A stretch of 64,000 nt of DNA from Solitalea lacus (GTDB lineage: Bacteria > Bacteroidota > Bacteroidia > Sphingobacteriales > Sphingobacteriaceae), in assembly GCF_022014595.1 (NCBI RefSeq), contig NZ_CP091740.1, positions 2,282,200-2,346,199 on the forward strand, in the 5' to 3' direction. Below are positions 1 to 64,000 of the stretch, one piece after another (the stretch's first letter is position 1; each line of letters begins with the position of its first letter). The notes under the pieces are model-generated. The model was given only the letters and a program-made list of their open reading frames with translations, ran no database searches and was not told the DNA's origin. A program made the position numbers and the translations under genes.

Positions 1-188
1 TTAATAACCTGTTTGTAATTTGTTTAAGCATGTAGATTGCAAAGCATTATTAGATAGTTGCGGCAATATAAACATTATTCTGCAGCTAATTAGCAATGTT
101 GTTCGCAATGAAATTAAATCAGAGTTTGTGTTAATAATATCTTTATGAAATATTGATTTTGTTATTAAAATAATTACAAATATTAAAT

Positions 189-222
189 TTTGTTATTAAT
201 TTAATAAATTCTTATATTTTTG
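189..222 (+). promoter_or_regulatory. Bacteroidota-type promoter of gatB
   Basis: A TTTG at 189-192 and a TAttTTTG at 215-222 match the -33 and -7 elements known for the primary sigma factor of Bacteroidota, with a 22-nt spacer. Transcription would begin only a few bases before the ATG at 232, giving a very short leader. The rest of the first 231 bases is AT-rich with no gene seen. Confidence 0.45.
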
Positions 223-231
223 TGAATAGCT

Positions 232-1698
232 ATGAGGTCAACAACTATTTACGACAAATACGAACTTGTGGTGGGTTTGGAAATACATGCCCAGTTATCC
301 ACTCAAACAAAAATTTTTTGTGCGGATTCCGCTGCATTTGGAGCGCAGCCTAATCGTAATATAAGTGCCGTTTCATTGGGTCATCCGGGTACTTTACCTA
401 AATTAAACGAGCGCGTAGTTGAATATGCGGTTAAGTTAGGTTTAGCAACCAATGGCGCAATTAATAAGTATAATGCATTTGACCGCAAAAATTATTTTTA
501 CGCCGATTTACCCAAAGGGTATCAGATCAGTCAGGATGCAAAGCCGATTAGTGTGGGAGGTTATGTAGAAATTGGGCTAAAGGATGGATCTCGTACCCAT
601 ATAAACTTGCATCATATCCATATGGAAGAAGATGCAGGTAAAAGTATGCACGATCAGGATCCGTTTAACTCTTATATCGACTTGAATCGTGCAGGAATTC
701 CTTTACTTGAAATTGTTTCTGAACCTGATATACGAAGTTCTGAACAAGCAGCTCAATACCTTACAGAAATGCGAAAGTTATTGCGCTACCTTGACATTTG
801 TGATGGTAATATGGAAGAGGGGAGTATGCGCTGTGATGCTAATATTTCGGTACGTTTAAAAGGAGCGACTGAATATGGGACCCGTTGTGAGGTCAAAAAC
901 ATGAACTCCATTAAAAACGTACAACGAGCCATAGAATTTGAGTTTAAACGTCAGGTTGAGGTGATTGAGGCAGGAGGAATAATTATTCAAAATACATTAA
1001 ACTTTGATGCCAATACTGGCGAAACATCAGTATTGCGAACCAAAGAAATGGCTAATGACTACCGTTATTTCCCTGAACCTGATTTATTGCCGGTGGTTTT
1101 AACAGATGCTTATATTGAAAATGTTAAAGCTGGTTTACCGCAATTACCAGAAAAACTGATTCAAAAATATACTTCAACTTTCGGACTTTCTGTTTATGAT
1201 GCCACAGTTTTAACGGAAAACCGACAGTTTGCCGAGTATTTTGAAGAATTAATAAAGCATACTTCAAATTATAAAGCTGCAGCCAACTGGATGATGGGAG
1301 CTTTAAAATCATATCTGAATGATAAGGTTATTGAAATTTATGAGTTTGTAGTAAAACCTAATCAAATTGCTGCTTTAATTAATTTAATTGATGGAGGAAA
1401 AGTGAATAATTCTGTAGCAGCACAGAAAATATTCCCGCTTCTTATTGAAAACCCAGAGAAGGAAGTTGAACTCCTGGCTCAAGAATTGGGTGTATTAATT
1501 GAGACAAATGATGACGATGTTTTAGGTTTTATTGATGAAGTACTTTCTAAATACCCTGAAAAAGTAAGGGAATACCATAAAGGGAAAAAAAATCTGGTTG
1601 GTTTGTTTATGGGAGATGTTATGAAATTGTCGAAAGGTAAAATTGATCCTAAATCGGCTAATAAATTAGTGATAGAGCGTCTCGAAAGATATAAATAA
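232..1698 (+). CDS. gatB: Asp-tRNA(Asn)/Glu-tRNA(Gln) amidotransferase subunit B
   Basis: GatB is the kinase subunit of the GatCAB amidotransferase, which converts misacylated Glu-tRNA(Gln) and Asp-tRNA(Asn) to the amidated forms in the cytoplasm. The 488-residue length is normal. The N-terminal ELVVGLEIHAQLST and the internal LEEGSMRCDANIS-like segment (here MEEGSMRCDANISV, near residue 195) are family hallmarks. The C-terminal YqeY-like tRNA-binding tail, rich in Lys, Asp and Asn, is present. gatA and gatC are not adjacent, which is common in this phylum. An intrinsic terminator follows at 1725. Confidence 0.97.
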   Translation: MRSTTIYDKYELVVGLEIHAQLSTQTKIFCADSAAFGAQPNRNISAVSLGHPGTLPKLNERVVEYAVKLGLATNGAINKYNAFDRKNYFYADLPKGYQISQDAKPISVGGYVEIGLKDGSRTHINLHHIHMEEDAGKSMHDQDPFNSYIDLNRAGIPLLEIVSEPDIRSSEQAAQYLTEMRKLLRYLDICDGNMEEGSMRCDANISVRLKGATEYGTRCEVKNMNSIKNVQRAIEFEFKRQVEVIEAGGIIIQNTLNFDANTGETSVLRTKEMANDYRYFPEPDLLPVVLTDAYIENVKAGLPQLPEKLIQKYTSTFGLSVYDATVLTENRQFAEYFEELIKHTSNYKAAANWMMGALKSYLNDKVIEIYEFVVKPNQIAALINLIDGGKVNNSVAAQKIFPLLIENPEKEVELLAQELGVLIETNDDDVLGFIDEVLSKYPEKVREYHKGKKNLVGLFMGDVMKLSKGKIDPKSANKLVIERLERYK

Positions 1699-1724
1699 CG
1701 TTAATTTAATTCATTATATTAAAT

Positions 1725-1769
1725 AAAGACTTTTTAAGTGGTAAAGCTTAGAAAGTCTTTTTATTTTTG
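1725..1769 (+). terminator. gatB terminator overlapping the next promoter
   Basis: AAAGACTTT (1725-1733) pairs perfectly with AAAGTCTTT (1752-1760) and is followed by a T-rich run. The same run contains TAttTTTG (1762-1769), the -7 element expected for the gene starting at 1774, so termination of gatB and initiation of the next gene share bases. Confidence 0.65.
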
Positions 1770-1773
1770 AATT

Positions 1774-2310
1774 ATGAAGTTTAAAGTTTTCATTTTGGCA
1801 GTTTGTGCCTTGTTTGTTGTTTCATGCAATTCGGGTAAGAAACAAGAATCAGTAAAAGTTACTGTTGCAAAAAATGGAATGCCTATAGGTAATGCAGAAG
1901 GATTTATGGCTCCTGAAATTTCATTGCCATCGATAACAGGTGAGCCTGTGGCATTGTCATCATTGCAGGGAAAATATGTAATGGTTGATTTTTGGGCTTC
2001 CTGGTGTTCTCCTTGTATGGCCGAAGTGCCAGAATTGACAAAGCTATACGGTACTTACAAGCATAAAGGATTTGAAATTTACGGTGTTTCGCTTGATAGG
2101 AATAAGGAACGTTGGCAATCGGCTGTTACGGATAACCAAATGCAGTGGGTTCATGTTTCTGATCTTAAAAAATGGGATTCAGAACCTTTAGATAGCTATG
2201 GAGTGGAATCCATTCCGACCAACTTTATTTTGGATAAGGAAGGGAAAATTATTGCCAAAAATCTTCATGGGGCTGAATTGGAGGGTTTTTTAAAGAAATT
2301 GTTCAATTAA
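1774..2310 (+). CDS. TlpA/ResA-like thiol-disulfide oxidoreductase lipoprotein
   Basis: A 178-residue exported protein. Residues 1-18 form a signal peptide ending in a lipobox (VVSC, Cys18), so it should be lipid-anchored in the periplasm. A redoxin/thioredoxin domain follows with the active-site WCSPC (Cys78 and Cys81) and the cis-proline segment ESIPTNF near residue 160. Such proteins reduce or exchange disulfides in exported proteins, often for cytochrome maturation; the client here is unknown. It is monocistronic by spacing. Confidence 0.88.
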   Translation: MKFKVFILAVCALFVVSCNSGKKQESVKVTVAKNGMPIGNAEGFMAPEISLPSITGEPVALSSLQGKYVMVDFWASWCSPCMAEVPELTKLYGTYKHKGFEIYGVSLDRNKERWQSAVTDNQMQWVHVSDLKKWDSEPLDSYGVESIPTNFILDKEGKIIAKNLHGAELEGFLKKLFN

Positions 2311-2341
2311 TTATTAACTGATATTAACTCTTTTTTACTTC

Positions 2342-2380
2342 TTAACAAATTCTTAATATAGGATTAACAAATTCGTTCAA
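2342..2380 (+). promoter_or_regulatory. Phased TTAACA repeats, candidate PHO box
   Basis: TTAACA (2342-2347), TTAATA (2353-2358) and TTAACA (2364-2369) are separated by exactly 5 bases each (11-bp period), with a degenerate fourth unit GTTCAA at 2375-2380. Two more TTAAC units lie upstream at 2314 and 2324. PhoP of Bacillus binds TT(A/C/T)ACA repeats with this spacing, and OmpR/PhoB-class regulators generally bind 11-bp direct repeats. The array lies just upstream of the PhoB-like gene, so autoregulation is inferred. A degenerate -7 (TActTTTA, 2390-2397) follows. Confidence 0.6.
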
Positions 2381-2396
2381 TTAGCAATTTACTTTT

Positions 2397-3098
2397 ATGG
2401 AAAATTCAGATATGACAACACCAAAACAAAAAATTCTAATTGTTGACGACGAGCCGGATATTTTAGAGTTAATAGAATACAATTTAAAAAAAGAGGGTTA
2501 TCAAGTATTCTTAGCTAATAATGGTCAGGAAGCAGTAACAGTTGCCAAGAAAGTACAGCCTGATTTGATCATTTTGGATATAATGATGCCTAAAATGGAT
2601 GGCATTGAAGCTTGTCGTTTAATGCGCAGTATGCCGGAGTTTAAAAATACATTCATGGTGTTTTTAACCGCAAGGAGTGAAGAGTATTCAGAAATAGCCG
2701 GTTTTAATGTTGGCGCTGATGATTATATTGCCAAACCAATTAAGCCAAGAGCCTTAATTAGCCGTATCAATGCGATTTTACGCCGCAATGTGTATAGCGA
2801 TGATAACTATGAAAATAAACTTGAAATAGGTGATCTGGTTATTGATCGTGAAGCTTTCGTTGTTTATCAGCAAGGTAAAAAAGTTATATTGGCTAAAAAG
2901 GAATTTGAACTGCTTTATTTATTAGCTTCAAAACCTGGTAAAGTTTATACACGAGAAATCATTCTTAAAAACATTTGGGAAGACTCAGTAGTTGTTACTA
3001 ACCGCACTATTGATGTACACATTAGAAAATTAAGAGAAAAGTTAGGAGATGACTATGTTTCAACCGTAAAAGGGGTTGGATACAAATTTGAATTATGA
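2397..3098 (+). CDS. phoB: PhoB-like OmpR-family response regulator
   Basis: A 233-residue response regulator. The receiver domain (about 11-130) has the acidic pair DDE (17-19), the phosphoacceptor Asp61 in LILDIMMPKMDG and the Lys of AKPIKP. A winged-helix DNA-binding domain fills the C-terminus (TNRTIDVHIRKLREKLG). It overlaps the kinase gene by 4 bases (ATGA), so translation is coupled. The first ATG (2397) overlaps a weak -7 element; a second in-frame ATG at 2412 would give MTTPKQKIL and may be the real start. Assignment to phosphate control rests on kinase similarity and the upstream TTAACA array, not on pst genes, which are absent here. Confidence 0.9.
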   Translation: MENSDMTTPKQKILIVDDEPDILELIEYNLKKEGYQVFLANNGQEAVTVAKKVQPDLIILDIMMPKMDGIEACRLMRSMPEFKNTFMVFLTARSEEYSEIAGFNVGADDYIAKPIKPRALISRINAILRRNVYSDDNYENKLEIGDLVIDREAFVVYQQGKKVILAKKEFELLYLLASKPGKVYTREIILKNIWEDSVVVTNRTIDVHIRKLREKLGDDYVSTVKGVGYKFEL

Positions 3099-4132
3099 TA
3101 AAAAACCCTACACCTCGTGTAATTGCTTTTTTAACTGCTACTATTTTAACCTGTGCTGTAGGGCTGGTATCAATTTTATTTAAGTCCTCAATTTGGGAGG
3201 TTGTTTTAGAAGTTGCGCTAAACTTTGGTTTTTCTTTTGTTTTAACACTGTATGCTCTGGAATTTTTCATCTACAGAAAAATAAAACTTATTTATAAGAG
3301 CATTCATCACCTAAAAACAGGTAAAGCAGACCCTGATTTTCCCCCTTTATTTGGAGGATCAGAAAACCCTATTTCAGAAGTGACTCAGGATGTTATAAAA
3401 TGGGCACAAGATCAAACCGTGGAAATTGAGCAGCTGCGTAAAAACGAAATGTTTAGGAAAGAGTTTCTAGGAAATGTTTCGCATGAGCTGAAAACACCCA
3501 TTTTTAACATTCAAGGTTATATCAATACGTTACTTGATGGCGCACTTGATGACCCGGATGTTAATTTACACTTTTTAACCAAGGCAGGTAGGAGTACAGA
3601 TAGGTTGGCGGCTTTGGTGGAAGATCTTGAATCGATTTCTCAGTTAGAATCAGGCTATCTGACTATGGAAATGGAGACATTCGATATTTATGATTTAGTA
3701 AAGGATGTTTTTGATTCAATGGAATTTATGGCCAATGATAAGGGTATTTCATTCGGTTTTAAAGCCGGTACAGATGTGCCGTTTATTGTTGAGGCCGACA
3801 AGTCGCGTATCAGACAGGTTTTGGTGAACCTTATCTCTAACTCTATAAAGTATGGAAATCCTAATGGGCATACGATTGTAGGACTTTATGATATGGACGA
3901 GAACATTTTGGTTGAAATAACTGACGATGGGATAGGAGTTCCACCGGAACACTTGCCTCGTTTGTTTGAGCGTTTTTACCGTGTTGATAGGAGTCGATCA
4001 AGAGCTGAAGGTGGAACAGGTTTAGGCTTAGCTATTGTTAAACATATTATTGAGGCACATAACCAAACCATTAATGTTAGAAGCAGTATTGGCGTAGGAA
4101 CAACATTTGGGTTTACTTTGAGAAAAGGTTAA
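3095..4132 (+). CDS. phoR: PhoR-like sensor histidine kinase
   Basis: A 345-residue membrane kinase. Two transmembrane helices (about 9-28 and 36-59) with almost no periplasmic loop are followed by a linker, a HisKA domain with phospho-acceptor His130 (NVSHELKTP) and an HATPase domain with N-box (VNLISNSIKYGN), G1 (DDGIGVPPEHL), F-box (LFERFYRVD) and G2 (GGTGLGLAIVKHI). The lack of a sensing loop resembles PhoR-type kinases that sense through transporter proteins. It is translationally coupled to the preceding regulator. Confidence 0.9.
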   Translation: MIKNPTPRVIAFLTATILTCAVGLVSILFKSSIWEVVLEVALNFGFSFVLTLYALEFFIYRKIKLIYKSIHHLKTGKADPDFPPLFGGSENPISEVTQDVIKWAQDQTVEIEQLRKNEMFRKEFLGNVSHELKTPIFNIQGYINTLLDGALDDPDVNLHFLTKAGRSTDRLAALVEDLESISQLESGYLTMEMETFDIYDLVKDVFDSMEFMANDKGISFGFKAGTDVPFIVEADKSRIRQVLVNLISNSIKYGNPNGHTIVGLYDMDENILVEITDDGIGVPPEHLPRLFERFYRVDRSRSRAEGGTGLGLAIVKHIIEAHNQTINVRSSIGVGTTFGFTLRKG

Positions 4133-4217
4133 TAGGCATTATCTGTGCATTATTAAGCATTCACACTCTACTTTTTTGTATTTTTGTCGACTTTATATAC
4201 GAGCGACAGATTATTTC

Positions 4218-4937
4218 ATGAAATTACCTTCTTTTAAAGACCTTATACTTTTTGAAAATGATGAAGTAATTGTGGTGAATAAACCACCATTTATTGCTTC
4301 TGTTGATGAACGTTCAGGAAACGAACCCAATATGTTGCGTTTAGCCAAGAGTTATTGGGAAGATGCTCAAATTTGTCATAGGTTAGACAAAGAAACATCC
4401 GGTGCGTTAATTTTTGCCAAAACTCCTGAAGCTTATCGATCAATTTCAATGCAGTTTGAGCATAGGCAGATAAAAAAAATATACCATGCAGTAATTGATG
4501 GCACTCATAATTTTGAAGAGAAAATGGTGGATTTACCTATCGCCAACTTCGGAAAAGGTAATGTGATAATTGATAAGTACGAGGGCAAACGTGCAGAAAC
4601 CATATTTAATTCCATTAAATTTTACAAGCATTTTACTCTGGTTGAGTGCCAGCCAAAAACAGGCAGAATGCATCAAATCCGGATTCACCTGGCAACGCAA
4701 AGAGCATCAATTGTTGCCGATGAAATGTATGGAGGAAAATATCCGTTTTTGTCAACCTTTAAAAAAGGATATCGATTGTCGAAAAATGAAGAAGAGCAGC
4801 CTTTAATTCGACGATTTGCCTTGCATGCTCGAGAAGTTACTTTTAAGTTATTAAATGGAGAGGAAACCACAATTAGCGCTGATTACCCAAAAGATTTCGC
4901 GACTTTTTTAAAGCTGCTTGATAAGTTTGACAGTTAA
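4218..4937 (+). CDS. RluA-family RNA pseudouridine synthase
   Basis: This enzyme isomerises uridine to pseudouridine in RNA. The protein of 239 residues lacks an N-terminal S4 domain and begins directly with the catalytic domain. The signature HRLDKETSG contains the catalytic Asp57; a later GRMHQIRIH motif is also conserved. An ATG at 4176 is in frame, but a TAttTTTG promoter element (4179-4186) lies downstream of it, so the start at 4218 is preferred. Target position (rRNA or tRNA) cannot be told from sequence. A bidirectional terminator at 4960 separates it from the opposing fucosidase gene. Confidence 0.85.
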   Translation: MKLPSFKDLILFENDEVIVVNKPPFIASVDERSGNEPNMLRLAKSYWEDAQICHRLDKETSGALIFAKTPEAYRSISMQFEHRQIKKIYHAVIDGTHNFEEKMVDLPIANFGKGNVIIDKYEGKRAETIFNSIKFYKHFTLVECQPKTGRMHQIRIHLATQRASIVADEMYGGKYPFLSTFKKGYRLSKNEEEQPLIRRFALHAREVTFKLLNGEETTISADYPKDFATFLKLLDKFDS

Positions 4938-4959
4938 TATCAACGAAATTAAATAAAAA

Positions 4960-4986
4960 AGTCCCGCAACTTGCGGGACTTTTTTG
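4960..4986. terminator. Bidirectional terminator
   Basis: AGTCCCGCA (4960-4968) and TGCGGGACT (4972-4980) form a 9-bp GC-rich stem with a 3-base loop, preceded by six A and followed by six T. It serves both the pseudouridine synthase gene (+) and the fucosidase gene (-). Confidence 0.88.
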
Positions 4987-4992
4987 TAGCTA

Positions 4993-6321
4993 TTATTTCG
5001 CCATTTCCATCACAATAATATTATCTATGCTCTCTTGATTTCTTTGAGTTATATCAAACGTTATCGAGCCTGACTTTTCTTTCTTGTACTTTATTGGTTG
5101 CTTATTATCAAACCAATAAACTTTTTTTACTTTATCAGGTAAAGTTAAAGCAATATGATCTTCTTTAGGGTTTAATAAATGGATATATGTTTTAGATCCA
5201 TTTTGGGTTACTGCACCCCATTCTTGTGGCTTTACAAACCCTCCTGATGTGTTATAGACGGTTTCACCATAGGTGTTCAACCAATTACCTGTTTGTTGTA
5301 AACGATCAATAAATTCGGGTTGAATTTCGCCATTTGGCATTGGACCTATATTAAGCAATAAGTTAGATCCGTAACCAGCAGCACGCACCAAAAGGTGGAC
5401 AATCTCTTTTGTTGATTTGTACTTTTTATCGGTGATGTTGAATCCCCAGCTACCGTTTAGAGTTTCACAAGTTTCTAATGGTAATCTTGATACGGATTGA
5501 CCGCTCAATCCCGCTTTATTTTCGCCAGGTAGATCACGCTCAAACATCTGGAAATCCTCTCCGGGCAAAGGACTCAAATGATGGTTGTTTCCCACAAGAC
5601 ATTGAGGTTGTAGCTTATGAATTAAACTATAAATTTCATCGTAATGCCAGTCAACTTTAGATTTTTGGGCTTTATCCTTGTCATTGTCAAGTTGATCCCA
5701 ATGTCCGTCAAACCATATAGTGGTCACTTCCCCATAATTGGTAAGCAGCTCAGTAAGCTGAGCTTTCATAAAGTTGATATAATTATTCCAATCTTCTTTT
5801 TTTGTTCTTCCGGTACCTTTTCCAGTTCTACCGGTTTCATATTGATAATCGTCGCGGAACCAGTCTAAAATTGAATAATAAAAGCAAAGTTTAACTCCTT
5901 GTTTATGGCATTCGTCGGCTAATTGTTTTAAAACATCTTTACCATATGGGGTATTGGTGATTTTCCAGTCTGATTGTTGAGTATCCCAATTGCTGAAGCT
6001 ATCATGATGGCGGGTAATTATGGTGATGTATTTCATCCCAGCTGATTTTGCAGTGCTTACCCATTTCGCCGCATTAAAATCAACAGGGTTGAAAAACTTT
6101 ATCAATCGCTTATAATCTTCAACTTTAATATTTCGATTATTCATTACCCATTCACCATCACCAAGAACACTCGAAGCTCCCCAATGAATAAACATGCCAA
6201 AGCGAGCCTGTTCAAACCATTGACGTGCTTTGATATTCTCTGGAGTAGGGTGGTAGTCTGTTTGTGCTTTTAAGGTAGAAAAGGAAAGTAATAATAAAAT
6301 AAACAGTACCGATTTTTTCAT
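4993..6321 (-). CDS. GH29 alpha-L-fucosidase, exported
   Basis: This enzyme hydrolyses terminal alpha-L-fucose from glycans. An upstream in-frame ATG exists at 6351, but the start at 6321 gives a clean signal peptide (MKKSVLFILLLLSFSTLKAQ), so the product is about 442 residues and periplasmic. The GH29 N-terminal core (FGMFIHWGASSV, HHDSFSNW) is complete, and the conserved WFDG motif contains the nucleophile, Asp205. A C-terminal beta-sandwich with DIT and IIV strands follows. It is not linked to other glycan genes, but the fucose operon about 50 kb away could use its product. Confidence 0.92.
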   Translation of the reverse strand: MKKSVLFILLLLSFSTLKAQTDYHPTPENIKARQWFEQARFGMFIHWGASSVLGDGEWVMNNRNIKVEDYKRLIKFFNPVDFNAAKWVSTAKSAGMKYITIITRHHDSFSNWDTQQSDWKITNTPYGKDVLKQLADECHKQGVKLCFYYSILDWFRDDYQYETGRTGKGTGRTKKEDWNNYINFMKAQLTELLTNYGEVTTIWFDGHWDQLDNDKDKAQKSKVDWHYDEIYSLIHKLQPQCLVGNNHHLSPLPGEDFQMFERDLPGENKAGLSGQSVSRLPLETCETLNGSWGFNITDKKYKSTKEIVHLLVRAAGYGSNLLLNIGPMPNGEIQPEFIDRLQQTGNWLNTYGETVYNTSGGFVKPQEWGAVTQNGSKTYIHLLNPKEDHIALTLPDKVKKVYWFDNKQPIKYKKEKSGSITFDITQRNQESIDNIIVMEMAK

Positions 6322-6407
6322 GATTAAATATTTAGGTTTAAAATTACGCATTGAAAATGCGCATTTTTTATCATTGAACCAAAATCGGTACTGCGTTAGA
6401 ACGTTAT

Positions 6408-6863
6408 CTAATTTTTGCCTTTACCTTTTCCCTTACCTTTTCCATTACCATTACCGTTGCCATTACCATTTCCATTTCCATTCCCCTCACTGTAACTCAT
6501 CTTCTTAGCTTGACCCGGAGGAATTGATTTGTATTTTGAACGGTGATCAGAATTATAGCGATATACATCATCTTCCGTATAATCAATTCTTACACGTTCA
6601 GAGTTAGAAATTACGATTGATGAAGGAAGTGAGCTTACTCTAATCCAACTTCCACCGCTTAGGTAAACATACTTTCCAAAAGAAATATCGAAATAAACAT
6701 TAGCACCTGGGTAGTAATAGTAATAGTCTCTATACTTCTTTTTATGACCCCAAGCTTTGGCATGGGGTGGAGGGCCATGTTTTTTATGAGATTCAACATA
6801 AACCGTTTCTGTACAAGCACTTAAAAAAATACCACTAACGGCAATAAGAATAATTTTATTCAT
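6408..6863 (-). CDS. Small lipoprotein with GN/GK repeat tail
   Basis: A 151-residue protein of unknown function. It has a signal peptide with lipobox (LSAC, Cys17), a His/Lys/Tyr-rich segment (KKHGPPPHAKAWGHKKKYRDYYYYY), a short conserved-looking beta region, a PPGQAKK motif often seen in small secreted Bacteroidota and proteobacterial proteins, and a C-terminal tail of seven Gly-Asn followed by five Gly-Lys dipeptides and a final Asn. The tail is encoded by a tandem hexanucleotide array. The basic, low-complexity tail could bind polyanions or the cell surface; that is only a guess. Confidence 0.75.
   Translation of the reverse strand: MNKIILIAVSGIFLSACTETVYVESHKKHGPPPHAKAWGHKKKYRDYYYYYPGANVYFDISFGKYVYLSGGSWIRVSSLPSSIVISNSERVRIDYTEDDVYRYNSDHRSKYKSIPPGQAKKMSYSEGNGNGNGNGNGNGNGKGKGKGKGKN
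6414..6485 (-). repeat. Hexanucleotide tandem repeat (12 units)
   Basis: Twelve consecutive 6-bp units encode the (GN)7(GK)5 tail. On the plus strand they read as variants of ATTNCC and TTTNCC. Because the unit is a multiple of three, copy-number change would alter tail length without breaking the frame. Confidence 0.85.
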
Positions 6864-6964
6864 TTGTTTGGTTGCTTAATTTGGTTGGGCGAAAGATAAA
6901 GATGAATTATGAAAAAAAGATGATTTATTCTTTTTCTAAATATTAAAATGTGCTTCTTGATAAT

Positions 6965-6989
6965 AAAAACGCCCGATAATTATCGGGCG
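6965..6989 (-). terminator. Terminator of the arginine decarboxylase gene
   Basis: CGCCCGATAA (6970-6979) and TTATCGGGCG (6980-6989) form a perfect 20-bp palindrome. On the minus strand it is followed by five T residues (6969-6965). It lies 35 bases beyond the stop codon at 7024. Confidence 0.85.
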
Positions 6990-7023
6990 CTAACTATAAG
7001 TATTTTGAGTAGCAATTAGCTAT

Positions 7024-8412
7024 CTACTGTACATATCCTAATAGTTTTAAAACTTGTTTAGAGTTTTGTTCCTCTCCAAATACCTCATAGTTAAACGTTT
7101 CATCACGGTTTCTACGAATCAAAATATGCTTTGGAGTAGGCATTAAGCAATGATGAATACCACCATAGCCACTTAATACTTCCTGATACGCTCCGGTATG
7201 GAAAAAGCCCAAATACTGAACTTTACGTGTTTTAGGCATATAAACTGAGTTCATATGAGCTTCCTGGTTGTAGTAATCCTGACCATCACAGGTAATACCA
7301 CCAAGGTTTACTCGTTCATATTCTGCGTCCCAGTTATTAATTGGTAATAAGATGTATTTTTGGTTGAGTGCCCAAACATCAGGTAGGTTGGTAATGAAAC
7401 TTCCGTCTAACATTAACCATTTTTCACGATCGTTTTGCTGTTTACGGCCCAAAACCTTGTAAATAATACCAGAGGCTTCAGCAACAGTATATTTACCGAA
7501 TTCGGTAACGATGTCAGGTACTTCAACTTCGTGTTCAGCACAAATCTCTTTAATACGCTTGATGATTTCATTGGTCATGTATTCATAGTCAAAATCAAAT
7601 ACCAATGAATCTTTAAACGGAAACCCTCCTCCAATATCAAGCATAGTCAAGGAAGGATTAATTTTCTTGAATTTACAGTATAAGGTTACGTGCTTCTCTA
7701 ACTCGTTCCAGTAATACGGAGAATCTTGAATACCAGAGTTGATAAAGAAGTGCAGCATTTTGATGTTGAAATTTGGATTCTTTTCAACACGCTGGTGATA
7801 AAAATCAATCACATCCTCAGCACGGATCCCTAAACGACTAGTGTAGAATTGTGAATCAGGTTGTTCTTCCGATGCAATGCGTATACCTAAGTTACATTCT
7901 TCTTCCAACTCATCGTCGTAAAAGAAAAATTCTTCTTTATTATCTAGAACTGGCATGATGTTTTTAAATCCATCATGAATCATGTCAACAATGTATTGTT
8001 TATATTGAGTGGTTTTGTAACCGTTACAAATTACATAAACGTTTTTGTTAACAATGCCTCTTTTTTCCAATGAATCAATCATAGGCATATCGAATGCCGA
8101 AGAAGTTTCGAGGTGGATATCATTCTTAAGGGCCTCTTCAACTACATGCCTAAAATGAGAACTTTTGGTACAGTAACAATAAATGTATTGGCCTCTGTAA
8201 TTATTGTTGATTATTGCCTTTTGAAATAACAATTTGGCCTGTTGAATTTTCTTAGAAATTAGAGGGACATAAGTGAAGCGTAGTGGCGTGCCATAAGTTT
8301 CAATTAATTCCATTAGGTTGATATCATGAAAGAATAATTCATCATCGATAATATCAAAACCATCTTGTGGAAAACCCACGCTTAAGTCAAGAAATTCCTG
8401 GTAGCTCTGCAT
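7024..8412 (-). CDS. speA: Biosynthetic-type arginine decarboxylase, short PLP fold-III form
   Basis: This PLP enzyme converts arginine to agmatine, the first step to putrescine. The 462-residue length matches the compact Bacteroidota form rather than the 630-residue E. coli SpeA. PLP-binding Lys83 lies in YCYCTKSSHF; the Gly-rich phosphate-binding loop (MLDIGGGFPF) is near residue 260; the TCDGQD motif near 375 carries the catalytic Cys at the dimer interface. Upstream, 202 bases separate it from ctlX and contain repeated complementary GTCAGTT segments, so independent regulation is likely. Other substrates of the family (ornithine, diaminopimelate) are less likely given the neighbouring arginine genes. 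Confidence 0.88.
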   Translation of the reverse strand: MQSYQEFLDLSVGFPQDGFDIIDDELFFHDINLMELIETYGTPLRFTYVPLISKKIQQAKLLFQKAIINNNYRGQYIYCYCTKSSHFRHVVEEALKNDIHLETSSAFDMPMIDSLEKRGIVNKNVYVICNGYKTTQYKQYIVDMIHDGFKNIMPVLDNKEEFFFYDDELEEECNLGIRIASEEQPDSQFYTSRLGIRAEDVIDFYHQRVEKNPNFNIKMLHFFINSGIQDSPYYWNELEKHVTLYCKFKKINPSLTMLDIGGGFPFKDSLVFDFDYEYMTNEIIKRIKEICAEHEVEVPDIVTEFGKYTVAEASGIIYKVLGRKQQNDREKWLMLDGSFITNLPDVWALNQKYILLPINNWDAEYERVNLGGITCDGQDYYNQEAHMNSVYMPKTRKVQYLGFFHTGAYQEVLSGYGGIHHCLMPTPKHILIRRNRDETFNYEVFGEEQNSKQVLKLLGYVQ

Positions 8413-8462
8413 CTATTATAATTTTTTGCAAAAATGTAATTTTTGGAGTAAAAAAATTAAGC

Positions 8463-8598
8463 AAAAGTCAGTTTTTTTTTACTTTGGTACAATTTCAAAA
8501 AAGACTGACTTTTTTATTGCAGATTCAATTTTGCAACTATCTGTTTGTCAGTTAGTTAATGGCTTAAAATAGAAAAAGGTAATTTCTCTCAAACTGAC
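8463..8598 (-). promoter_or_regulatory. Four complementary GTCAGTT segments in the speA leader
   Basis: GTCAGTT occurs at 8467-8473 and 8547-8553; its complement occurs as GACTGAC (8503-8509) and AACTGAC (8592-8598). The pair 8463-8472/8504-8513 forms a hairpin with a 10-bp stem that can be extended by a T7/A6 zipper and may end the ctlX transcript. The segments could also pair in alternative combinations, an attenuator-like layout. No leader peptide was recognised. Confidence 0.45.
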
Positions 8599-8614
8599 TG
8601 ATTTTTTAGTGATT

Positions 8615-9529
8615 TTAGAGCGGTAAATGCACTTCGGCAATCATGCATCTTGCACTGCCTCCTCCATTAGCTTCAATTGTATAAATTGGAGCATAAATTA
8701 TCTTACTATGTTCACTAAGTTTTTCGACCTGCGAAGTTGCTAAGGATTTGTAAGCTTGCTCCGACATTACCAGTAAACTTTCTCCTTTGTTATTTTTTAA
8801 CTCAAGCATATTACCCGCAAATTCATTCATTTGCTCCAGGGTGATTTCAATAATCTCTTTGCCTGAGGCATTTAATGAATTAGCAACTGTTTCACGTTCA
8901 TCTGCGTTCGGAATTGAATCAAGGCAGATTACGGCATAATCAGTTCCAATACACATCATCACATTGGTATGATAAATTGCTTTTCCGGCTTTGTCAACTG
9001 CATCAAACGCAATGAATTCATAATCCATCTTTTTGCAAAACTCCTCCAGAACAGTCATATCCGTGCGTGGTGACAGACAGGCGTAGGCAACTCGATCAAT
9101 TCGGTCAAGTACCATACTGCCGGTTCCTTCTAAAAATTTTTCCTGTTTTTCGTAGTCACTAAAGTCGATTATGTTGTTGACTTCGAAACCCTTTAGTTTC
9201 AACAGTTCAGGAATGTCTTTCCTGCGCTCTAAACGACGGTTTTCAGCTTGCATAGGATATAAACAGATGTTTCCATCATTATGAAACGAAATCCAATTAT
9301 TCGGGAAAATTGAATCTGGGGTATGCGGTGTATCGGTATCTTCAACTACGGTTACATCTACTCCGTTTTCCTCCAAAACATGAACGAAATTATCGAATTC
9401 CTGTTGTGCTTGTTCCTGAGTATTGGCAGCTTGAGCGTGAGGATTTTGAAAAGAATTATTTACAGCCGTTTCAGCATTAAAACCGAAACGAACAGGACGA
9501 ATCATTAATATGTGATTGGTAGTTTGCAT
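8615..9529 (-). CDS. ctlX: CtlX-type amidinotransferase-fold hydrolase
   Basis: A member of the guanidine-modifying superfamily, annotated in other genomes as citrulline utilisation hydrolase (CtlX) or an arginine deiminase-related protein. The start at 9529 (MQTTNHILMIRPVRFGFN) matches the family; an upstream ATG at 9589 would add 20 hydrophobic residues and is rejected. Visible hallmarks are the DSIFPNNWISFH segment, the catalytic His in YHTNVMM and the C-terminal catalytic Cys (about residue 295 of 304) in ANGGGSARCM. It lies 85 bases after the arginine deiminase gene on the same strand, so cotranscription is likely. The exact substrate (citrulline, arginine or a derivative) is not settled by sequence. 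Confidence 0.82.
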   Translation of the reverse strand: MQTTNHILMIRPVRFGFNAETAVNNSFQNPHAQAANTQEQAQQEFDNFVHVLEENGVDVTVVEDTDTPHTPDSIFPNNWISFHNDGNICLYPMQAENRRLERRKDIPELLKLKGFEVNNIIDFSDYEKQEKFLEGTGSMVLDRIDRVAYACLSPRTDMTVLEEFCKKMDYEFIAFDAVDKAGKAIYHTNVMMCIGTDYAVICLDSIPNADERETVANSLNASGKEIIEITLEQMNEFAGNMLELKNNKGESLLVMSEQAYKSLATSQVEKLSEHSKIIYAPIYTIEANGGGSARCMIAEVHLPL

Positions 9530-9614
9530 TTTGTTTAAATTAAGGATGATGAATTTTAAATTATGAAGGGCCAACAAAAGGAAAGCCATTTACCACCATT
9601 CATAATTTAATAGT

Positions 9615-11072
9615 TTATACGTTGTCTCTTAAAATTGGCATACTCATACAGTGAAAACCGCCACGAGCACGAGAAAGTTCGGCAGAAGGCATTAAAATAA
9701 TGGTATCGGCAATAGTTTCAGTGTCAATCTCTCCGTTTTCTAGCTTTTCAACCAAATCATGAGCATGTATAGTCTCAAATCCGTTTTCTTTAAAGGCTTC
9801 AACGGTTTTATCGTTACGATCATAGCCTAAAACCACTCCTTCTTTTATACATACTAAGTTACATGAATCTGTCCATTGTTCGCGAGCATCATATGGAAAT
9901 TTATTGTTACCTGAGTAGATAAATTTGGTTTCTTCAGTGCTTCCTAAATCATTTCGGCTAATATCATCCAGCAAATCCTCAAGGTACTCAAAATAAGTAG
10001 GCTCTAATGGATTTTCAATTTTAAACTGCATAATTTGAGTTTTATCTTCCTTACGGATGTCTTTCATTTCCTCAATTATTTCAGTCATTCGAACGTTAAT
10101 AGCATCCGATTTTCGCCCTAAAGTTCCCAACATCACCCATACATTTCGTTTAACCTGCGTGAAAACAGTATCAATGTGCATGAAATCACGTTTTTTAGGG
10201 ATTTTTACAACCGTAACCTTTTTAACAACTTCCTTTTTAAATAAAGTTTTTACTACCTGATTACAGGCATAAAGTGAGGTTCTTTCACTGCAACCTATTA
10301 CCAAATGGTCTTTGCTTACCACCATAACATCACCACCTTCAAGTGTTATTTTCCGATCCTGATTTTCTTCATTCGGTAACAAGAAATGGTGAAAATGTTC
10401 TGGTATTTCTATAATATTATCTCTATAATCAGCGAAAATTGGATGGTGGAAGAAGATGTATTTTGACAGTACGGATTCTCGAGCGCGTGCTTGTTTGGCC
10501 GCCTTGTTAAGTAAAATATAATTATTGATGGTAATACCTATATCACGAGTAAAGATGAAGTTAGGGATAGGAGCGAAAATCATTCGGTCTTCGTCCATGG
10601 AACCTGAAATTAGTGTTTTGGCCAAATCAACCTCAGATAGATCCATCAATTCATTTTGTAGATCGTAAGTACAGTTTTCTAATGCACAAACAGAGGCTAC
10701 AATTTTGAGTTTAATATCATTAATTTCCAGAATGTCGGTAAGTAAAACCTGAAGCTCTATTACTTTGTCAGAGTTATGGAACTCTGGCTTTTCAGGTTTA
10801 AAGAAATTACGGTTTGATGATTCTGCATTAATTTGGGCTAATTTACCCTTGATTTTTTGTGGATCTAGAAAATAAAGTAAGATTTTAACATAATAGTCGT
10901 ACTCCTTTTTACGGATTGTCTCTAAGTGCACAATATCTTCGAATAACCAATCTTGAGCTTTTGAGGGTACAACTTTACCTAATCCACTGTCGGGGCTGTG
11001 GATTAGTAAACGGCGCAATGTGCCAATTTCGGATGTTACATTTATACTATTTTCTACATTATTTGAAATCAT
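9615..11072 (-). CDS. Arginine deiminase-family protein
   Basis: It probably hydrolyses arginine to citrulline and ammonia. The family fingerprint is complete: IFTRDIGI, LEGGDVMVV, MHIDTVFTQV and, near the C-terminus, GGFHCMSMP with the catalytic Cys475. At 485 residues it is longer than typical ArcA (about 410), with an insertion after the first 75 residues. No arcB, arcC or arcD is nearby, so this is not a standard energy-yielding ADI operon. It is transcribed ahead of ctlX, and its promoter contains a 10-bp inverted repeat around the -7 element. Confidence 0.85.
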   Translation of the reverse strand: MISNNVENSINVTSEIGTLRRLLIHSPDSGLGKVVPSKAQDWLFEDIVHLETIRKKEYDYYVKILLYFLDPQKIKGKLAQINAESSNRNFFKPEKPEFHNSDKVIELQVLLTDILEINDIKLKIVASVCALENCTYDLQNELMDLSEVDLAKTLISGSMDEDRMIFAPIPNFIFTRDIGITINNYILLNKAAKQARARESVLSKYIFFHHPIFADYRDNIIEIPEHFHHFLLPNEENQDRKITLEGGDVMVVSKDHLVIGCSERTSLYACNQVVKTLFKKEVVKKVTVVKIPKKRDFMHIDTVFTQVKRNVWVMLGTLGRKSDAINVRMTEIIEEMKDIRKEDKTQIMQFKIENPLEPTYFEYLEDLLDDISRNDLGSTEETKFIYSGNNKFPYDAREQWTDSCNLVCIKEGVVLGYDRNDKTVEAFKENGFETIHAHDLVEKLENGEIDTETIADTIILMPSAELSRARGGFHCMSMPILRDNV

Positions 11073-11080
11073 AAAAAGGG

Positions 11081-11108
11081 TTTTTGATATGCAAAGCTAT
11101 ATCAAAAA
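11081..11108 (-). promoter_or_regulatory. Palindrome centred on the -7 element of the arginine deiminase gene
   Basis: TTTTTGATAT (11081-11090) and ATATCAAAAA (11099-11108) form a perfect 10-bp inverted repeat. The minus strand carries TAgcTTTG (11099 to 11092) in its centre, 20 bases before the start codon. A bound dimer would cover the promoter, so a repressor operator is inferred. The -33 element is not obvious. Confidence 0.6.
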
Positions 11109-11344
11109 ATGATATAAAAAAGCCATTTTGATAGCCTCAGGGCCAATTGCTAAATTAAATTGCATTGACTTTCGGTTCATTTTATGAGTTTAAATCATTT
11201 AAACTATGTTTTAATATCGAAATCCCTAATAGAAAAAATAATGGCAAAATTTTTTAAAAACTTTAATCGATACTGTGTTTGTACCACATCCGTTGAATTT
11301 AAAAATGAATAGTAATCACCATATCGTAATTCAAACGGATTTGA

Positions 11345-11352
11345 TAATTTTG
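11345..11352 (+). promoter_or_regulatory. -7 element of argS
   Basis: TAatTTTG lies 4 bases before the argS start codon, implying a very short leader. No clear -33 element was found at the usual distance. Confidence 0.4.
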
Positions 11353-11356
11353 GCGC

Positions 11357-13123
11357 ATGGAATTTATTATTCAGAAAACCGTTGATGCGGTTCAAACACT
11401 CTACAATCAAAGTATTACTTCTTCAGATATAACATTACAAGAAACCCGCAAAGAGTTTGCAGGTGATGTAACATTGGTGGTGTTTCCGTTTACGCGACTT
11501 TCAAAAAAATCACCTGATGTTACAGCTCAGGAAATTGGTGAATATTTAAAGCAAAACGTTGCTGAAATTGCTGATTTTAATGTGATTAAAGGCTTTTTAA
11601 ATATTGTTATTGACGATAACTTCTGGATTAATCGTTACGCTGATAGTTCTAAAACTGCAAACTTTGGTTTTTCTGCTGCCAATGGAAAAAAAGTAATGGT
11701 TGAATACTCGTCACCTAATACCAACAAGCCATTACACTTAGGTCATGTTCGTAATAACTTATTGGGTTATTCAGTAGCACAAATTATTGGTGCTGCCGGT
11801 TATGAAATAGTTAAGGCGAATTTGGTGAATGACAGAGGGATTCATATTTGCAAATCGATGTTGGCATGGCAAAAGTTTGGCAATGGAGAAACTCCTGAAA
11901 CAAGTGGTCTGAAAGGAGATCATTTGGTTGGTAAATACTATGTGATTTTTGATAAAGAATATAAAAAAGAGGTTGATGAACTAAAGCTTCAAGGACTGGC
12001 TGAAGATGAGGCAAAGAAAAAAGCTCCTTTAATGCTTGAAGCACAACAAATGTTAAAGCAATGGGAAGAGGGAGATTCTGCAGTTATAGATTTGTGGAAG
12101 ATGATGAACAGTTGGGTGTATGCCGGTTTTGATGTAACCTATAAAAACTTGGGAGTTGACTTCGATAAATATTATTACGAGTCGAATACTTATTTGTTAG
12201 GAAAAGATCTTATTGAAGAAGGATTGGCTAAAGGTGTTTTCTTTCGCAAGCCAGATAGCTCTGTATGGATTGATTTAACTGCCGATGGTTTGGATGAAAA
12301 GCTTGTTTTGCGTTCAGATGGGACTTCGGTTTATATGACACAAGATTTAGGAACAGCAGAATTGAAATACAATGATTTTCATATGGATAAATCAGTGTAT
12401 GTGGTTGGTAATGAACAAGATTATCACTTCAAGGTTTTGTTCCTCATTTTGGAGAAACTTGGTAAAAGTTGGGCAAAAGGGTTGTTCCATCTTTCGTACG
12501 GAATGGTTGACCTTCCAAGCGGTAAAATGAAATCACGTGAAGGAACTGTTGTTGATGCGGATGATTTGATTCAGGAGATGATGGACACAGCTCGTCAGCA
12601 CACAGAGGAGCTAGGTAAAGTTGAAGATTTTACTGAAGATGAGAAAACTGAGCTTTTTCGAAAGATTGGTTTGGGAGCATTAAAATATCATTTGCTAAAG
12701 GTTGATCCTAAGAAACGAATTATGTTCGATCCGAATGAATCAATTGATTTTCAAGGCCATACTGGGCCTTTTATTCAATATTCTTATGCTCGTATCAAAT
12801 CTGTAATTCGTAAAAGTGAACAATTTGGTTTTGAGGGTACCTTACCAAGTGTAATTAATAAAGATGAACGTGAATTAATCCAGCAGTTAGATAAATTCCC
12901 GTCTGTTATTAATGATGCAGCTGAAACATATAATCCAGCATCTTTGGCGAATTATTTATATGAAGTGGCAAAAGGATATAACAAATTTTATCATGATAAC
13001 CCAATTCTGAAAAATGAAGATGAACAAGTTAAAAAATTCCGTTTGGCTTTATCGGCTTTAACCGGTGATGTGTTAAAACGAGGTTCTAACTTGTTAGGAA
13101 TCGAGGTTCCAGAGCGTATGTAA
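11357..13123 (+). CDS. argS: Arginyl-tRNA synthetase
   Basis: This class I synthetase charges tRNA(Arg). The 588-residue length is typical. The HIGH box is HLGH (127-130), within SSPNTNKPLHLGHVRNN, and the KMSKS-like loop is GKMKSREGT. The C-terminal DALR anticodon-binding domain ends in the usual LGIEVPERM. It stands divergently to the arginine-degradation genes, so three uses of arginine (translation, deimination, decarboxylation) lie side by side. A strong terminator follows. Confidence 0.98.
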   Translation: MEFIIQKTVDAVQTLYNQSITSSDITLQETRKEFAGDVTLVVFPFTRLSKKSPDVTAQEIGEYLKQNVAEIADFNVIKGFLNIVIDDNFWINRYADSSKTANFGFSAANGKKVMVEYSSPNTNKPLHLGHVRNNLLGYSVAQIIGAAGYEIVKANLVNDRGIHICKSMLAWQKFGNGETPETSGLKGDHLVGKYYVIFDKEYKKEVDELKLQGLAEDEAKKKAPLMLEAQQMLKQWEEGDSAVIDLWKMMNSWVYAGFDVTYKNLGVDFDKYYYESNTYLLGKDLIEEGLAKGVFFRKPDSSVWIDLTADGLDEKLVLRSDGTSVYMTQDLGTAELKYNDFHMDKSVYVVGNEQDYHFKVLFLILEKLGKSWAKGLFHLSYGMVDLPSGKMKSREGTVVDADDLIQEMMDTARQHTEELGKVEDFTEDEKTELFRKIGLGALKYHLLKVDPKKRIMFDPNESIDFQGHTGPFIQYSYARIKSVIRKSEQFGFEGTLPSVINKDERELIQQLDKFPSVINDAAETYNPASLANYLYEVAKGYNKFYHDNPILKNEDEQVKKFRLALSALTGDVLKRGSNLLGIEVPERM

Positions 13124-13143
13124 ATTAGGGTAATATAAGTGTG

Positions 13144-13190
13144 AAGAGCCCAGATTTAGAATATTGATAATTCTAAATCTGGGCTCTTTT
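13144..13190 (+). terminator. argS terminator with long stem
   Basis: A 19-bp perfect stem (13144-13162 with 13170-13188, 7-base loop) is built around GAGCCCAGATTTAGAAT and ends in a T run. It lies 20 bases past the argS stop codon. Confidence 0.85.
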
Positions 13191-13243
13191 ACTTTTACCC
13201 TGTTATCTTAAAAGGCTTTGATTGTTAATAACTGCCCTACAAT

Positions 13244-13274
13244 AAAAATCGGCTGCTGAGTTATCAGCAACCGA
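13244..13274 (-). terminator. Terminator of the histidine decarboxylase-like gene
   Basis: On the plus strand TCGGCTGCTGA (13249-13259) and TCAGCAACCGA (13264-13274) pair with one mismatch; on the minus strand this is a G-U pair and the stem is followed by five T residues. It lies 37 bases beyond the stop at 13311. Confidence 0.72.
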
Positions 13275-13310
13275 CTACTTGCGTATATGGAGATTTAAAT
13301 ATTGGTAGAA

Positions 13311-14471
13311 TTAAACCGTTTCTAGAATTTCTTCAGAAACTTTAAATGCATTTACCTCGGCTTTTAAATCCGCTAAAAAAGCATCAATTCTGTCTTTTTG
13401 TACGCCCGGCATACAAATAATATGGCTTTGTCCGTTTTCGGTAGCTATTTGCCATTTTTGACGTAAAGCATTTGAGGGTTGAGGAAAAACAACCGTAAGA
13501 GCATCCGGATTGCGCCAAGCTTTTACACCCATTGCTCTCATTTGTTCAATGGTGTAATTTGCCATTGCTGAACTCTCCAAAGCACGTTGTTTTAAACCGT
13601 TTTTTCCTATTTTCTTGATAGCATACCATAAGAAAATTGGACTATGACCATTGCGGCTACCGGTAATGGTAGTATCAACTGTGCCTATGTACGGAATTGA
13701 GCGACCAATACGTTCTTTATAGTTTTTCTTAACTAATACTAAACCACAAGGAATAGGTGAGCCAATGAATTTATGTCCACTTATTGCAATACTGTCTGCT
13801 CCGTATGAAAAGTCGAAACCTGGTTTTAACTCAAGTAACGCACTGTAAGTTCCTGCAAGAGCTGCATCGCAATGAATATAATGGCTTTTAATCGCCAAGC
13901 CTCTTAAAATCTGCTGTATTTTACTTAAATCATCCTTTGCTTCTGTCATGGTTGTACCAATATTGGCAAGCATAATTACAGGCTGATCACGATGCATTTG
14001 AACCATTTGTTTCAGATCATCATAATCAATCTCTCCGTTTTCTTGCGTTCGGATTACAATACTTCTCAGGTTTAACAATTGAATGTTTTTCTGAACGCTA
14101 TAATGAGTTGATTCTGAATAGTATACTATGCCGTTAGGGTACAGTTCGCGCGCAACATATAATCCATATAAATTGCCTTCCGATCCACCGTTTGTAACAT
14201 ATCCCCACCAATTATCCTTGGGGGCATTAAACAAATCTGCAAAGAACTGTAATACCTCTTTTTCTAATGAGCGAGAGTTTAAGTCATAAGTTGATTCAAC
14301 CATAGGATCACCAACATTATTCAATGGCAAATCCAACAATGGAAATAGCTCTGAATAATCAAAGTCTGTAGCAATTGGATACCCTAAAAAATACTTTGAA
14401 CGCTCTACAGCTTTCTGCATGTAATTTTGCAATTGTGTAGCATCTTCAGTGTTTAAACTATACATCATCAA
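13311..14471 (-). CDS. hdc: PLP-dependent histidine decarboxylase-like enzyme (group II)
   Basis: A 386-residue group II decarboxylase very like the Morganella histidine decarboxylase along its length (GYPIATDFDYS, WGYVTNGGSEGN, NGEIDYDDL, SGHKFIGSPIPCG, TGSRNGHSP, AWRNPDALTVVFP). The PLP Lys is Lys234; His123 and Asp202 match cofactor-binding positions. Histidine to histamine is the likely reaction, but plant serine decarboxylases are in the same clade, so serine to ethanolamine is a real alternative. Three consecutive ATG codons make the exact start ambiguous. A TAatTTTG element on the minus strand (14496-14489) precedes it. It is divergent from an Lrp-type regulator and close to an MFS gene. 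Confidence 0.85.
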   Translation of the reverse strand: MMMYSLNTEDATQLQNYMQKAVERSKYFLGYPIATDFDYSELFPLLDLPLNNVGDPMVESTYDLNSRSLEKEVLQFFADLFNAPKDNWWGYVTNGGSEGNLYGLYVARELYPNGIVYYSESTHYSVQKNIQLLNLRSIVIRTQENGEIDYDDLKQMVQMHRDQPVIMLANIGTTMTEAKDDLSKIQQILRGLAIKSHYIHCDAALAGTYSALLELKPGFDFSYGADSIAISGHKFIGSPIPCGLVLVKKNYKERIGRSIPYIGTVDTTITGSRNGHSPIFLWYAIKKIGKNGLKQRALESSAMANYTIEQMRAMGVKAWRNPDALTVVFPQPSNALRQKWQIATENGQSHIICMPGVQKDRIDAFLADLKAEVNAFKVSEEILETV

Positions 14472-14488
14472 TAAAGGTTAATTTTCTG

Positions 14489-14496
14489 CAAAATTA
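14489..14496 (-). promoter_or_regulatory. -7 element of the decarboxylase gene
   Basis: The minus strand reads TAATTTTG, 18 bases before the start codon, in the 145-bp spacer shared with the divergent Lrp-type gene. No matching -33 element is clear, which fits an activated promoter. Confidence 0.4.
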
Positions 14497-14616
14497 GATG
14501 ATAGTGAAATATTTTGTTTGATAATTTATAAATTTGGGGATAATTCCCGATTTTGTGTTGGGGTCTAATATATTTTTCTGAATTTTGGCATATTTCAACT
14601 TTAAACAGGAAAACTG

Positions 14617-15084
14617 ATGACAGAAAAGCTGGATGTATTGGATATTAAAATACTTAACCTCCTGCAAAAGGACGGATCATTAAGCGTAAAGGATGTTTCT
14701 TCAGCTATAGGTTTAAGTTCATCTCCCACCTATGAGCGTATTAATCGGTTAAAACGAGAAGGCTATATAGAAAAGTACGTGGCTCTGATTAACCGTGAAA
14801 AAGTTGGTAAGCAACTTTTGGTGTTGTGTACAGTTACGTTAAAACAACAATCCATGGAAACGTTGATTAGTTTTGAGGATGCAATTGTACAATTTAAAGA
14901 GGTGCTTGAGGTATTGTGTTTAGCAGGAAACCACGATTATTTATTGAAAATTGCTGTGCGTGATGTGAATGATTATCATGCGTTTGTTCTTACACGCTTG
15001 TCTAAAATTCCCAATATTGCCAATCTGCAAAGTAGTTTTGTTTTAAAGGAAATTAAGCATGAAACCGCTTTGGAAATAGTGTGA
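14617..15084 (+). CDS. Lrp/AsnC-family transcriptional regulator
   Basis: A 155-residue regulator. The N-terminal winged HTH (LDVLDIKILNLLQKDGSLSVKDVSSAIGLSS, roughly 5-45) is followed by an effector-binding RAM/ASNC domain with the conserved turn GNHDYLLKIAVRDV. Such proteins form octamers and respond to amino acids. Because it is divergent from the decarboxylase gene, with 145 bases between, it is the prime candidate to control that gene and itself in response to histidine or another amino acid. Confidence 0.9.
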   Translation: MTEKLDVLDIKILNLLQKDGSLSVKDVSSAIGLSSSPTYERINRLKREGYIEKYVALINREKVGKQLLVLCTVTLKQQSMETLISFEDAIVQFKEVLEVLCLAGNHDYLLKIAVRDVNDYHAFVLTRLSKIPNIANLQSSFVLKEIKHETALEIV

Positions 15085-15202
15085 GAATTGCCGTTAGCGC
15101 ATTTTTGCTTCAAATATTTTCTTGTAATATTCTTCATACCTTACGACTTTTTATTCCTATCCTAAAACTTAAATAAGCATATTCGCTATACTAACCTGAA
15201 GT

Positions 15203-16432
15203 ATGGCATCGTCAATTTTAACTCTTTACAAAAACGCCTATGGAGGCTTGTCGCGCTCAACATGGTTACTAGCTTTAGTAATGCTTATAAACCGCGCAGG
15301 AACTATGGTGTTGCCTTTTATGACGGTTTACCTTACCCAAAATCTTCATTACTCAATTGAACAAGCCGGCATGGTAATGGCTTGCTTTGGTGCTGGAGCC
15401 ATTATAGGGGCTTATTTCGGAGGACAGCTGACAGACAAATTCGGATTTTCGAGGTTACAATTCTGGAGTTTGTTTTTGAATGGATTTATGTTTTTTGTCC
15501 TCGGACAAATGCAATCAATATGGGCAATTGGTGCTTGCTTTTTTGTTTTAAGTGTTATTGGAGAGGCATTTAGGCCGGCTAATGCAGCCGCAGTTGTTTA
15601 TTATAGTGAGCCTGAAAAACGGACCCGTTCTTATTCCCTAAATAGACTTGCTGTTAATTTAGGGTGGGCAATTGGCCCCGCAGTTGGTGGTTTATTGGCA
15701 AGTATAGATTATAACCTTTTGTTTTGGGTTGATGGTTTTACTTGTATAGCAGCGGCATTGCTACTCAAATCGTTTTTGCCTCCCGTTAAAACTGAAAAAA
15801 TAGATAATGTAAAAAGTGAGAAGCCAGAAAAGAATGTTAATCAATCAGCTTATAAGGATAAACATTACCTGTTCTTTATTTTTCTTGTTGCTCTGAATGC
15901 TATTTGTTTCTTTCAAATGTTTAGTATTCTGCCAGTATACTATAAAGAAGTAGTGCTGTTAGATGAGTGGCAAATTGGATTAGTAATGGGTCTTAATGGA
16001 TTAGTTATCGCTTTTGTTGAAATGGTTCTTGTATTCAAACTGGAAGGGAAAAATCATCCATTATATTATATCTCAAAAGGCGTTTTGTTTACAGGTCTTT
16101 CCTTTGTTGTGTTTAATCTTTTTGGGCCTTCTCCACAACTAGTAGTACTTTCTATTTTGCTGATTACTTTTGGTGAAATGCTTTCCATGCCATTTATGAA
16201 TAGCTATTGGATTAATCGAAGTGCTGATAATAACAGGGGGCAGTATGCTGCCTTATATACTATCGCTTATTCCATAGCACAAGTAATTGCTCCAACATTT
16301 GGTTCCCGTGTGGTTCAAACTTATGGATTTAATGTGCTTTGGTATGCAGTAGGAGGTATCTGCATATTAACTTTTTCCGGGTTTTATTGGCTCAACCAGA
16401 AAACTATTTCCACAAGTAAGATAACGGTTTAG
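15203..16432 (+). CDS. MFS transporter (DHA1/MdtH-like)
   Basis: A 409-residue inner-membrane protein with about 12 transmembrane helices and a charged central loop near 200-215 (PPVKTEKIDNVKSEKPEKN). The signature between helices 2 and 3 is present (GGQLTDKFGFSRLQ). The closest named groups are drug or metabolite exporters. It lies 118 bases after the Lrp-type gene, with no terminator seen between, so it may export the amine made by the adjacent decarboxylase or import its substrate; neither is shown by sequence. Confidence 0.82.
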   Translation: MASSILTLYKNAYGGLSRSTWLLALVMLINRAGTMVLPFMTVYLTQNLHYSIEQAGMVMACFGAGAIIGAYFGGQLTDKFGFSRLQFWSLFLNGFMFFVLGQMQSIWAIGACFFVLSVIGEAFRPANAAAVVYYSEPEKRTRSYSLNRLAVNLGWAIGPAVGGLLASIDYNLLFWVDGFTCIAAALLLKSFLPPVKTEKIDNVKSEKPEKNVNQSAYKDKHYLFFIFLVALNAICFFQMFSILPVYYKEVVLLDEWQIGLVMGLNGLVIAFVEMVLVFKLEGKNHPLYYISKGVLFTGLSFVVFNLFGPSPQLVVLSILLITFGEMLSMPFMNSYWINRSADNNRGQYAALYTIAYSIAQVIAPTFGSRVVQTYGFNVLWYAVGGICILTFSGFYWLNQKTISTSKITV

Positions 16433-16488
16433 CAAAATCATTATTTAATTTTCTCCTCTGTTTTCTGCTAAATATACTTTAACTTAAT

Positions 16489-16523
16489 ACAAAAGCGTTT
16501 TCACTATTAAAATGCTTTTGTTC
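16489..16523 (+). terminator. Candidate terminator after the MFS gene
   Basis: ACAAAAGCGTTTT (16489-16501) pairs with AAAATGCTTTTGT (16509-16521) with one G-U pair. The T tract after it is weak, and the hairpin ends 20 bases before the next gene, so it could instead be a leader structure. Confidence 0.45.
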
Positions 16524-16542
16524 TATCTAAAAGTTCTTGTTT

Positions 16543-18321
16543 ATGCAGAAACACACCTATCAATCAGGTATTGTCGGTAATTGCGCATTTATTGCACATG
16601 TAAACATTAACACAGATATATCTTGGCTTTGCTGGCCTAGGTTCGATAGTAGCTTTGTTTTTGGAAGTTTACTTGATAAGGATAAAGGAGGCTCATTTAC
16701 CATTCTACCAGAAGGCCCATTTACCTCACGACAGTTTTATATTGAAAACACCAATGTTTTGTGCACTGAAGTAGAATGTACGGAAGGTATATATAGAATC
16801 ACAGACTTTGCTCCCAGATTTTATCAATATGAAAGATATTATCGTCCATTAATTTTGATTCGTAAAGTTCAGGTCTTATCTGGCAATCCAAGGGTGAAGG
16901 TAACTTGTCGACCAACAAAAGATTACGGAGACAAAGAACTCGAAGTTTATAGCGGTAGTAATCATTTGCAATATTATGGGTTAGAAAATCCTATTCGACT
17001 GACTACCAATTTTCCGTTAAGTCATATACTTGAAGGAAGATATTCGGCCTTAAACGAAATAAAATACCTTGTTCTTACTTATGGTCGGCCAATGGAAGCA
17101 CCATTGGAAAGTACAGTTGAGGATTTTTTGCGTCGTACAACAGTGTATTGGCAACAATGGATAAAAAATACTGGTATTGGGAATATGTATCAAGGGTCAG
17201 TAATCCGATCCTCATTAGCACTGAAAATTCATCAGTACGAAGATACCGGAGCTGTAATTGCAGCCAGTACTACCAGTTTGCCGGAGTACCATAAAAGTGG
17301 ACGGACATGGGACTATCGCTTCTGCTGGCTTAGGGATGCATATTACATTTTGCAGGCATTTAACAATATTGGGCACTTTGAAGAGATGGAACGTTATTTT
17401 CATTATCTGGCTAATATTTCGGAGAATGAGAAAGGACGTTATCAGCCATTGTTCAGCATAACCGGTGATGCCAATTTAACTGAGCGAGAAGTGGATCTTA
17501 AAGGGTATTTGGGTAATAAGCCTGTTCGTATAGGTAACCAGGCTTCAGAACATATTCAAAATGATGCGTACGGACAAATGTTGCTTTCGTTATTACCTCT
17601 TTATACAGACAAGCGATTTACTTATGCTGAAAGACATGACTCAGCACGATGGTTAGAATATTTATTACGAAAGATTGAAAATACTATAGACGAGAAGGAT
17701 GCTGGTATTTGGGAGTTTAGGCATTTGACCCAACGTCATACTTACACTAATCTGTTTCAGTGGGCTGGTTGTCAGGCAGCAATAAAAATTGCCAGGCATA
17801 TTAAAAGCTTCCACCTTGAAAAGATAGCTATTACCCTAGCCGAGCGAGCCCAAAAGCATATTGAAGCGTGTTATGATCCTGTTCGCCAAGTTTATACTCA
17901 GGCAGAAGGAGTATCACATTTGGATGCCAGTACATTGCAATTGATCGTGATGAATTATCTAGACCCCAAAAGTGATAAAGCTAAGAAACATTTAATGGAG
18001 CTCGAAAAGGAATTGAAAGCTCCGGGAGGTCTATTTTACAGGTATAAGCATAAAGATGATTTTGGGGTACCTGAAACTACTTTTTTAATCACTGCATTTT
18101 GGCATGTTGAGGCTTTAGCATGTGTAAATAGGATTGAAGAGGCCGTTCAGCAATTTGAAAGTTTGTTAAAATATACCAATCATTTGGGATTACTAAGCGA
18201 AGATGTACTTTCTAGTGACGGTAGTCAATGGGGTAACTTTCCACAAGCATATAGTCATGTAGGACTAATGAATGCAGCCTATCGTATTTCACGAAAAGTT
18301 GATAAACCCGACTTTTTGTAA
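16543..18321 (+). CDS. GH15 glycoside hydrolase (glucoamylase or trehalase type)
   Basis: A cytoplasmic GH15 protein of 592 residues, no signal peptide. An N-terminal beta-sandwich (about 1-210) begins with the typical SGIVGNCAFIAHVN; the (alpha/alpha)6 barrel follows with WDYRFCWLRDAYY (Trp256 onward), GNQASEHIQNDAYGQ and the C-terminal LLSEDV segment. An upstream in-frame TTG at 16537 is less likely than the ATG. GH15 proteins of this kind are glucoamylases or, in actinobacteria, trehalases. Its tail-to-tail neighbour makes trehalose, so trehalose hydrolysis or glucan trimming is plausible; sequence alone does not decide. Confidence 0.88.
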   Translation: MQKHTYQSGIVGNCAFIAHVNINTDISWLCWPRFDSSFVFGSLLDKDKGGSFTILPEGPFTSRQFYIENTNVLCTEVECTEGIYRITDFAPRFYQYERYYRPLILIRKVQVLSGNPRVKVTCRPTKDYGDKELEVYSGSNHLQYYGLENPIRLTTNFPLSHILEGRYSALNEIKYLVLTYGRPMEAPLESTVEDFLRRTTVYWQQWIKNTGIGNMYQGSVIRSSLALKIHQYEDTGAVIAASTTSLPEYHKSGRTWDYRFCWLRDAYYILQAFNNIGHFEEMERYFHYLANISENEKGRYQPLFSITGDANLTEREVDLKGYLGNKPVRIGNQASEHIQNDAYGQMLLSLLPLYTDKRFTYAERHDSARWLEYLLRKIENTIDEKDAGIWEFRHLTQRHTYTNLFQWAGCQAAIKIARHIKSFHLEKIAITLAERAQKHIEACYDPVRQVYTQAEGVSHLDASTLQLIVMNYLDPKSDKAKKHLMELEKELKAPGGLFYRYKHKDDFGVPETTFLITAFWHVEALACVNRIEEAVQQFESLLKYTNHLGLLSEDVLSSDGSQWGNFPQAYSHVGLMNAAYRISRKVDKPDFL

Positions 18322-18337
18322 TTGGTTTTTATAGCAT

Positions 18338-20515
18338 TTAGCTGCAAAGTGACTTTAAGAGCTCTCTGACACTGGTAGGAGAGTGGAGGTAAAAACTAGC
18401 CTCGGAGCTTGTGCCACCTACTTTAATTGTGATAGCGTGCTTAGGCATAGCTTTAAATGTGTCTTCATCTGTATAATCGTCACCTACGGCTAGAATAAAA
18501 TCATAATGATGATGATCTATCCATTTCTTAGCTGCTTTTCCTTTATTTACTTCAGTACTTTTTACTTCAATAACTTTGTTGCCTTGCATAATCTGCAACC
18601 CTTTATCACCGGTTAAATATTTTAAGTTTTCGACCAATTCTTTTGCTCTTAATTCTCCCAGGTCGTTCTCAACATTTCTGTAATGCCAAGCAATTGAATA
18701 ACTCTTTTCTTCAATAAATGAACGGGGGGTACGTTCGTCAAAAGTATGCATAATGGAGTAAGCGTCAGATTTCCAATTTGTTTCAATCTCATGGTGCTGC
18801 CAGTTTTTTCCCTTTCTTTTAATCCATGCTCCATGCTCGGCAACAATATTCAGGTTCAGATGACCAAACCATTCCTCTAATGTTTCATGTTTTCTACCGC
18901 TAATTAATACAACCGTATTTTTGCGGTCATTAATAAGCTTTTGTAACAGCTCAAATAAATCAGCATCGGGCCAAGCTAAAAGTGGGTTGTTGTGAAAGTC
19001 AACTAATGTTCCGTCATAATCTAAAAATAAAAGGCGTTTTTCTTGATTTAAATAACGCTCCTTAATCATGTCCTTAATAACTGGAGAGATTTCACGAACA
19101 GAAAGTTTCAGTTGAATATACTTCACATCATCCAGCCTTTGCATAAATACTTTAACCCAATGTTGAATGTTAAATTTTGAAACGATTTCTCGCATAGCCC
19201 TCATTCGCCGAATTTGTTCTTCTTTCGGCATCTCCAAAGCCTCTACTAGTGCATTTACATATTGTTCTAAATCATTAGGGTTGATGATTAGCGCATCGTT
19301 TAATTCTCGGGAGGCACCAGCCATTTCACTTAAAATAAGTACACCTGTTTCATCAATTTTGCTGGCAACGTATTCTTTGCTTACCAAATTCATTCCATCA
19401 CGCATGGGAGTAACAAGGGCAATGTCAGCATTTTTGTATAATGCAGATAGTAAATCAATTGTAAAAGACCGATAAAAGTATTGAATAGGTTGCCATGATA
19501 AGGTTCCATATTTAGCATTGATATTGCTTACCAATCTGTCAACCTCTTCTTTTAATTCACTATATTGTTTTACTGTATCTCTTGATGGAACAACAAGTTG
19601 CACAAACACCACTTTACCAAGGTATTCAGAGAATTTATCAAGCAGTATATCAAAAGCCTTTAATCGGTTTATAAGTCCTTTGCTGTAATCCAGTCTGTCA
19701 ACAGAAAGCATAAGCTTGGCTGCTCCCTTTCTTTTTGCAATATTTTCCTCGTGGTTTTTTTGTAAGGGGTCACAGGCAAGGTTATGGTATTTTTGAAAGT
19801 CAATACTGATCGGAAACGCATCAACAATAATTGGCTTATCATTAAGTAATATTTGATTATTTATGCTAGTTATTCCTAAAACGCGTTGGCAAGAATTAAT
19901 GAAATAGTTAGAATCGTCAAAGGTATGAAACCCGATTAGGTCTGCTCCTAATACGCCAAGCAATAGTTCTTCCCTCCATGGTAACAATCGGAACACTTCG
20001 AATGAAGGAAAAGGGATATGGAGAAAGAAACCAATTTTTGCCTTTGGGAGCTTCGTTCTCACCATTTGCGGTACCAGCATTAACTGATAATCATGAATCC
20101 AAATTTTATCGTCTGGGTTACTATTACTTATGATTGTATTGGCAAATTTTTGATTTACAGCTTTGTATGTTTCCCAATTTTCTTCACTGTAAGTTGCATA
20201 AGAAGGGAAATAATGAAATAATGGCCATAAAGTTTCATTAGAAAACCCTTCATAATACATGTTAATCTCATCCTGACTTAAAAAAATTGGTATAAGATTT
20301 CGTTCGGCCAAATTTTGAGTCACTTCGGCTTGTTGACCTTCACAAGAAATAAAAGCTCCCGGCCACCCAATCCAAAGATTGTCGCCGTTTTTAAAAATGC
20401 TTCCCAGTCCTGTGGCAAGTCCACCTTCACTACTTTGGTAGTTAATTTGATTCCCTGATATGCTAATTTTAATGGGTAAACGGTTCGAGACAATAATGGT
20501 TTTGATATTGCTCAT
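18338..20515 (-). CDS. otsAB: Fused trehalose-6-phosphate synthase/phosphatase
   Basis: A 725-residue bifunctional protein. Residues about 1-465 are a GT20 trehalose-6-phosphate synthase (IVSNRLPI start, SEGGLATGLGS, WIHDYQLMLVPQMVR, FFLHIPFPS, DRLDYSKGL, TPMRDGMNLVSKEY). Residues about 490-725 are a HAD phosphatase with motif I LFLDYDGT near 498 and the GDDYTDEDTF motif near 690. Together they turn UDP- or GDP-glucose plus glucose-6-P into trehalose, a stress solute. This synthase-phosphatase fusion is common in Bacteroidota and plants. It converges on the GH15 gene with only 16 bases between stops. Confidence 0.95.
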   Translation of the reverse strand: MSNIKTIIVSNRLPIKISISGNQINYQSSEGGLATGLGSIFKNGDNLWIGWPGAFISCEGQQAEVTQNLAERNLIPIFLSQDEINMYYEGFSNETLWPLFHYFPSYATYSEENWETYKAVNQKFANTIISNSNPDDKIWIHDYQLMLVPQMVRTKLPKAKIGFFLHIPFPSFEVFRLLPWREELLLGVLGADLIGFHTFDDSNYFINSCQRVLGITSINNQILLNDKPIIVDAFPISIDFQKYHNLACDPLQKNHEENIAKRKGAAKLMLSVDRLDYSKGLINRLKAFDILLDKFSEYLGKVVFVQLVVPSRDTVKQYSELKEEVDRLVSNINAKYGTLSWQPIQYFYRSFTIDLLSALYKNADIALVTPMRDGMNLVSKEYVASKIDETGVLILSEMAGASRELNDALIINPNDLEQYVNALVEALEMPKEEQIRRMRAMREIVSKFNIQHWVKVFMQRLDDVKYIQLKLSVREISPVIKDMIKERYLNQEKRLLFLDYDGTLVDFHNNPLLAWPDADLFELLQKLINDRKNTVVLISGRKHETLEEWFGHLNLNIVAEHGAWIKRKGKNWQHHEIETNWKSDAYSIMHTFDERTPRSFIEEKSYSIAWHYRNVENDLGELRAKELVENLKYLTGDKGLQIMQGNKVIEVKSTEVNKGKAAKKWIDHHHYDFILAVGDDYTDEDTFKAMPKHAITIKVGGTSSEASFYLHSPTSVRELLKSLCS

Positions 20516-20631
20516 AAGCTTAATTTCTAAAAGGTTAGGGTATTGTTAAATGCAAGGAATACTTGATCAGGTTGATTTGATATATTTATAACTCGAAAAT
20601 TTGATTAAAATTACGTTGTTGCGTTTGTTGT

Positions 20632-21495
20632 TTAGGCATATCTTTTTAAAATTTCCTCAATTGGACTTAAATAACTGTTTCCAAAAAGGTTCAAATGCAC
20701 CAATAATGGATACAGGTTGTAAATTGGAAAGCGCTCGGTATAATCAGGTTGTAAAGGATAGTATTCATTGTAAGCTGAATAAAATTCAGGATCAAATCCT
20801 CCAAATAAAGTGGTCATGGCTAAATCTACTTCTCTATTACCGTAATAAACCGATGGATCAAAAATTCTAGCCAAGCCATTGCTACCACATAATACATTTC
20901 CATTCCATAAGTCACCGTGCACTAAAGCAGGAGGTTCCTCTGGAAGTAAGTTGTAAAGTTTACTATATAAGTTATAAATTAATTTTAGATGATTGTTATT
21001 CAGAAGGTTATTATTGAAAGCCAATTCTGTTTGTGTCTGTAATCTGTTGGTTATGAAAAAATCAACCCATGAATTAGTGGCATTATTAAACTGTGGTAAA
21101 CTACCAATGAAATTATTATGATCGAGACCAAAGAATGAATTTGATGAACGGTGTAGTTTTGATAGCTTTTCTGCAAAGTCTTTCCAGTAATTTGAAAGTT
21201 GCGAAATAGGTTCTATCCATTCTAGCATCAAAAAAACAGTATAATCTATCACACCCCAACCAATTAATTCAGGAATTAATTCTGGGATGTTTTTTTTCAA
21301 AAGTTTTAATCCGAATGCTTCAGCTTCAAATAATAAGTGCTCAGACGCGTCATTCCATTTTATAAAATAGATTCCGTTGCTAGTTATTAATTTAGCGGCA
21401 CTATTAATTGAACCTCCATTGACAGGATGTATATTAATTAACTGTATTTCTTCATGTAGTGCCTGACTTGCTGCTTGTTGAAGTGTGTTTTTCAT
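20632..21495 (-). CDS. Fructosamine kinase-family protein
   Basis: A 287-residue kinase-like protein of the fructosamine-3-kinase/ketosamine kinase family, which phosphorylates sugar adducts on protein lysines so they detach. The N-terminal GGSINSAAKL and FIKWN elements correspond to the nucleotide-binding lobe; the catalytic loop HGDLWNGNVL and the metal-binding IFDPSVYYGNREVDLAM are intact. Placement beside trehalose and glucan genes is compatible with a role against glycation. It runs in the same direction as otsAB, 116 bases upstream. Confidence 0.9.
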   Translation of the reverse strand: MKNTLQQAASQALHEEIQLINIHPVNGGSINSAAKLITSNGIYFIKWNDASEHLLFEAEAFGLKLLKKNIPELIPELIGWGVIDYTVFLMLEWIEPISQLSNYWKDFAEKLSKLHRSSNSFFGLDHNNFIGSLPQFNNATNSWVDFFITNRLQTQTELAFNNNLLNNNHLKLIYNLYSKLYNLLPEEPPALVHGDLWNGNVLCGSNGLARIFDPSVYYGNREVDLAMTTLFGGFDPEFYSAYNEYYPLQPDYTERFPIYNLYPLLVHLNLFGNSYLSPIEEILKRYA

Positions 21496-21683
21496 TTTAT
21501 TAAATATAAAAAATACCTATGTATCATAGGCATCTGGAAACCAATCTTTTCGTATTTCAATATAAAAACCAGAATTATTTATGTTTCATATTATCAGTAT
21601 AATGCACACCAAAGAAATTTTCAGTGTTGGACTGAGTACGATTAAACAGTATTTTCATCGTCAATAGAAAGATTGTTGCCATA

Positions 21684-23591
21684 ATGCAAACCATCCACGA
21701 AATATTAAAACATTATTGGGGCCACTTATCATTTAGACCGTTACAAGAGGAGATTATTAATTCCATTTTGAATGGTATTGATACATTGGCACTTTTGCCG
21801 ACCGGTGGTGGGAAATCTATTTGTTTTCAAGTTCCTGCATTATTGCAAGAAGGCGTTTGTATTGTGGTTACTCCGTTAATTGCTTTAATGAAAGATCAGG
21901 TTGAAAACCTGAAAAAAAGAGATATAAAAGCTGTTGCTATATTTTCGGGTATGAGTTATCGTGAAATTGATATAGCACTTGATAATTGCATTTATGGCGA
22001 TGTTAAGTTCCTTTATCTCTCTCCCGAGCGCTTATCAACCGAAATTGTGAAAGTTCGGTTAAGAAAAATGAAAGTAAACTTTGTGGCTATTGACGAAGCG
22101 CACTGCATTTCGCAATGGGGTTATGATTTTCGACCTTCATACTTAACAATAGCCAGTTTAAGGGAGTTATTGCCAGGTAAACCGTTTTTAGCACTTACGG
22201 CAACAGCAACAGAGAAAGTAAAACAAGATATCCAGGAGAAACTCCTGTTTAAGAACTCAAAAGTATTTACAAGGAGTTTTGAGCGTAAGAACTTGACATA
22301 CGTGGTTAGAAATGCGGAAAATAAGCACGAAAAACTACTTGAGATTGTTAGAAAGGTACCTGGAAGTGGAATCGTTTATGTTCGTAACCGACGGGAAACA
22401 CAAGAACTTGCTCGGTTTCTTTGGATGAATAAGGTAAGTGCTGAGTTTTATCATGCTGGAGTTCCTACAAACGAAAGGTTTAAAAAACAACAAGCATGGA
22501 TTAATAATAAGGTTAGGGTAATGGTAGCTACCAATGCTTTTGGGATGGGTATCGATAAACCTGATGTCCGGTTTGTGATTCATTTTGAGCCGTCAGATAG
22601 CATTGAGTCTTACTACCAGGAAGCAGGAAGGGCAGGTCGTGACGAAAAAAAAGCATTTGCAGTTTTACTGTATTGTAATGCTGATAAAAATGAAATGATT
22701 GAAAAGCAATTAGCTGCTTTTCCTGAAGCAGAAGATATAAGAGCGACTTATCAGGCTTTAGGTAATTACTTTCAGTTGGCAATTGGTGCCGGAGAATTTT
22801 TAAGTTATGATTTAAATGTTAATGAGTTTTGCTCTCGATTTAACTTAAAGGCTTTAAATGTTTTAAATTGTTTAAAGTTTTTGGAGAAAGAAGGATACCT
22901 GAATTTTTCTGAAAGCGTTTCTCTTCCTTCTCGTATTCGTTTTTTAATTAGTAATGAAGAATTGTATAAGTTTCAAATAGCTAATGCTAAGTTTGATATT
23001 CCTTTAAAAATTATTCTGCGTTCTTATGGTGGTTTGTTTGATGGGTATGTTCCAATAGATGAAAAATTATTGGCTTATCGTACCAATACAGACTACTCCA
23101 CCTATGTTCAACTTTTGAAAAAGCTGGATGAATTGGGCATTATACATTATCTGCCACAATCCGATTGGCCCAGAGTTACTTTTCTCACTCCCCGTGCTGA
23201 TGCTAAAACAATGTTCATTAATAAAGTTTATATTGAGGAGCGGAAAGAGAATCTCTTGGATAAGCTTCAACAAATGTTGAATTATGCCGAAGAAACGTCT
23301 GTTTGTAGGAGTGTTTTTATAAGGAAATATTTTAATGAAAGTGAGGTTAGTGAATGTGGTGTGTGTGATATTTGTATTGTTCGTAAAAAACTGGAGACAA
23401 AAGAGATTGATTTAGAGTTGTTTCGTAACTCGATTGTTGCCATTCTTTCTGCTGGTCCTGTTCAGTTTTCAGCTATTCGTTCCCAATTTAATTCTATCTC
23501 TGAAGATAACTTAACAGATTATATAAGGTTGCTAATAGATGAAGGCACACTTTATATGGAGGATAATGGTGTTTTGACCCTACTTTATTAG
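21684..23591 (+). CDS. recQ: RecQ-family ATP-dependent DNA helicase
   Basis: A 635-residue superfamily 2 helicase. Walker A is TGGGKS (40-45), the DEAH box is at about 136-139 (AIDEAHCISQWGYDFRPSY) and the SAT-like motif is ALTATAT. Motif VI is SYYQEAGRAGRD. The RQC zinc module is intact (CRSVF with SECGVCDIC). No HRDC domain is present, which is the usual shape of the second, shorter RecQ of Bacteroidota. It unwinds forked or recombining DNA in repair. Confidence 0.94.
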   Translation: MQTIHEILKHYWGHLSFRPLQEEIINSILNGIDTLALLPTGGGKSICFQVPALLQEGVCIVVTPLIALMKDQVENLKKRDIKAVAIFSGMSYREIDIALDNCIYGDVKFLYLSPERLSTEIVKVRLRKMKVNFVAIDEAHCISQWGYDFRPSYLTIASLRELLPGKPFLALTATATEKVKQDIQEKLLFKNSKVFTRSFERKNLTYVVRNAENKHEKLLEIVRKVPGSGIVYVRNRRETQELARFLWMNKVSAEFYHAGVPTNERFKKQQAWINNKVRVMVATNAFGMGIDKPDVRFVIHFEPSDSIESYYQEAGRAGRDEKKAFAVLLYCNADKNEMIEKQLAAFPEAEDIRATYQALGNYFQLAIGAGEFLSYDLNVNEFCSRFNLKALNVLNCLKFLEKEGYLNFSESVSLPSRIRFLISNEELYKFQIANAKFDIPLKIILRSYGGLFDGYVPIDEKLLAYRTNTDYSTYVQLLKKLDELGIIHYLPQSDWPRVTFLTPRADAKTMFINKVYIEERKENLLDKLQQMLNYAEETSVCRSVFIRKYFNESEVSECGVCDICIVRKKLETKEIDLELFRNSIVAILSAGPVQFSAIRSQFNSISEDNLTDYIRLLIDEGTLYMEDNGVLTLLY

Positions 23592-23829
23592 TATCTGATT
23601 GTTTTTCATATTACAGTATTTTTGTTAATAGCATCTTTCCCAAATGTTAAAAAATCTTAACTCTCTGTAATTTTTCTATTTCTCCGTAGCCCCGTTTTTA
23701 CAGCAAAGTAGTTAGCATGTTACTGCTATTGTTACAATTTTGCCCAGTTTCATCTGCAACTTTGGGTTATCAATTTGAGTCATAAACAAAAAATAAATAA
23801 TCGACTTATAACACGTTAACCTGAAAATT

Positions 23830-24219
23830 ATGAAAAAAATGATCAAACAACTAGGTGCGGCTGTAGCAGTTGTACTTTTATCGATGAACTTAATGTCATT
23901 TACAGTTTTAAATGACGAAATCAAGTCTAAAAAAGAAAAGAAAGAAGTAACTGCAATTAAAAGAGATATGAACGTTGCTCCTTTTGAAATAGTCAAAGTG
24001 AGTGGCAATTTTAAAGTAATCTTGACTCAAGGTGACGAGCAAAAGGTAGTAGTTGATGCTCCTGAGGAGTTAAATGGTATGGTGCAGTCATTCATTGTAG
24101 ATAATGAATTGAATGTTTTTACCAATGGAGTTAATAAGAAAAAAATTACACTTTGGATTACATTAAAAGATATTCATAACATCAGTACCTACGGAGATGT
24201 TAAGGTAGTTAAAAACTAA
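23830..24219 (+). CDS. Short GIN-domain (DUF2807-like) exported protein
   Basis: A 129-residue protein with a signal peptide (MKKMIKQLGAAVAVVLLSMNLMSFT) and only the first part of a GIN/DUF2807 beta-helix: FEIVKVSGNFKVILTQGDEQKVVVDA followed by LWITLKDIHNISTYGDVKVV. Family members are usually above 200 residues, so the helix stops early; the stop is followed by a good terminator and no homologous continuation was seen, so it may be a natural short form. The family is linked by name to adhesin heads; function is unknown. Confidence 0.75.
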   Translation: MKKMIKQLGAAVAVVLLSMNLMSFTVLNDEIKSKKEKKEVTAIKRDMNVAPFEIVKVSGNFKVILTQGDEQKVVVDAPEELNGMVQSFIVDNELNVFTNGVNKKKITLWITLKDIHNISTYGDVKVVKN

Positions 24220-24245
24220 TCGCATCTCTAAATGAAATGCTCGGG

Positions 24246-24281
24246 TGCCGTTGGGAATGCTGCTTCTAACGGCATTTTTTT
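24246..24281 (+). terminator. Terminator after the first GIN gene
   Basis: TGCCGTT (24246-24252) pairs with AACGGCA (24268-24274) across a 15-base loop and is followed by seven T residues. Confidence 0.75.
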
Positions 24282-24490
24282 AATAATAGTTTCAAAACTA
24301 CTCCTACTTAAACGTAATAATACTCCCTTGTATGAGATCAACTTTAGGTATAATTACGCTGTTTAGGTTATCATATTTTAAACAATTTTGGGTCGGTAAA
24401 TAACTGGTTTATAGGTGATAAAAAAACAAACTGTAACCTGATAAAACTATTTAACGTCTGAAACTTAAAATCATAAAAAACGCTAAAACA

Positions 24491-25186
24491 ATGAAAACGC
24501 TCTCTAAATTATTTATCATTTCCTGTGTGACTTCAATGACCTTTTTCTGGGCAGGTAATGCCATGGCAGACAATTGTGTTAAACCTTCTAAAACCACACA
24601 ACAATTAAAACAATTCTCAAAGCTAAAAGTACAAGGTAATGTCCGGGTAGTAATTACCAATGCAGAGAAGGATCAAATTACCATTTTATCAAAAGAAGAA
24701 TTCAAAGCTCAAAAGGTAAGTTTTGCACTAAAGAATGGTGAATTGGTTATCAAATCATTAGTTGACCCCACAGCCGAAACACCTTCAGTTTTAGTTTTTG
24801 CAAAAGATCTTAGCGATATAAGCTTAACAGATAATGCTCAAATTGAATCGTTAACAACTTTTTCAGCATTAAGCTTGTCGATTAAACTTGAAGGTGCAAG
24901 TGTGGCAAACTTAAGTTTAGCTGTGTTTGAATTATCTTCGCATTTAATGGATTGTTCAAGTCTGAATGTAAAAGGTTGGGCAAATTCTCATGATATCAGA
25001 ACTGATAGAAGCGCTTGTGTGGATGGGTCGTCCTTTATAGTGAATAACTACAATGCTGAAATTAATGGTATTTGTAGTTTTAAAGCCATTGTTAAAGAAC
25101 AATTTAATTATATTAATAACACAGCATCTAAAATCGTTTTTGCCGGTAATAGCGTTTCAATTTCAACTAATCAATATCTGTATTAA
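24491..25186 (+). CDS. GIN-domain (DUF2807) exported protein
   Basis: A 231-residue exported protein with a signal peptide (residues 1-26, ending near AMA). The remainder is a GIN/DUF2807 beta-helix starting FSKLKVQGNVRVVITNAEKDQITILS, with repeating short strands rich in Ser, Asn and Leu. It has three Cys in the mature part. It is the second of three neighbouring paralogues, which are diverged rather than recent copies. Function unknown; surface or periplasmic location inferred. Confidence 0.78.
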   Translation: MKTLSKLFIISCVTSMTFFWAGNAMADNCVKPSKTTQQLKQFSKLKVQGNVRVVITNAEKDQITILSKEEFKAQKVSFALKNGELVIKSLVDPTAETPSVLVFAKDLSDISLTDNAQIESLTTFSALSLSIKLEGASVANLSLAVFELSSHLMDCSSLNVKGWANSHDIRTDRSACVDGSSFIVNNYNAEINGICSFKAIVKEQFNYINNTASKIVFAGNSVSISTNQYLY

Positions 25187-25227
25187 AATAAATGTGCTTA
25201 ATAAAGAAAGGGTTGTTGAATTATAGA

Positions 25228-25266
25228 ATGCCCCCAAAAAGTTAGACACTTATTGGGGGCATTTTT
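25228..25266 (+). terminator. Terminator-like hairpin in the IS end
   Basis: ATGCCCCCAA (25228-25237) pairs with TTGGGGGCAT (25253-25262) and runs into five T residues. It is the first strong hairpin after the stop codon at 25186, so transcription of the second GIN gene probably ends here. Confidence 0.55.
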
Positions 25267-25404
25267 ATGAACAAGCAAACAAAGTATTCACTTGAGTTTA
25301 AATTGAAACTCGTTCAATCAGTACTACAGGCCCATCATTCAGTAGGAGCCGTAGCTAAAGCGAACAAAGTGGTAATAAGCCAATTCATGCAGAGAGTGAT
25401 TTAG
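25228..25404 (+). mobile_element. IS3-family remnant: left end and truncated orfA
   Basis: The left terminus TGCCCCCAAAAAGTTAGACA at 25229 is typical of IS3-family (IS150-like) elements. An ATG at 25267 opens a 45-codon frame, beginning MNKQTKYSLEFKLKLVQSVL and continuing QAHHSVGAVAKANK, the first part of the orfA HTH domain. It ends prematurely at 25404, and neither the rest of orfA, orfB nor a right terminus is present downstream. The element is dead. The hairpin in its end (CCCCCAA with TTGGGGG, then five T) may now act as a terminator for the preceding gene. Confidence 0.75.
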
Positions 25405-25580
25405 TTGATTTTTTATGTTTTTAATTGGTAAATAGAATTTCAATCCAGGATATTTAAAAATATGTTTTTTAATAAAGGTTATCTTTTAAATAATAAAAAG
25501 CATTTAATAGGTTTAGAATTGTAACTTTTAAAGAATTACCTTCGTCTTACACCTTAATATAATACAACACTATTTAGAAT
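25405..25580. other. AT-rich spacer after the IS remnant
   Basis: Nothing recognisable beyond the IS remnant was seen between 25405 and the next start codon at 25581: no right IS end, no clear TAnnTTTG element and no ORF. The whole gap between the second and third GIN genes is 394 bases. Confidence 0.5.
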
Positions 25581-26294
25581 ATGAAATTGAGAATTACTAC
25601 CGTTTTATTCTTTGCATTTGTCTTTTTTCTATCAGCCTGTAAGGGGCCTTGTGTTAAAGGCTCTGGTAATGTTATAATTAACAATAGGTTGTTAACCCAT
25701 TTTAATGAACTTGAATTAAGTGGTGCTTACACTGTTGAACTCACACAAGATTCCATGCAAAAGGTTGAAGTTATTGCAGATGATAACATACAGGAATACA
25801 TAAAAACAACTGTAAGCGGTGACCGGCTCAGCGTTTATAACGACAAGAATTTCTGCATAAATGATAAAGTAATTGTGAAAATCCATTTAAAGGAATTGAC
25901 AAACGTTGAGGTGTCTGGCGCTGTAGACGTTAAAATGATGAATCAATTTACAGTTGATCATCTTAATTTTAAATCTTCAGGAGCGACAAACTCTATATTA
26001 AATGTTAATACAAAATCAATTGATGCGAAAATAAGTGGGGCTGGTAAAATCGAATTTAAAGGACAAACAGCTGATTGTAATATTGCTATCTCAGGGGCTG
26101 CTAAAATAAGAGCATTTAGCCTGATTACAAATAAATGTACAATAGATATTAGTGGCGCAGGTGATACAGAAGTAAATGTACTTTCTGAATTAAATGTTTC
26201 GGCAAGCGGAGCAAGTAAAGTGCGTTATAAAGGCAATCCAGCTAAAATCAATAAGCAAGCTCAGGGAGCGTCTTCAGTTGAGAAAGCAGAATAA
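25581..26294 (+). CDS. GIN-domain (DUF2807) lipoprotein
   Basis: A 237-residue lipoprotein: signal peptide with lipobox LSAC (Cys20), then a head GIN domain starting GSGNVIINNRLLTHFNELELSGAYTV. The beta-helix shows a periodic SGA motif (LSGAY, VSGAVD, SSGAT, ISGAGK, ISGAAK, ISGAGD, ASGASK) about every 19 residues, one per coil. It is the most canonical of the three GIN paralogues here. Surface-anchored or periplasmic; role unknown. A terminator hairpin follows. Confidence 0.85.
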   Translation: MKLRITTVLFFAFVFFLSACKGPCVKGSGNVIINNRLLTHFNELELSGAYTVELTQDSMQKVEVIADDNIQEYIKTTVSGDRLSVYNDKNFCINDKVIVKIHLKELTNVEVSGAVDVKMMNQFTVDHLNFKSSGATNSILNVNTKSIDAKISGAGKIEFKGQTADCNIAISGAAKIRAFSLITNKCTIDISGAGDTEVNVLSELNVSASGASKVRYKGNPAKINKQAQGASSVEKAE

Positions 26295-26305
26295 ATTGAA
26301 ATAGA

Positions 26306-26366
26306 AAAAGCAGTCTATAATTATCATTATACTAACAAAATTGGAAGATTATCGACTGCTTTTTTA
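26306..26366 (+). terminator. Terminator after the third GIN gene
   Basis: AAAAAGCAGTC (26306-26316) and GACTGCTTTTT (26354-26364) form an 11-bp stem with a long, AT-rich inner region. The flanking A and T runs allow function on either strand. Confidence 0.65.
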
Positions 26367-26414
26367 ATATAACTGCTGTATATTTTTTAAATATTATTAC
26401 TTTAGTCAAACATT

Positions 26415-27734
26415 ATGTTGACTAAATCAAACAAGAAAACGATTAGAGCCTGGGCAATGTATGACTGGGCCAATTCAGTTTATTCATTAACAATTACTTC
26501 GGCAATTTTTCCGGTATATTACAATGCTGTTACTACCCACAATGGTAATGATACTATTCAATTTTTTGGGATCGATTTTGTAAATACAGCTCTTTATTCC
26601 TATTCCATATCCTTTGCTTTTTTAATTGTTGCATTAGTAAGCCCGCTACTTTCAGGTATTGCAGATTATAGTGGAAGTAAGAAAAGTTTCATGAAATTCT
26701 TCTGTTATTTGGGCTCATTAGCATGTGTTGGACTGTTTTTCTTTGATCGTAATACGATTGAATTAGGTATTATTTGTAGCATTCTTGCATGTGTTGGCTA
26801 TGCGGGTAGCATTGTCTTTTATAATGCTTATTTGCCGGAAATTGCTTTGCCTCATGAACAGGATGCAGTCTCTGCAAAGGGATACTCTTACGGATACATA
26901 GGAAGCGTACTGCTCTTGGTAATTAATCTGGCAATGATTCAGTTTCCTGATGTGTTTCATATTCCTTCTGGTGATTTTCCGGCACGACTATCGTTTTTAA
27001 TGGTCGGACTTTGGTGGGCTGGGTTTGCACAAATTACTTTTGCTCATATGCCTAAATCCCCTAACACAGAAAAAGTTACTAAAAACAAACTTTTTAATGG
27101 TTATAGGGAATTAAAAAAAGTGTGGAATGAATTAAAGCATTTGCCTCGTTTGCAAAAGTTTTTATTGGCATTTTTCTTCTATAACATGAGCGTACAATCA
27201 ATTATGTATGTTGCCACGTTATTCGGAACCAAAGAGCTTAAAATGCAAGATTCACAACTTATTGCGACTATTTTTATAATCCAGTTGGTTGCCGTTGGTG
27301 GTTCATATTTATTCTCATGGTTATCCGCTCAATTTGGGAATATTCAAACGTTAATTTTGGCTGTAATTGTTTGGATAGGCATTGGATCAATGGCTTATTT
27401 TATACAAACTGCCACTCAGTTTATGCTTTTAGCCATTTTTGTGGGCTTGGTTATGGGAGGAATTCAGGCATTGTCTCGTTCAACTTATTCAAAGCTTTTG
27501 CCTGAAACGATTGACACTACCTCATACTTTAGTTTTTATGATGTAACTGAAAAAGTTTCTTTAGTTATTGGAACATTTTTGTATGGTTATATAGAAGTTC
27601 TTACAGGTAGTATGCGTGGATCGGTATTATTTTTCACCATGATATTTATCGTTGGATTATTTTTGTTGACCCGCTTAGTAAAAGTGCCTGTCTTGCAAGC
27701 AATTTCAAAAGCAGTAAGATCCTCAATGAATTAA
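26415..27734 (+). CDS. UMF1-type (Atg22-like) MFS transporter
   Basis: A 439-residue inner-membrane protein with about 12 helices. The start NKKTIRAWAMYDWANSVYSLTITSAIFPVYY and the GIADYSGSKKSFMKF loop are characteristic of the UMF1/Atg22-like branch, whose yeast member exports vacuolar amino acids. Bacterial substrates are not known. The last helices contain GGIQALSRSTYSKLLPE, another family hallmark. It heads a possible run with the CCG-domain and DoxX genes (43- and 32-base gaps). Confidence 0.88.
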   Translation: MLTKSNKKTIRAWAMYDWANSVYSLTITSAIFPVYYNAVTTHNGNDTIQFFGIDFVNTALYSYSISFAFLIVALVSPLLSGIADYSGSKKSFMKFFCYLGSLACVGLFFFDRNTIELGIICSILACVGYAGSIVFYNAYLPEIALPHEQDAVSAKGYSYGYIGSVLLLVINLAMIQFPDVFHIPSGDFPARLSFLMVGLWWAGFAQITFAHMPKSPNTEKVTKNKLFNGYRELKKVWNELKHLPRLQKFLLAFFFYNMSVQSIMYVATLFGTKELKMQDSQLIATIFIIQLVAVGGSYLFSWLSAQFGNIQTLILAVIVWIGIGSMAYFIQTATQFMLLAIFVGLVMGGIQALSRSTYSKLLPETIDTTSYFSFYDVTEKVSLVIGTFLYGYIEVLTGSMRGSVLFFTMIFIVGLFLLTRLVKVPVLQAISKAVRSSMN

Positions 27735-27777
27735 GTTTAATTACCCTCTCCGATTAAAAATTATTGTTCAAAGTAAA

Positions 27778-28497
27778 ATGAAAGTTGAGCTCTTTATACC
27801 TTGTTTTATTGATCAAATACATCCCGAAACTGCCTTTAACACAATAAAAGTTTTAGAAAAACTGGGATGCAAGGTTTCTTATAATGATAATCAAACATGT
27901 TGCGGTCAGCCAGCCTTTAACTCGGGTTTTTGGGATGAAGCTAAAGAAGTAGGAAGCAAATTTTTAGATGATTTTACAGCTCAAAACTACATTGTTGGGC
28001 CTTCTGGATCTTGTGTAGGTATGGTGAAGAATTACTATAATGATTTATTTACCAATGCGCTTTCTCATAATAAATGTAGGGCAGTTCAAAATTCGATTTA
28101 TGAACTTTCCGATTTTATAGTTAATGTGTTAAAGAAGGAAGAAGTAGGAGCGAAGCTACCCGGAAAAGCTGTTTATCATGATTCATGCGGAGCTTTAAGA
28201 GAATGTAAAATTAAAAATGAACCACGTAAGTTGTTGAAAAATGTAGAGGGGTTAGAGTTAGTTGAGATGAATGATGTGGAGGTTTGTTGTGGTTTTGGTG
28301 GAACATTCTCTGTTAAGTTTGAAGCCATTTCATCGGCGATGGCCGAACAAAAAATAAACAATGCACTTGCAACAGGTGCCAATTATATTATCTCAACTGA
28401 TACTTCCTGTCTAATGCATCTGCAAGGTTACATTGAGAAAAATGATCTGCCAATAAGAACCATGCATATAGCCGACGTACTTGCAAGCGGCTGGTAG
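27778..28497 (+). CDS. CCG-domain (LutA/YkgE-like) Fe-S oxidoreductase subunit
   Basis: A 239-residue protein with two cysteine-rich CCG domains: NQTCCGQPAFNSG near residue 40 and EVCCGFGGTFSVKF near 165, each with an upstream partner Cys (FIPCFID, HDSCGAL). This is the architecture of LutA/YkgE, a subunit of L-lactate utilisation complexes, and of heterodisulfide reductase subunits. The usual partners LutB and LutC are not adjacent, so they must lie elsewhere or the protein works in another complex. Confidence 0.85.
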   Translation: MKVELFIPCFIDQIHPETAFNTIKVLEKLGCKVSYNDNQTCCGQPAFNSGFWDEAKEVGSKFLDDFTAQNYIVGPSGSCVGMVKNYYNDLFTNALSHNKCRAVQNSIYELSDFIVNVLKKEEVGAKLPGKAVYHDSCGALRECKIKNEPRKLLKNVEGLELVEMNDVEVCCGFGGTFSVKFEAISSAMAEQKINNALATGANYIISTDTSCLMHLQGYIEKNDLPIRTMHIADVLASGW

Positions 28498-28529
28498 ACT
28501 TAGGTACATCCATAATTTAACATAAACTA

Positions 28530-28934
28530 ATGAAGAAATTTTTGTTTTCAGTAAAACCTATAGCTCTCGATTTGGGTTTGCTCTTATTTAGAGCAGGCTT
28601 TGGTATATGCATGTTTTTATTGCATGGTTTACCCAAATTGATGAACTTTTCTAAATATGCCTCCAAATTTCCTGATATATTAAAGATTGGATCGAAATAC
28701 TCATTGCTAGCTGCAATATTTGCGGAGGTTTTCTGTTCAATATTATTAGTAATGGGGCTTGCCAGTAGATTGGCAGTTATCTTTCTAATTATAACAATGG
28801 GCGTTGCTTTTTTTATAGTTCAAAAAGCAGATTCATTAGCAACAAAGGAAATGTCATTACTTTATTTGGTAGCCTTTGGAACCTTATTTTTTACTGGACC
28901 TGGTAAATATTCTATTGATGCCAATTTGAAATAA
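28530..28934 (+). CDS. DoxX-family membrane protein
   Basis: A 134-residue protein with four predicted transmembrane helices. The conserved RAGFGICMFLLHGLPKLMNF near the first helix and LASRLAVIFLIITMGVAFFI are typical of the DoxX family. Members take part in membrane redox or thiol balance in some bacteria, but the role is mostly unknown. It follows the CCG-domain gene by 32 bases, so cotranscription is likely. Confidence 0.82.
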   Translation: MKKFLFSVKPIALDLGLLLFRAGFGICMFLLHGLPKLMNFSKYASKFPDILKIGSKYSLLAAIFAEVFCSILLVMGLASRLAVIFLIITMGVAFFIVQKADSLATKEMSLLYLVAFGTLFFTGPGKYSIDANLK

Positions 28935-28963
28935 TATTCAAGTAAAATAAGTATCGAAATTGA

Positions 28964-28990
28964 TTGGTGTTTAGTTAATTGCTAATTTTG
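28964..28990 (+). promoter_or_regulatory. Promoter of the PAP2 gene
   Basis: TTG (28964-28966) and TAatTTTG (28983-28990), spacer 16, lie 13 bases before the ATG at 29004 and fit the Bacteroidota -33/-7 pattern. Confidence 0.45.
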
Positions 28991-29003
28991 GAAAAACAGC
29001 ACC

Positions 29004-29639
29004 ATGTATATAAAAGTTTCAATACTTATTTTTTTGTTTGTATTGATTTCAGGATTTTCTATTGCTCAAAATGTTGATGTTGAGACTTTGCTGGAGTTAC
29101 AAGAACACAGAAATCCAATAGAACAAAAAGGGCTTACATTTATTACTAATACCGCTGGTCCAATTTGCATTGCACTCCCTGCCGGATTGTTTATTTCAGG
29201 AGTGATTTCTAAAGATAATAGTCAAAAACAAGCTGCCTTAAAAATGGGTGTTTCCTTAGCTGTTTCGGAAGGAATTACATATTCTTTGAAAAGTATCGTC
29301 CATAGAAATAGGCCTTATGAAAGCTATCCGTTTATTACCCCTGCCAGTGTACAAGGGAATTACTCTTTCCCATCAGGTCATACTTCTGCAGCTTTTGCAA
29401 CCGCTACCTCATTAAGTCTTAGTTATCCCAAATGGCAGGTTATTGTACCTGTATATACATGGGCAACATTGGTTGGTTATTCTCGTTGCTATTTAGGTGT
29501 GCATTATCCCAGCGATGTATTGGCTGGAGCCTTAGTGGGAGCATCCTCTGCCTATTTAAGTCACGTTGGACAAAAAATATTAAGTAAGAACCACAATCAT
29601 AGACATGTGGATCCCGAGCCTTACTTGATTGATAACTAA
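29004..29639 (+). CDS. PAP2-family phosphatase
   Basis: A 211-residue membrane-associated phosphatase with an N-terminal signal peptide. The three phosphatase motifs are intact: KSIVHRNRP (KX6RP), PSGHT and SRCYLGVHYPSD (SRX5HX3D). These enzymes remove phosphate from lipid phosphates such as undecaprenyl pyrophosphate or phosphatidylglycerol phosphate on the periplasmic side. Substrate cannot be set from sequence. It ends 13 bases before the stop of the opposing hybrid kinase gene. Confidence 0.9.
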   Translation: MYIKVSILIFLFVLISGFSIAQNVDVETLLELQEHRNPIEQKGLTFITNTAGPICIALPAGLFISGVISKDNSQKQAALKMGVSLAVSEGITYSLKSIVHRNRPYESYPFITPASVQGNYSFPSGHTSAAFATATSLSLSYPKWQVIVPVYTWATLVGYSRCYLGVHYPSDVLAGALVGASSAYLSHVGQKILSKNHNHRHVDPEPYLIDN

Positions 29640-29651
29640 AAGGTACTTTGG

Positions 29652-31628
29652 TTATTTGATTATAGCATTATTGGCACTATAATATTTAGAAATCTTATTG
29701 AAGAGGATATCCGGCATAAAGGGCTTGGATAAGTAATCGTTCATGCCACATTGTTTAATTTTTTCAGTTATATGGGGCATTACATCAGCTGTAAAAGCAA
29801 TAATCGGAATATTGGGATTAAATTTCCGGATTTCTCTGCTTGCTTGAAATCCATCCATTTCAGGCATTTGTAAATCCATTATAATCATATCATAATGTTG
29901 GTCCCTGCACTTGTTTACTGCAATCAAACCGTTTTCAGCCATATCAACTTCTATATTCCATTTGGTTAAAAAACGACGTCCAACCAAGGCATTCATTTGG
30001 TTGTCTTCTACTAATAAAACTTTCATTCCTTGTAAATTGTAAACTTTAGATATATTTCTGGATTGGCCGGTTGGTTGAGATAGTGCATAATAAAGTTTCT
30101 GGAATTTTATGTTAAAACTAAAAACAGACCCTTCATTAAGCTTACTGTTAACGCTTATTTGGCTGTTGTGAAGTAACAATAAGCGTTTGGTGATAGCTAA
30201 GCCCAAACCTGAGCCTCCAAATTTTCTCGTAGTTGATGATTCTGCTTGCGTAAAGCTTTCAAAAATTCGTTCAAGATCAGCTTCTGCAATTCCAATTCCT
30301 GTATCGCAAATATCAAATTGAATATCGACTTCATTTTCTGTTTCACAAAGCACTCTTACATTTAATTTTACAGCGCCTTCAATTGTGAATTTTAAAGCAT
30401 TGCCTAATAGATTATTTAAAATTTGATTAATTCGAATAGGGTCTCCAATAAGAACTCCCGGTATTTTTTCGTCAACAAATACCTCGAAATAAATGTTTTT
30501 TTCTTTCGCTTTTAAATCAAAGGGTTTTGATGCATTCTTTATTAATTCGTTAAGGTTAAAACTAACTTTTTCCAGTTCGATTTTACCGGTTTCTATTTTG
30601 TTGAAATCAAGAATTTCATTGACTAAACCCAATAAATTTTCCGCGGAGGATTTTAAGATCATCAGTGACTCATGCTGTGCGGTATCATTATATTCATCAA
30701 GTAACAAATGAGCAATTCCAATAACTGAGTTAATTGGAGTACGAATTTCATGACTCATTACGGATAAAAACTCTTCTTTTGCTTTTGCTGCTTGCTCAGC
30801 TGCTTCTTTTGCCCTGATTAGCTCTTTCTCAAAGTTTTTCTGTATTGTTATGTCTTGTATGGTAATCAATAAACGTTTTGATTGTTGAACATCATCATGG
30901 ATTAATGAGATTTTAGCATTATACCATAAATTTTGTCCATGATGGTGGGTCGGATATTCACAGTTAATTGTTTCGCCTGAATCAAGTACATGCTTAGCCA
31001 TTGACTCCATTCTACGACCAAATTCATTGGGCACGGCTTCGCTAATTTTTTTATGTAATATTTGTTCTCGAGATGTAAATAAGATGGATTCATCATTCAC
31101 CCAAACATTTTCATACTCAAGCTGATCGTTTATTTCAAAAACTATATCATTTAGGGAACGTATAAGGGCCTGTAATTGCGCATCGTTTCTTCTTATTTTC
31201 TCCTCTGTTGTTTTTTGATCTGTAATGTCTGTTGCTGTTCCTAAATAATGTACTCGTCCGCTGATTGATTCGGCCACCATACGCATATCATTATGTATAT
31301 ATTTAATATGACCGGTAGGATGTATTATTCTGTACGATAAATTATAATCTGTCTTTTTTTGTGCACTGGATGATAAGGTTGATAATACGTAAGTCAAATC
31401 ATCGGGATGAATAATATTGCGCCAATTATTGAACAATAATGCATGCTTTGGATAACCAGTCAATCGTTCACATTCAGAGTTTACATAGTGACAAATGCCC
31501 AATTCATCAACATCATAAATTGCGAACGGAATTTGATCCAAAACCTCCTTTTGCGAATTGCTGAGTAACTTTGGTTTTGCAATCATGATTCTTTCTATAT
31601 CAAATTGCGGAAAGGTTAATTGGCTCAT
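29652..31628 (-). CDS. Hybrid sensor histidine kinase/response regulator with PAS domains
   Basis: A 658-residue soluble kinase with no transmembrane segment. Order: PAS/PAC (about 25-140), second PAS (about 148-265), short coiled coil, HisKA with His293 (VMSHEIRTP), HATPase (NLLGNALKFT, DTGIGI, GGSGLGLAITKRL), and a C-terminal receiver with Asp585 (MIIMDLQMPEMDG). There is no DNA-binding output, so it probably feeds a phosphorelay. No histidine phosphotransfer partner is adjacent. The PAS domains suggest sensing of a small ligand or redox state inside the cell. Confidence 0.93.
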   Translation of the reverse strand: MSQLTFPQFDIERIMIAKPKLLSNSQKEVLDQIPFAIYDVDELGICHYVNSECERLTGYPKHALLFNNWRNIIHPDDLTYVLSTLSSSAQKKTDYNLSYRIIHPTGHIKYIHNDMRMVAESISGRVHYLGTATDITDQKTTEEKIRRNDAQLQALIRSLNDIVFEINDQLEYENVWVNDESILFTSREQILHKKISEAVPNEFGRRMESMAKHVLDSGETINCEYPTHHHGQNLWYNAKISLIHDDVQQSKRLLITIQDITIQKNFEKELIRAKEAAEQAAKAKEEFLSVMSHEIRTPINSVIGIAHLLLDEYNDTAQHESLMILKSSAENLLGLVNEILDFNKIETGKIELEKVSFNLNELIKNASKPFDLKAKEKNIYFEVFVDEKIPGVLIGDPIRINQILNNLLGNALKFTIEGAVKLNVRVLCETENEVDIQFDICDTGIGIAEADLERIFESFTQAESSTTRKFGGSGLGLAITKRLLLLHNSQISVNSKLNEGSVFSFNIKFQKLYYALSQPTGQSRNISKVYNLQGMKVLLVEDNQMNALVGRRFLTKWNIEVDMAENGLIAVNKCRDQHYDMIIMDLQMPEMDGFQASREIRKFNPNIPIIAFTADVMPHITEKIKQCGMNDYLSKPFMPDILFNKISKYYSANNAIIK

Positions 31629-31805
31629 AACCGGCTGGTTTTTGGATAATGTAAATTAAGAAAGAATTGGGTTATAGGAGCGTATCTGTTTCAATAGCGC
31701 AAATTTTCTGCCAAAAAGTCAAAATTGGTTTTTTGCTATAATAATACCGGCTAATTATTTTCTGATTACGGTAATGAAAAGTTAAATTTGCCTTGCTTCA
31801 AAAAT

Positions 31806-31813
31806 TACGTTTG
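31806..31813 (+). promoter_or_regulatory. -7 element of the thrS operon
   Basis: TAcgTTTG lies 22 bases before the thrS ATG. TTTG at 31787-31790 could act as the -33 element, although the 15-base spacer is short. Confidence 0.45.
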
Positions 31814-31835
31814 TAGGTAAATTAAGAAAGATCTA

Positions 31836-33761
31836 ATGATTAAAATCACACTTCCCGACGGCTCAGTCCGCGAATTTGAACAAGGGGTAACCAGCTTACA
31901 GATAGCTCAATCCATTAGTGAAGGATTGGCCCGTAATGTTTTGGCTGCCGAAGTTAATGGTGAAATTTGGGATGCTACTCGTCCTATTGACAATGATTCG
32001 ACCATTAAATTATTAACATGGAATGATCAGGGAGGTAAATCCACCTTTTGGCATTCTTCAGCGCATTTAATGGCTGAAGCATTGGAAGCGTTATATCCTG
32101 GAATAAAATTAGGTATCGGTCCGGCAATTGAAACCGGATTTTACTACGATATTGATTTTGGTAATCATCAATTTTCTTCTGACAACTTTGAACAAGTTGA
32201 GAAGAAAATGATAGAACTTGCTAAAACCAAAGAGGAATATAAACGTTCTGATGTATCAAAAAATGATGCAACTAAGTACTTCACCGAAAAAGGCGATCAA
32301 TATAAGCTGGAGCTAATTGATGGTCTTGAGGATGGAAATATTACGTTCTATCAGCAAGGTAACTTTACTGATCTTTGTAAAGGCCCTCATATTCCTAATA
32401 CCGGCTTTATCAAAGCAGCTAAATTAATGAGTGTTGCAGGAGCTTACTGGCGTGGCGACGAAAAGAATAAACAGTTAACCCGTGTTTATGCGGTTACCTT
32501 CCCTAAAGCAAGTGAATTAACAGAGTATTTGACTTTAATTGAAGAGGCCAAAAAACGTGATCATCGTAAGTTGGGCAAAGAGTTAGAGTTGTTCACCTTT
32601 TCGGAGAAAGTAGGAGTGGGTTTGCCTTTATGGTTGCCTAAAGGTGCGGCTTTGCGAGAGCGTTTAATTCAGTTTTTATCCAAGGCTCAGGTTAAAGCAG
32701 GTTATGAACAAGTGATTACCCCTCATATTGCCCAAAAAGAACTTTATATAACTTCAGGGCACTATGAAAAATATGGTAAGGATTCTTTCCAGCCAATTCG
32801 TACCCCAAATGAAGATGAAGAGTTCTTCTTAAAACCAATGAATTGCCCGCATCACTGCGAGATTTATAAGTCCAAACCTCGTTCTTATAAGGATCTGCCG
32901 GTACGTTATGCAGAGTTTGGTACGGTATACCGTTATGAACAAAGTGGAGAATTACATGGGTTGACACGCGTTCGTGGGTTTACTCAAGATGATGCGCATT
33001 TATTCTGTCGTCCTGATCAGGTAAAAGAAGAATTTGAAAAAGTAATTGATCTGGTGTTGTATGTTTTCAAAGCATTAGGTTTTGAAGACTATATAGCGCA
33101 AGTATCATTGAGAGATCCGGAAAATAAGGATAAATACATTGGCTCTGATGACAACTGGGAGCGTGCAGAAGCGGCTATTGTTGAAGCTGCAGCTGAGAAG
33201 GGCTTAAAAACTGTTGTGGAATTGGGAGAGGCTGCATTTTATGGGCCGAAGCTTGATTTCATGGTGAAAGATGCATTGGGTCGGAAATGGCAATTAGGAA
33301 CTATCCAGGTTGATTATAACTTACCAGAACGTTTTCAGCTGGAATATACAGGAAGCGATAACCTAAAGCATCGCCCGGTAATGATTCACAGAGCTCCATT
33401 TGGGTCGATGGAACGCTTTGTTGCCGTACTGATTGAGCATTGCGCTGGAAATTTCCCATTGTGGTTAACACCAGAGCAATACATTATTTTGCCTATCAGT
33501 GAAAAATATGCTGATTATGCAAAAAAACTTTCAGAAGATTTAAATATTTACGATATTCGCGGCTTGATCGATAATAGGGATGAAAAGATCGGTAAGAAGA
33601 TTAGAGATGCCGAGATTAAAAAGATTCCTTATATGCTGATTGTTGGCGAAAAAGAGCAGGAAGAAAATACAGTTTCAGTTCGTCGTCACGGAGCCGGAGA
33701 TTTAGGCTCGCTGAACATCAATCAGTTTGTCGAATTAATTAAAAATGAAACAGCAATTTAA
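31836..33761 (+). CDS. thrS: Threonyl-tRNA synthetase
   Basis: A 641-residue class II synthetase. TGS domain (1-60), editing domain with HSSAH (His73 and His77) and the later [11 protein letters not shown] motif, catalytic core with MNCPHHC and the [26 protein letters not shown] motif 2, and a C-terminal anticodon-binding domain. The operon order thrS-infC-rpmI-rplT is widely conserved. No translational operator resembling the E. coli tRNA-like leader was recognised. Confidence 0.98.
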
Positions 33762-33763
33762 TT

Positions 33764-33777
33764 AGGAGGTTACTATA
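33764..33777 (+). promoter_or_regulatory. infC: Strong Shine-Dalgarno and AUA start of infC
   Basis: AGGAGGT (33764-33770) is a full anti-16S match, rare in this phylum, and lies 4 bases before ATA (33775-33777). The reading frame has a TAG at 33763-33765 and no ATG, GTG or TTG before the ATG at 33820, where conserved N-terminal coding already exists upstream. An AUA start is therefore the most economical reading. Confidence 0.7.
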
Positions 33778-34347
33778 GCACAGCAAAGTTTTGGCAGAGG
33801 TCCACGTGGACCGCGGCCTATGCCAACCAAAAAACAGGCAGAACACAGAATAAACGAATTTATTCGCGGTGTAGATACCGTTCGTATGGTAGGTGAGAAT
33901 GTTGAACAAGGTGTGTATCCATTGGCAAAGGCGATGGAAATTGCTGAGGAGTTGGGTTTGGATTTGGTTGAAATTTCGCCTAATGCTGAGCCACCTGTTT
34001 GTCGAGTAGTTGACTATAATAAATTCATCTACGAACAAAAGAAAAAACAAAAGGAAATTAAAGCCAATGCTCAAAAAACAGTTATCAAAGAGATTCGTTT
34101 CGGACCGAATACTGATGACCACGATTTTGAGTTTAAGTTAAAACATGCTATTAAATTCCTTGAGGCAGGTGAAAAAGTGCGTTCTTACGTTCACTTTAAA
34201 GGGCGTGCCATTGTTTATAAAGAACAAGGTGAGATACTTTTGTTGAAATTTGCGCAAGCTTTAGAGGAAGTAGGAAAGGTAGAACAACTGCCTAAATTAG
34301 AAGGTAAGCGTATGTTCTTAATCGTTGCTCCGAAGAATAAGAAATAA
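33775..34347 (+). CDS. infC: Translation initiation factor IF-3 (AUA start)
   Basis: IF-3 checks start codons and prevents subunit joining. Reading from ATA at 33775 gives 190 residues starting (M)[14 protein letters not shown], the Gly/Arg/Pro-rich N-terminus usual in this group. Reading from the first ATG (33820) gives 175 residues and loses it. The N-domain ([10 protein letters not shown]...[22 protein letters not shown]) and C-domain ([30 protein letters not shown]) are complete. In E. coli infC starts with AUU, which lets IF-3 repress its own translation; the same logic is inferred here. Thirteen bases separate it from the thrS stop. Confidence 0.95.
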
Positions 34348-34375
34348 TTTTAAACTAAATAAATAAAGACGAGTA

Positions 34376-34576
34376 ATGCCTAAGTTGAAAACCAACTCCA
34401 GCGCTAAAAAACGTTTTAGCCTAACTGGAACCGGTAAGATTAAAAGAAAATGTGCTTTCAAAAGCCACATTTTGACCAAAAAAACCACAAAACAAAAGCG
34501 TAACCTTACTCAAGCTGCTTTAGTTGATAAAGCTGATATGGGTAACGTTAAACGAATGCTTTGTATTGGTAAATAA
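34376..34576 (+). CDS. rpmI: 50S ribosomal protein bL35
   Basis: A 66-residue basic protein. [23 protein letters not shown] and [15 protein letters not shown] are the bL35 signature. It sits 28 bases after infC in the conserved infC-rpmI-rplT order. Confidence 0.97.
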
Positions 34577-34692
34577 TTATCTTATCAACAGAGAGTTATC
34601 AAATTAATTAATTAACCAGGGATTCAGCACGACCCGATTGAAATCGGTTCATAAGTTCCCACAAGGACGCTGACTACTAAAAAACGTAAAAA
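34577..34692 (+). ncRNA. Structured rpmI-rplT spacer, candidate L20 control RNA
   Basis: Within this 116-base spacer, TCAGC (34624-34628) can pair with GCTGA (34669-34673), enclosing CCGAT/ATCGG (34634-34638 with 34643-34647, TGAA loop) and a short GTTCC/GGAC hairpin (34655-34659 with 34665-34668). This is a small three-way junction, more GC-rich than its surroundings. In other bacteria L20 represses this operon by binding an RNA that mimics its 23S site, so a similar role is inferred. It does not match the E. coli or Bacillus leaders by eye. Confidence 0.4.
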
Positions 34693-35037
34693 ATGCCAAG
34701 ATCGGTTAACGTTGTTGCGGCTCGCCGTCGCAGAAAAAAAATCCTTAAGCTAGCCAAGGGCTACTGGGGTTCAAGAAGTAAGGTGTTTACCATTGCAAAA
34801 AACACCGTAGAAAAAGGTTTGCAATATGCTTACCGCGATAGAAAAGTTAAAAAACGCGAATTCCGTGCATTATGGATTCAGCGTATCAACGCTGGTGTTC
34901 GTCAGCATGGCTTGTCATATTCTGCCTTCATGGGTAAAATTCATACTAAAAACATCGGTTTAAACCGTAAGGTTTTAGCTGACTTAGCTATGAACAACCC
35001 TGAAGCTTTCAAAGCAGTTGTTGACGCTGTGAAATAA
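34693..35037 (+). CDS. rplT: 50S ribosomal protein bL20
   Basis: A 114-residue basic protein that binds 23S rRNA early in 50S assembly. [32 protein letters not shown] and the [19 protein letters not shown] motif are diagnostic. It is the last gene of the operon and is followed by a strong terminator. Confidence 0.98.
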
Positions 35038-35057
35038 GTCAAGTTTAAAATTACTAT

Positions 35058-35090
35058 AAAGGCCGTCTCAAAAAGACGGCCTTTTATTTT
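35058..35090 (+). terminator. rplT operon terminator
   Basis: AAAGGCCGTCT (35058-35068) and AGACGGCCTTT (35074-35084) form an 11-bp stem with a 5-base loop and a T-rich tail. Confidence 0.9.
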
Positions 35091-35206
35091 TTATGTTAAG
35101 CTGCTGTGCTTTTTTAAATTCATCATGGTTAATTCTTATTCGTTTGCAAGAATCAGAATCAACCCTTCCTCTGAAGAAAATAGAATAGTCTATTATGTTT
35201 TTTGAA

Positions 35207-35214
35207 GTGATTGT
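35207..35214 (+). repeat. 8-bp target site duplication, left copy
   Basis: GTGATTGT directly abuts the IS left end; the same octamer abuts the right end at 36903-36910. An 8-bp duplication is the norm for ISL3-family elements. Confidence 0.8.
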
Positions 35215-35246
35215 GGATCAAGCGGAAAATCTGGGGGGATAAATTT

Positions 35247-36233
35247 TTAAGCATAAATATTCGATAATCTAAAAAGAAAGAAGCTGTTGTTTCTGACGCC
35301 TCTAAAGGCAGATCTGAAGGCTTTGATCTTGGCATTAAATGACTCGGCTGAAGCATTGGTGCTTCGGTTGTCAAAGTAATTCAGGATGGTTAAATAGTGG
35401 GATTGTATGGACCTGGCTATCGTTTGGAATGACTTAAATCCGGCTTTCTCCGCTTTATCGTACCATTGGGCAAGCCTTGTAAAGCCCAGCCCTTTGTCTT
35501 TGGTGGAATGGAAAACCCTTCCAAGCTGAAGGGCCAGTTCATAGGCTCTTTCTAAATCAGGGTATCTTTCGAATAAAAGTTCAGCTCGTCTCCTTTGGGT
35601 GGGCGTCCATTTGCTTTCCGGTTTGAATAAGAGATACCGGCTTCTGGCAAGCAACTGTTTGATGGTATCGCCGTTGTCCAGCACTTCGGGGATGTACCGC
35701 ATTCCTGTTTCCTTTCCCAGTTCGATTTCCTTATTTTCTTGTTCAATGGCTTGCCAACGATATTGAATCCGCATGTCCTGAACGGCCTCATATGCCAGTT
35801 TTTGTACATGAAAGCGGTCGGTTACCAAACTTGCTTTAGGAAATGAATGCTTGGCAATCCGTTCCATGGTAGGGGCCATGTCCAGGGTCACTTCCTTGAC
35901 GTTGTTTCTTTTTCGAGCCGATATGCGTTCCAGAACCTTCCTGACATCCTCACTCTTGGTGCCTTTTACCATGGCTATTAAAGCCCCCTTTTTGCCTTTG
36001 GCAGCCTTATTGGTAATGACCGTGTACAGTTCTCCTTGGGACAGGGCCGTTTCATCAATACTGATGTATTCCCCCAGGTTCTCTTCAAACAACATCCATT
36101 CTTCGGCGTGTTCCCGCTGATCCCAGGTCATATAATCGCTTAAAAAATGAACATATTGTTCCTCTAAAAGCTTTCCATCCACATGATAATAATCTCCCAG
36201 GCTTTTACAGCTAACGGGCTTGGTGTCGAGCAA
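35247..36233 (-). CDS. ISAon1-type transposase, catalytic part
   Basis: A 328-residue DDE transposase of the ISL3 type. Candidate catalytic residues are the Asp of ISIDETALS, the Asp of LVTDRFHVQKLA and the Glu of NASAESFNAKIK. The only start in the extended frame is TTG (36233), which overlaps the end of the upstream N-terminal-region gene by 23 bases in a different frame. Translation therefore relies on TTG initiation, re-initiation or a frameshift. The frame is uninterrupted, so the protein may be active. If the recombination model is right, it is a hybrid of two copies. Confidence 0.85.
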   Translation of the reverse strand: MLDTKPVSCKSLGDYYHVDGKLLEEQYVHFLSDYMTWDQREHAEEWMLFEENLGEYISIDETALSQGELYTVITNKAAKGKKGALIAMVKGTKSEDVRKVLERISARKRNNVKEVTLDMAPTMERIAKHSFPKASLVTDRFHVQKLAYEAVQDMRIQYRWQAIEQENKEIELGKETGMRYIPEVLDNGDTIKQLLARSRYLLFKPESKWTPTQRRRAELLFERYPDLERAYELALQLGRVFHSTKDKGLGFTRLAQWYDKAEKAGFKSFQTIARSIQSHYLTILNYFDNRSTNASAESFNAKIKAFRSAFRGVRNNSFFLFRLSNIYA

Positions 36234-36576
36234 TAACTTTTAAAAAAGCCGCGAATTCCTTGGTCATTCGCGTTCCTTTGGCAACGTGTTCCCAATTGCG
36301 GAACACGGTATTTCCGGTACTTTCATTGATCCATCTTCGACGCTTGATCAACAAATAGACCGCTTTGCCGCGAATGGGGAAATCCTGCACCTGAATTTCA
36401 TCAAAAAAACCTTTGGAAATTAAACGTTCATGACGGAATTCATCCGGTACTTCATTCTTTTCCTTTAAATGAATATGAATTGCTTTCTCCGAGTGAGCAA
36501 CCTTGGAAATGATAAAATAATCCAGGATCCCGCTAGGAAGTATTAATTGGATTAAACTGAAATCTTCACCTTGCAT
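36211..36576 (-). CDS. ISAon1-type transposase N-terminal region protein
   Basis: A 121-residue protein from ATG 36576 (MQGEDFSLIQLILPSGILDYF) with the conserved KGFFDEIQVQDFPIRGKAVYLLIKRRRWI segment, a Zn-finger-less DNA-binding-like region that precedes the catalytic transposase ORF in this IS group. It ends VIARHQAR, overlapping the start of the transposase frame. The frame extends upstream to 36657, but that part runs through the IS end and is not coding. Confidence 0.8.
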   Translation of the reverse strand: MQGEDFSLIQLILPSGILDYFIISKVAHSEKAIHIHLKEKNEVPDEFRHERLISKGFFDEIQVQDFPIRGKAVYLLIKRRRWINESTGNTVFRNWEHVAKGTRMTKEFAAFLKVIARHQAR

Positions 36577-36829
36577 AAGTTGCAAAGGAAATAGTTTTTT
36601 CATTCTCCCCCAACAATTCCGCTTGATCCGGAAAATCCTGCAAAGTGATGGGCTCAAAAAAGCCTTTGGAGTGCAATTTGTTTGCCGAATACTCTTCAGG
36701 GGTCTTGTTGACTTCCTTTAAATAGATATGGATAGCGGCGTCTTTTTTCTCCACCTCGGTTAATTCAAAATATTCCTCAATGGATTCAGGAAGGATCAGT
36801 GGGATCAGGGCTTTATAGGACTCGTGCAT
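36566..36829 (-). pseudogene. Truncated N-terminal-region gene of a second IS copy
   Basis: From ATG 36829 the product begins MHESYKALIPLILPESIEEY and aligns with the intact copy up to QDFP (residue 67). It then runs into the terminus of the inner IS at 36629, continues for about 20 unrelated codons and stops at 36566. It marks the exact insertion point of one IS into a related one. Confidence 0.8.
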
Positions 36830-36902
36830 GGTGTTTTTTAGGATGCACAAAAATGAACTTTTATTCCCTACTCCCCAACTTTTGTACTTGATCCCTTGAT
36901 CC

Positions 36903-36910
36903 GTGATTGT
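36903..36910 (+). repeat. 8-bp target site duplication, right copy
   Basis: GTGATTGT, identical to 35207-35214, directly after the right IS end. Confidence 0.8.
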
Positions 36911-36929
36911 TTTGATGGGAGCTATAACG

Positions 36930-36952
36930 AAAAAAGCAGCCTTTGAGGCTGC
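36930..36952 (-). terminator. tRNA-His terminator
   Basis: GCAGCC (36936-36941) pairs with GGCTGC (36947-36952); on the minus strand a T run (36935-36930) follows. The IS lies just beyond this terminator. Confidence 0.8.
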
Positions 36953-36963
36953 CATTAATTTCG

Positions 36964-37038
36964 GGTGGAAGACCGGGCTCGAACCGGCGACCCCCAGAAC
37001 CACAATCTGGTGCTCTAACCTACTGAGCTACATCCACC
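36964..37038 (-). tRNA. tRNA-His (GTG)
   Basis: The minus strand folds as a full cloverleaf: GGTGGATG start with the extra G-1 diagnostic of tRNA-His, D arm TAGCTCAG, anticodon arm CCAGA-TTGTGGT-TCTGG (anticodon GTG), and T arm GCCGG-TTCGAGC-CCGGT. The discriminator is C73. The CCA end is not encoded. The acceptor stem has one T-T mismatch at position 6-67. It is isolated, with its own terminator. Confidence 0.95.
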
Positions 37039-37194
37039 GTGTGTTTGTTTGTTTTGGGACTGCAAAAGTAGCAATCAGATTTATTTATCCAAAATATTAA
37101 TAGGATTTTTTTTAATGTTATTCCTAAATCCCATGTAATGAGTTACTTTAATTTTCTGGTATTTTTTCATTCACTCAAAATTGATTATTCCTTT

Positions 37195-37202
37195 TATTTT
37201 TG
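37195..37202 (+). promoter_or_regulatory. -7 element of rnhA
   Basis: TAttTTTG lies 16 bases before the rnhA ATG. The -33 element is unclear. The remaining spacer back to the tRNA promoter side is AT-rich with no other feature seen. Confidence 0.45.
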
Positions 37203-37218
37203 CAGCCAAATTTAATAC

Positions 37219-37680
37219 ATGATTGAAATATTTACCGATGGGGCATCAAGCGGTAATCCCGGTCCTGGCGGATATGGAGTGATTCTTCGTTCAGGTAAAC
37301 ACTACAAGGAACTATCTGCAGGATTTCGTAAAACTACCAATAACCGTATGGAGTTGTTAGCTGTGATTGTGGGTTTGGAAGCACTTAAAGCCGACAATCA
37401 ACAGGTGCTTATTTTCTCTGATTCAAAATATGTAGTTGATGCAGTAGAAAAAGGATGGGTATTTGGCTGGCAGAAGAAAGGGTATAAGGACAAAAAGAAC
37501 CCTGATTTATGGGAGCGCTTTCTAAGGATTTATCGTAAACACCAAGTTAAATTCCAATGGATACGAGGGCATGCTGGTCATCCGGAAAATGAACGTTGTG
37601 ATGAGCTGGCTGTTGCAGCAGCAAAAAATCCACAGTTTATTGATACTATTTTTGAACGTGACGAAAAACTCTCTCTTTAG
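37219..37680 (+). CDS. rnhA: Ribonuclease HI
   Basis: A 153-residue enzyme that cuts RNA in RNA-DNA hybrids. Catalytic acidic residues are visible: Asp7 (FTDGASSGNPGPGG), Glu45 (NRMELLAV), Asp68 (FSDSKYVVD) and the Asp in ENERCDELA. Length and the basic helix region (GWQKKGYKDKKN) fit the E. coli enzyme. The following MATE gene starts right at its stop codon. Confidence 0.97.
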   Translation: MIEIFTDGASSGNPGPGGYGVILRSGKHYKELSAGFRKTTNNRMELLAVIVGLEALKADNQQVLIFSDSKYVVDAVEKGWVFGWQKKGYKDKKNPDLWERFLRIYRKHQVKFQWIRGHAGHPENERCDELAVAAAKNPQFIDTIFERDEKLSL

Positions 37681-39021
37681 TTGAAAGCAAATATCAATTC
37701 TGTAGCTGATAAAATTAGTTTTCGAGAAATTAATCGCTTAGCTATTCCTGCTTTACTAGCTGGTGTAGTAGAGCCCGTATTATCCCTCACTGATTTGGTT
37801 ATTGTTGGCCGCATCCCCTTTGATAAAACAGAAATTATTGCGGCGGTTGGTGTTGCCAGTTCATTAATTGCTGCAATGACATGGATTTTGGCTCAAACCA
37901 GTTCAGCTATCTCTTCCATTGTTTCGAGATATTTAGGAACTAAGCGTTTGCACGAACTGGATAGCCTGGTTGTACAAACGTTTATTTTTAGCTTATTACT
38001 TAGTTCTACAGTTACATTGGTAACCAAATATTTTACCGTTGACATATTTAAACTATATAATGCCGATGGTAAAATACTAAGTTACGCCGTTGATTACTTT
38101 AAAATAAGGGTTTGGGGCTTTCCATTCAGTTTAATTACGTTTACCCTTTATGGAGTATTCCGAGGGTTGCAAAATACACTCTGGTCAATGTATATTGGCT
38201 TATTTGGAGGGGTTTTACATATCTTCCTTGATATTGTTCTTGTGTTTGGGGTGGGAGGTATTATTCAACCAATGAACATTGAAGGGGCTGCATATGCCAG
38301 TTTAATTACACAGGTGCTTATGTTTTTGGTAGCACTTTATTTCTTTATTACTAAAACGCCATTCAAATTAATACCAGGTCGTATTGTTCATCCTGAGTTG
38401 TTTCATTTAATACGTTTAAGTGTTAATTTGTTTTTCAGGGCAGCTGCACTAAACTTTTCGTTCTATCTGGCAAATAGATACGCAACAGGATATGGTAAGC
38501 AATACATAGCTGCTCATGCTATCATTGCCAACCTCTTTTTGTTTATTGCCTTTGTAATTGATGGTTACGGTAATGCCGGAAATGCAATATCTGGAAAATT
38601 ATTAGGATCTAAGGACTTTAAAAAGTTATGGCTTTTGGGGATTGATTTGTCTAAAATTGTTGTGGGTATAGCTCTATTTATTATGGCCGTATGTGGTATA
38701 GGTTACTTCCTTATTGGGAAGGTGTTTACAAGTGATCCCAGTGTTTTAAAAGTGTTTTACCAAACTTTTTGGATACTTATATTGATGCTCCCAATTAATG
38801 CTTTAGCTTTTTCATACGACGCTATTTTTAAAGGTTTGGGAGAGGCTGTATTCCTCCGAAATTTATTGATTGGCTCTACCTTTTTGGCATTTATTCCATC
38901 ACTTTGGGTGTTCGATTATTTAGATATGAAGCTTTATGGTATATGGGCTGCGTTTACACTTTTCATGCTATATCGCTGCTTAGGCTCTATCTGGAAATTT
39001 AAATCAAAGTATCTAGCATAA
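37681..39021 (+). CDS. MATE-family efflux transporter
   Basis: A 446-residue inner-membrane transporter with about 12 helices, DinF-like branch: EINRLAIPALLAGVVEPVLSLTDLVIVGRI near the N-terminus and WSMYIGLFGGVLHIFLDIVLVFG in the middle. Members expel drugs or metabolites in exchange for H+ or Na+. The start is TTG, directly after the rnhA stop (tagTTG), and the next in-frame ATG is too far inside helix 2 to be the start. Translation is probably coupled to rnhA. Confidence 0.88.
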   Translation: MKANINSVADKISFREINRLAIPALLAGVVEPVLSLTDLVIVGRIPFDKTEIIAAVGVASSLIAAMTWILAQTSSAISSIVSRYLGTKRLHELDSLVVQTFIFSLLLSSTVTLVTKYFTVDIFKLYNADGKILSYAVDYFKIRVWGFPFSLITFTLYGVFRGLQNTLWSMYIGLFGGVLHIFLDIVLVFGVGGIIQPMNIEGAAYASLITQVLMFLVALYFFITKTPFKLIPGRIVHPELFHLIRLSVNLFFRAAALNFSFYLANRYATGYGKQYIAAHAIIANLFLFIAFVIDGYGNAGNAISGKLLGSKDFKKLWLLGIDLSKIVVGIALFIMAVCGIGYFLIGKVFTSDPSVLKVFYQTFWILILMLPINALAFSYDAIFKGLGEAVFLRNLLIGSTFLAFIPSLWVFDYLDMKLYGIWAAFTLFMLYRCLGSIWKFKSKYLA

Positions 39022-39180
39022 AGATGTGATAGTCGAATGTTAGCTTACTAACAATTCATAACTGCCATTAATATAATCGTACGTTATGTCATTCCCCATT
39101 CTTTACTAATAAATTAAGTTAAATGGTGACCCTTAAACTTTGATGGGTATGTTGTAAAGACTTATGTGTTCAATTTTATT

Positions 39181-39196
39181 TTTAGACTAATCTAAA
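39181..39196. promoter_or_regulatory. DtxR/MntR-like operator TTTAGACTAATCTAAA
   Basis: This 16-bp near-perfect palindrome (7 of 8 symmetric pairs) lies 82 bases before the TonB receptor start. The TTTAG-type half-sites resemble operators of the DtxR/MntR metal-dependent repressors. Another half-site-like TTTTAGTC follows at 39202-39209. Metal control of the receptor is inferred. Confidence 0.5.
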
Positions 39197-39212
39197 TTTA
39201 TATTTTAGTCGA

Positions 39213-39252
39213 ACCAATAATTTATTTACATTTGCGTAAACAAATTATTGGT
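39213..39252 (+). promoter_or_regulatory. 40-bp palindrome centred on the TonB receptor promoter
   Basis: ACCAATAATTT (39213-39223) mirrors AAATTATTGGT (39242-39252), and inside it TTTAC (39225-39229) mirrors GTAAA (39236-39240); 16 of the 17 outer symmetric pairs match. The -7 element TAcaTTTG (39227-39234) is in the centre. The transcript would start near 39240, so the left arm is not transcribed and the repeat must act as DNA, most likely as an operator. Confidence 0.7.
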
Positions 39253-39262
39253 CTTTCACAGA

Positions 39263-41542
39263 ATGAATAAACACATTTACTTAATCACTTCTATCCTGAT
39301 CTTGAGCTCTTCAGTTTTATTTGCTCAAAAAGCTTGCATTAGGGGTGTTGTTAAATCAAATAAAAAATCCTTAGAAGGAGTCCAAATCAATGTTTTGGGG
39401 CTTAATAATGCATATTTTTCCGATGCCAACGGGAACTATTTAATTCCTGACCTTCCTGTAGGGAAACAAAAATTATACTTTAATTTATTTGAGTACGAAG
39501 AGGTTGTTAAAGAAATCAATCTAAAACCAAATGATACTATTACGCTAAATATTGAATTAAGCCCCATTACTTCTAAAATGTTGGATGAAGTAGTGGTAAG
39601 CGGTACAATGAAAGAAGTATCGAAGTTAAAATCCCCAATTCCAGTTGAGGTTTATACACCTGCATTATTTAAGAAAAATCCTACTCCAAGCATTTTTGAA
39701 TCATTGGGAATGATTAATGGTGTTCAGCCTCAATTGAACTGTAACGTATGCAATACCGGAGATATTCATATAAATGGAATGGAAGGTCCATATACCATGA
39801 TTTTGATAGACGGGATGCCAATTGTAAGTAGCTTAGCTACTGTATATGGGCTTTCTGGAATACCCAATAGCATGGTTAAACGGATAGAGGTTGTTAAGGG
39901 GCCTGCTTCTACACTTTATGGTTCTGAAGCGGTGGGTGGTTTGGTTAACATTATCACCAAAGACCCTCAGTCATCACCTAAATTAAATACCGATTTATCG
40001 GGTACTGGGTATGGAGAGTACAATGCAGATATTGCAACCAAGTTAAAGGTGGGGAAAGCAAGTACTCTTATCGGGCTCAATTATTTTAATTATTCCGGTA
40101 GATATGATGAGAATAATGACAGTTTTACAGATGTAACTTTGCAGAACCGTGCTTCAATTTTTAACAAATGGACCATTCCATTAAAATCCAACCGCTCTGC
40201 TAATTTAGCAACACGCTACGTTTATGAAAACAGATGGGGTGGAGAAACTAACTGGAGTGAAGTCTTTCGAGGGAGTGACAGTATTTACGGTGAATCAATA
40301 AAAACTAATCGCTTTGAGCTATTGGGAAATATTGAACTCCCCAGGCATTTCATTTTGGATTATTCGTACAATTATCATTTGCAAGACTCTTATTACGGTA
40401 CCACTAAGTTCTATGCTAATCAGCAGGTAGCTTTTATGCAATTACGATGGTCGAAAACATTTGGCAAACATGAACTTCTTTCAGGGCTACCACTCCGTTA
40501 CACTTATTACGATGATAATACAACCGGAACCAAAGGACTCAGTGGCATTAACGCTCCGTCAAAATCCTTTTTACCCGGGATTTTTATCCAGGATGAATGG
40601 AAATCCAGTGAAAAACTAAGCATTTTGGCCGGTTTACGATATGATCATCACAATGAACATGGTAGCATTTTTACTCCGCGGTTAAGTTTCAAATATTCAC
40701 CTAACAATCGTAATACCTTCCGTCTAAGTACCGGAAATGGCTACCGCGTTGTTAACTTATTTACTGAAGACCATGCTGCATTAACCGGTGCCCGTGAAGT
40801 TCAAATTAAGAATAACCTATTACCTGAACGTTCATGGAATGTGAATCTTAATTATTCAACAATCATTAATCATAAAAGTGGATTTATTGGTTTAGACGGC
40901 AGTGTTTTTTATACCTATTTTACCAATAAAATTACAGGTGATTTCTTAACCGACCCTAATAAAATTATCTATGACAACTTAAATGGTTATGCTGTTTCAA
41001 AAGGTATTACATTAAATACGGATTTAAGTTTTACAAATGGACTTAAATTTATGCTTGGAGCAACTTACATGGATGTTTATCAAACGAATGTGGATCAAAG
41101 TAATAACAAAGTAAGGGCACCTCAATTATTTGCACCCAAAATTTCAGGAACTTATGCTATAAGCTATACTATAAATCCTTGGCAACTATCTATTGATATT
41201 ACTGGCAAAGTAAACGGGCCAATGTATCTTCCTGTAGTACCTAATGATTATCGTTCGGCAAAATCACCAATGTACAATTTGATGAATTTGCAGCTTGTTA
41301 AAAAAATGGAAAATGGATTAGAGATCTACGGAGGGTGCAAAAACTTGCTTAATTTTGTTCCTAAAGATCCAATTCTACACCCGGATGATCCGTTTGATAG
41401 GCCAGGAGGAAAGTATTATCTCCAAAATGGTACACCCAATCCGATAACGAATCCTTATGGTTATGCTTTTGATCCGTCTTATAATTATGCTCCGTTGCAA
41501 GGTATAAAAGCGTTTTTAGGAATCAGATACACAATTAAATAA
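39263..41542 (+). CDS. TonB-dependent outer-membrane receptor
   Basis: A 759-residue outer-membrane receptor. Order: signal peptide (1-21, ending LFAQ), carboxypeptidase-regulatory-like domain (about 24-100), plug (about 108-235) and a 22-strand-type barrel ending FLGIRYTIK. The plug contains CNVC (Cys160 and Cys163) before TGDIHINGMEGPYTMILIDGMPI; such a Cys pair is unusual and could hold metal or a disulfide. No SusD partner, hemophore or ABC gene is adjacent, so it is probably for a metal chelate or other small ligand, not a glycan. An in-frame TTG at 39248 is not used as the start. Confidence 0.92.
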   Translation: MNKHIYLITSILILSSSVLFAQKACIRGVVKSNKKSLEGVQINVLGLNNAYFSDANGNYLIPDLPVGKQKLYFNLFEYEEVVKEINLKPNDTITLNIELSPITSKMLDEVVVSGTMKEVSKLKSPIPVEVYTPALFKKNPTPSIFESLGMINGVQPQLNCNVCNTGDIHINGMEGPYTMILIDGMPIVSSLATVYGLSGIPNSMVKRIEVVKGPASTLYGSEAVGGLVNIITKDPQSSPKLNTDLSGTGYGEYNADIATKLKVGKASTLIGLNYFNYSGRYDENNDSFTDVTLQNRASIFNKWTIPLKSNRSANLATRYVYENRWGGETNWSEVFRGSDSIYGESIKTNRFELLGNIELPRHFILDYSYNYHLQDSYYGTTKFYANQQVAFMQLRWSKTFGKHELLSGLPLRYTYYDDNTTGTKGLSGINAPSKSFLPGIFIQDEWKSSEKLSILAGLRYDHHNEHGSIFTPRLSFKYSPNNRNTFRLSTGNGYRVVNLFTEDHAALTGAREVQIKNNLLPERSWNVNLNYSTIINHKSGFIGLDGSVFYTYFTNKITGDFLTDPNKIIYDNLNGYAVSKGITLNTDLSFTNGLKFMLGATYMDVYQTNVDQSNNKVRAPQLFAPKISGTYAISYTINPWQLSIDITGKVNGPMYLPVVPNDYRSAKSPMYNLMNLQLVKKMENGLEIYGGCKNLLNFVPKDPILHPDDPFDRPGGKYYLQNGTPNPITNPYGYAFDPSYNYAPLQGIKAFLGIRYTIK

Positions 41543-41550
41543 ATAAAATA

Positions 41551-41585
41551 AAAGTCCGAAATGCAATCTGCATTTCGGACTTTTT
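41551..41585. terminator. Bidirectional terminator
   Basis: AAAGTCCGAAATGCA (41551-41565) and TGCATTTCGGACTTT (41569-41583) form a 15-bp perfect stem with a 3-base loop between the receptor gene (+) and mutS2 (-). Confidence 0.9.
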
Positions 41586-41607
41586 AACTACTTGACAATA
41601 GTAATGG

Positions 41608-43971
41608 TTATTTTAAGTTTACTATCGAAATTCCATCACCACCTCTATCAGGATGCTCATCTTCAATATGACTAACAGCAGAGTATTTTTTAAGGTAGTC
41701 CCGGATTAGTTTACGCAAAATACCGTCTCCACGGCCATGAATAATTCGTAATGAGCTTTGGCTCATCATTACGGCTCGATCAAGATACTTTTCGATCTCA
41801 TATAAAGCTTCCTCACCACGCATTCCCCTCACATCAATTTCAGGGCTAAAATTACTCCGCTGTTGAATTTGATACTCAGCATAAGTTGATTTGGTATTTT
41901 GTACCTTGTCCTTACTTTGAATCTTTTCTAAGCGATTAAGTTTTACTACTGACATCAATTCTCCAATGGCTATAACAGCATTGGTTTTGTTTAGTTCTAT
42001 TACTTTTCCTGTTGTGTCAGAATCTATAAGTTTTATCCAATCACCCACAGCAATAGGCTCTAATTCTCTCTTTTTAATTTGTTTTGCAGGTTTCAGTTGT
42101 AGTTTTTGTTGCTCCTCAACAAGCTTCTGACGCACTTGCTTGGTTGCTTCTTTCTCAGCTTTTGTAGTTCTGATTTCGGCAATAGTATTTTCTACAAGCT
42201 TATTGGCATTCTTAAGAATATCTTGAGCTTGGATTTTAGCATCATTAACCAGTTTTTTACGATTTTCCTCGTAGTATTCTTTCAGTTTCTTGTTTTCTTC
42301 CAGAAGTTCATTTAAGCGTTTTTGCCGTCTTTCTATTTCAATCTTGGTGTCGTAAAGTTGCTTTTTCTCACGTTCCAGGTCAACTAAAAGCGTATCTACT
42401 TTCTTTTGTTGGTCACCAATTTTCACCTTGGCCAATTTTAAAACCTGTTCAGGCAAACCAATTTTTTGTGCAATTTCGAATGCATAGGAACTTCCTGGCT
42501 TTCCCATTTGTAATACATACATAGGTTGCATATGTGTATTATCAAATAACATGGATGCGTTCTCTAGCCCATCGGTATTATTTGCAAACAGTTTAAGATT
42601 TGAATAATGGGTTGTAATTACGCCTTTTGCCTTTTTTTGATTGAGTACTTGTAAAACGGCTTCAGCTATTGGACCGCCAAACTGAGGGTCAGTGCCGGTT
42701 CCAAACTCATCAATCATGATCAAAGAATGATAGCTGGCCATCTCAACAAAAGTTTTCATTTTGGTTAGGTGCGCACTATAGGTACTCAAATCACTCTCAA
42801 TAGACTGGTCATCTCCAATATCTACCAAAATTCGTTTAAAAATGCCCGCTTCAGAGAAGTTATCGGCGGGGATAAGCATTCCTGCTTGAAGCATCAATTG
42901 AAGCAAGCCTACGGTCTTCATACAAACTGACTTGCCACCTGCATTTGGGCCTGACACCAAAACTATCCGGGCCTTTAGATCAATTTTAATATTTAATGGT
43001 ACTATCGTTTGACCACTTTGTTTAAAATTAAGGTATAATAGCGGATGACGGGCATTACTTAATTTGAAATAGGGTTCATTTTTCAAAATAGGCATGCTTG
43101 CATCAAGCTTAATCGCTAATGAAGCTTTAGCCCTAATGAAATCAATTTTTGTCAGAAGGTTGTGATATGTAGATAACAAAGATGAGTAGGGGCGAACTTC
43201 ATTTGTTAACGATGTTAGAATACGAATGATTTCCCGGCGTTTCTCAAATTCTAAATCTCGAACCTTATTATTTAGCTCAAAAACTTCGGCAGGTTCTAAA
43301 TAAATGGTTTGCCCAGTTGCTGATTCATCATGAATGAGTCCCTTCATTTTGCGCTTATGTTCAGCAAGAACAGGAATCACCAATCGACCGTCACGAATGG
43401 TCAAGCTGCCATCAGCACTCCAGCCTTCCTTAATCGCATTTTTGAAAATGGCATCCAGTCTTCTTCTCGATTCGCTTTCTGCAGAAGCTATTTCTCTGAT
43501 AATCTTTTGCAGTTCTGGAGAAGCATTGGGCCTTATTTTTCCTTTCGGGTCAATAACAGCATCGATTTCTTTGAGAATTTTTTGCTCAACTACCAGTCCT
43601 TCCAATAAAGTCTGTAAATGAGGATATAACTCTTCACGTTCCTTAAAGTACCTAATGGTTTGAAAAACGGTGGTGAGTACTAAGGTGAGTGAGAAAAAAT
43701 CTTCTTCAGATAAAAAAGTTCCTTCAACTCTTATTTTATTGACCAGATATTGAATATCGATATAATTGGATGAAGGAAACGGGGCGTCATTCAATAGGAT
43801 TTCTTTGAATTCGGCAGTTTGAGAGAGCAATTTCTTAAGCAGTTCATAATTGGTAATAAACTGAATTTTATCAACCAGATTTTTACCCATTGTGCTAAGG
43901 CATTCATGGCGCAATAACTCTCTTATTTCGTTAAATCCTAGTTTTTCTCCTACGTTCTCGGGGTATAACAC
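41608..43971 (-). CDS. mutS2: Endonuclease MutS2
   Basis: A 787-residue MutS-like ATPase with a C-terminal nuclease domain. The ATPase core has Walker A SGPNAGGKS and Walker B LIMIDEFGTGTDP; a long charged coiled coil follows (KKVDTLLVDLEREKKQLYD...); the C-terminal Smr domain holds IDVRGMRGEEAL and RIIHGRGDG. It lacks the mismatch-recognition domain of MutS1. MutS2 limits recombination and, in some bacteria, splits collided ribosomes. The start is GTG, 11 bases after the stop of the preceding lipoprotein gene, so both are in one transcript. Confidence 0.95.
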   Translation of the reverse strand: MLYPENVGEKLGFNEIRELLRHECLSTMGKNLVDKIQFITNYELLKKLLSQTAEFKEILLNDAPFPSSNYIDIQYLVNKIRVEGTFLSEEDFFSLTLVLTTVFQTIRYFKEREELYPHLQTLLEGLVVEQKILKEIDAVIDPKGKIRPNASPELQKIIREIASAESESRRRLDAIFKNAIKEGWSADGSLTIRDGRLVIPVLAEHKRKMKGLIHDESATGQTIYLEPAEVFELNNKVRDLEFEKRREIIRILTSLTNEVRPYSSLLSTYHNLLTKIDFIRAKASLAIKLDASMPILKNEPYFKLSNARHPLLYLNFKQSGQTIVPLNIKIDLKARIVLVSGPNAGGKSVCMKTVGLLQLMLQAGMLIPADNFSEAGIFKRILVDIGDDQSIESDLSTYSAHLTKMKTFVEMASYHSLIMIDEFGTGTDPQFGGPIAEAVLQVLNQKKAKGVITTHYSNLKLFANNTDGLENASMLFDNTHMQPMYVLQMGKPGSSYAFEIAQKIGLPEQVLKLAKVKIGDQQKKVDTLLVDLEREKKQLYDTKIEIERRQKRLNELLEENKKLKEYYEENRKKLVNDAKIQAQDILKNANKLVENTIAEIRTTKAEKEATKQVRQKLVEEQQKLQLKPAKQIKKRELEPIAVGDWIKLIDSDTTGKVIELNKTNAVIAIGELMSVVKLNRLEKIQSKDKVQNTKSTYAEYQIQQRSNFSPEIDVRGMRGEEALYEIEKYLDRAVMMSQSSLRIIHGRGDGILRKLIRDYLKKYSAVSHIEDEHPDRGGDGISIVNLK

Positions 43972-43982
43972 TTTATAAATAT

Positions 43983-44582
43983 TTACATTACTGGGTGCTT
44001 CTTAACATTAAATCTCCGTTTAATGTTTTCGGCATCCCTTTTAATAGAATCTTTAGTTAATTGTCGTTCTTTAAGCTGTTTTTTAAGCTTAATAGAATCC
44101 TTTTTAATTGAATCAAGTTTTAAATCAACAGCAGGTTTCATGTCTTTACGATCTTCTTTTACCAATTTGGTTTGTCGTTTTGAGAGACTGTCGATCATTT
44201 GCTCATACATATTGTCGAGCAATTCAGGTTCGCTTAAATAATATTCTAAACTACTTCTTAATTGGGCTGTATCAATTTTATACTTTTTAAAGATGAACTG
44301 ATAGGAAGCTTTGGTTACCCTTTTGGCAGAATCAGAATTTGAAATTCTAAATGACCTCGACTCAACCAAATGCATATCCATCAGAATATTTTTCATTTTT
44401 TCCTTTGGAATTAAATCAGAAGGTTTGTTTTTGTTTGAGCAGCTCCAGATTGTAAGAATCAATAGCAAACCTGAACCAAGCTTAACTAAATTAACCTGAA
44501 AAGGGGTTATAAAGTTTACTTTCTTTTTTAACGATATACCCAATGATGTTGAACAAGCACTTTCCATATTGTAAATTTGCAA
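43983..44582 (-). CDS. DUF4296-family lipoprotein
   Basis: A 199-residue protein of the DUF4296 family (PKEKMKNILMDMHLVESR, KYKIDTAQLRSSLEYYL), unknown in function. A hydrophobic stretch ends in IWSC, a good lipobox, but at about residue 48 it is unusually deep; no in-frame ATG, GTG or TTG brings it closer, so the signal has a long N-region or the start is non-standard. The C-terminal third is highly charged and helical (KLDSIKKDSIKLKKQLKERQ). It precedes mutS2 by 11 bases. Confidence 0.75.
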   Translation of the reverse strand: MQIYNMESACSTSLGISLKKKVNFITPFQVNLVKLGSGLLLILTIWSCSNKNKPSDLIPKEKMKNILMDMHLVESRSFRISNSDSAKRVTKASYQFIFKKYKIDTAQLRSSLEYYLSEPELLDNMYEQMIDSLSKRQTKLVKEDRKDMKPAVDLKLDSIKKDSIKLKKQLKERQLTKDSIKRDAENIKRRFNVKKHPVM

Positions 44583-44649
44583 ACCATCAAAAAAACAGCC
44601 GTCATTCGGAAATGTTTTTTGATTTTATGAATCCGTAAAATTATATATA

Positions 44650-45348
44650 ATGAGCATCTCTGCCAACATCAACGACTTTAAAAAGCAATTAGGCGCTGTA
44701 AATGTCAAACTAATAGCTGTTTCTAAAACGCAGCCAATTGAAAAAATACAGGAAGCTTATGATGCGGGCCAAAAAATATTTGGTGAAAATCAGGTGCAGG
44801 AAATGGTTGAAAAACACGAATTGCTGCCAAGAGATATTGAATGGCACTTAATTGGACATCTTCAAACCAATAAAGTGAAGTACATTGCCCCGTTTGTAAA
44901 TCTAATTCATTCGGTTGACAGTTTGAAACTTTTGCAAGAGATTAATAAGCAAGCCCAAAAGAATAACCGAGTAATTGATTGTTTATTTCAGGTTTATATT
45001 GCTGATGAAGAAACAAAATACGGCTTGGGTTATGATGAGCTGATTGAATTGCTGCGGTCGGATGAATACGCTCAACTAAAAAACATACGCATGGTAGGAG
45101 TGATGGGAATTGCAACCAACACCAATAATCAAAAGCAAATCAAAGAGGAGTTTTATGAATTAGCCACTCTTTTTAAAGGGCTAAAACAAGCTTTTTTTAG
45201 AGACAAACCCGAGTTTGCAGAAATTTCAATGGGCATGTCAGGCGATTACCTTACTGCAATTGAGCAGGGTAGTACAATGATAAGGGTTGGTAGCGCCATT
45301 TTTGGTGAGCGCAGTAAGAAGCCTCTTACCGGGCAGAATAATAATTAA
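44650..45348 (+). CDS. YggS/PROSC-family PLP homeostasis protein
   Basis: A 232-residue PLP-binding alpha/beta-barrel protein that keeps free pyridoxal phosphate in balance. PLP-binding Lys26 is in LIAVSKTQP; IFGENQVQE, WHLIGHLQTNKVKY and the phosphate-binding GMSGDYLTAIEQGSTMIRVGSAIFG are intact. Length is normal. TAaaTTTG at 44572-44579 could be its -7 element. The GNAT gene follows after 28 bases. Confidence 0.93.
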   Translation: MSISANINDFKKQLGAVNVKLIAVSKTQPIEKIQEAYDAGQKIFGENQVQEMVEKHELLPRDIEWHLIGHLQTNKVKYIAPFVNLIHSVDSLKLLQEINKQAQKNNRVIDCLFQVYIADEETKYGLGYDELIELLRSDEYAQLKNIRMVGVMGIATNTNNQKQIKEEFYELATLFKGLKQAFFRDKPEFAEISMGMSGDYLTAIEQGSTMIRVGSAIFGERSKKPLTGQNNN

Positions 45349-45376
45349 TTTGGGACCTCATATATATATATCAATA

Positions 45377-45832
45377 ATGTCAATAATAATACGTGAAGCT
45401 CTTATAACTGATTGTCCTCGTTTACTTGAACTAGTTAAAGAACTTGCTGTCTATGAAAAAGCTCCAGATCAGGTAACTGTAACTCTTGCTCATTTTGAGG
45501 AGACTGGTTTTGGACCTAACCCTGTTTGGAAAGCTTTTGTTGCAGACCGGGATGGAATGGTTGTTGGTTTTGCTTTGTACTATGTCCGTTATTCAACCTG
45601 GAAAGGTGCCCGCATGTATTTGGAAGACGTTTTGGTAACTGAAAAGATGCGTGGCAATGGAATTGGTAAACTTTTATTTGACAGGTTGATCGTTGAAGCT
45701 AAGGAAAAGGCTTTTAATGGAATAGTTTGGCAGGTACTTAACTGGAATGAACCCGCAATTAACTTTTATAAGAAATATAATACTGCTTTTGACCCTGAAT
45801 GGATAAATTGCAGCCTGGAAGTAGAATCATAA
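45377..45832 (+). CDS. GNAT N-acetyltransferase, SSAT-like
   Basis: A 151-residue acetyltransferase. The acetyl-CoA loop VTEKMRGNGIGKLLFD is intact. The pattern VKELAVYEKAPDQV, GFALYYVRYSTWKGARMYLEDVLV and WNEPAINFYKKY is close to spermidine/spermine N1-acetyltransferases and their thialysine-acetylating relatives, so a di- or polyamine substrate is a fair guess. The frame is open upstream to 45287, but that would overlap yggS by 62 bases; the ATG at 45377 matches the family start. A (TA)n run just precedes it. Confidence 0.85.
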   Translation: MSIIIREALITDCPRLLELVKELAVYEKAPDQVTVTLAHFEETGFGPNPVWKAFVADRDGMVVGFALYYVRYSTWKGARMYLEDVLVTEKMRGNGIGKLLFDRLIVEAKEKAFNGIVWQVLNWNEPAINFYKKYNTAFDPEWINCSLEVES

Positions 45833-45889
45833 AATTAATCCATTTTTATTCTTTCACTCAGTTTTTTAAATAAAACAAAATAGTCTTAA

Positions 45890-47161
45890 ATGCAAATATT
45901 CAAATTTGGCGGAGCATCGGTAAAAGATGCAAACGGAGTAAGAAACCTTAGTAAAATTGTAAAAGAATATGGCCCCAAGGAATTGTTGATAGTTGTTTCT
46001 GCAATGGGAAAAACAACTGATGCTTTAGAACGTTTAACTAAAGCATTTTTTAATAAGGCAGATGAAACACATGCTATTTTTGAAGAAATTAAGAAATATC
46101 ATTTTGATATAATTAAGGGGTTATTTGACGGAAAATGTCTTGAGAAAGTAACTGATGAAATTTCAAATACATTTGTTGAGATTGACTGGATTATAGAAGA
46201 TGAACCACATGATGATTTTGATTATGTGTATGATCAGATTGTTTCAATCGGGGAAGTTGTTTCAACTAAAATTGTAGCTGCTTATCTCAATGCAACGGAA
46301 TTAAATACAAAGTGGGTTGATGCACGTAGTTATATTCAAACAGATAATACTTATCGTGAAGGTAAGGTTGACTGGGCTTTATCAACTTCATTGATTAAAG
46401 AACAATTACCCAATATATTAAAAGATTATACTGTTGTAACTCAGGGTTTTATAGGAGGGACTTCTGAGAATTTTACTACAACATTAGGCAGGGAGGGGTC
46501 TGATTACAGCGCAGCTATTTTTGCTTATGGATTAGATGCAGAGAGAATGACCATTTGGAAAGACGTTCCCGGGGTCTTAAATGCGGATCCTAAGTGGTTT
46601 GACAATACCCAAAAACTTGATCAGCTTTCTTATTTGGATGCAATTGAATTGGCTTATTATGGCGCTACTGTTATTCACCCTAAGACCATTAAGCCGCTTC
46701 AAAATAAACAAATTCCGTTGCATGTTCGATCATTTATTAAGCCGGGAGAAAGTGGAACGATTATTAGCAATGAGTTGCCTGAAACCCTAATTCCGTCATT
46801 TATCTTTAAAGTAAAGCAGGTTCTGATTTCAATTTCCCCACTTGATTTTTCGTTTATTGTTGAAGAAAACCTCAGCGATATATTTGAGCTATTTCATGCA
46901 ACCGGAGTTAAAATAAACACTATGCATAATTCGGCAATTAGTTTTTCAGTGAGTGTTGATTTTGATGAGCGTAAAACTCTAGGGTTGATTGAATCCTTGA
47001 AGAAAAACTATAAGGTAAAATACAATGATAATCTAGAACTGATCACCATTCGACATTATAACCAAGAAACAATAGACAGGGTTCTTATCAATAAAGATGT
47101 ATTATTGGAGGTGAGAAGCAGACATACCATTCAAATGGTTGTTAAAGATTTAGGAAACTAA
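45890..47161 (+). CDS. lysC: Aspartate kinase (monofunctional)
   Basis: This enzyme phosphorylates aspartate, the entry to lysine, threonine and methionine synthesis. The 423-residue protein starts MQIFKFGGASVKDANGV; VSAMGKTTDAL, TLGREGSDYSAA and WKDVPGVLNADP are conserved active-site segments. C-terminal ACT domains (about 280-423) suggest feedback control, although the first is degenerate. No homoserine dehydrogenase is fused, unlike ThrA. It stands alone, ended by a bidirectional terminator. Confidence 0.92.
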   Translation: MQIFKFGGASVKDANGVRNLSKIVKEYGPKELLIVVSAMGKTTDALERLTKAFFNKADETHAIFEEIKKYHFDIIKGLFDGKCLEKVTDEISNTFVEIDWIIEDEPHDDFDYVYDQIVSIGEVVSTKIVAAYLNATELNTKWVDARSYIQTDNTYREGKVDWALSTSLIKEQLPNILKDYTVVTQGFIGGTSENFTTTLGREGSDYSAAIFAYGLDAERMTIWKDVPGVLNADPKWFDNTQKLDQLSYLDAIELAYYGATVIHPKTIKPLQNKQIPLHVRSFIKPGESGTIISNELPETLIPSFIFKVKQVLISISPLDFSFIVEENLSDIFELFHATGVKINTMHNSAISFSVSVDFDERKTLGLIESLKKNYKVKYNDNLELITIRHYNQETIDRVLINKDVLLEVRSRHTIQMVVKDLGN

Positions 47162-47163
47162 AC

Positions 47164-47204
47164 AAAAGACAGGTCCTTTCGTAACAGAAGGGACCTGTCT
47201 TTTA
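47164..47204. terminator. Bidirectional terminator
   Basis: AAAAGACAGGTCC (47164-47176) and GGACCTGTCTTTT (47191-47203) form a 13-bp stem between the aspartate kinase gene (+) and the DUF6048 gene (-). Confidence 0.87.
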
Positions 47205-47213
47205 GATTCATTA

Positions 47214-47957
47214 TTACTTTTTTCGGTTCTTTTTAGGAAGAGGTACATTATGCTGAATTTTTCCCAATGGCAACATGTAACTCAAAGTATAATTGAAATT
47301 GAACATGAAGTTACGCTTAAAACCAAGTCCAGGGATATAAAGATTATCAAATCCTTCCGGTTTATTATTTACAATTGGAAATGCTCCTCGAACTGTGTAA
47401 CCCATTAAAAAGTTCTTAAACAATTCCATTCTTACACCAAAAAGGAACTCTAAACTGTAAACGCTGGTGTTTTCAACCGAAAAAGAACCGTTTGATTGGG
47501 CAGGCCAGCTAGGTTGATTAATAGTATAATTATTTACATCAGTCGATAGATTACTAAAAACTGCTCTTGCTCCCAAGAATACTGAATTATTGGTCGGTTT
47601 TTCAAATTTTACAATATTAAGGTTGCCACCAAGCTTTAAATATGGCCCTTTAGTTTGATACGATAAGTAATCGTTAATGTGGGTAGCATCGGCATAACCG
47701 ACTTCACCGGCAAGGAACCATTTGTTATTTAACCTATAATCTGCAACAACTTCAAATGCTTTAATATCATTGTCAAAAGCATAACGAATAGGATAACTTA
47801 TATCAATTCCAAACGAAAAGGAAGGAGGAAGTTTATAAGTCAACGTGTCATTATTAGGAACTCTAGTTTTAATAGCATCCTGAGCTATGCTGGTTTTTTC
47901 AAAAAATAAACAAGTACTAATACAAAAAATAAATCCTAAGAGTAGTCGATGCTTCAT
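47214..47957 (-). CDS. DUF6048-like outer-membrane beta-barrel protein
   Basis: A 247-residue exported protein: signal peptide (about 1-26, ending SIAQ), then amphipathic strands typical of a small outer-membrane barrel (FSFGIDISYPIRYAF, FLAGEVGYADATH, YLKLGGNLNIVKF, FLFGVRMELF, FNFNYTLSYMLPLG). The frame is open to 48068, but the ATG at 47957 gives the clean signal peptide. It overlaps the preceding DUF6452 gene by 41 bases in another frame, so the two are coupled. Function unknown. Confidence 0.78.
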   Translation of the reverse strand: MKHRLLLGFIFCISTCLFFEKTSIAQDAIKTRVPNNDTLTYKLPPSFSFGIDISYPIRYAFDNDIKAFEVVADYRLNNKWFLAGEVGYADATHINDYLSYQTKGPYLKLGGNLNIVKFEKPTNNSVFLGARAVFSNLSTDVNNYTINQPSWPAQSNGSFSVENTSVYSLEFLFGVRMELFKNFLMGYTVRGAFPIVNNKPEGFDNLYIPGLGFKRNFMFNFNYTLSYMLPLGKIQHNVPLPKKNRKK

Positions 47958-48465
47958 TAACAATGTCCTTTTGTAATTGTGAGTAGTTCTTGATACGATT
48001 TTTTGAAGTGGTAATTTCAGCGTTCGGAAACACATTTTTAAACCCACATTCTTGCGAGACAAATTCACGCTTTAGTTCATATTTTGCTTTCAGAGTATCT
48101 CTTTTTAAGGTGCTAGGCGCTGTTGAAGTGGCCTTACTTTTCATAACCAAAACGTAATCAGAAGCAGTAGCATCAAAGTTGACAGGCAATATAAATTTTT
48201 GAACATTGGTTTGTTTTTTTAACGCACTATCAACTGCTCCAATACCATAAATAGTTAGGGTGTCTGGAAGAAAGTATTTAAAAGTGTCTCTTTTTCCGGG
48301 TTGTTTAGGCAATGCTGTATCAGAATAAAATTCAACAACCATTCCAGGGCTAGGAGTTGTATCACTGCAGATTTTATCTTGCGTACACGAAATTATACTA
48401 AATAAAATTGCTAGAATAAGATAAATAGTAATGTGCTTCATCAAAGAAGTTAGATTATACTTCAA
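47917..48465 (-). CDS. DUF6452-like lipoprotein
   Basis: A protein of 182 residues (174 if it starts at the second ATG, 48441, which gives the more usual MKHITIYLILAILFSIISC signal). Lipobox IISC is followed by a mature part of beta strands with DTLTIYGIGAVDSAL and FILPVNFDATASDYVLV, as in DUF6452. It pairs with DUF6048 in many Bacteroidota, suggesting a joint envelope role that is not known. The last 41 bases overlap the next gene. Confidence 0.75.
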   Translation of the reverse strand: MKYNLTSLMKHITIYLILAILFSIISCTQDKICSDTTPSPGMVVEFYSDTALPKQPGKRDTFKYFLPDTLTIYGIGAVDSALKKQTNVQKFILPVNFDATASDYVLVMKSKATSTAPSTLKRDTLKAKYELKREFVSQECGFKNVFPNAEITTSKNRIKNYSQLQKDIVNEASTTLRIYFLY

Positions 48466-48637
48466 ACATAGGAAATTTAAGGTATATCGTTGGTGTTAAA
48501 GCAAAAAAAGGCTTTAAAACAAAGTAGAGGATGAGAAAAATGAATCTGTTATTGGAATAAAAAAATGAGGTTTAGTGATAAATTGTATTGATTTTCATTA
48601 AATTAAATAATGATTAGGGTTAATTAACACATGTTCC

Positions 48638-49678
48638 ATGCATTCATCCAATACTAATACATCTACTATACTGAAATACTTGCAGATAAGTGTATTAGTG
48701 GGTTTGATACTTTATTTAGGAAAAGCACTGTTTATACCGCTGTGCTTCGGGTTGTTAATTGCCCTCATTTTACTTCCAGTTTGTCGCCTGTTAGAAGAAA
48801 GACACTGGCCAAGAAGCTTGGCAATCGCTTTATCACTTCTAATTTTATTCATTTTGTCAAGCATGTTAGTATGGATATTGGTTTTGGAAGCTCAGGCATT
48901 TAATGAATCACTACCGGCATTTATGGAAAAAATGGAATCGCTTGTTAACGAGGTGCAACAATGGTTAGTTATTCATTGGGGCATTACTCTTGATATGCAA
49001 AGTAACTGGCTGGAGAATATGATGGATAATATCAGCAAAAACGTTGGGTCATTTTTAAGCGGAACAATTTCTTCAACTTTAGGAATGTTTTTTTCGATGT
49101 TCATTACTCCGGTGTTTACGGCTTTGTTTCTATACAACCGAGCTACCTTCGTTAAAGCGCTTGAGCTATTGACAGGTGATGTATTCAAAGAAAAGCTCTA
49201 CTTTATTCTAGATAGCACAATTAAAACTTATTTTAATTATGTAAAAGGAATGATTGTAGTTTATATAATTGTGGGGGTATTGAACAGTATTGGTTTATTA
49301 CTACTTGGCATAGAACATGCAATTCTTTTTGGTATGCTTACTGCAATTATGACCATTATACCTTATGTTGGGATAATTATAAGTTCATTATTGCCAATTT
49401 CAATAGCTTGGTTAAGCACTGATTCCATTTGGTATCCAATAGGTGTGATTGCCATTTTTTCATTTGTACAATACCTTGAAGCTAACTTGATATTTCCGAT
49501 GGTAGTAGGGGCCCAATTAAAGATAAATACTTGGGCTTCATTAATTGCAATTATTATTGGAGGAATTATTTGGGGTGCCTCAGGTATGGTATTATCACTG
49601 CCAATTCTTGGAATTTTAAAGTTAGTTAGTGATCATATTGAAGAATGGAAACCCTTTAATGTTTTGATAAGTAAGTAG
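48638..49678 (+). CDS. AI-2E family transporter (TqsA/PerM-like)
   Basis: A 346-residue inner-membrane protein with about eight helices and an extended cytoplasmic or periplasmic helical region near 90-150. The family signature is visible in the second half (KGMIVVYIIVGVLNSIGLLLLGIEHAILFG, TIIPYVGIIISSLLPI, NLIFPMVVGAQLKINTWASLIAIIIGG). Some members export autoinducer-2, others act as Na+/H+ antiporters, so the substrate is open. The 172 bases upstream hold no clear promoter element or RNA. Confidence 0.87.
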   Translation: MHSSNTNTSTILKYLQISVLVGLILYLGKALFIPLCFGLLIALILLPVCRLLEERHWPRSLAIALSLLILFILSSMLVWILVLEAQAFNESLPAFMEKMESLVNEVQQWLVIHWGITLDMQSNWLENMMDNISKNVGSFLSGTISSTLGMFFSMFITPVFTALFLYNRATFVKALELLTGDVFKEKLYFILDSTIKTYFNYVKGMIVVYIIVGVLNSIGLLLLGIEHAILFGMLTAIMTIIPYVGIIISSLLPISIAWLSTDSIWYPIGVIAIFSFVQYLEANLIFPMVVGAQLKINTWASLIAIIIGGIIWGASGMVLSLPILGILKLVSDHIEEWKPFNVLISK

Positions 49679-49804
49679 ACAATTTTTGTTATTGATAGAT
49701 TATCTGTCGTAAGCAATACCTTAGTTTGCCGTATCTGCACCCTGTGGTTTGGTTCACGGGTGTTTAAATTAGCTATTGATTAACAAATTCAAATCGAAAT
49801 AATT

Positions 49805-50317
49805 ATGGAAACTTTATCAGTTAAAGATAGCCGCATGTATGCCATTATTTCTTTGTATGACATACATACTAAACTCTATCGGAACGTTATTGAAGGTATT
49901 TCCGACAACGATGCGCACAACAGGTTAAACACCAAAGCAAATCATGTAGCTTGGCTAGCCGGAAGTTTGGTAAATGAAAGATTAGAGATGGTTAATTTAT
50001 TTAGTGGAGATAGTGAAAAGAAGCTAATTACTAAGGCTTCATACAAACTATTTGAGGGCTATAAAGGAATTCAGGATAATGAAATTTATCCTACATTAAG
50101 TGATTATCGTCAAGATTGGGAAACCGTAACTCCTGTTTTGAAGGATTTACTGGAAAATATTTCTACGGAAAAATTGAACAGCTTGTTTGAGATGCCTGAA
50201 ATGACAATACCTTATTATGAACTTATTACGTATATGGCTCATCGTGAAGCATATTGCATTGGCCAAATTGGATTATGGCGCAGACTTCTAAATTATGCTC
50301 CTATGAAATACCAATAA
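49805..50317 (+). CDS. DinB-superfamily protein
   Basis: A 170-residue four-helix protein of the DinB/YfiT type. Possible metal ligands are the His of NHVAWLAGSLVNERLEM and the His of YMAHREAYCIGQIGLWRRLL. Such proteins act as thiol-dependent transferases or hydrolases in several pathways; the substrate here is not evident. It lies 64 bases before nth, with no terminator between, so the two may be cotranscribed. Confidence 0.78.
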   Translation: METLSVKDSRMYAIISLYDIHTKLYRNVIEGISDNDAHNRLNTKANHVAWLAGSLVNERLEMVNLFSGDSEKKLITKASYKLFEGYKGIQDNEIYPTLSDYRQDWETVTPVLKDLLENISTEKLNSLFEMPEMTIPYYELITYMAHREAYCIGQIGLWRRLLNYAPMKYQ

Positions 50318-50381
50318 GCAACCAATATTTAAAATTCGTTTCTTAGTTTAGAGGTGAATTCTTTTAGCATATATTACCACT

Positions 50382-51011
50382 ATGTCAGCAAATATCGACT
50401 GGGTTGAGGCGATTAAACCTTTAATCAATAAATACAAAAACAAACAACATCCACTTGAATATAAAAACATCTATCAGTTAGTGGTAATGGTTGTTCTATC
50501 TGCGCAAGACTCCGATAGGAATATCAATAATATTGCTCCAAAGCTATTTGAGGCTTTTCCTGATATGCAATCTTTATCAAGAGCCAATGCCGATGCATTG
50601 TTTCCATTTATCAGCGGGGTGCGCAATTTTGGCAATAAAACTAAATGGTTAATGGAACTTTCTCAGCTTATTAAAGAGGATAATAATATTCCATTAACCC
50701 TTGAGGAGTTGGTAAAATTGCCAGGAATTGGACGAAAATCTGCAAACGTAATATTGAGAGAAGCTGGCAAACCGGCTGAAGGTGTAATAGTTGATTTGCA
50801 TGTTGTTCGAGTTGCGCCAAGGTTAGGAATTGCTTCAGGGACTGATCCAAAGAAAATTGAAAAGCAAATAATGGATACTCTTCCGGTTGAACTTTGGGAT
50901 GCAGGGATGGCTATTTCTTTTTTAGGTAGAGAGTTATGTCGTCCTACTAATCCTAAATGTGAGCAGTGCCTAATGAACCCGGTTTGTAATTATTATAAAA
51001 ACAACAGGTGA
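50382..51011 (+). CDS. nth: Endonuclease III-type DNA glycosylase/AP lyase
   Basis: A 209-residue base-excision repair enzyme for oxidised pyrimidines. The helix-hairpin-helix LPGIGRKSANV carries catalytic Lys119, and Asp138 lies in VIVDLHVVR. The C-terminal [4Fe-4S] loop has four Cys (LCRPTNPKCEQCLMNPVC). All catalytic features are intact. Bacteroidota often carry two Nth-like proteins; this one is slightly shorter than E. coli Nth. Confidence 0.93.
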   Translation: MSANIDWVEAIKPLINKYKNKQHPLEYKNIYQLVVMVVLSAQDSDRNINNIAPKLFEAFPDMQSLSRANADALFPFISGVRNFGNKTKWLMELSQLIKEDNNIPLTLEELVKLPGIGRKSANVILREAGKPAEGVIVDLHVVRVAPRLGIASGTDPKKIEKQIMDTLPVELWDAGMAISFLGRELCRPTNPKCEQCLMNPVCNYYKNNR

Positions 51012-51076
51012 GCGTAGCACATGGTTTCACTATAGTCATGTTTGAGGCAACATTGCATTACTTTATTTAAACATTA

Positions 51077-51664
51077 ATGACTGAACTTACCCAGTATATT
51101 AAAAACATTATTTTAAGTCAGCAAGTAAATTTATCGGAAGAAGCTTGGAAGGATATTCAGGGAATTTGGAAAGTTGAAAACGTAAAACGGAAAACAATTT
51201 TATCAGAAGCTGGAGAAACGGAACGTAACCTTTATTTCGTAACAGAAGGTGTTCAGCGGGTATTTTATCTCGATGAGCAAAACAGGGAGGCAACATTGGT
51301 TTTTACTTATCCTTATTCCTTTGCCGGCGTTTTGGATTCATTCTTGCTTCAATCGCCATCAAAATACTATTTTGAAACTATAACTGCTTCAGTGTTATTA
51401 AAAACAACGTATGAACAATTTCAGGCGGTTCAAAAGAAGCATCCAGCCTTTGAAATGTTCAATCAAAAAGCTGTTCACTATGTTTTAAGTGGATTACTGG
51501 AACGAATGGTTGAGCTTCAGAGTTTCTCTTCAGAGGAAAAGTTTAAAAAACTACTTAATCGGAGTCCTCATGTCTTAAAGCACGTCCCTCATAAATATCT
51601 TGCCAATTACTTAGGCATCGATCCAACCAATTTTAGTAAACTAATGAATACGGTCAAAATTTAA
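51077..51664 (+). CDS. Crp/Fnr-family transcriptional regulator
   Basis: A 195-residue protein. A cyclic-nucleotide-binding-fold domain (about 20-120: GETERNLYFVTEGVQRVFYLDEQNREATLVFTYPYSFAG) is followed by a dimerisation helix and a short C-terminal HTH (VPHKYLANYLGIDPTNFSKLMNT). The Arg of the cAMP phosphate cassette is not obvious, so the effector may be different or absent, as usual in this Bacteroidota group. No target can be named. Confidence 0.83.
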   Translation: MTELTQYIKNIILSQQVNLSEEAWKDIQGIWKVENVKRKTILSEAGETERNLYFVTEGVQRVFYLDEQNREATLVFTYPYSFAGVLDSFLLQSPSKYYFETITASVLLKTTYEQFQAVQKKHPAFEMFNQKAVHYVLSGLLERMVELQSFSSEEKFKKLLNRSPHVLKHVPHKYLANYLGIDPTNFSKLMNTVKI

Positions 51665-51695
51665 GATAAGTCCAATTGAATCTTAGAGTGGAAAT

Positions 51696-53102
51696 TTAAT
51701 ATAACCACCATTCGGTTTTAATGCCAATGTAATGTCCCCAGCTTTTATTACCGATCTGTTGCAAGTAGGGTGAATATAAGTTGTTCTTAGCAAAATCATT
51801 ATAATGTGCTACCGTATAAACCAATCGTAAATGGGGACGCGCCCATGGATCGCGCTTAGCCGTAGGAACGAAAGTGGGAATTATTCCAAATTTTATCATT
51901 TGTGCCGCATCTTGTGTTCCATCTTTTCTTGAGGCGAAACTGATTTCATTCATTAAATGAAACCAATCCTTTAAATAAACAAAAGTTCTAACCCCAACTG
52001 CAAAATCGGTTTTACGATTAAACAGTGATCTTCCCAAATAATCTGGGGCTTTATTGAGACTATCGGCGGCCCCACGGCTTTTGGTATAAAGTCCGTAGCC
52101 GTTAATAGAGAATTTATTTCCCGGATTAAACATAATATGTTCAATAAGTGCCCAAGAATAAGCTTCATGAAAATTATTAGTGCCCAAGTTAGGAGCACCA
52201 TAGGTAAGCCAGGTTTTGGAGCCACCACCGTCGCCTCCATTGGCAATTCTATTTCCATAACGTATGGCAAATTGATTAAAGGAACCTGGGATGGGTGTAT
52301 TCAAAGTTGCGATATGTTTGAGACCGATAACCCAACCATAGTCGGATGGATAGTTTAGTGGTGTTATTTTATCTTCAAGTGTTGCATCAGCTAAATGATG
52401 GTATTCTCCTAACAGCTTAAGTGTATTTTTTTCATTGAGTTTAAATTCATGTTCTCCAATTATGACAGTGCGCTGCCTTAGCCCTAAAGTTGGAGTGCCA
52501 TTTACAATGTTTAAATAGAAATAGGGGGGTAGTGAACTTGTAGTATCTACAGCTCCGGGAAATAACAACGATAGGGAAGTGTTTTTATATTGAATGCCAA
52601 ATCCTTGTGATGAATGGTCGTCGAAATAAAAATGATCGGCAATGTGAATATCATTATAACGCAGTAACCGAGCTCCAATCCATACTGACCATTTGCTTCC
52701 CATAATGTTAGTTGCCTCTGCATACATTTCGGGTAAAGAAAAGGTAATTCCACCAAAGCTCTGACTCGTTACATTTCCCATAAACTGTCCTTGGGTGGTG
52801 TATAATGCTAATCTTGTTTGAATATTTATTTGGGTTTTTTGATCATTAATTTTAGGGGCGAAATGTAGCGCACCAATCATTTCCAAATAATCTTGTTCTT
52901 CCATTCTACCACCGATACTTCCCATTCCGTTTAAATTGAGTGACCTGCCTACATTCCCGGCAATTGCAGGGGAGAATCCAACTCCTATTCTTCCATAGCT
53001 GCCCACTGAAAAATATTTGTTAGTAACTGTTTGGGAAAAGGAGGTATTTGCCAGAAGGGAAAATAAATAGGCAAGCAGAATTTTAGATAGACGTAACTTC
53101 AT
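51696..53102 (-). CDS. LamB-like carbohydrate porin
   Basis: A 468-residue outer-membrane barrel with a signal peptide (1-23, ending SFSQ). It resembles maltoporins: the YGRIGVGFSP start, the segment SKWSVWIGARLLRYNDIHIADHFYFDD (compare LamB [22 protein letters not shown]) and the end GHYIGIKTEWWLY with a terminal aromatic. LamB-type porins pass sugars by diffusion along an aromatic slide, unlike the SusCD systems usual in this phylum. It lies tail-side of the AraC regulator, so it may take up the sugar that regulator senses. A capsule-assembly Wzi-type barrel is the main alternative. Confidence 0.72.
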   Translation of the reverse strand: MKLRLSKILLAYLFSLLANTSFSQTVTNKYFSVGSYGRIGVGFSPAIAGNVGRSLNLNGMGSIGGRMEEQDYLEMIGALHFAPKINDQKTQINIQTRLALYTTQGQFMGNVTSQSFGGITFSLPEMYAEATNIMGSKWSVWIGARLLRYNDIHIADHFYFDDHSSQGFGIQYKNTSLSLLFPGAVDTTSSLPPYFYLNIVNGTPTLGLRQRTVIIGEHEFKLNEKNTLKLLGEYHHLADATLEDKITPLNYPSDYGWVIGLKHIATLNTPIPGSFNQFAIRYGNRIANGGDGGGSKTWLTYGAPNLGTNNFHEAYSWALIEHIMFNPGNKFSINGYGLYTKSRGAADSLNKAPDYLGRSLFNRKTDFAVGVRTFVYLKDWFHLMNEISFASRKDGTQDAAQMIKFGIIPTFVPTAKRDPWARPHLRLVYTVAHYNDFAKNNLYSPYLQQIGNKSWGHYIGIKTEWWLY

Positions 53103-53116
53103 GATAATTTCGATAA

Positions 53117-53164
53117 CTATTAATTAATTAATAATTTATTGAAAATTAGTTAATTAATCAATAG
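53117..53164 (-). promoter_or_regulatory. 48-bp inverted repeat at the porin promoter
   Basis: The arms 53117-53131 (CTATTAATTAATTAA) and 53150-53164 match in 14 of 15 symmetric pairs. The centre holds, on the minus strand, TAatTTTC (53148 to 53141), one base off the -7 consensus, 39 bases before the porin start codon. A repressor or activator dimer site over the promoter is inferred. Confidence 0.5.
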
Positions 53165-53243
53165 TCGCATCGTCAATCTAGATAATTGTAAATAAGAAAA
53201 AAGAGGGACAAGGGGGAAGGAGTGACCACAATTGGGATGAAAA

Positions 53244-54113
53244 CTACACCTTCAACAGAAACTCTTTCTGATAGCTTAACGGACTTTTTCCGGTAATCAG
53301 CTTAAAATGCTTATGAAAACTTGCAAAGTTGTGGAACCCACTTTCGAAACAAATTTGTTTTATATTGATTTTATTTTCAATCAAAAGTTTACAGGCCGAA
53401 CCAACTCGTATTTCATTTAAAAATTGAGAATAAGTTTTGGTGGTTCTAGATTTAAAATACCTGCAAAATGAATTAGGACTAATATTGGCAATATTGGCAA
53501 TTTCTTCCAGTTGAATTTTGCGTTTAAAATGAGTCAGAGAGTAATCATAAATGGCATGAATGCGGTCATTTTCAGCCTGTTCAAAATCATGACGAAAACC
53601 AATGGATGATAATGTTTGTTGGTTACTATTACCAATGTTCATCAAGGCTTCAATTAATAGCATAATTCTTTTTGGGCCCTCTGTGTTAAGTATCTGGTTA
53701 ATGAGTTCGCCAACACCCGCTTTAGTTTTATTATTAATCTGAATTCCCCTCTTTGCCTTATCAAGGGTTGTTTTTATTAGTTTATTTTCAGGCAGATTTA
53801 AGAATTGATCACCCCAAAAGTTTTCGCAAAAGTGAATTACCTGCACATCTGCGGTAATATTTGAGTTTTCTTCAAAATATATATCATCAAAACGCCAGTA
53901 GTGCGGAAGATATGCTCCTACTAACACAACATCTCCTGACTGAAAACGCTTTATACTATCACCTATAAACTGAGTACCATTGCCTTGTCTAAAATAAATG
54001 AGCTCAACTTCTGAGTGATAATGCCATCGATTATTCATGTAGGGTACTGTATCGTGACGGGCACTAAACGAGTTGGTTTGATTAACGGCTACTTTCAATA
54101 ATTGCGGTTTCAT
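53244..54113 (-). CDS. AraC-family transcriptional regulator
   Basis: A 289-residue regulator: N-terminal cupin sensor (WHYHSEVELIYFRQGNGTQFIGDSIKRFQSGDVVLVGAYLPHYWR) and a C-terminal pair of AraC helix-turn-helices (IQLEEIANIANISPNSFCRYFKSRT and IKQICFESGFHNFASFHKHFKLITGKSPLSYQKE). It is divergent from the fucose operon across 320 bases and is the obvious candidate to switch that operon on in response to the sugar or an intermediate. The porin gene lies 141 bases downstream on the same strand. Confidence 0.9.
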   Translation of the reverse strand: MKPQLLKVAVNQTNSFSARHDTVPYMNNRWHYHSEVELIYFRQGNGTQFIGDSIKRFQSGDVVLVGAYLPHYWRFDDIYFEENSNITADVQVIHFCENFWGDQFLNLPENKLIKTTLDKAKRGIQINNKTKAGVGELINQILNTEGPKRIMLLIEALMNIGNSNQQTLSSIGFRHDFEQAENDRIHAIYDYSLTHFKRKIQLEEIANIANISPNSFCRYFKSRTTKTYSQFLNEIRVGSACKLLIENKINIKQICFESGFHNFASFHKHFKLITGKSPLSYQKEFLLKV

Positions 54114-54433
54114 ATATGTCTTGAAGTTTTGCGGCCGTTAAAGTAAAAAATGTTAATCAATAAAATATACATCAATTTACTATTTTACAAAAGCAGGCAT
54201 GTTAATATCGCTTAATCATTAGGCAAAATGATAAAATTTATTCCGCTTAAATCGGTTTTCTTTGTGATTGCCAACTTATAGTTTGCTGCTTTAAATAAAG
54301 CAGATATTCTGTTTGGTAATTTGATGTGGTAGTAGTTTAATATTTGTTGTTTTGAAACAAACTAAAGTTTTACCCCTGACAGAAATTTTGTTGCTTGGTA
54401 TTTTAATTATCTGTAATAACCGATTTTAATAAG
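54114..54433. promoter_or_regulatory. Divergent regulatory spacer of the fucose operon
   Basis: This 320-base AT-rich spacer separates the AraC gene and the fucose operon. It contains a perfect 8-bp inverted repeat with a 2-base centre, CTGCTTTA-AA-TAAAGCAG, at 54286-54303, the best operator candidate. No good TAnnTTTG element was found for either gene, which fits promoters that need an activator. No ORF or RNA gene was seen. Confidence 0.4.
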
Positions 54434-54766
54434 ATGTTAAAAAGACATTGTTTAGCTCTCGACCTGAAACCCGATGAATCCTTAATAGCTGAGTACGAAA
54501 AGTATCACGAACAGGTGTGGCCTGAAATTTTGAATAGCATCACTTCTTCAGGAATTGAGCGTTTGGAAATTTATCGTATCGAAAACCGATTGTTTATGAT
54601 TTTGGAAGCTAACGAACAGTTTTCATTTGAGAAAAAGAGCGCAATGGATAATAATAATCCCAAAGTGCAGGAATGGGAAACATTAATGTGGAATTATCAG
54701 CAAGCATTACCAACCGCTAATCCTGGACAAAAATGGATTGAAATGAGAAAAATATTTCAACTATAA
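54434..54766 (+). CDS. L-rhamnose/L-fucose mutarotase (RhaM-type)
   Basis: A 110-residue dimeric alpha/beta ferredoxin-like protein of the L-rhamnose mutarotase family: RHCLALDLKPDESLIAEYEKYHEQVWPEI at the start and WNYQQALPTANPGQKWIEMRKIF at the end. These interconvert anomers of L-rhamnose or other 6-deoxyhexoses. It is the first gene of the fucose operon and 16 bases ahead of fucP, so L-fucose is the likely substrate despite the RhaM fold (it is not FucU). Confidence 0.85.
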   Translation: MLKRHCLALDLKPDESLIAEYEKYHEQVWPEILNSITSSGIERLEIYRIENRLFMILEANEQFSFEKKSAMDNNNPKVQEWETLMWNYQQALPTANPGQKWIEMRKIFQL

Positions 54767-54782
54767 CTTAAACCAATTATTT

Positions 54783-56033
54783 ATGGAATTATCAACTCAA
54801 ACCTTAAAAGTAAAAAGCGATACAGGAAGCGCAAAAAGCTTTGTTTTACCACTTATTTTGGTTACCAGCCTATTTTTTTTATGGGGCATGGCTTATGGAT
54901 TATTAGATGTACTGAACAAACATTTTCAAGAAACGCTTAACATTACTACTGCCCGTTCAACCTTGTTACAAGCGGCCTATTTTGGAGCTTACTTTTTAAT
55001 AGCACTACCTGCGGGTTTGTTTATGAATAAGTTTGGGTATAAAAAGGGAATTATTTTGGGCTTGTTATTGTATGCTTTTGGAGCATTTTTGTTTTACCCG
55101 GCAGCCCAGCAATCGAGTTTTAATTTCTTTTTGTTAGCAGTATTTATTTTAGCATCGGGTTTAACCTGCTTAGAAACAGCAGCAAACCCATATGTTACTG
55201 TTTTAGGAAAGCCAGAAACTTCTGAATTTCGCTTAAATCTTTCCCAGTGCTTTAACGGAGTAGGTTCATTTATCGGCCCAATTATAGGTGCAAATTTATT
55301 TTTTGGTACAACCAATACCGGCAGTCTGGAATCAGTGCAACTTGTTTATCTTCTAATTGCTGGAGTAGTGTTGTTAATTGCAGCATTGTTTTTCCGCACG
55401 CCGTTGCCTGAAATCAAGGAAAGTGAAGTTGTTTCTTCCGAGCTACAGGATAAAAAACCTTTGTTTGCACATTCTAATTTTACCAATGCAATAATTGCTC
55501 AGTTTTTCTATGTCGCTGCTCAAGTTGGTATTGCTGCTTTGTTTATCAACTATTGCACTAAAGTTGGAAGCGGAATCGATAACACTAAGGCTTCCTACTT
55601 GCTTTCGGTTGCTATGATTTTGTTTACCGCAGGCCGATTTGCGGGTACCGGTTTAATGAAAGTAATAGCTCCTAATAAGCTCCTAACAGTTTATGCTCTG
55701 ATTAATATACTGCTTTGTGGTGCGGTGGTTTGGGCTAACGACTGGCTTTCGGTGTATTCGTTAATGGCAATTTTCTTTTTCGAGTCAATAATGTTCCCAA
55801 CCATTTTTGCTTTAGGAATTAAGGATTTAGGTCATCATACCAAAAAAGGATCTTCTTTTATCATTATGTCGATCGTAGGAGGTGCTTTGGTTCCATATGT
55901 AATGGGACTTTTAACCGATAAATATTCAATAGCTACTGCCTATGTTGTTCCATTGGCTTGCTTTATTGTAGTGGCTTGGTATGGTTGGAATGGTTATAAA
56001 ATTAAATTGAATAATAAAACTACTGAGGTTTAA
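54783..56033 (+). CDS. fucP: L-fucose:H+ symporter
   Basis: A 416-residue MFS permease. FFLWGMAYGLLDVLNKHFQ holds the acidic residue equivalent to FucP Asp46, and GLTCLETAANPYVTVLG that equivalent to Glu135; NLSQCFNGVGSFIGPIIG is also conserved. Twelve helices expected. It brings L-fucose (or a close 6-deoxy or galacto sugar) across the inner membrane. It lies 8 bases ahead of the dehydratase gene. Confidence 0.92.
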   Translation: MELSTQTLKVKSDTGSAKSFVLPLILVTSLFFLWGMAYGLLDVLNKHFQETLNITTARSTLLQAAYFGAYFLIALPAGLFMNKFGYKKGIILGLLLYAFGAFLFYPAAQQSSFNFFLLAVFILASGLTCLETAANPYVTVLGKPETSEFRLNLSQCFNGVGSFIGPIIGANLFFGTTNTGSLESVQLVYLLIAGVVLLIAALFFRTPLPEIKESEVVSSELQDKKPLFAHSNFTNAIIAQFFYVAAQVGIAALFINYCTKVGSGIDNTKASYLLSVAMILFTAGRFAGTGLMKVIAPNKLLTVYALINILLCGAVVWANDWLSVYSLMAIFFFESIMFPTIFALGIKDLGHHTKKGSSFIIMSIVGGALVPYVMGLLTDKYSIATAYVVPLACFIVVAWYGWNGYKIKLNNKTTEV

Positions 56034-56041
56034 AAATAAGT

Positions 56042-57694
56042 ATGTCAAATAAAGTATTACATATTCATTCGACTGACAATGTGCTGGTTGCTCTAACGGA
56101 CTTGCTTAAAGACGAGTCTGTTGAGTTTGAGAATGAATATTACGTATTGCAGAACAATATTGGGGCTAAGCACAAGTTTGCAATGCAGGATTTAAGTGCT
56201 GGTGATGAGATTATTATGTATGGGGTTTTGGTTGGCAAGGCAACTCAACCTATTTTAAAAGGTGAATTGATTCATACACATAATATTAAACATGCCTCTA
56301 ACGAAAACTACAAAAAACAAAAGGATATCCATTGGAATGCTCCTGATGTAAGCAAATGGCAAAACAAAACCTTTAAAGGGTATTTACGGAGTGATGGAAG
56401 GGTAGGAACTGCTAATTATTGGCTGTTTGTACCAACTGTGTTTTGTGAAAACAGAAATCTGGATTATATCAAGGATGCCTTACTGCACCAATTGGGCTAT
56501 GCTCCTTCGCACAAGTATCGTAATACAGTTAGTAAGCTAATAAATCTTTATAAGGACGATAAAAACGTTTCGGCTGTTTCTGCGCAAGAGTTATTGAGGG
56601 AGGAAGACATAATTATCCATGATCGCTTGTTTCCGAATGTGGATGGTATTAAGTTTTTGAATCATGAAGGAGGATGCGGTGGGACTCGCCAAGATAGCGA
56701 AATGCTAAGCAAGCTTTTGGCTGCTTACGCTGATCATCCTAATGTGGCAGGGGTTACCATTTTAAGTTTAGGTTGTCAGCATTTACAAGTTGATTTACTA
56801 AAGCAGGACATTAAAAAACGTAACCCTGCGTTTGATAAGCCTCTGTTTGTTTTCGAACAACAATCGGCTGTTTCTGAAGAATTGATGATTGCCGAGGCTA
56901 TTCAGCAAACGTTTACTGGTTTAATTGAAGCGAATAAGGTTGTAAGAACTCCTCAACCGTTGAGTAAACTTTGTATTGGTGTTAAGTGTGGTGGATCGGA
57001 CGGATTCTCGGGTATTTCAGCAAATCCAGCCGTTGGTGTTACTTCTGATTTATTAGTAGCATTAGGCGGGCAAGTTCTCTTGGCTGAGTTTCCGGAACTC
57101 TTTGGTGCCGAGCAGGAATTGGTTGATCGCTGCATAACTTATGAAGCGGCTGAAAAATTCACTCGATTAATGAAAGCCTATGATGCTCAGGCAAGAGCTG
57201 TTGGCAGTGGTTTCTATATGAACCCATCTCCTGGAAATATTAAGGACGGTTTAATTACAGATGCTATAAAATCCGCAGGAGCAGCAAAAAAAGGCGGTAC
57301 TGCCCCTGTTGCTGATGTATTGGATTATACGGAACCTGTAATAAAATCGGGATTGAATTTGGTTTGTACCCCAGGCAATGATGTTGAAGCCACTACTGGT
57401 AAAGCAGCAAGTGGTGCTACTCTGATTTTATTTACAACAGGTTTGGGAACTCCTACCGGCAATGTCATTTGTCCAACCATTAAGCTGTCAACAAATACAA
57501 CGCTTGCCAACAGAATGAGTGATATAATTGATATAGATTGCGGTGGCGTAATTACTGGCGAAAAATCATTATTGCAAATGGGAGAGGAGATTCTGGAGTA
57601 TTGCATTAAGGCTGCAAGTGGAGAGATTTTGCCTAAATCAGTACTGTTAGGGCAAGACGACTTTATTCCATGGAAAAGAGGTGTTTCATTATGA
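56042..57694 (+). CDS. UxaA/altronate dehydratase-family enzyme, likely L-fuconate dehydratase
   Basis: A 550-residue dehydratase with both parts of the UxaA family: an N-terminal SAF domain (about 1-90, VGKATQPILKGELIHTHNIKH) and the large catalytic part with GYLRSDGRVGTANYWLFVP, FLNHEGGCGG, SLGCQHLQ and TGLGTPTGN. Its likely metal-binding Cys and His are present. Within a fucose operon it should remove water from L-fuconate to give 2-keto-3-deoxy-L-fuconate, a step done by an enolase-superfamily enzyme in Xanthomonas. Altronate or galactarate dehydration is the family default. Its stop overlaps the next start by 4 bases (ATGA). Confidence 0.82.
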   Translation: MSNKVLHIHSTDNVLVALTDLLKDESVEFENEYYVLQNNIGAKHKFAMQDLSAGDEIIMYGVLVGKATQPILKGELIHTHNIKHASNENYKKQKDIHWNAPDVSKWQNKTFKGYLRSDGRVGTANYWLFVPTVFCENRNLDYIKDALLHQLGYAPSHKYRNTVSKLINLYKDDKNVSAVSAQELLREEDIIIHDRLFPNVDGIKFLNHEGGCGGTRQDSEMLSKLLAAYADHPNVAGVTILSLGCQHLQVDLLKQDIKKRNPAFDKPLFVFEQQSAVSEELMIAEAIQQTFTGLIEANKVVRTPQPLSKLCIGVKCGGSDGFSGISANPAVGVTSDLLVALGGQVLLAEFPELFGAEQELVDRCITYEAAEKFTRLMKAYDAQARAVGSGFYMNPSPGNIKDGLITDAIKSAGAAKKGGTAPVADVLDYTEPVIKSGLNLVCTPGNDVEATTGKAASGATLILFTTGLGTPTGNVICPTIKLSTNTTLANRMSDIIDIDCGGVITGEKSLLQMGEEILEYCIKAASGEILPKSVLLGQDDFIPWKRGVSL

Positions 57695-59898
57695 TTACTC
57701 GATTGAATAAGCTATTCCTGTTGTTTCTGTCGTTTTCTGTATTTCAGTCGCAGGCACAAACAAGCATTCAGCAATTACCTGTTTTCGATGATAAGGTTCA
57801 TGACTCAAATCAAACAGATTGGTTACTAAATGCAAAGCCATACAAGGCAGCTGTTTATAAGAATGATAGCAACAAAGAGCTTATTCTGAGTAATGGTTTG
57901 GTTAAAAGAGCTTTCATTATTGCACCCAATGTAGCTTGTATTGATTATACTAATCTGGTTAATAATCAACAACTGCTCCGTTCAATAAAAGCTGAAGCTA
58001 GACTGACCATTAATGGAAAGGAATATAATGTCGGGGGGCTAATTGGTCAAAAGGAGAATGCTTATCTTCTGCCAGAATGGTTGAATAAGTTTACCAGTTC
58101 GGCGGCAGACTTTCAGTTTGTTTCAATTGAGGTAAATCCAATTAGGCCTTACATAAAATGGAACAATAAATTCTGGGCGGCCAATGAAAAACAACCATCC
58201 GGAAAGATGCTTTCATTTTTGTACAGGCCTGGGGCTACTGAATTAATGGGTTTGTCGGTAAAAGTCAATTACGAATTATATGATGGTATTCCTTTAATCG
58301 TAAAATCTCTTACAATAGAAAATAAAGGTAGCTCTTCATTTAAAATCAATCGTGTAGTAAATGAAATACTAGGAACTGTAGAGGAAGAAAGTGCTGTGGT
58401 GGGGAAACCGCAGGTTATGCAAAAACCACAAGGGATTTATGTTGAAACTAATTATGCATTCAACAATGCAATGCGGTATAGTATTAGTGATCAAACCACA
58501 CATTGGAAAATAGATTCAGCATACACTTCCCAGGTAAATTATGATTATCAAACTCCTTGTTTGTTGGAAGTATATCCTGAAAATGCACCTGATATTGAAT
58601 TAATGCCTGGTGAAAATTTTAATTCAGTTCGTTCATATGAATTACTGATGGATAGTTATGACAGGGAAAGACGAGGATTGGCTATTCGCAAAATGTATCG
58701 AACAGTGGCACCCTGGACTACAGCCAATCCAATATTTATGCATTTGGTAAGTAGAAATGATGATCAGGTTCGTACTGCAATTGATCAATGTGCTGCCACT
58801 GGCTATGAAGCATTGATTCTCAGTTTCGGAAGTCACTTGGATATGGAAGATTCATCTGCGACTAATATAGCAAAATGGAAAACATTAGCTGATTATGCTC
58901 ATAGTAGAGGAGTCCAGATTGGCGGTTACTCACTGTTCAGTAGTAGGAAAATTAGTGCTGAAGATGATGTAATAAGTGCCAAAACAGGAAAACCAGGCGG
59001 CGCTTTTTTTGGCAATGCACCATGTTTTGGGAGTAAATGGGGATTGTCTTATCGTGATAAGATAAAATACTTTTTCACACAAACCGGTTTTGATATCTGG
59101 GAAAATGACGGTCCTTATCCTGGTGATGTTTGTGCTTCCGTTACACATCCTGGACATAAAGGGCTAGGTGATTCGCAATGGCGGCAAATGGAAATTCAGA
59201 AGGAATTGTATCGCTGGCTGAATGAAAGGGGTGTTTATATCAATGCACCCGATTGGTATTTTTTGGATGGTACAAATAAAATAGCTATTGGCTATCGGGA
59301 AGTGAATTTTTCTTTACCAAGGGAGAATCAGAAAATTTTAAATCGTCAAAATATATTTGATGGTACCTGGGAAAAAACACCTTCAATGGGCTGGGGTTTT
59401 GTTCCACTTACTCGTTATCAGGGTGGCGGCTCAGAGGCGGTGTTGGAACCACTCTCTGAACACTTGAAAGATTATGAACAACTCATGATGCAATATTATG
59501 GTGCAGGAGTGCAAGCTTGTTACCGCGGTCCACGATTGTATGATACAGAAACCACAAAGCAAACCGTAGTAAATGTTGTTAGTTGGTATAAAAAACACCG
59601 TGAAATTCTTAATTCAGACATTATCCATTTACGTAGAGCTGATGGAAGGGATTGGGATGGAATTTTACATGTGAATCCTAATTTAAAAACAAAGGGATTA
59701 ATGATGTTGTACAATCCGATGAAGGAAAAAATTACAAGAGTGATAAATGTTCCTTTGTATTATACCGGGTTAACAACTTCAGCCAATCTAAAAGAAAAGG
59801 GAGGGGTAAGCAGATCATATCAGCTTAACCGAAATTATGAAATTGAACTAAGCTGTACCATGGAACCAGAGAGTTGTACATGGTTTGTTATAGAGTAA
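57691..59898 (+). CDS. Exported glycoside hydrolase of unassigned family (clan GH-D-like)
   Basis: A 735-residue periplasmic protein with a signal peptide (about 1-23, ending SQAQ). The N-terminal half is a beta-sandwich (about 30-330); the second half looks like a TIM barrel with YEALILSFGSHLDMED, GVQIGGYSLFSS, FDIWENDGPYPGD and YINAPDWYFLDG, then a C-terminal beta domain. Asp in WENDGPY is the best nucleophile candidate. It is alpha-galactosidase-like in layout, but I cannot place it in a numbered GH family. In this operon an exo-acting fucosidase or galactosidase is plausible. It is translationally coupled to the dehydratase. Confidence 0.7.
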   Translation: MITRLNKLFLLFLSFSVFQSQAQTSIQQLPVFDDKVHDSNQTDWLLNAKPYKAAVYKNDSNKELILSNGLVKRAFIIAPNVACIDYTNLVNNQQLLRSIKAEARLTINGKEYNVGGLIGQKENAYLLPEWLNKFTSSAADFQFVSIEVNPIRPYIKWNNKFWAANEKQPSGKMLSFLYRPGATELMGLSVKVNYELYDGIPLIVKSLTIENKGSSSFKINRVVNEILGTVEEESAVVGKPQVMQKPQGIYVETNYAFNNAMRYSISDQTTHWKIDSAYTSQVNYDYQTPCLLEVYPENAPDIELMPGENFNSVRSYELLMDSYDRERRGLAIRKMYRTVAPWTTANPIFMHLVSRNDDQVRTAIDQCAATGYEALILSFGSHLDMEDSSATNIAKWKTLADYAHSRGVQIGGYSLFSSRKISAEDDVISAKTGKPGGAFFGNAPCFGSKWGLSYRDKIKYFFTQTGFDIWENDGPYPGDVCASVTHPGHKGLGDSQWRQMEIQKELYRWLNERGVYINAPDWYFLDGTNKIAIGYREVNFSLPRENQKILNRQNIFDGTWEKTPSMGWGFVPLTRYQGGGSEAVLEPLSEHLKDYEQLMMQYYGAGVQACYRGPRLYDTETTKQTVVNVVSWYKKHREILNSDIIHLRRADGRDWDGILHVNPNLKTKGLMMLYNPMKEKITRVINVPLYYTGLTTSANLKEKGGVSRSYQLNRNYEIELSCTMEPESCTWFVIE

Positions 59899-59949
59899 TT
59901 ATCCCAAATTTTAAAGCTCAAATAATAGAAAATTTTAAATAAAAATTCG

Positions 59950-60714
59950 ATGTTCTCATTACAAAACAAAATAGCAGTTATTACAGGTGGCGGTAGCGGA
60001 ATTGGACGTTCAATAAGTGTATTATTTGCAAAGCAAGGTGCAACGGTTCATATTTTAGAACTAAGTGAAGAAAATTCCGTAGCAACCATTGAAGAAATAG
60101 TAGCAGTAGGAGGTAAAGCTTTTGGGCATTCGTGTAATGTAGCTAATCAGCAGGAAGTAATTAATGTGTTCGATAAAATTGGCAATGTTGATATTTTGGT
60201 AAACAATGCAGGGATTGCACACATTGGCAAAGCAGATACTACAAGTGAGGCTGATTTTAATAAAGTATTTGATGTGAATGTAAAAGGTGCTTACAACTGT
60301 TTGTTTGCGGCTATTCCACATATGAAAAATAATGGTGGAGGCGCTATTTTAAATATGGCATCTATTGCGGCTTTAGTGGGAATAACTGATCGTTTTGCTT
60401 ATTCAATGAGTAAAGGTGCTGTTTATGCAATGACTTTGTCAGTTGCACGCGATTATATTCAAGATAAAATTCGTTGTAACAGTATTTCTCCTGCTCGCGT
60501 ACATACACCATTTGTGGATGGATTTATAGCTAAAAATTATGCTGGACAAGAGGAACTGATTTTTGATAAATTATCAAAGAGTCAGCCAATTGGACGAATG
60601 GGTGCTCCAGATGAAATTGCAGCATTGGCCTTGTATCTATGTTCGGATGAAGCAGGTTTTGTAACCGGTTGTGATTACCCAATTGACGGTGGTTTCGTTA
60701 AGTTGAATAACTAA
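59950..60714 (+). CDS. SDR-family oxidoreductase, likely 2-keto-3-deoxy-L-fuconate 4-dehydrogenase
   Basis: A 254-residue classical short-chain dehydrogenase. Cofactor motif GGGSGIG (13-19), NNAG, and the catalytic Ser138, Tyr151 and Lys155 (YSMSK) are intact. The absence of an acidic-then-basic switch after strand 2 (HILELSE) favours NAD. In the non-phosphorylative fucose route this position suits oxidation of 2-keto-3-deoxy-L-fuconate to the 2,4-diketo acid, the substrate of the FAH-family protein encoded 2.4 kb on. The first step (fucose dehydrogenase) is the other option. Confidence 0.85.
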   Translation: MFSLQNKIAVITGGGSGIGRSISVLFAKQGATVHILELSEENSVATIEEIVAVGGKAFGHSCNVANQQEVINVFDKIGNVDILVNNAGIAHIGKADTTSEADFNKVFDVNVKGAYNCLFAAIPHMKNNGGGAILNMASIAALVGITDRFAYSMSKGAVYAMTLSVARDYIQDKIRCNSISPARVHTPFVDGFIAKNYAGQEELIFDKLSKSQPIGRMGAPDEIAALALYLCSDEAGFVTGCDYPIDGGFVKLNN

Positions 60715-60774
60715 TACCAAAATATCGCAAGCCCGATTCTATTATTATTTAAATTGGCTCTAATAAATAGCAAT

Positions 60775-63090
60775 ATGACAAATAAAGTGTACAGATTTGG
60801 ACTGTTTATTTTGATGACACTGTTTTTAGTTTCTAATAAACTTGTTGGTCAAAATATCAATATCATTCCCTACCCTCAGAAAGTTGAAACCGGTAAAGGT
60901 AACTTTGTCTTTTCGTCCCATACAAAAATCGTCTACGATAAAAGGAATAAGGGGTTAGTAACAGCAATCGAACCTTTAGTAACCAAGTTTAAATTAGCCG
61001 CAGGAATTTCTTTAAAGGAAGAGACAGCAGTTGTTAAAAACAATGTAGTAAAAGTTGAATTAACTGAAAAGGTTATACAGCAAGAAGGATATCAACTTAG
61101 TATTTCTCCTAAGGTTATTCATATTAAAGCTAAAGCGGATATTGGAGTTTTTTACGCAGTTCAAACTTTATTACAGTTGTTACCGGCAGATATTGAAAAC
61201 GAAAAGCGCGTTGGTAATAGACAATGGAAGGTTCCCGCAGTTGAAATTGAAGATGCACCGGCTTTAGCTTATCGGGGATTGATGATGGACGTTGCACGTC
61301 ACTATATGCCGTATGAATTTTTGGAGAAGCTAATAGACTTATTGGCAATGCAAAAAATGAATACCCTGCACCTGCATTTAACCGATAGTCAAGGATGGAG
61401 ATTTGAAAGTAAAAAATATCCCAAACTAACGACCATTGGTGCTTATCGTAAAGGAACTCCATTGAATACCACTTATGATTATCAATCAAGACAAAATGAT
61501 ACGCTTTATGGCAGTTTTTATACTCAGGCGCAATTAAAAAAGTTGGTGGCTTATGCTCAATCAAGGTTCATTACCATTATTCCTGAAATTGAAATGCCGG
61601 CACACTCAAAATCAGCATTGGCGTCTTATCCTGAACTGACTTGTTTAGATAGTACTGGAAAGGCGTTTTCATATCCTTCTCAAATTCAGGATGAGTATTG
61701 TACCAAGGATTCAACGTTTACTTTCCTGACAGATATTTTATCTGAAGTGATGGAGATATTTCCTAGCAAGTATATTCACATTGCCGGAGATGAAGCATCA
61801 AAGGTTAACTGGAGAAAATGTCCTGTTTGTCAGAAACGTATGAAAGACGAGAAATTAACTTCAGTGGAAGAATTGCAAAGTTATTTCATTAAGAGAATTG
61901 AAAGGTTTGTTAATGCTAAAGGTAGGTCAGTTATCGGTTGGGATGAAATTTTGGAAGGTGGTTTAGCTCCTAACGCGACAGTAATGAGCTGGAGGGGAGA
62001 AAAAGGAGGTATTGAAGCCGCAAAACAAGGACATCAAGTTATTATGACACCTGATGGTTATTGCTATTTCGATCATTATCAGTCTGATGATCCTGCTGAA
62101 CCGGCCGCTTTCGGTGGTTTATCAACTTTGGCAAAGGTGTACAATTATAAACCGATTCCGGCTGAATTATCTGCAGAAGAAGGAAAATTGATTTATGGTG
62201 CTCAAGGTAATTTATGGACTGAATATGTGCCTAACTATAAACAAGCTGAATACATGTTTTTCCCACGTTCTATTGCCCTGGCCGAAGTTATCTGGTCAGC
62301 CAATAAACAACCCTATGACCAGTTTTTAAGTAGATTGTTAGCGCATCTTAAACGTTTGGATAAACATTCGGTTAACTACTCAAGACATTTGTTTGATATT
62401 AAAGTAAATGCCTATACTGATTCTGTTTCAGGTACGTTAATGGCTTCAGTAAATGGAATTCCGAGTGGTTATGATGTGTTTTACACTACAGATGGTTCTA
62501 ATCCCACAAAAAAATCAACACCATATAGGGGGCCAATTAACATTACAAAAAGTTCCCAGCTAATAGTTGGAGTTATTTATAATGATCGATTGGTTGATAA
62601 GGTGCAACGGACCTTCTTATTAACCAAGTCTACTGGTAAACCCTCAATGCTTACAAATCAGGCAAGTGCAAATTACAATAAAGGTGGTGAACACGCTTGG
62701 AATAATGGCATCTTGGGTAGTCAAAGCAGGTTTAATGATGATGAGTGGCTTGGATGGAGTGGGCAAAACTTTGAAGGTACTATTGATTTTATGAAGAAAG
62801 AGACCATAAATAAAGTATTTGTGCGTGTTTTCAGTAAGCCGTCAAGTTGGATTTATATGCCTTCTAGCATATCAGTTTTAGCCTCAGACAATGGTGTCGA
62901 TTTTGTAAAAATTGGGGAACAAAAGGATTTCAAAATACCAAATGATGGAGAGCAATTGATTTCTTTAAATGTTAGCGGGTCTGCCCGATTCCTTAAAGTG
63001 ATCGCTTCGAACTATGGCCCTATTCCCAAAGGAAATGCTGGTGAAGGAAGCCCTGCTTGGTTGTTTGTTAATGAAGTTATTGTAGAATAA
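60775..63090 (+). CDS. GH20 beta-N-acetylhexosaminidase, exported
   Basis: A 771-residue periplasmic enzyme; signal peptide about 1-25 (LVGQ). GH20b N-domain, then the catalytic barrel with the family Asp339-Glu340 pair (HIAGDEAS), HLHLTDSQGWRFE and WGDEI-like GWDEILEGG. After residue about 540 come a chitobiase C-terminal-like strand domain (GYDVFYTTDGSNPTKKS) and a discoidin-type F5/8 domain (about 620-771). An in-frame TTG at 60754 is rejected in favour of the ATG. It removes terminal GlcNAc or GalNAc, so the operon probably serves fucosylated amino-sugar glycans. Confidence 0.93.
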   Translation: MTNKVYRFGLFILMTLFLVSNKLVGQNINIIPYPQKVETGKGNFVFSSHTKIVYDKRNKGLVTAIEPLVTKFKLAAGISLKEETAVVKNNVVKVELTEKVIQQEGYQLSISPKVIHIKAKADIGVFYAVQTLLQLLPADIENEKRVGNRQWKVPAVEIEDAPALAYRGLMMDVARHYMPYEFLEKLIDLLAMQKMNTLHLHLTDSQGWRFESKKYPKLTTIGAYRKGTPLNTTYDYQSRQNDTLYGSFYTQAQLKKLVAYAQSRFITIIPEIEMPAHSKSALASYPELTCLDSTGKAFSYPSQIQDEYCTKDSTFTFLTDILSEVMEIFPSKYIHIAGDEASKVNWRKCPVCQKRMKDEKLTSVEELQSYFIKRIERFVNAKGRSVIGWDEILEGGLAPNATVMSWRGEKGGIEAAKQGHQVIMTPDGYCYFDHYQSDDPAEPAAFGGLSTLAKVYNYKPIPAELSAEEGKLIYGAQGNLWTEYVPNYKQAEYMFFPRSIALAEVIWSANKQPYDQFLSRLLAHLKRLDKHSVNYSRHLFDIKVNAYTDSVSGTLMASVNGIPSGYDVFYTTDGSNPTKKSTPYRGPINITKSSQLIVGVIYNDRLVDKVQRTFLLTKSTGKPSMLTNQASANYNKGGEHAWNNGILGSQSRFNDDEWLGWSGQNFEGTIDFMKKETINKVFVRVFSKPSSWIYMPSSISVLASDNGVDFVKIGEQKDFKIPNDGEQLISLNVSGSARFLKVIASNYGPIPKGNAGEGSPAWLFVNEVIVE

Positions 63091-63116
63091 TATTAAGCTT
63101 AAGAAAAATAATATAA

Positions 63117-63971
63117 ATGAAACTTATTCGATTTGGAGAAGCCGGTAAGGAGAAAACCGGAGTGTTTATCAATGATAAATATTACGATACGTCTGCTTTT
63201 GGAGAAGATTACAATGAACAGTTTTTTGAAACTGATGGCGTAAATAGATTAGCTGAGTTTATTAAGTTAAATGATGGTAATTTACCTGTTATTGGCGCTA
63301 ATGAACGATTGGGATCGCCAATTGGACGTCCTTCAAAAATTGTTTGTATCGGTTTAAACTATGTAGATCATGCTAAAGAAACTGGTGCAACTCCGCCTAA
63401 AGAACCTGTGGTGTTTATGAAATCAACAACTGCCTTATGCGGACCGTTTGATAATATAATGATTCCTAAAAATTCAGTGAAAACAGATTGGGAAGTTGAG
63501 TTAGCAATTGTAATTGGAAAAAAAGCCAGTTATGTAGATGAAGCAGATGCAATGGATTACGTTGCAGGATATTGTTTACATAATGATGTGAGTGAGCGTG
63601 AGTTTCAAATTGAAAGGGGAGGTACCTGGGATAAAGGAAAGGGCTGCGATACTTTTGCTCCTTTGGGGCCATGGATGGTTACTAAAGATGAAGTTAGCGA
63701 TCCACACAAATTAAGCTTATGGTTAAAGGTAAATGGAAAAATGATGCAGAATGGAACGACTGCTAATTTTATTTTCAATATACCTTCGGTGATCTCCTAT
63801 GTTAGCCAATTTATGACTTTGTTGCCTGGTGATGTAATTTCAACTGGGACACCGGCAGGTGTTGGACTTGGATTCAATCCTCCTGTTTATTTAAATCCCG
63901 GAGATGTAGTTGAATTAGGAATAGATGGCTTGGGCACTTCAAAACAAGAAGTGGTTGCTTTTTCTAATTAA
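63117..63971 (+). CDS. FAH-family hydrolase, likely 2,4-diketo-3-deoxy-L-fuconate hydrolase
   Basis: A 284-residue fumarylacetoacetate hydrolase-fold protein. Metal-binding Glu residues are in DWEVELAIVIG, with HNDVSER and the STGTPAGVG motif near the C-terminus. The start IRFGEAGKEKTGVFI and the VCIGLNYVDHAKETG motif place it with the ureidoglycolate lyase-like or diketo-acid branch. In the fucose route it would split the diketo acid to pyruvate and L-lactate. It lies 26 bases after the GH20 gene, and its stop is 29 bases from the window edge; the operon probably goes on. Confidence 0.87.
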   Translation: MKLIRFGEAGKEKTGVFINDKYYDTSAFGEDYNEQFFETDGVNRLAEFIKLNDGNLPVIGANERLGSPIGRPSKIVCIGLNYVDHAKETGATPPKEPVVFMKSTTALCGPFDNIMIPKNSVKTDWEVELAIVIGKKASYVDEADAMDYVAGYCLHNDVSEREFQIERGGTWDKGKGCDTFAPLGPWMVTKDEVSDPHKLSLWLKVNGKMMQNGTTANFIFNIPSVISYVSQFMTLLPGDVISTGTPAGVGLGFNPPVYLNPGDVVELGIDGLGTSKQEVVAFSN

Positions 63972-64000
63972 CAGCAATTTAAATCTCAACTCATGATTAT

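Follow-up and report, generated by a model that had tools for sequence, protein, structure and literature searches.

Translation of the initiation factor IF3 gene (infC) in Solitalea lacus quite likely begins at an AUA codon, through which IF3 would repress its own synthesis and which a Shine-Dalgarno sequence (SD) would make usable. Judged from sequence comparison, the pairing of an SD with a non-canonical start at infC extends across the class and is stronger than a first-pass annotation of this locus had guessed.

The infC locus and its start codon

In the window (the whole stretch of 64,000 nucleotides that was analysed), thrS (threonyl-tRNA synthetase, 31836..33761, + strand, from the ORF list; TIGR00418, 733.6 bits) ends with a TAA at 33759-33761, and 13 bases separate it from an ATA (33775..33777, + strand). 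These bases include an in-frame TAG (33763..33765, + strand, read from the sequence), which closes the infC frame upstream, and the SD AGGAGGT (33764..33770, + strand), whose seven bases are complementary to the tail of 16S rRNA (pairing energy of the upstream region, -11.3 kcal/mol). The two overlap (TAGGAGG), as they do in 12 of the 36 representatives with an SD in the survey below. The frame runs TAG GAG GTT ACT ATA GCA CAG CAA AGT TTT GGC ... CCT ATG, with only GAG, GTT and ACT between the TAG and the ATA, and reading it through revealed no ATG, GTG, TTG or CTG between the TAG and the first in-frame ATG of the ORF list (33820..33822, + strand), 15 codons past the ATA. The ATA is followed by GCA (Ala) and aligns by reading with the TTG-GCA of relatives. 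ATA 33775, the only plausible in-frame start before ATG 33820, is most probably the start of infC, and the ATG is likely the choice of automated gene calling. The first-pass annotation had put the ATA four bases past AGGAGGT and the first ATG 15 codons on, and had called the ATA the sole workable start upstream of that ATG; its coordinates are all correct, and the codon-by-codon reading bears the claim out.

Read from the AUA, infC (33775..34347, + strand) encodes 190 residues (175 from the ATG) and is clearly IF3, scoring 184.4 bits against a cut-off of 60 with the equivalog model TIGR00168 and containing both domains (PF05198, IF3_N, 26-94; PF00707, IF3_C, 103-187; numbering from the AUA). 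Since IF3_N begins at residue 26, either start gives the whole domain, and the case for the AUA rests on comparison. The earlier statement that the conserved N-terminus extends 15 codons upstream of the ATG was therefore too strong: these codons encode an N-terminal tail outside IF3_N, and their support comes from relatives.

All three same-genus genomes read (G001-G003, loci L112-L114) keep AGGAGG and ATA GCA CAG CAA AGT. ATG 33820 is also kept in the genus, with no counterpart in the loci of genera g10 and g23 that carry an SD with AUA, AUU or AUC. Of the 15 codons that precede the ATG, four differ between the window and L113 (G002), three of them synonymously, and the L113 spacer is three bases longer than that of the window with the frame unchanged. 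The conservation of AGGAGG and a non-AUG codon that had been proposed as a check thus holds for close relatives, the three genomes of the genus, but breaks down beyond a few genera: within the family the trait is patchy, recurring in g10, g18 and g23. In most Sphingobacteriaceae loci read, TTG-GCA without an SD occupies the place of the ATA-GCA of the window. Among the first 171 loci read, 135 had neither GGAGG nor AGGAG close to a codon; the first in-frame ATG, GTG or TTG was TTG in 123 of them. The same-family exceptions, with GGAGG and ATA, ATT or ATC, belong to g10 (L120, L121, L124, L139) and g23 (L136, L140), and in all six there is no ATG, GTG or TTG before the conserved core of infC; in g18 and the named loci related to it (L061, L067, L069, L127-L129), GGAGG is likewise paired with ATA, ATT or ATC. 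The genes neighbouring infC start at ATG in the Sphingobacteriaceae relatives (L002-L171), in most of which infC itself starts at TTG, and one genome (G060) has two infC matches on different contigs (L142, L148), both starting with TTG.

Downstream of infC lie rpmI (bL35, 34376..34576, + strand) and rplT (bL20, 34693..35037, + strand), which were named by position and sequence, start at ATG without an SD and serve as controls. An ISL3-type transposase (35247-36233, - strand; PF01610, 190 bits) comes immediately past rplT, adjoined by a 148-aa ORF (36211-36657, - strand) without a Pfam match that may be a frame-shifted piece of the ISL3-type element. The predicted RNA fold of 33700-33850 was not better than those of shuffled sequences (z -1.23; 25 of 200 as good), and Rfam gave three sub-threshold matches in the search, none at the infC leader.

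A strong SD in an SD-poor genome

The anti-SD is intact in this genome, the 16S tail being AAUACCUCCUUUCU (in the 3 of 5 copies printed). In a sample of 464 kb of the 4.40 Mb, in which ORFs were called mechanically, GGAGG occurred at -20..-4 before 3 of 313 ATG ORFs versus 0 of 313 in a mock window, and a pairing energy of -11 kcal/mol or lower was found for 5 of the 313 versus 1 in the mock. Both the poverty in SDs and the strength of the SD at infC had been asserted in the first-pass annotation and are upheld. The infC value also lies beyond the -7 kcal/mol threshold used for retained SDs in an SD-poor genome with an intact anti-SD, while its 7 paired bases (5-10 across the 36 representatives with an SD) do not reach the extended pairing of rpsU type (9-13 bp). 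Strong SDs were also found in this genome at rpsU (-19.6 kcal/mol), rpsR (-12.6) and rplI (-11.1), all of them preceding ATG; the rpsU leader (L286, L287 set) carries GAAAGGAGGTAT, of which about 12 bases can pair with the 16S tail.

Start codons and SDs of infC across the class

Hereafter, AUH stands for AUA, AUU or AUC, NTG for ATG, GTG or TTG, and SD for a GGAGG placed to serve the start. The search for infC succeeded in 97 of 100 relatives, in 243 of 247 class genomes and in 60 of 61 genomes drawn from the phylum. The loci read comprised all 98 places in the relatives, 102 of about 200 new class genomes (among 150 matches listed) and, as named loci, the best 80 of 555, which partly overlap with the surveyed genomes. 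Grouping at 90% IF3 identity reduced 280 loci to 137 representatives, of which 132 were classified, ten of them by eye (L179 and nine other 'late' or 'AUHonly' calls), and five were set aside as uncertain (L152, L172, L222, L238, L272).

When a GGAGG was sought 4-10 bases before any in-frame AUA, AUU, AUC, ATG, GTG, TTG or CTG, 37 cases were obtained and every one of them was AUA, AUU or AUC. One (L169) was dropped on inspection, its ATG start lying upstream and its GGAGG within coding sequence. The remaining 36 representatives have ATA (23), ATT (8) or ATC (5) and stand for 52 loci; they cover 22 of the 61 family labels, f1 and Sphingobacteriaceae being counted as one by inference. No representative combined an SD with NTG. 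Without GGAGG, 23 representatives have a non-canonical start, including two better read as CTG (L015, L229), and 73 have NTG (TTG 37, GTG 11, ATG 25, with L169 included). The association of SD with codon class gives a Fisher p of 4.8e-17 over the 132 representatives with kinship ignored, and by chance AUH would stand at the same spacing after GGAGG at about 11% of positions in the leaders (1136/10175). Among the 36, an in-frame TTG precedes the called AUH in two (L223, L239), and in 10 an NTG lies deeper in the gene. Weaker motifs (GGAG, GAGG or AGGA at 4-11 nt) precede 5 of 73 NTG starts and 6 of 23 AUH starts without GGAGG, and with the looser motif AGGAG one NTG gene (L164) gains an SD. A count over the whole region, which set any SD against any NTG (Fisher p 2.6e-4, 137 representatives), was given up because Gly-rich coding tails contain GGAGG too (13 occurrences that lack a start-like codon).

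The distance from GGAGG to AUH was 5 or 8 in 30 of the 36 (15 each, for example the window at 33764-33777 and L113), with 6 and 7 being rare, and the tree described below required 8 switches between 5 and 8 among those 30 rows and 13 spacing changes over all 36. A frame link between the thrS stop and the infC start was looked for in the loci and none was found, the thrS stop having no fixed frame. AUG is avoided at infC class-wide (about 25 of 132 representatives). The infC starts of the class are likely wrong where only ATG, GTG and TTG have been considered.

Operon neighbours and kinship

Among representatives with a placeable start, GGAGG at infC-like spacing was absent from rpmI (0 of 111), rplT (0 of 85) and thrS (0 of 64), and ATG was the start in 111 of 111, 85 of 85 and 62 of 64, respectively. 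A quick tree of IF3 and the ThrS C-terminus (388 columns; good support for 47 of 134 inner branches) required 24 changes of SD presence without L169 and 25 with it, at least 15 of the latter forced by supported branches. In 14 independent pairs, codon class followed the SD in 6.4 on average, was equal in 7.6 and never opposed it (sign test, median p 0.031, range 0.008-0.125); this kinship-free test is only moderately strong because the SD has also been lost or gained among AUH genes. By this sequence comparison the SD-codon association is a repeated one, with the tree test being modest.

Non-canonical starts without an SD

As a simple rule, the proposal of the first-pass annotation that the SD compensates for the weak codon fails: the 23 representatives without GGAGG show that an SD is not required for a non-canonical start. 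Upstream adenines may do the job of the SD at such starts, as judged by base composition. In 17 AUH-GCN starts without GGAGG (e.g., L017, L155, L204, L219; related rows are included, and one, L202, was later put in the NTG class), 94% have A at -12 and 94% have it at -13, where the genome sample gives 47% and 43%, a pattern that resembles efficient leaders of Flavobacterium johnsoniae.

In the other classes of the phylum (46 such genomes drawn), AUH was by eye the only plausible start in about 23 of 29 loci, and six were unclear or NTG (L310, L312, L317, L321, L330, L333). AUH at infC is thus probably a long-standing trait of the phylum that NTG has repeatedly replaced, as read by eye from the loci.

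Proposed IF3 feedback and alternative explanations

The reading that we favour would work as follows. IF3, which is reported to reject start codons outside the set AUG, GUG and UUG (PMC5472188), would destabilise 30S initiation complexes formed on them; by rejecting AUA-type codons, plentiful IF3 would make its own mRNA initiate poorly, and synthesis would rise when IF3 is low. AGGAGGT, pairing with the 16S tail, would hold the 30S subunit long enough to use the poor AUA. We infer that the SD is bound in vivo and supplies what the codon lacks, and that IF3 represses infC mRNA here as in Escherichia coli. Nearby, the loop would seem dispensable, since most Sphingobacteriaceae read use UUG. In F. 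johnsoniae, the anti-SD is hidden by bS21 with bS18 and bS6, and in the reporter experiment described there AGGAGGU before AUG did not raise expression on normal ribosomes, although in a mutant of the bS21 C-terminus it did so by a factor of more than 2 (PMC9976891). An SD that is of help only with impaired bS21 speaks against a simple role and opens a reading with two inputs. An altered 16S anti-SD is reported for Chryseobacterium-like Flavobacteriales (PMC8710568).

One alternative, which we regard as unlikely, is that the SD mainly senses exposed anti-SDs on ribosomes poor in bS21 or bS18, as at rpsU, and that AUH enforces dependence on pairing. The mutant reporter result would fit it, as would the SDs kept at rpsU, rpsR and rplI in the genome itself. 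Among the 24 genomes with SD and AUH in the relatives set, bS21 was read in 21 (it was not found in G044, G049 and G091), and the equivalent of position 54, where a tyrosine is linked to sequestration of the anti-SD, is Tyr in 20 of these and Phe in one (G082); judged by this one residue, the SD at infC occurs where sequestration is expected rather than in genomes that have lost it. Against it, infC pairs over 7 bases whereas 9-13 are given for rpsU (PMC9976891), and many genomes with SD and AUH have no GGAGG at rpsU, so the two SDs are not tied. In the rpsU leaders examined (L337-L386), the presence of GGAGG did not follow its presence at infC.

Somewhat less probable still is that AUA and SD only fix a low rate of IF3 synthesis, with IF3 feedback having no role here. 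That 73 of 132 representatives have UUG, GUG or AUG in place of AUH suggests that a weak canonical codon is good enough in many lineages, and the scarcity of AUG at infC also agrees with a fixed rate; the codons paired with SDs, however, are exactly those rejected by IF3, which holds over 22 of 61 family labels, and feedback in E. coli is a precedent with good support in print (PMC5472188). It is highly improbable that ATG 33820 is the IF3 start and that AGGAGGT and the codons upstream of this ATG are remnants or chance: such a reading agrees with the great predominance of ATG starts among the operon controls and with IF3_N lying wholly downstream, but 49 bases separate the SD from this ATG, the genus keeps the AGGAGG, the ATA and the codons GCA CAG CAA AGT, the frame survives the longer spacer of L113, and the six same-family exceptions have no ATG, GTG or TTG before the conserved core.

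Comparison with known systems

The favoured reading, IF3 feedback through an AUH codon, has a close parallel in E. coli infC, the same gene in the same thrS-infC-rpmI-rplT neighbourhood (PMC10931766) with a start of the class rejected by IF3, although the codon there is AUU rather than AUA and the host class here mostly ignores SDs. E. coli infC (AUU) and Streptomyces infC (ATC) are cited as self-regulated, and IF3 is reported to repress non-canonical starts in E. coli and at sigR (GTC) of Streptomyces; the infC start is described as misannotated in most Streptomyces (PMC5472188). The Streptomyces genes are alike in their non-canonical starts, but belong to another phylum and involve no SD exception. 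Staphylococcus aureus infC combines AUA with an extended SD, its start having been seen by Ribo-Ret (PMC13009471), in an organism that relies on SDs generally, whereas here the SD is a genomic exception. Within Bacteroidia, rpsU and rpsR similarly retain an SD despite a hidden anti-SD and encode products of the translation machinery (PMC9976891), but they start at AUG in the genome itself, the pairing of rpsU is much longer and control is by bS21 rather than codon rejection. In prfB, an internal SD-like AGGAGGU is retained through which a translation factor regulates itself (PMC8710568), which acts in elongation and frameshifting and not at the start codon. Non-canonical infC starts are therefore already known, and in the literature searched we found no mention of a link between an SD and the infC start codon in Bacteroidota; infC may already figure in a whole-genome screen made in other orders.

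Tentatively, the infC mRNA of Bacteroidia could be a two-input gate in which AUH reads the level of IF3, while the SD senses how many of the 30S subunits, being poor in bS21 or bS18, expose their anti-SD. In a class otherwise blind to SDs, SD pairing would then survive at genes with which the translation machinery monitors itself (bS21, bS18, RF2 and, newly, IF3), at infC only with a non-canonical start. At infC a natural experiment has been repeated: SD use and start codon shift together while the neighbouring genes are SD-free. If the SD is bound at infC by ribosomes that hide their anti-SD, when and how the anti-SD becomes available in Bacteroidota would become testable with one gene.
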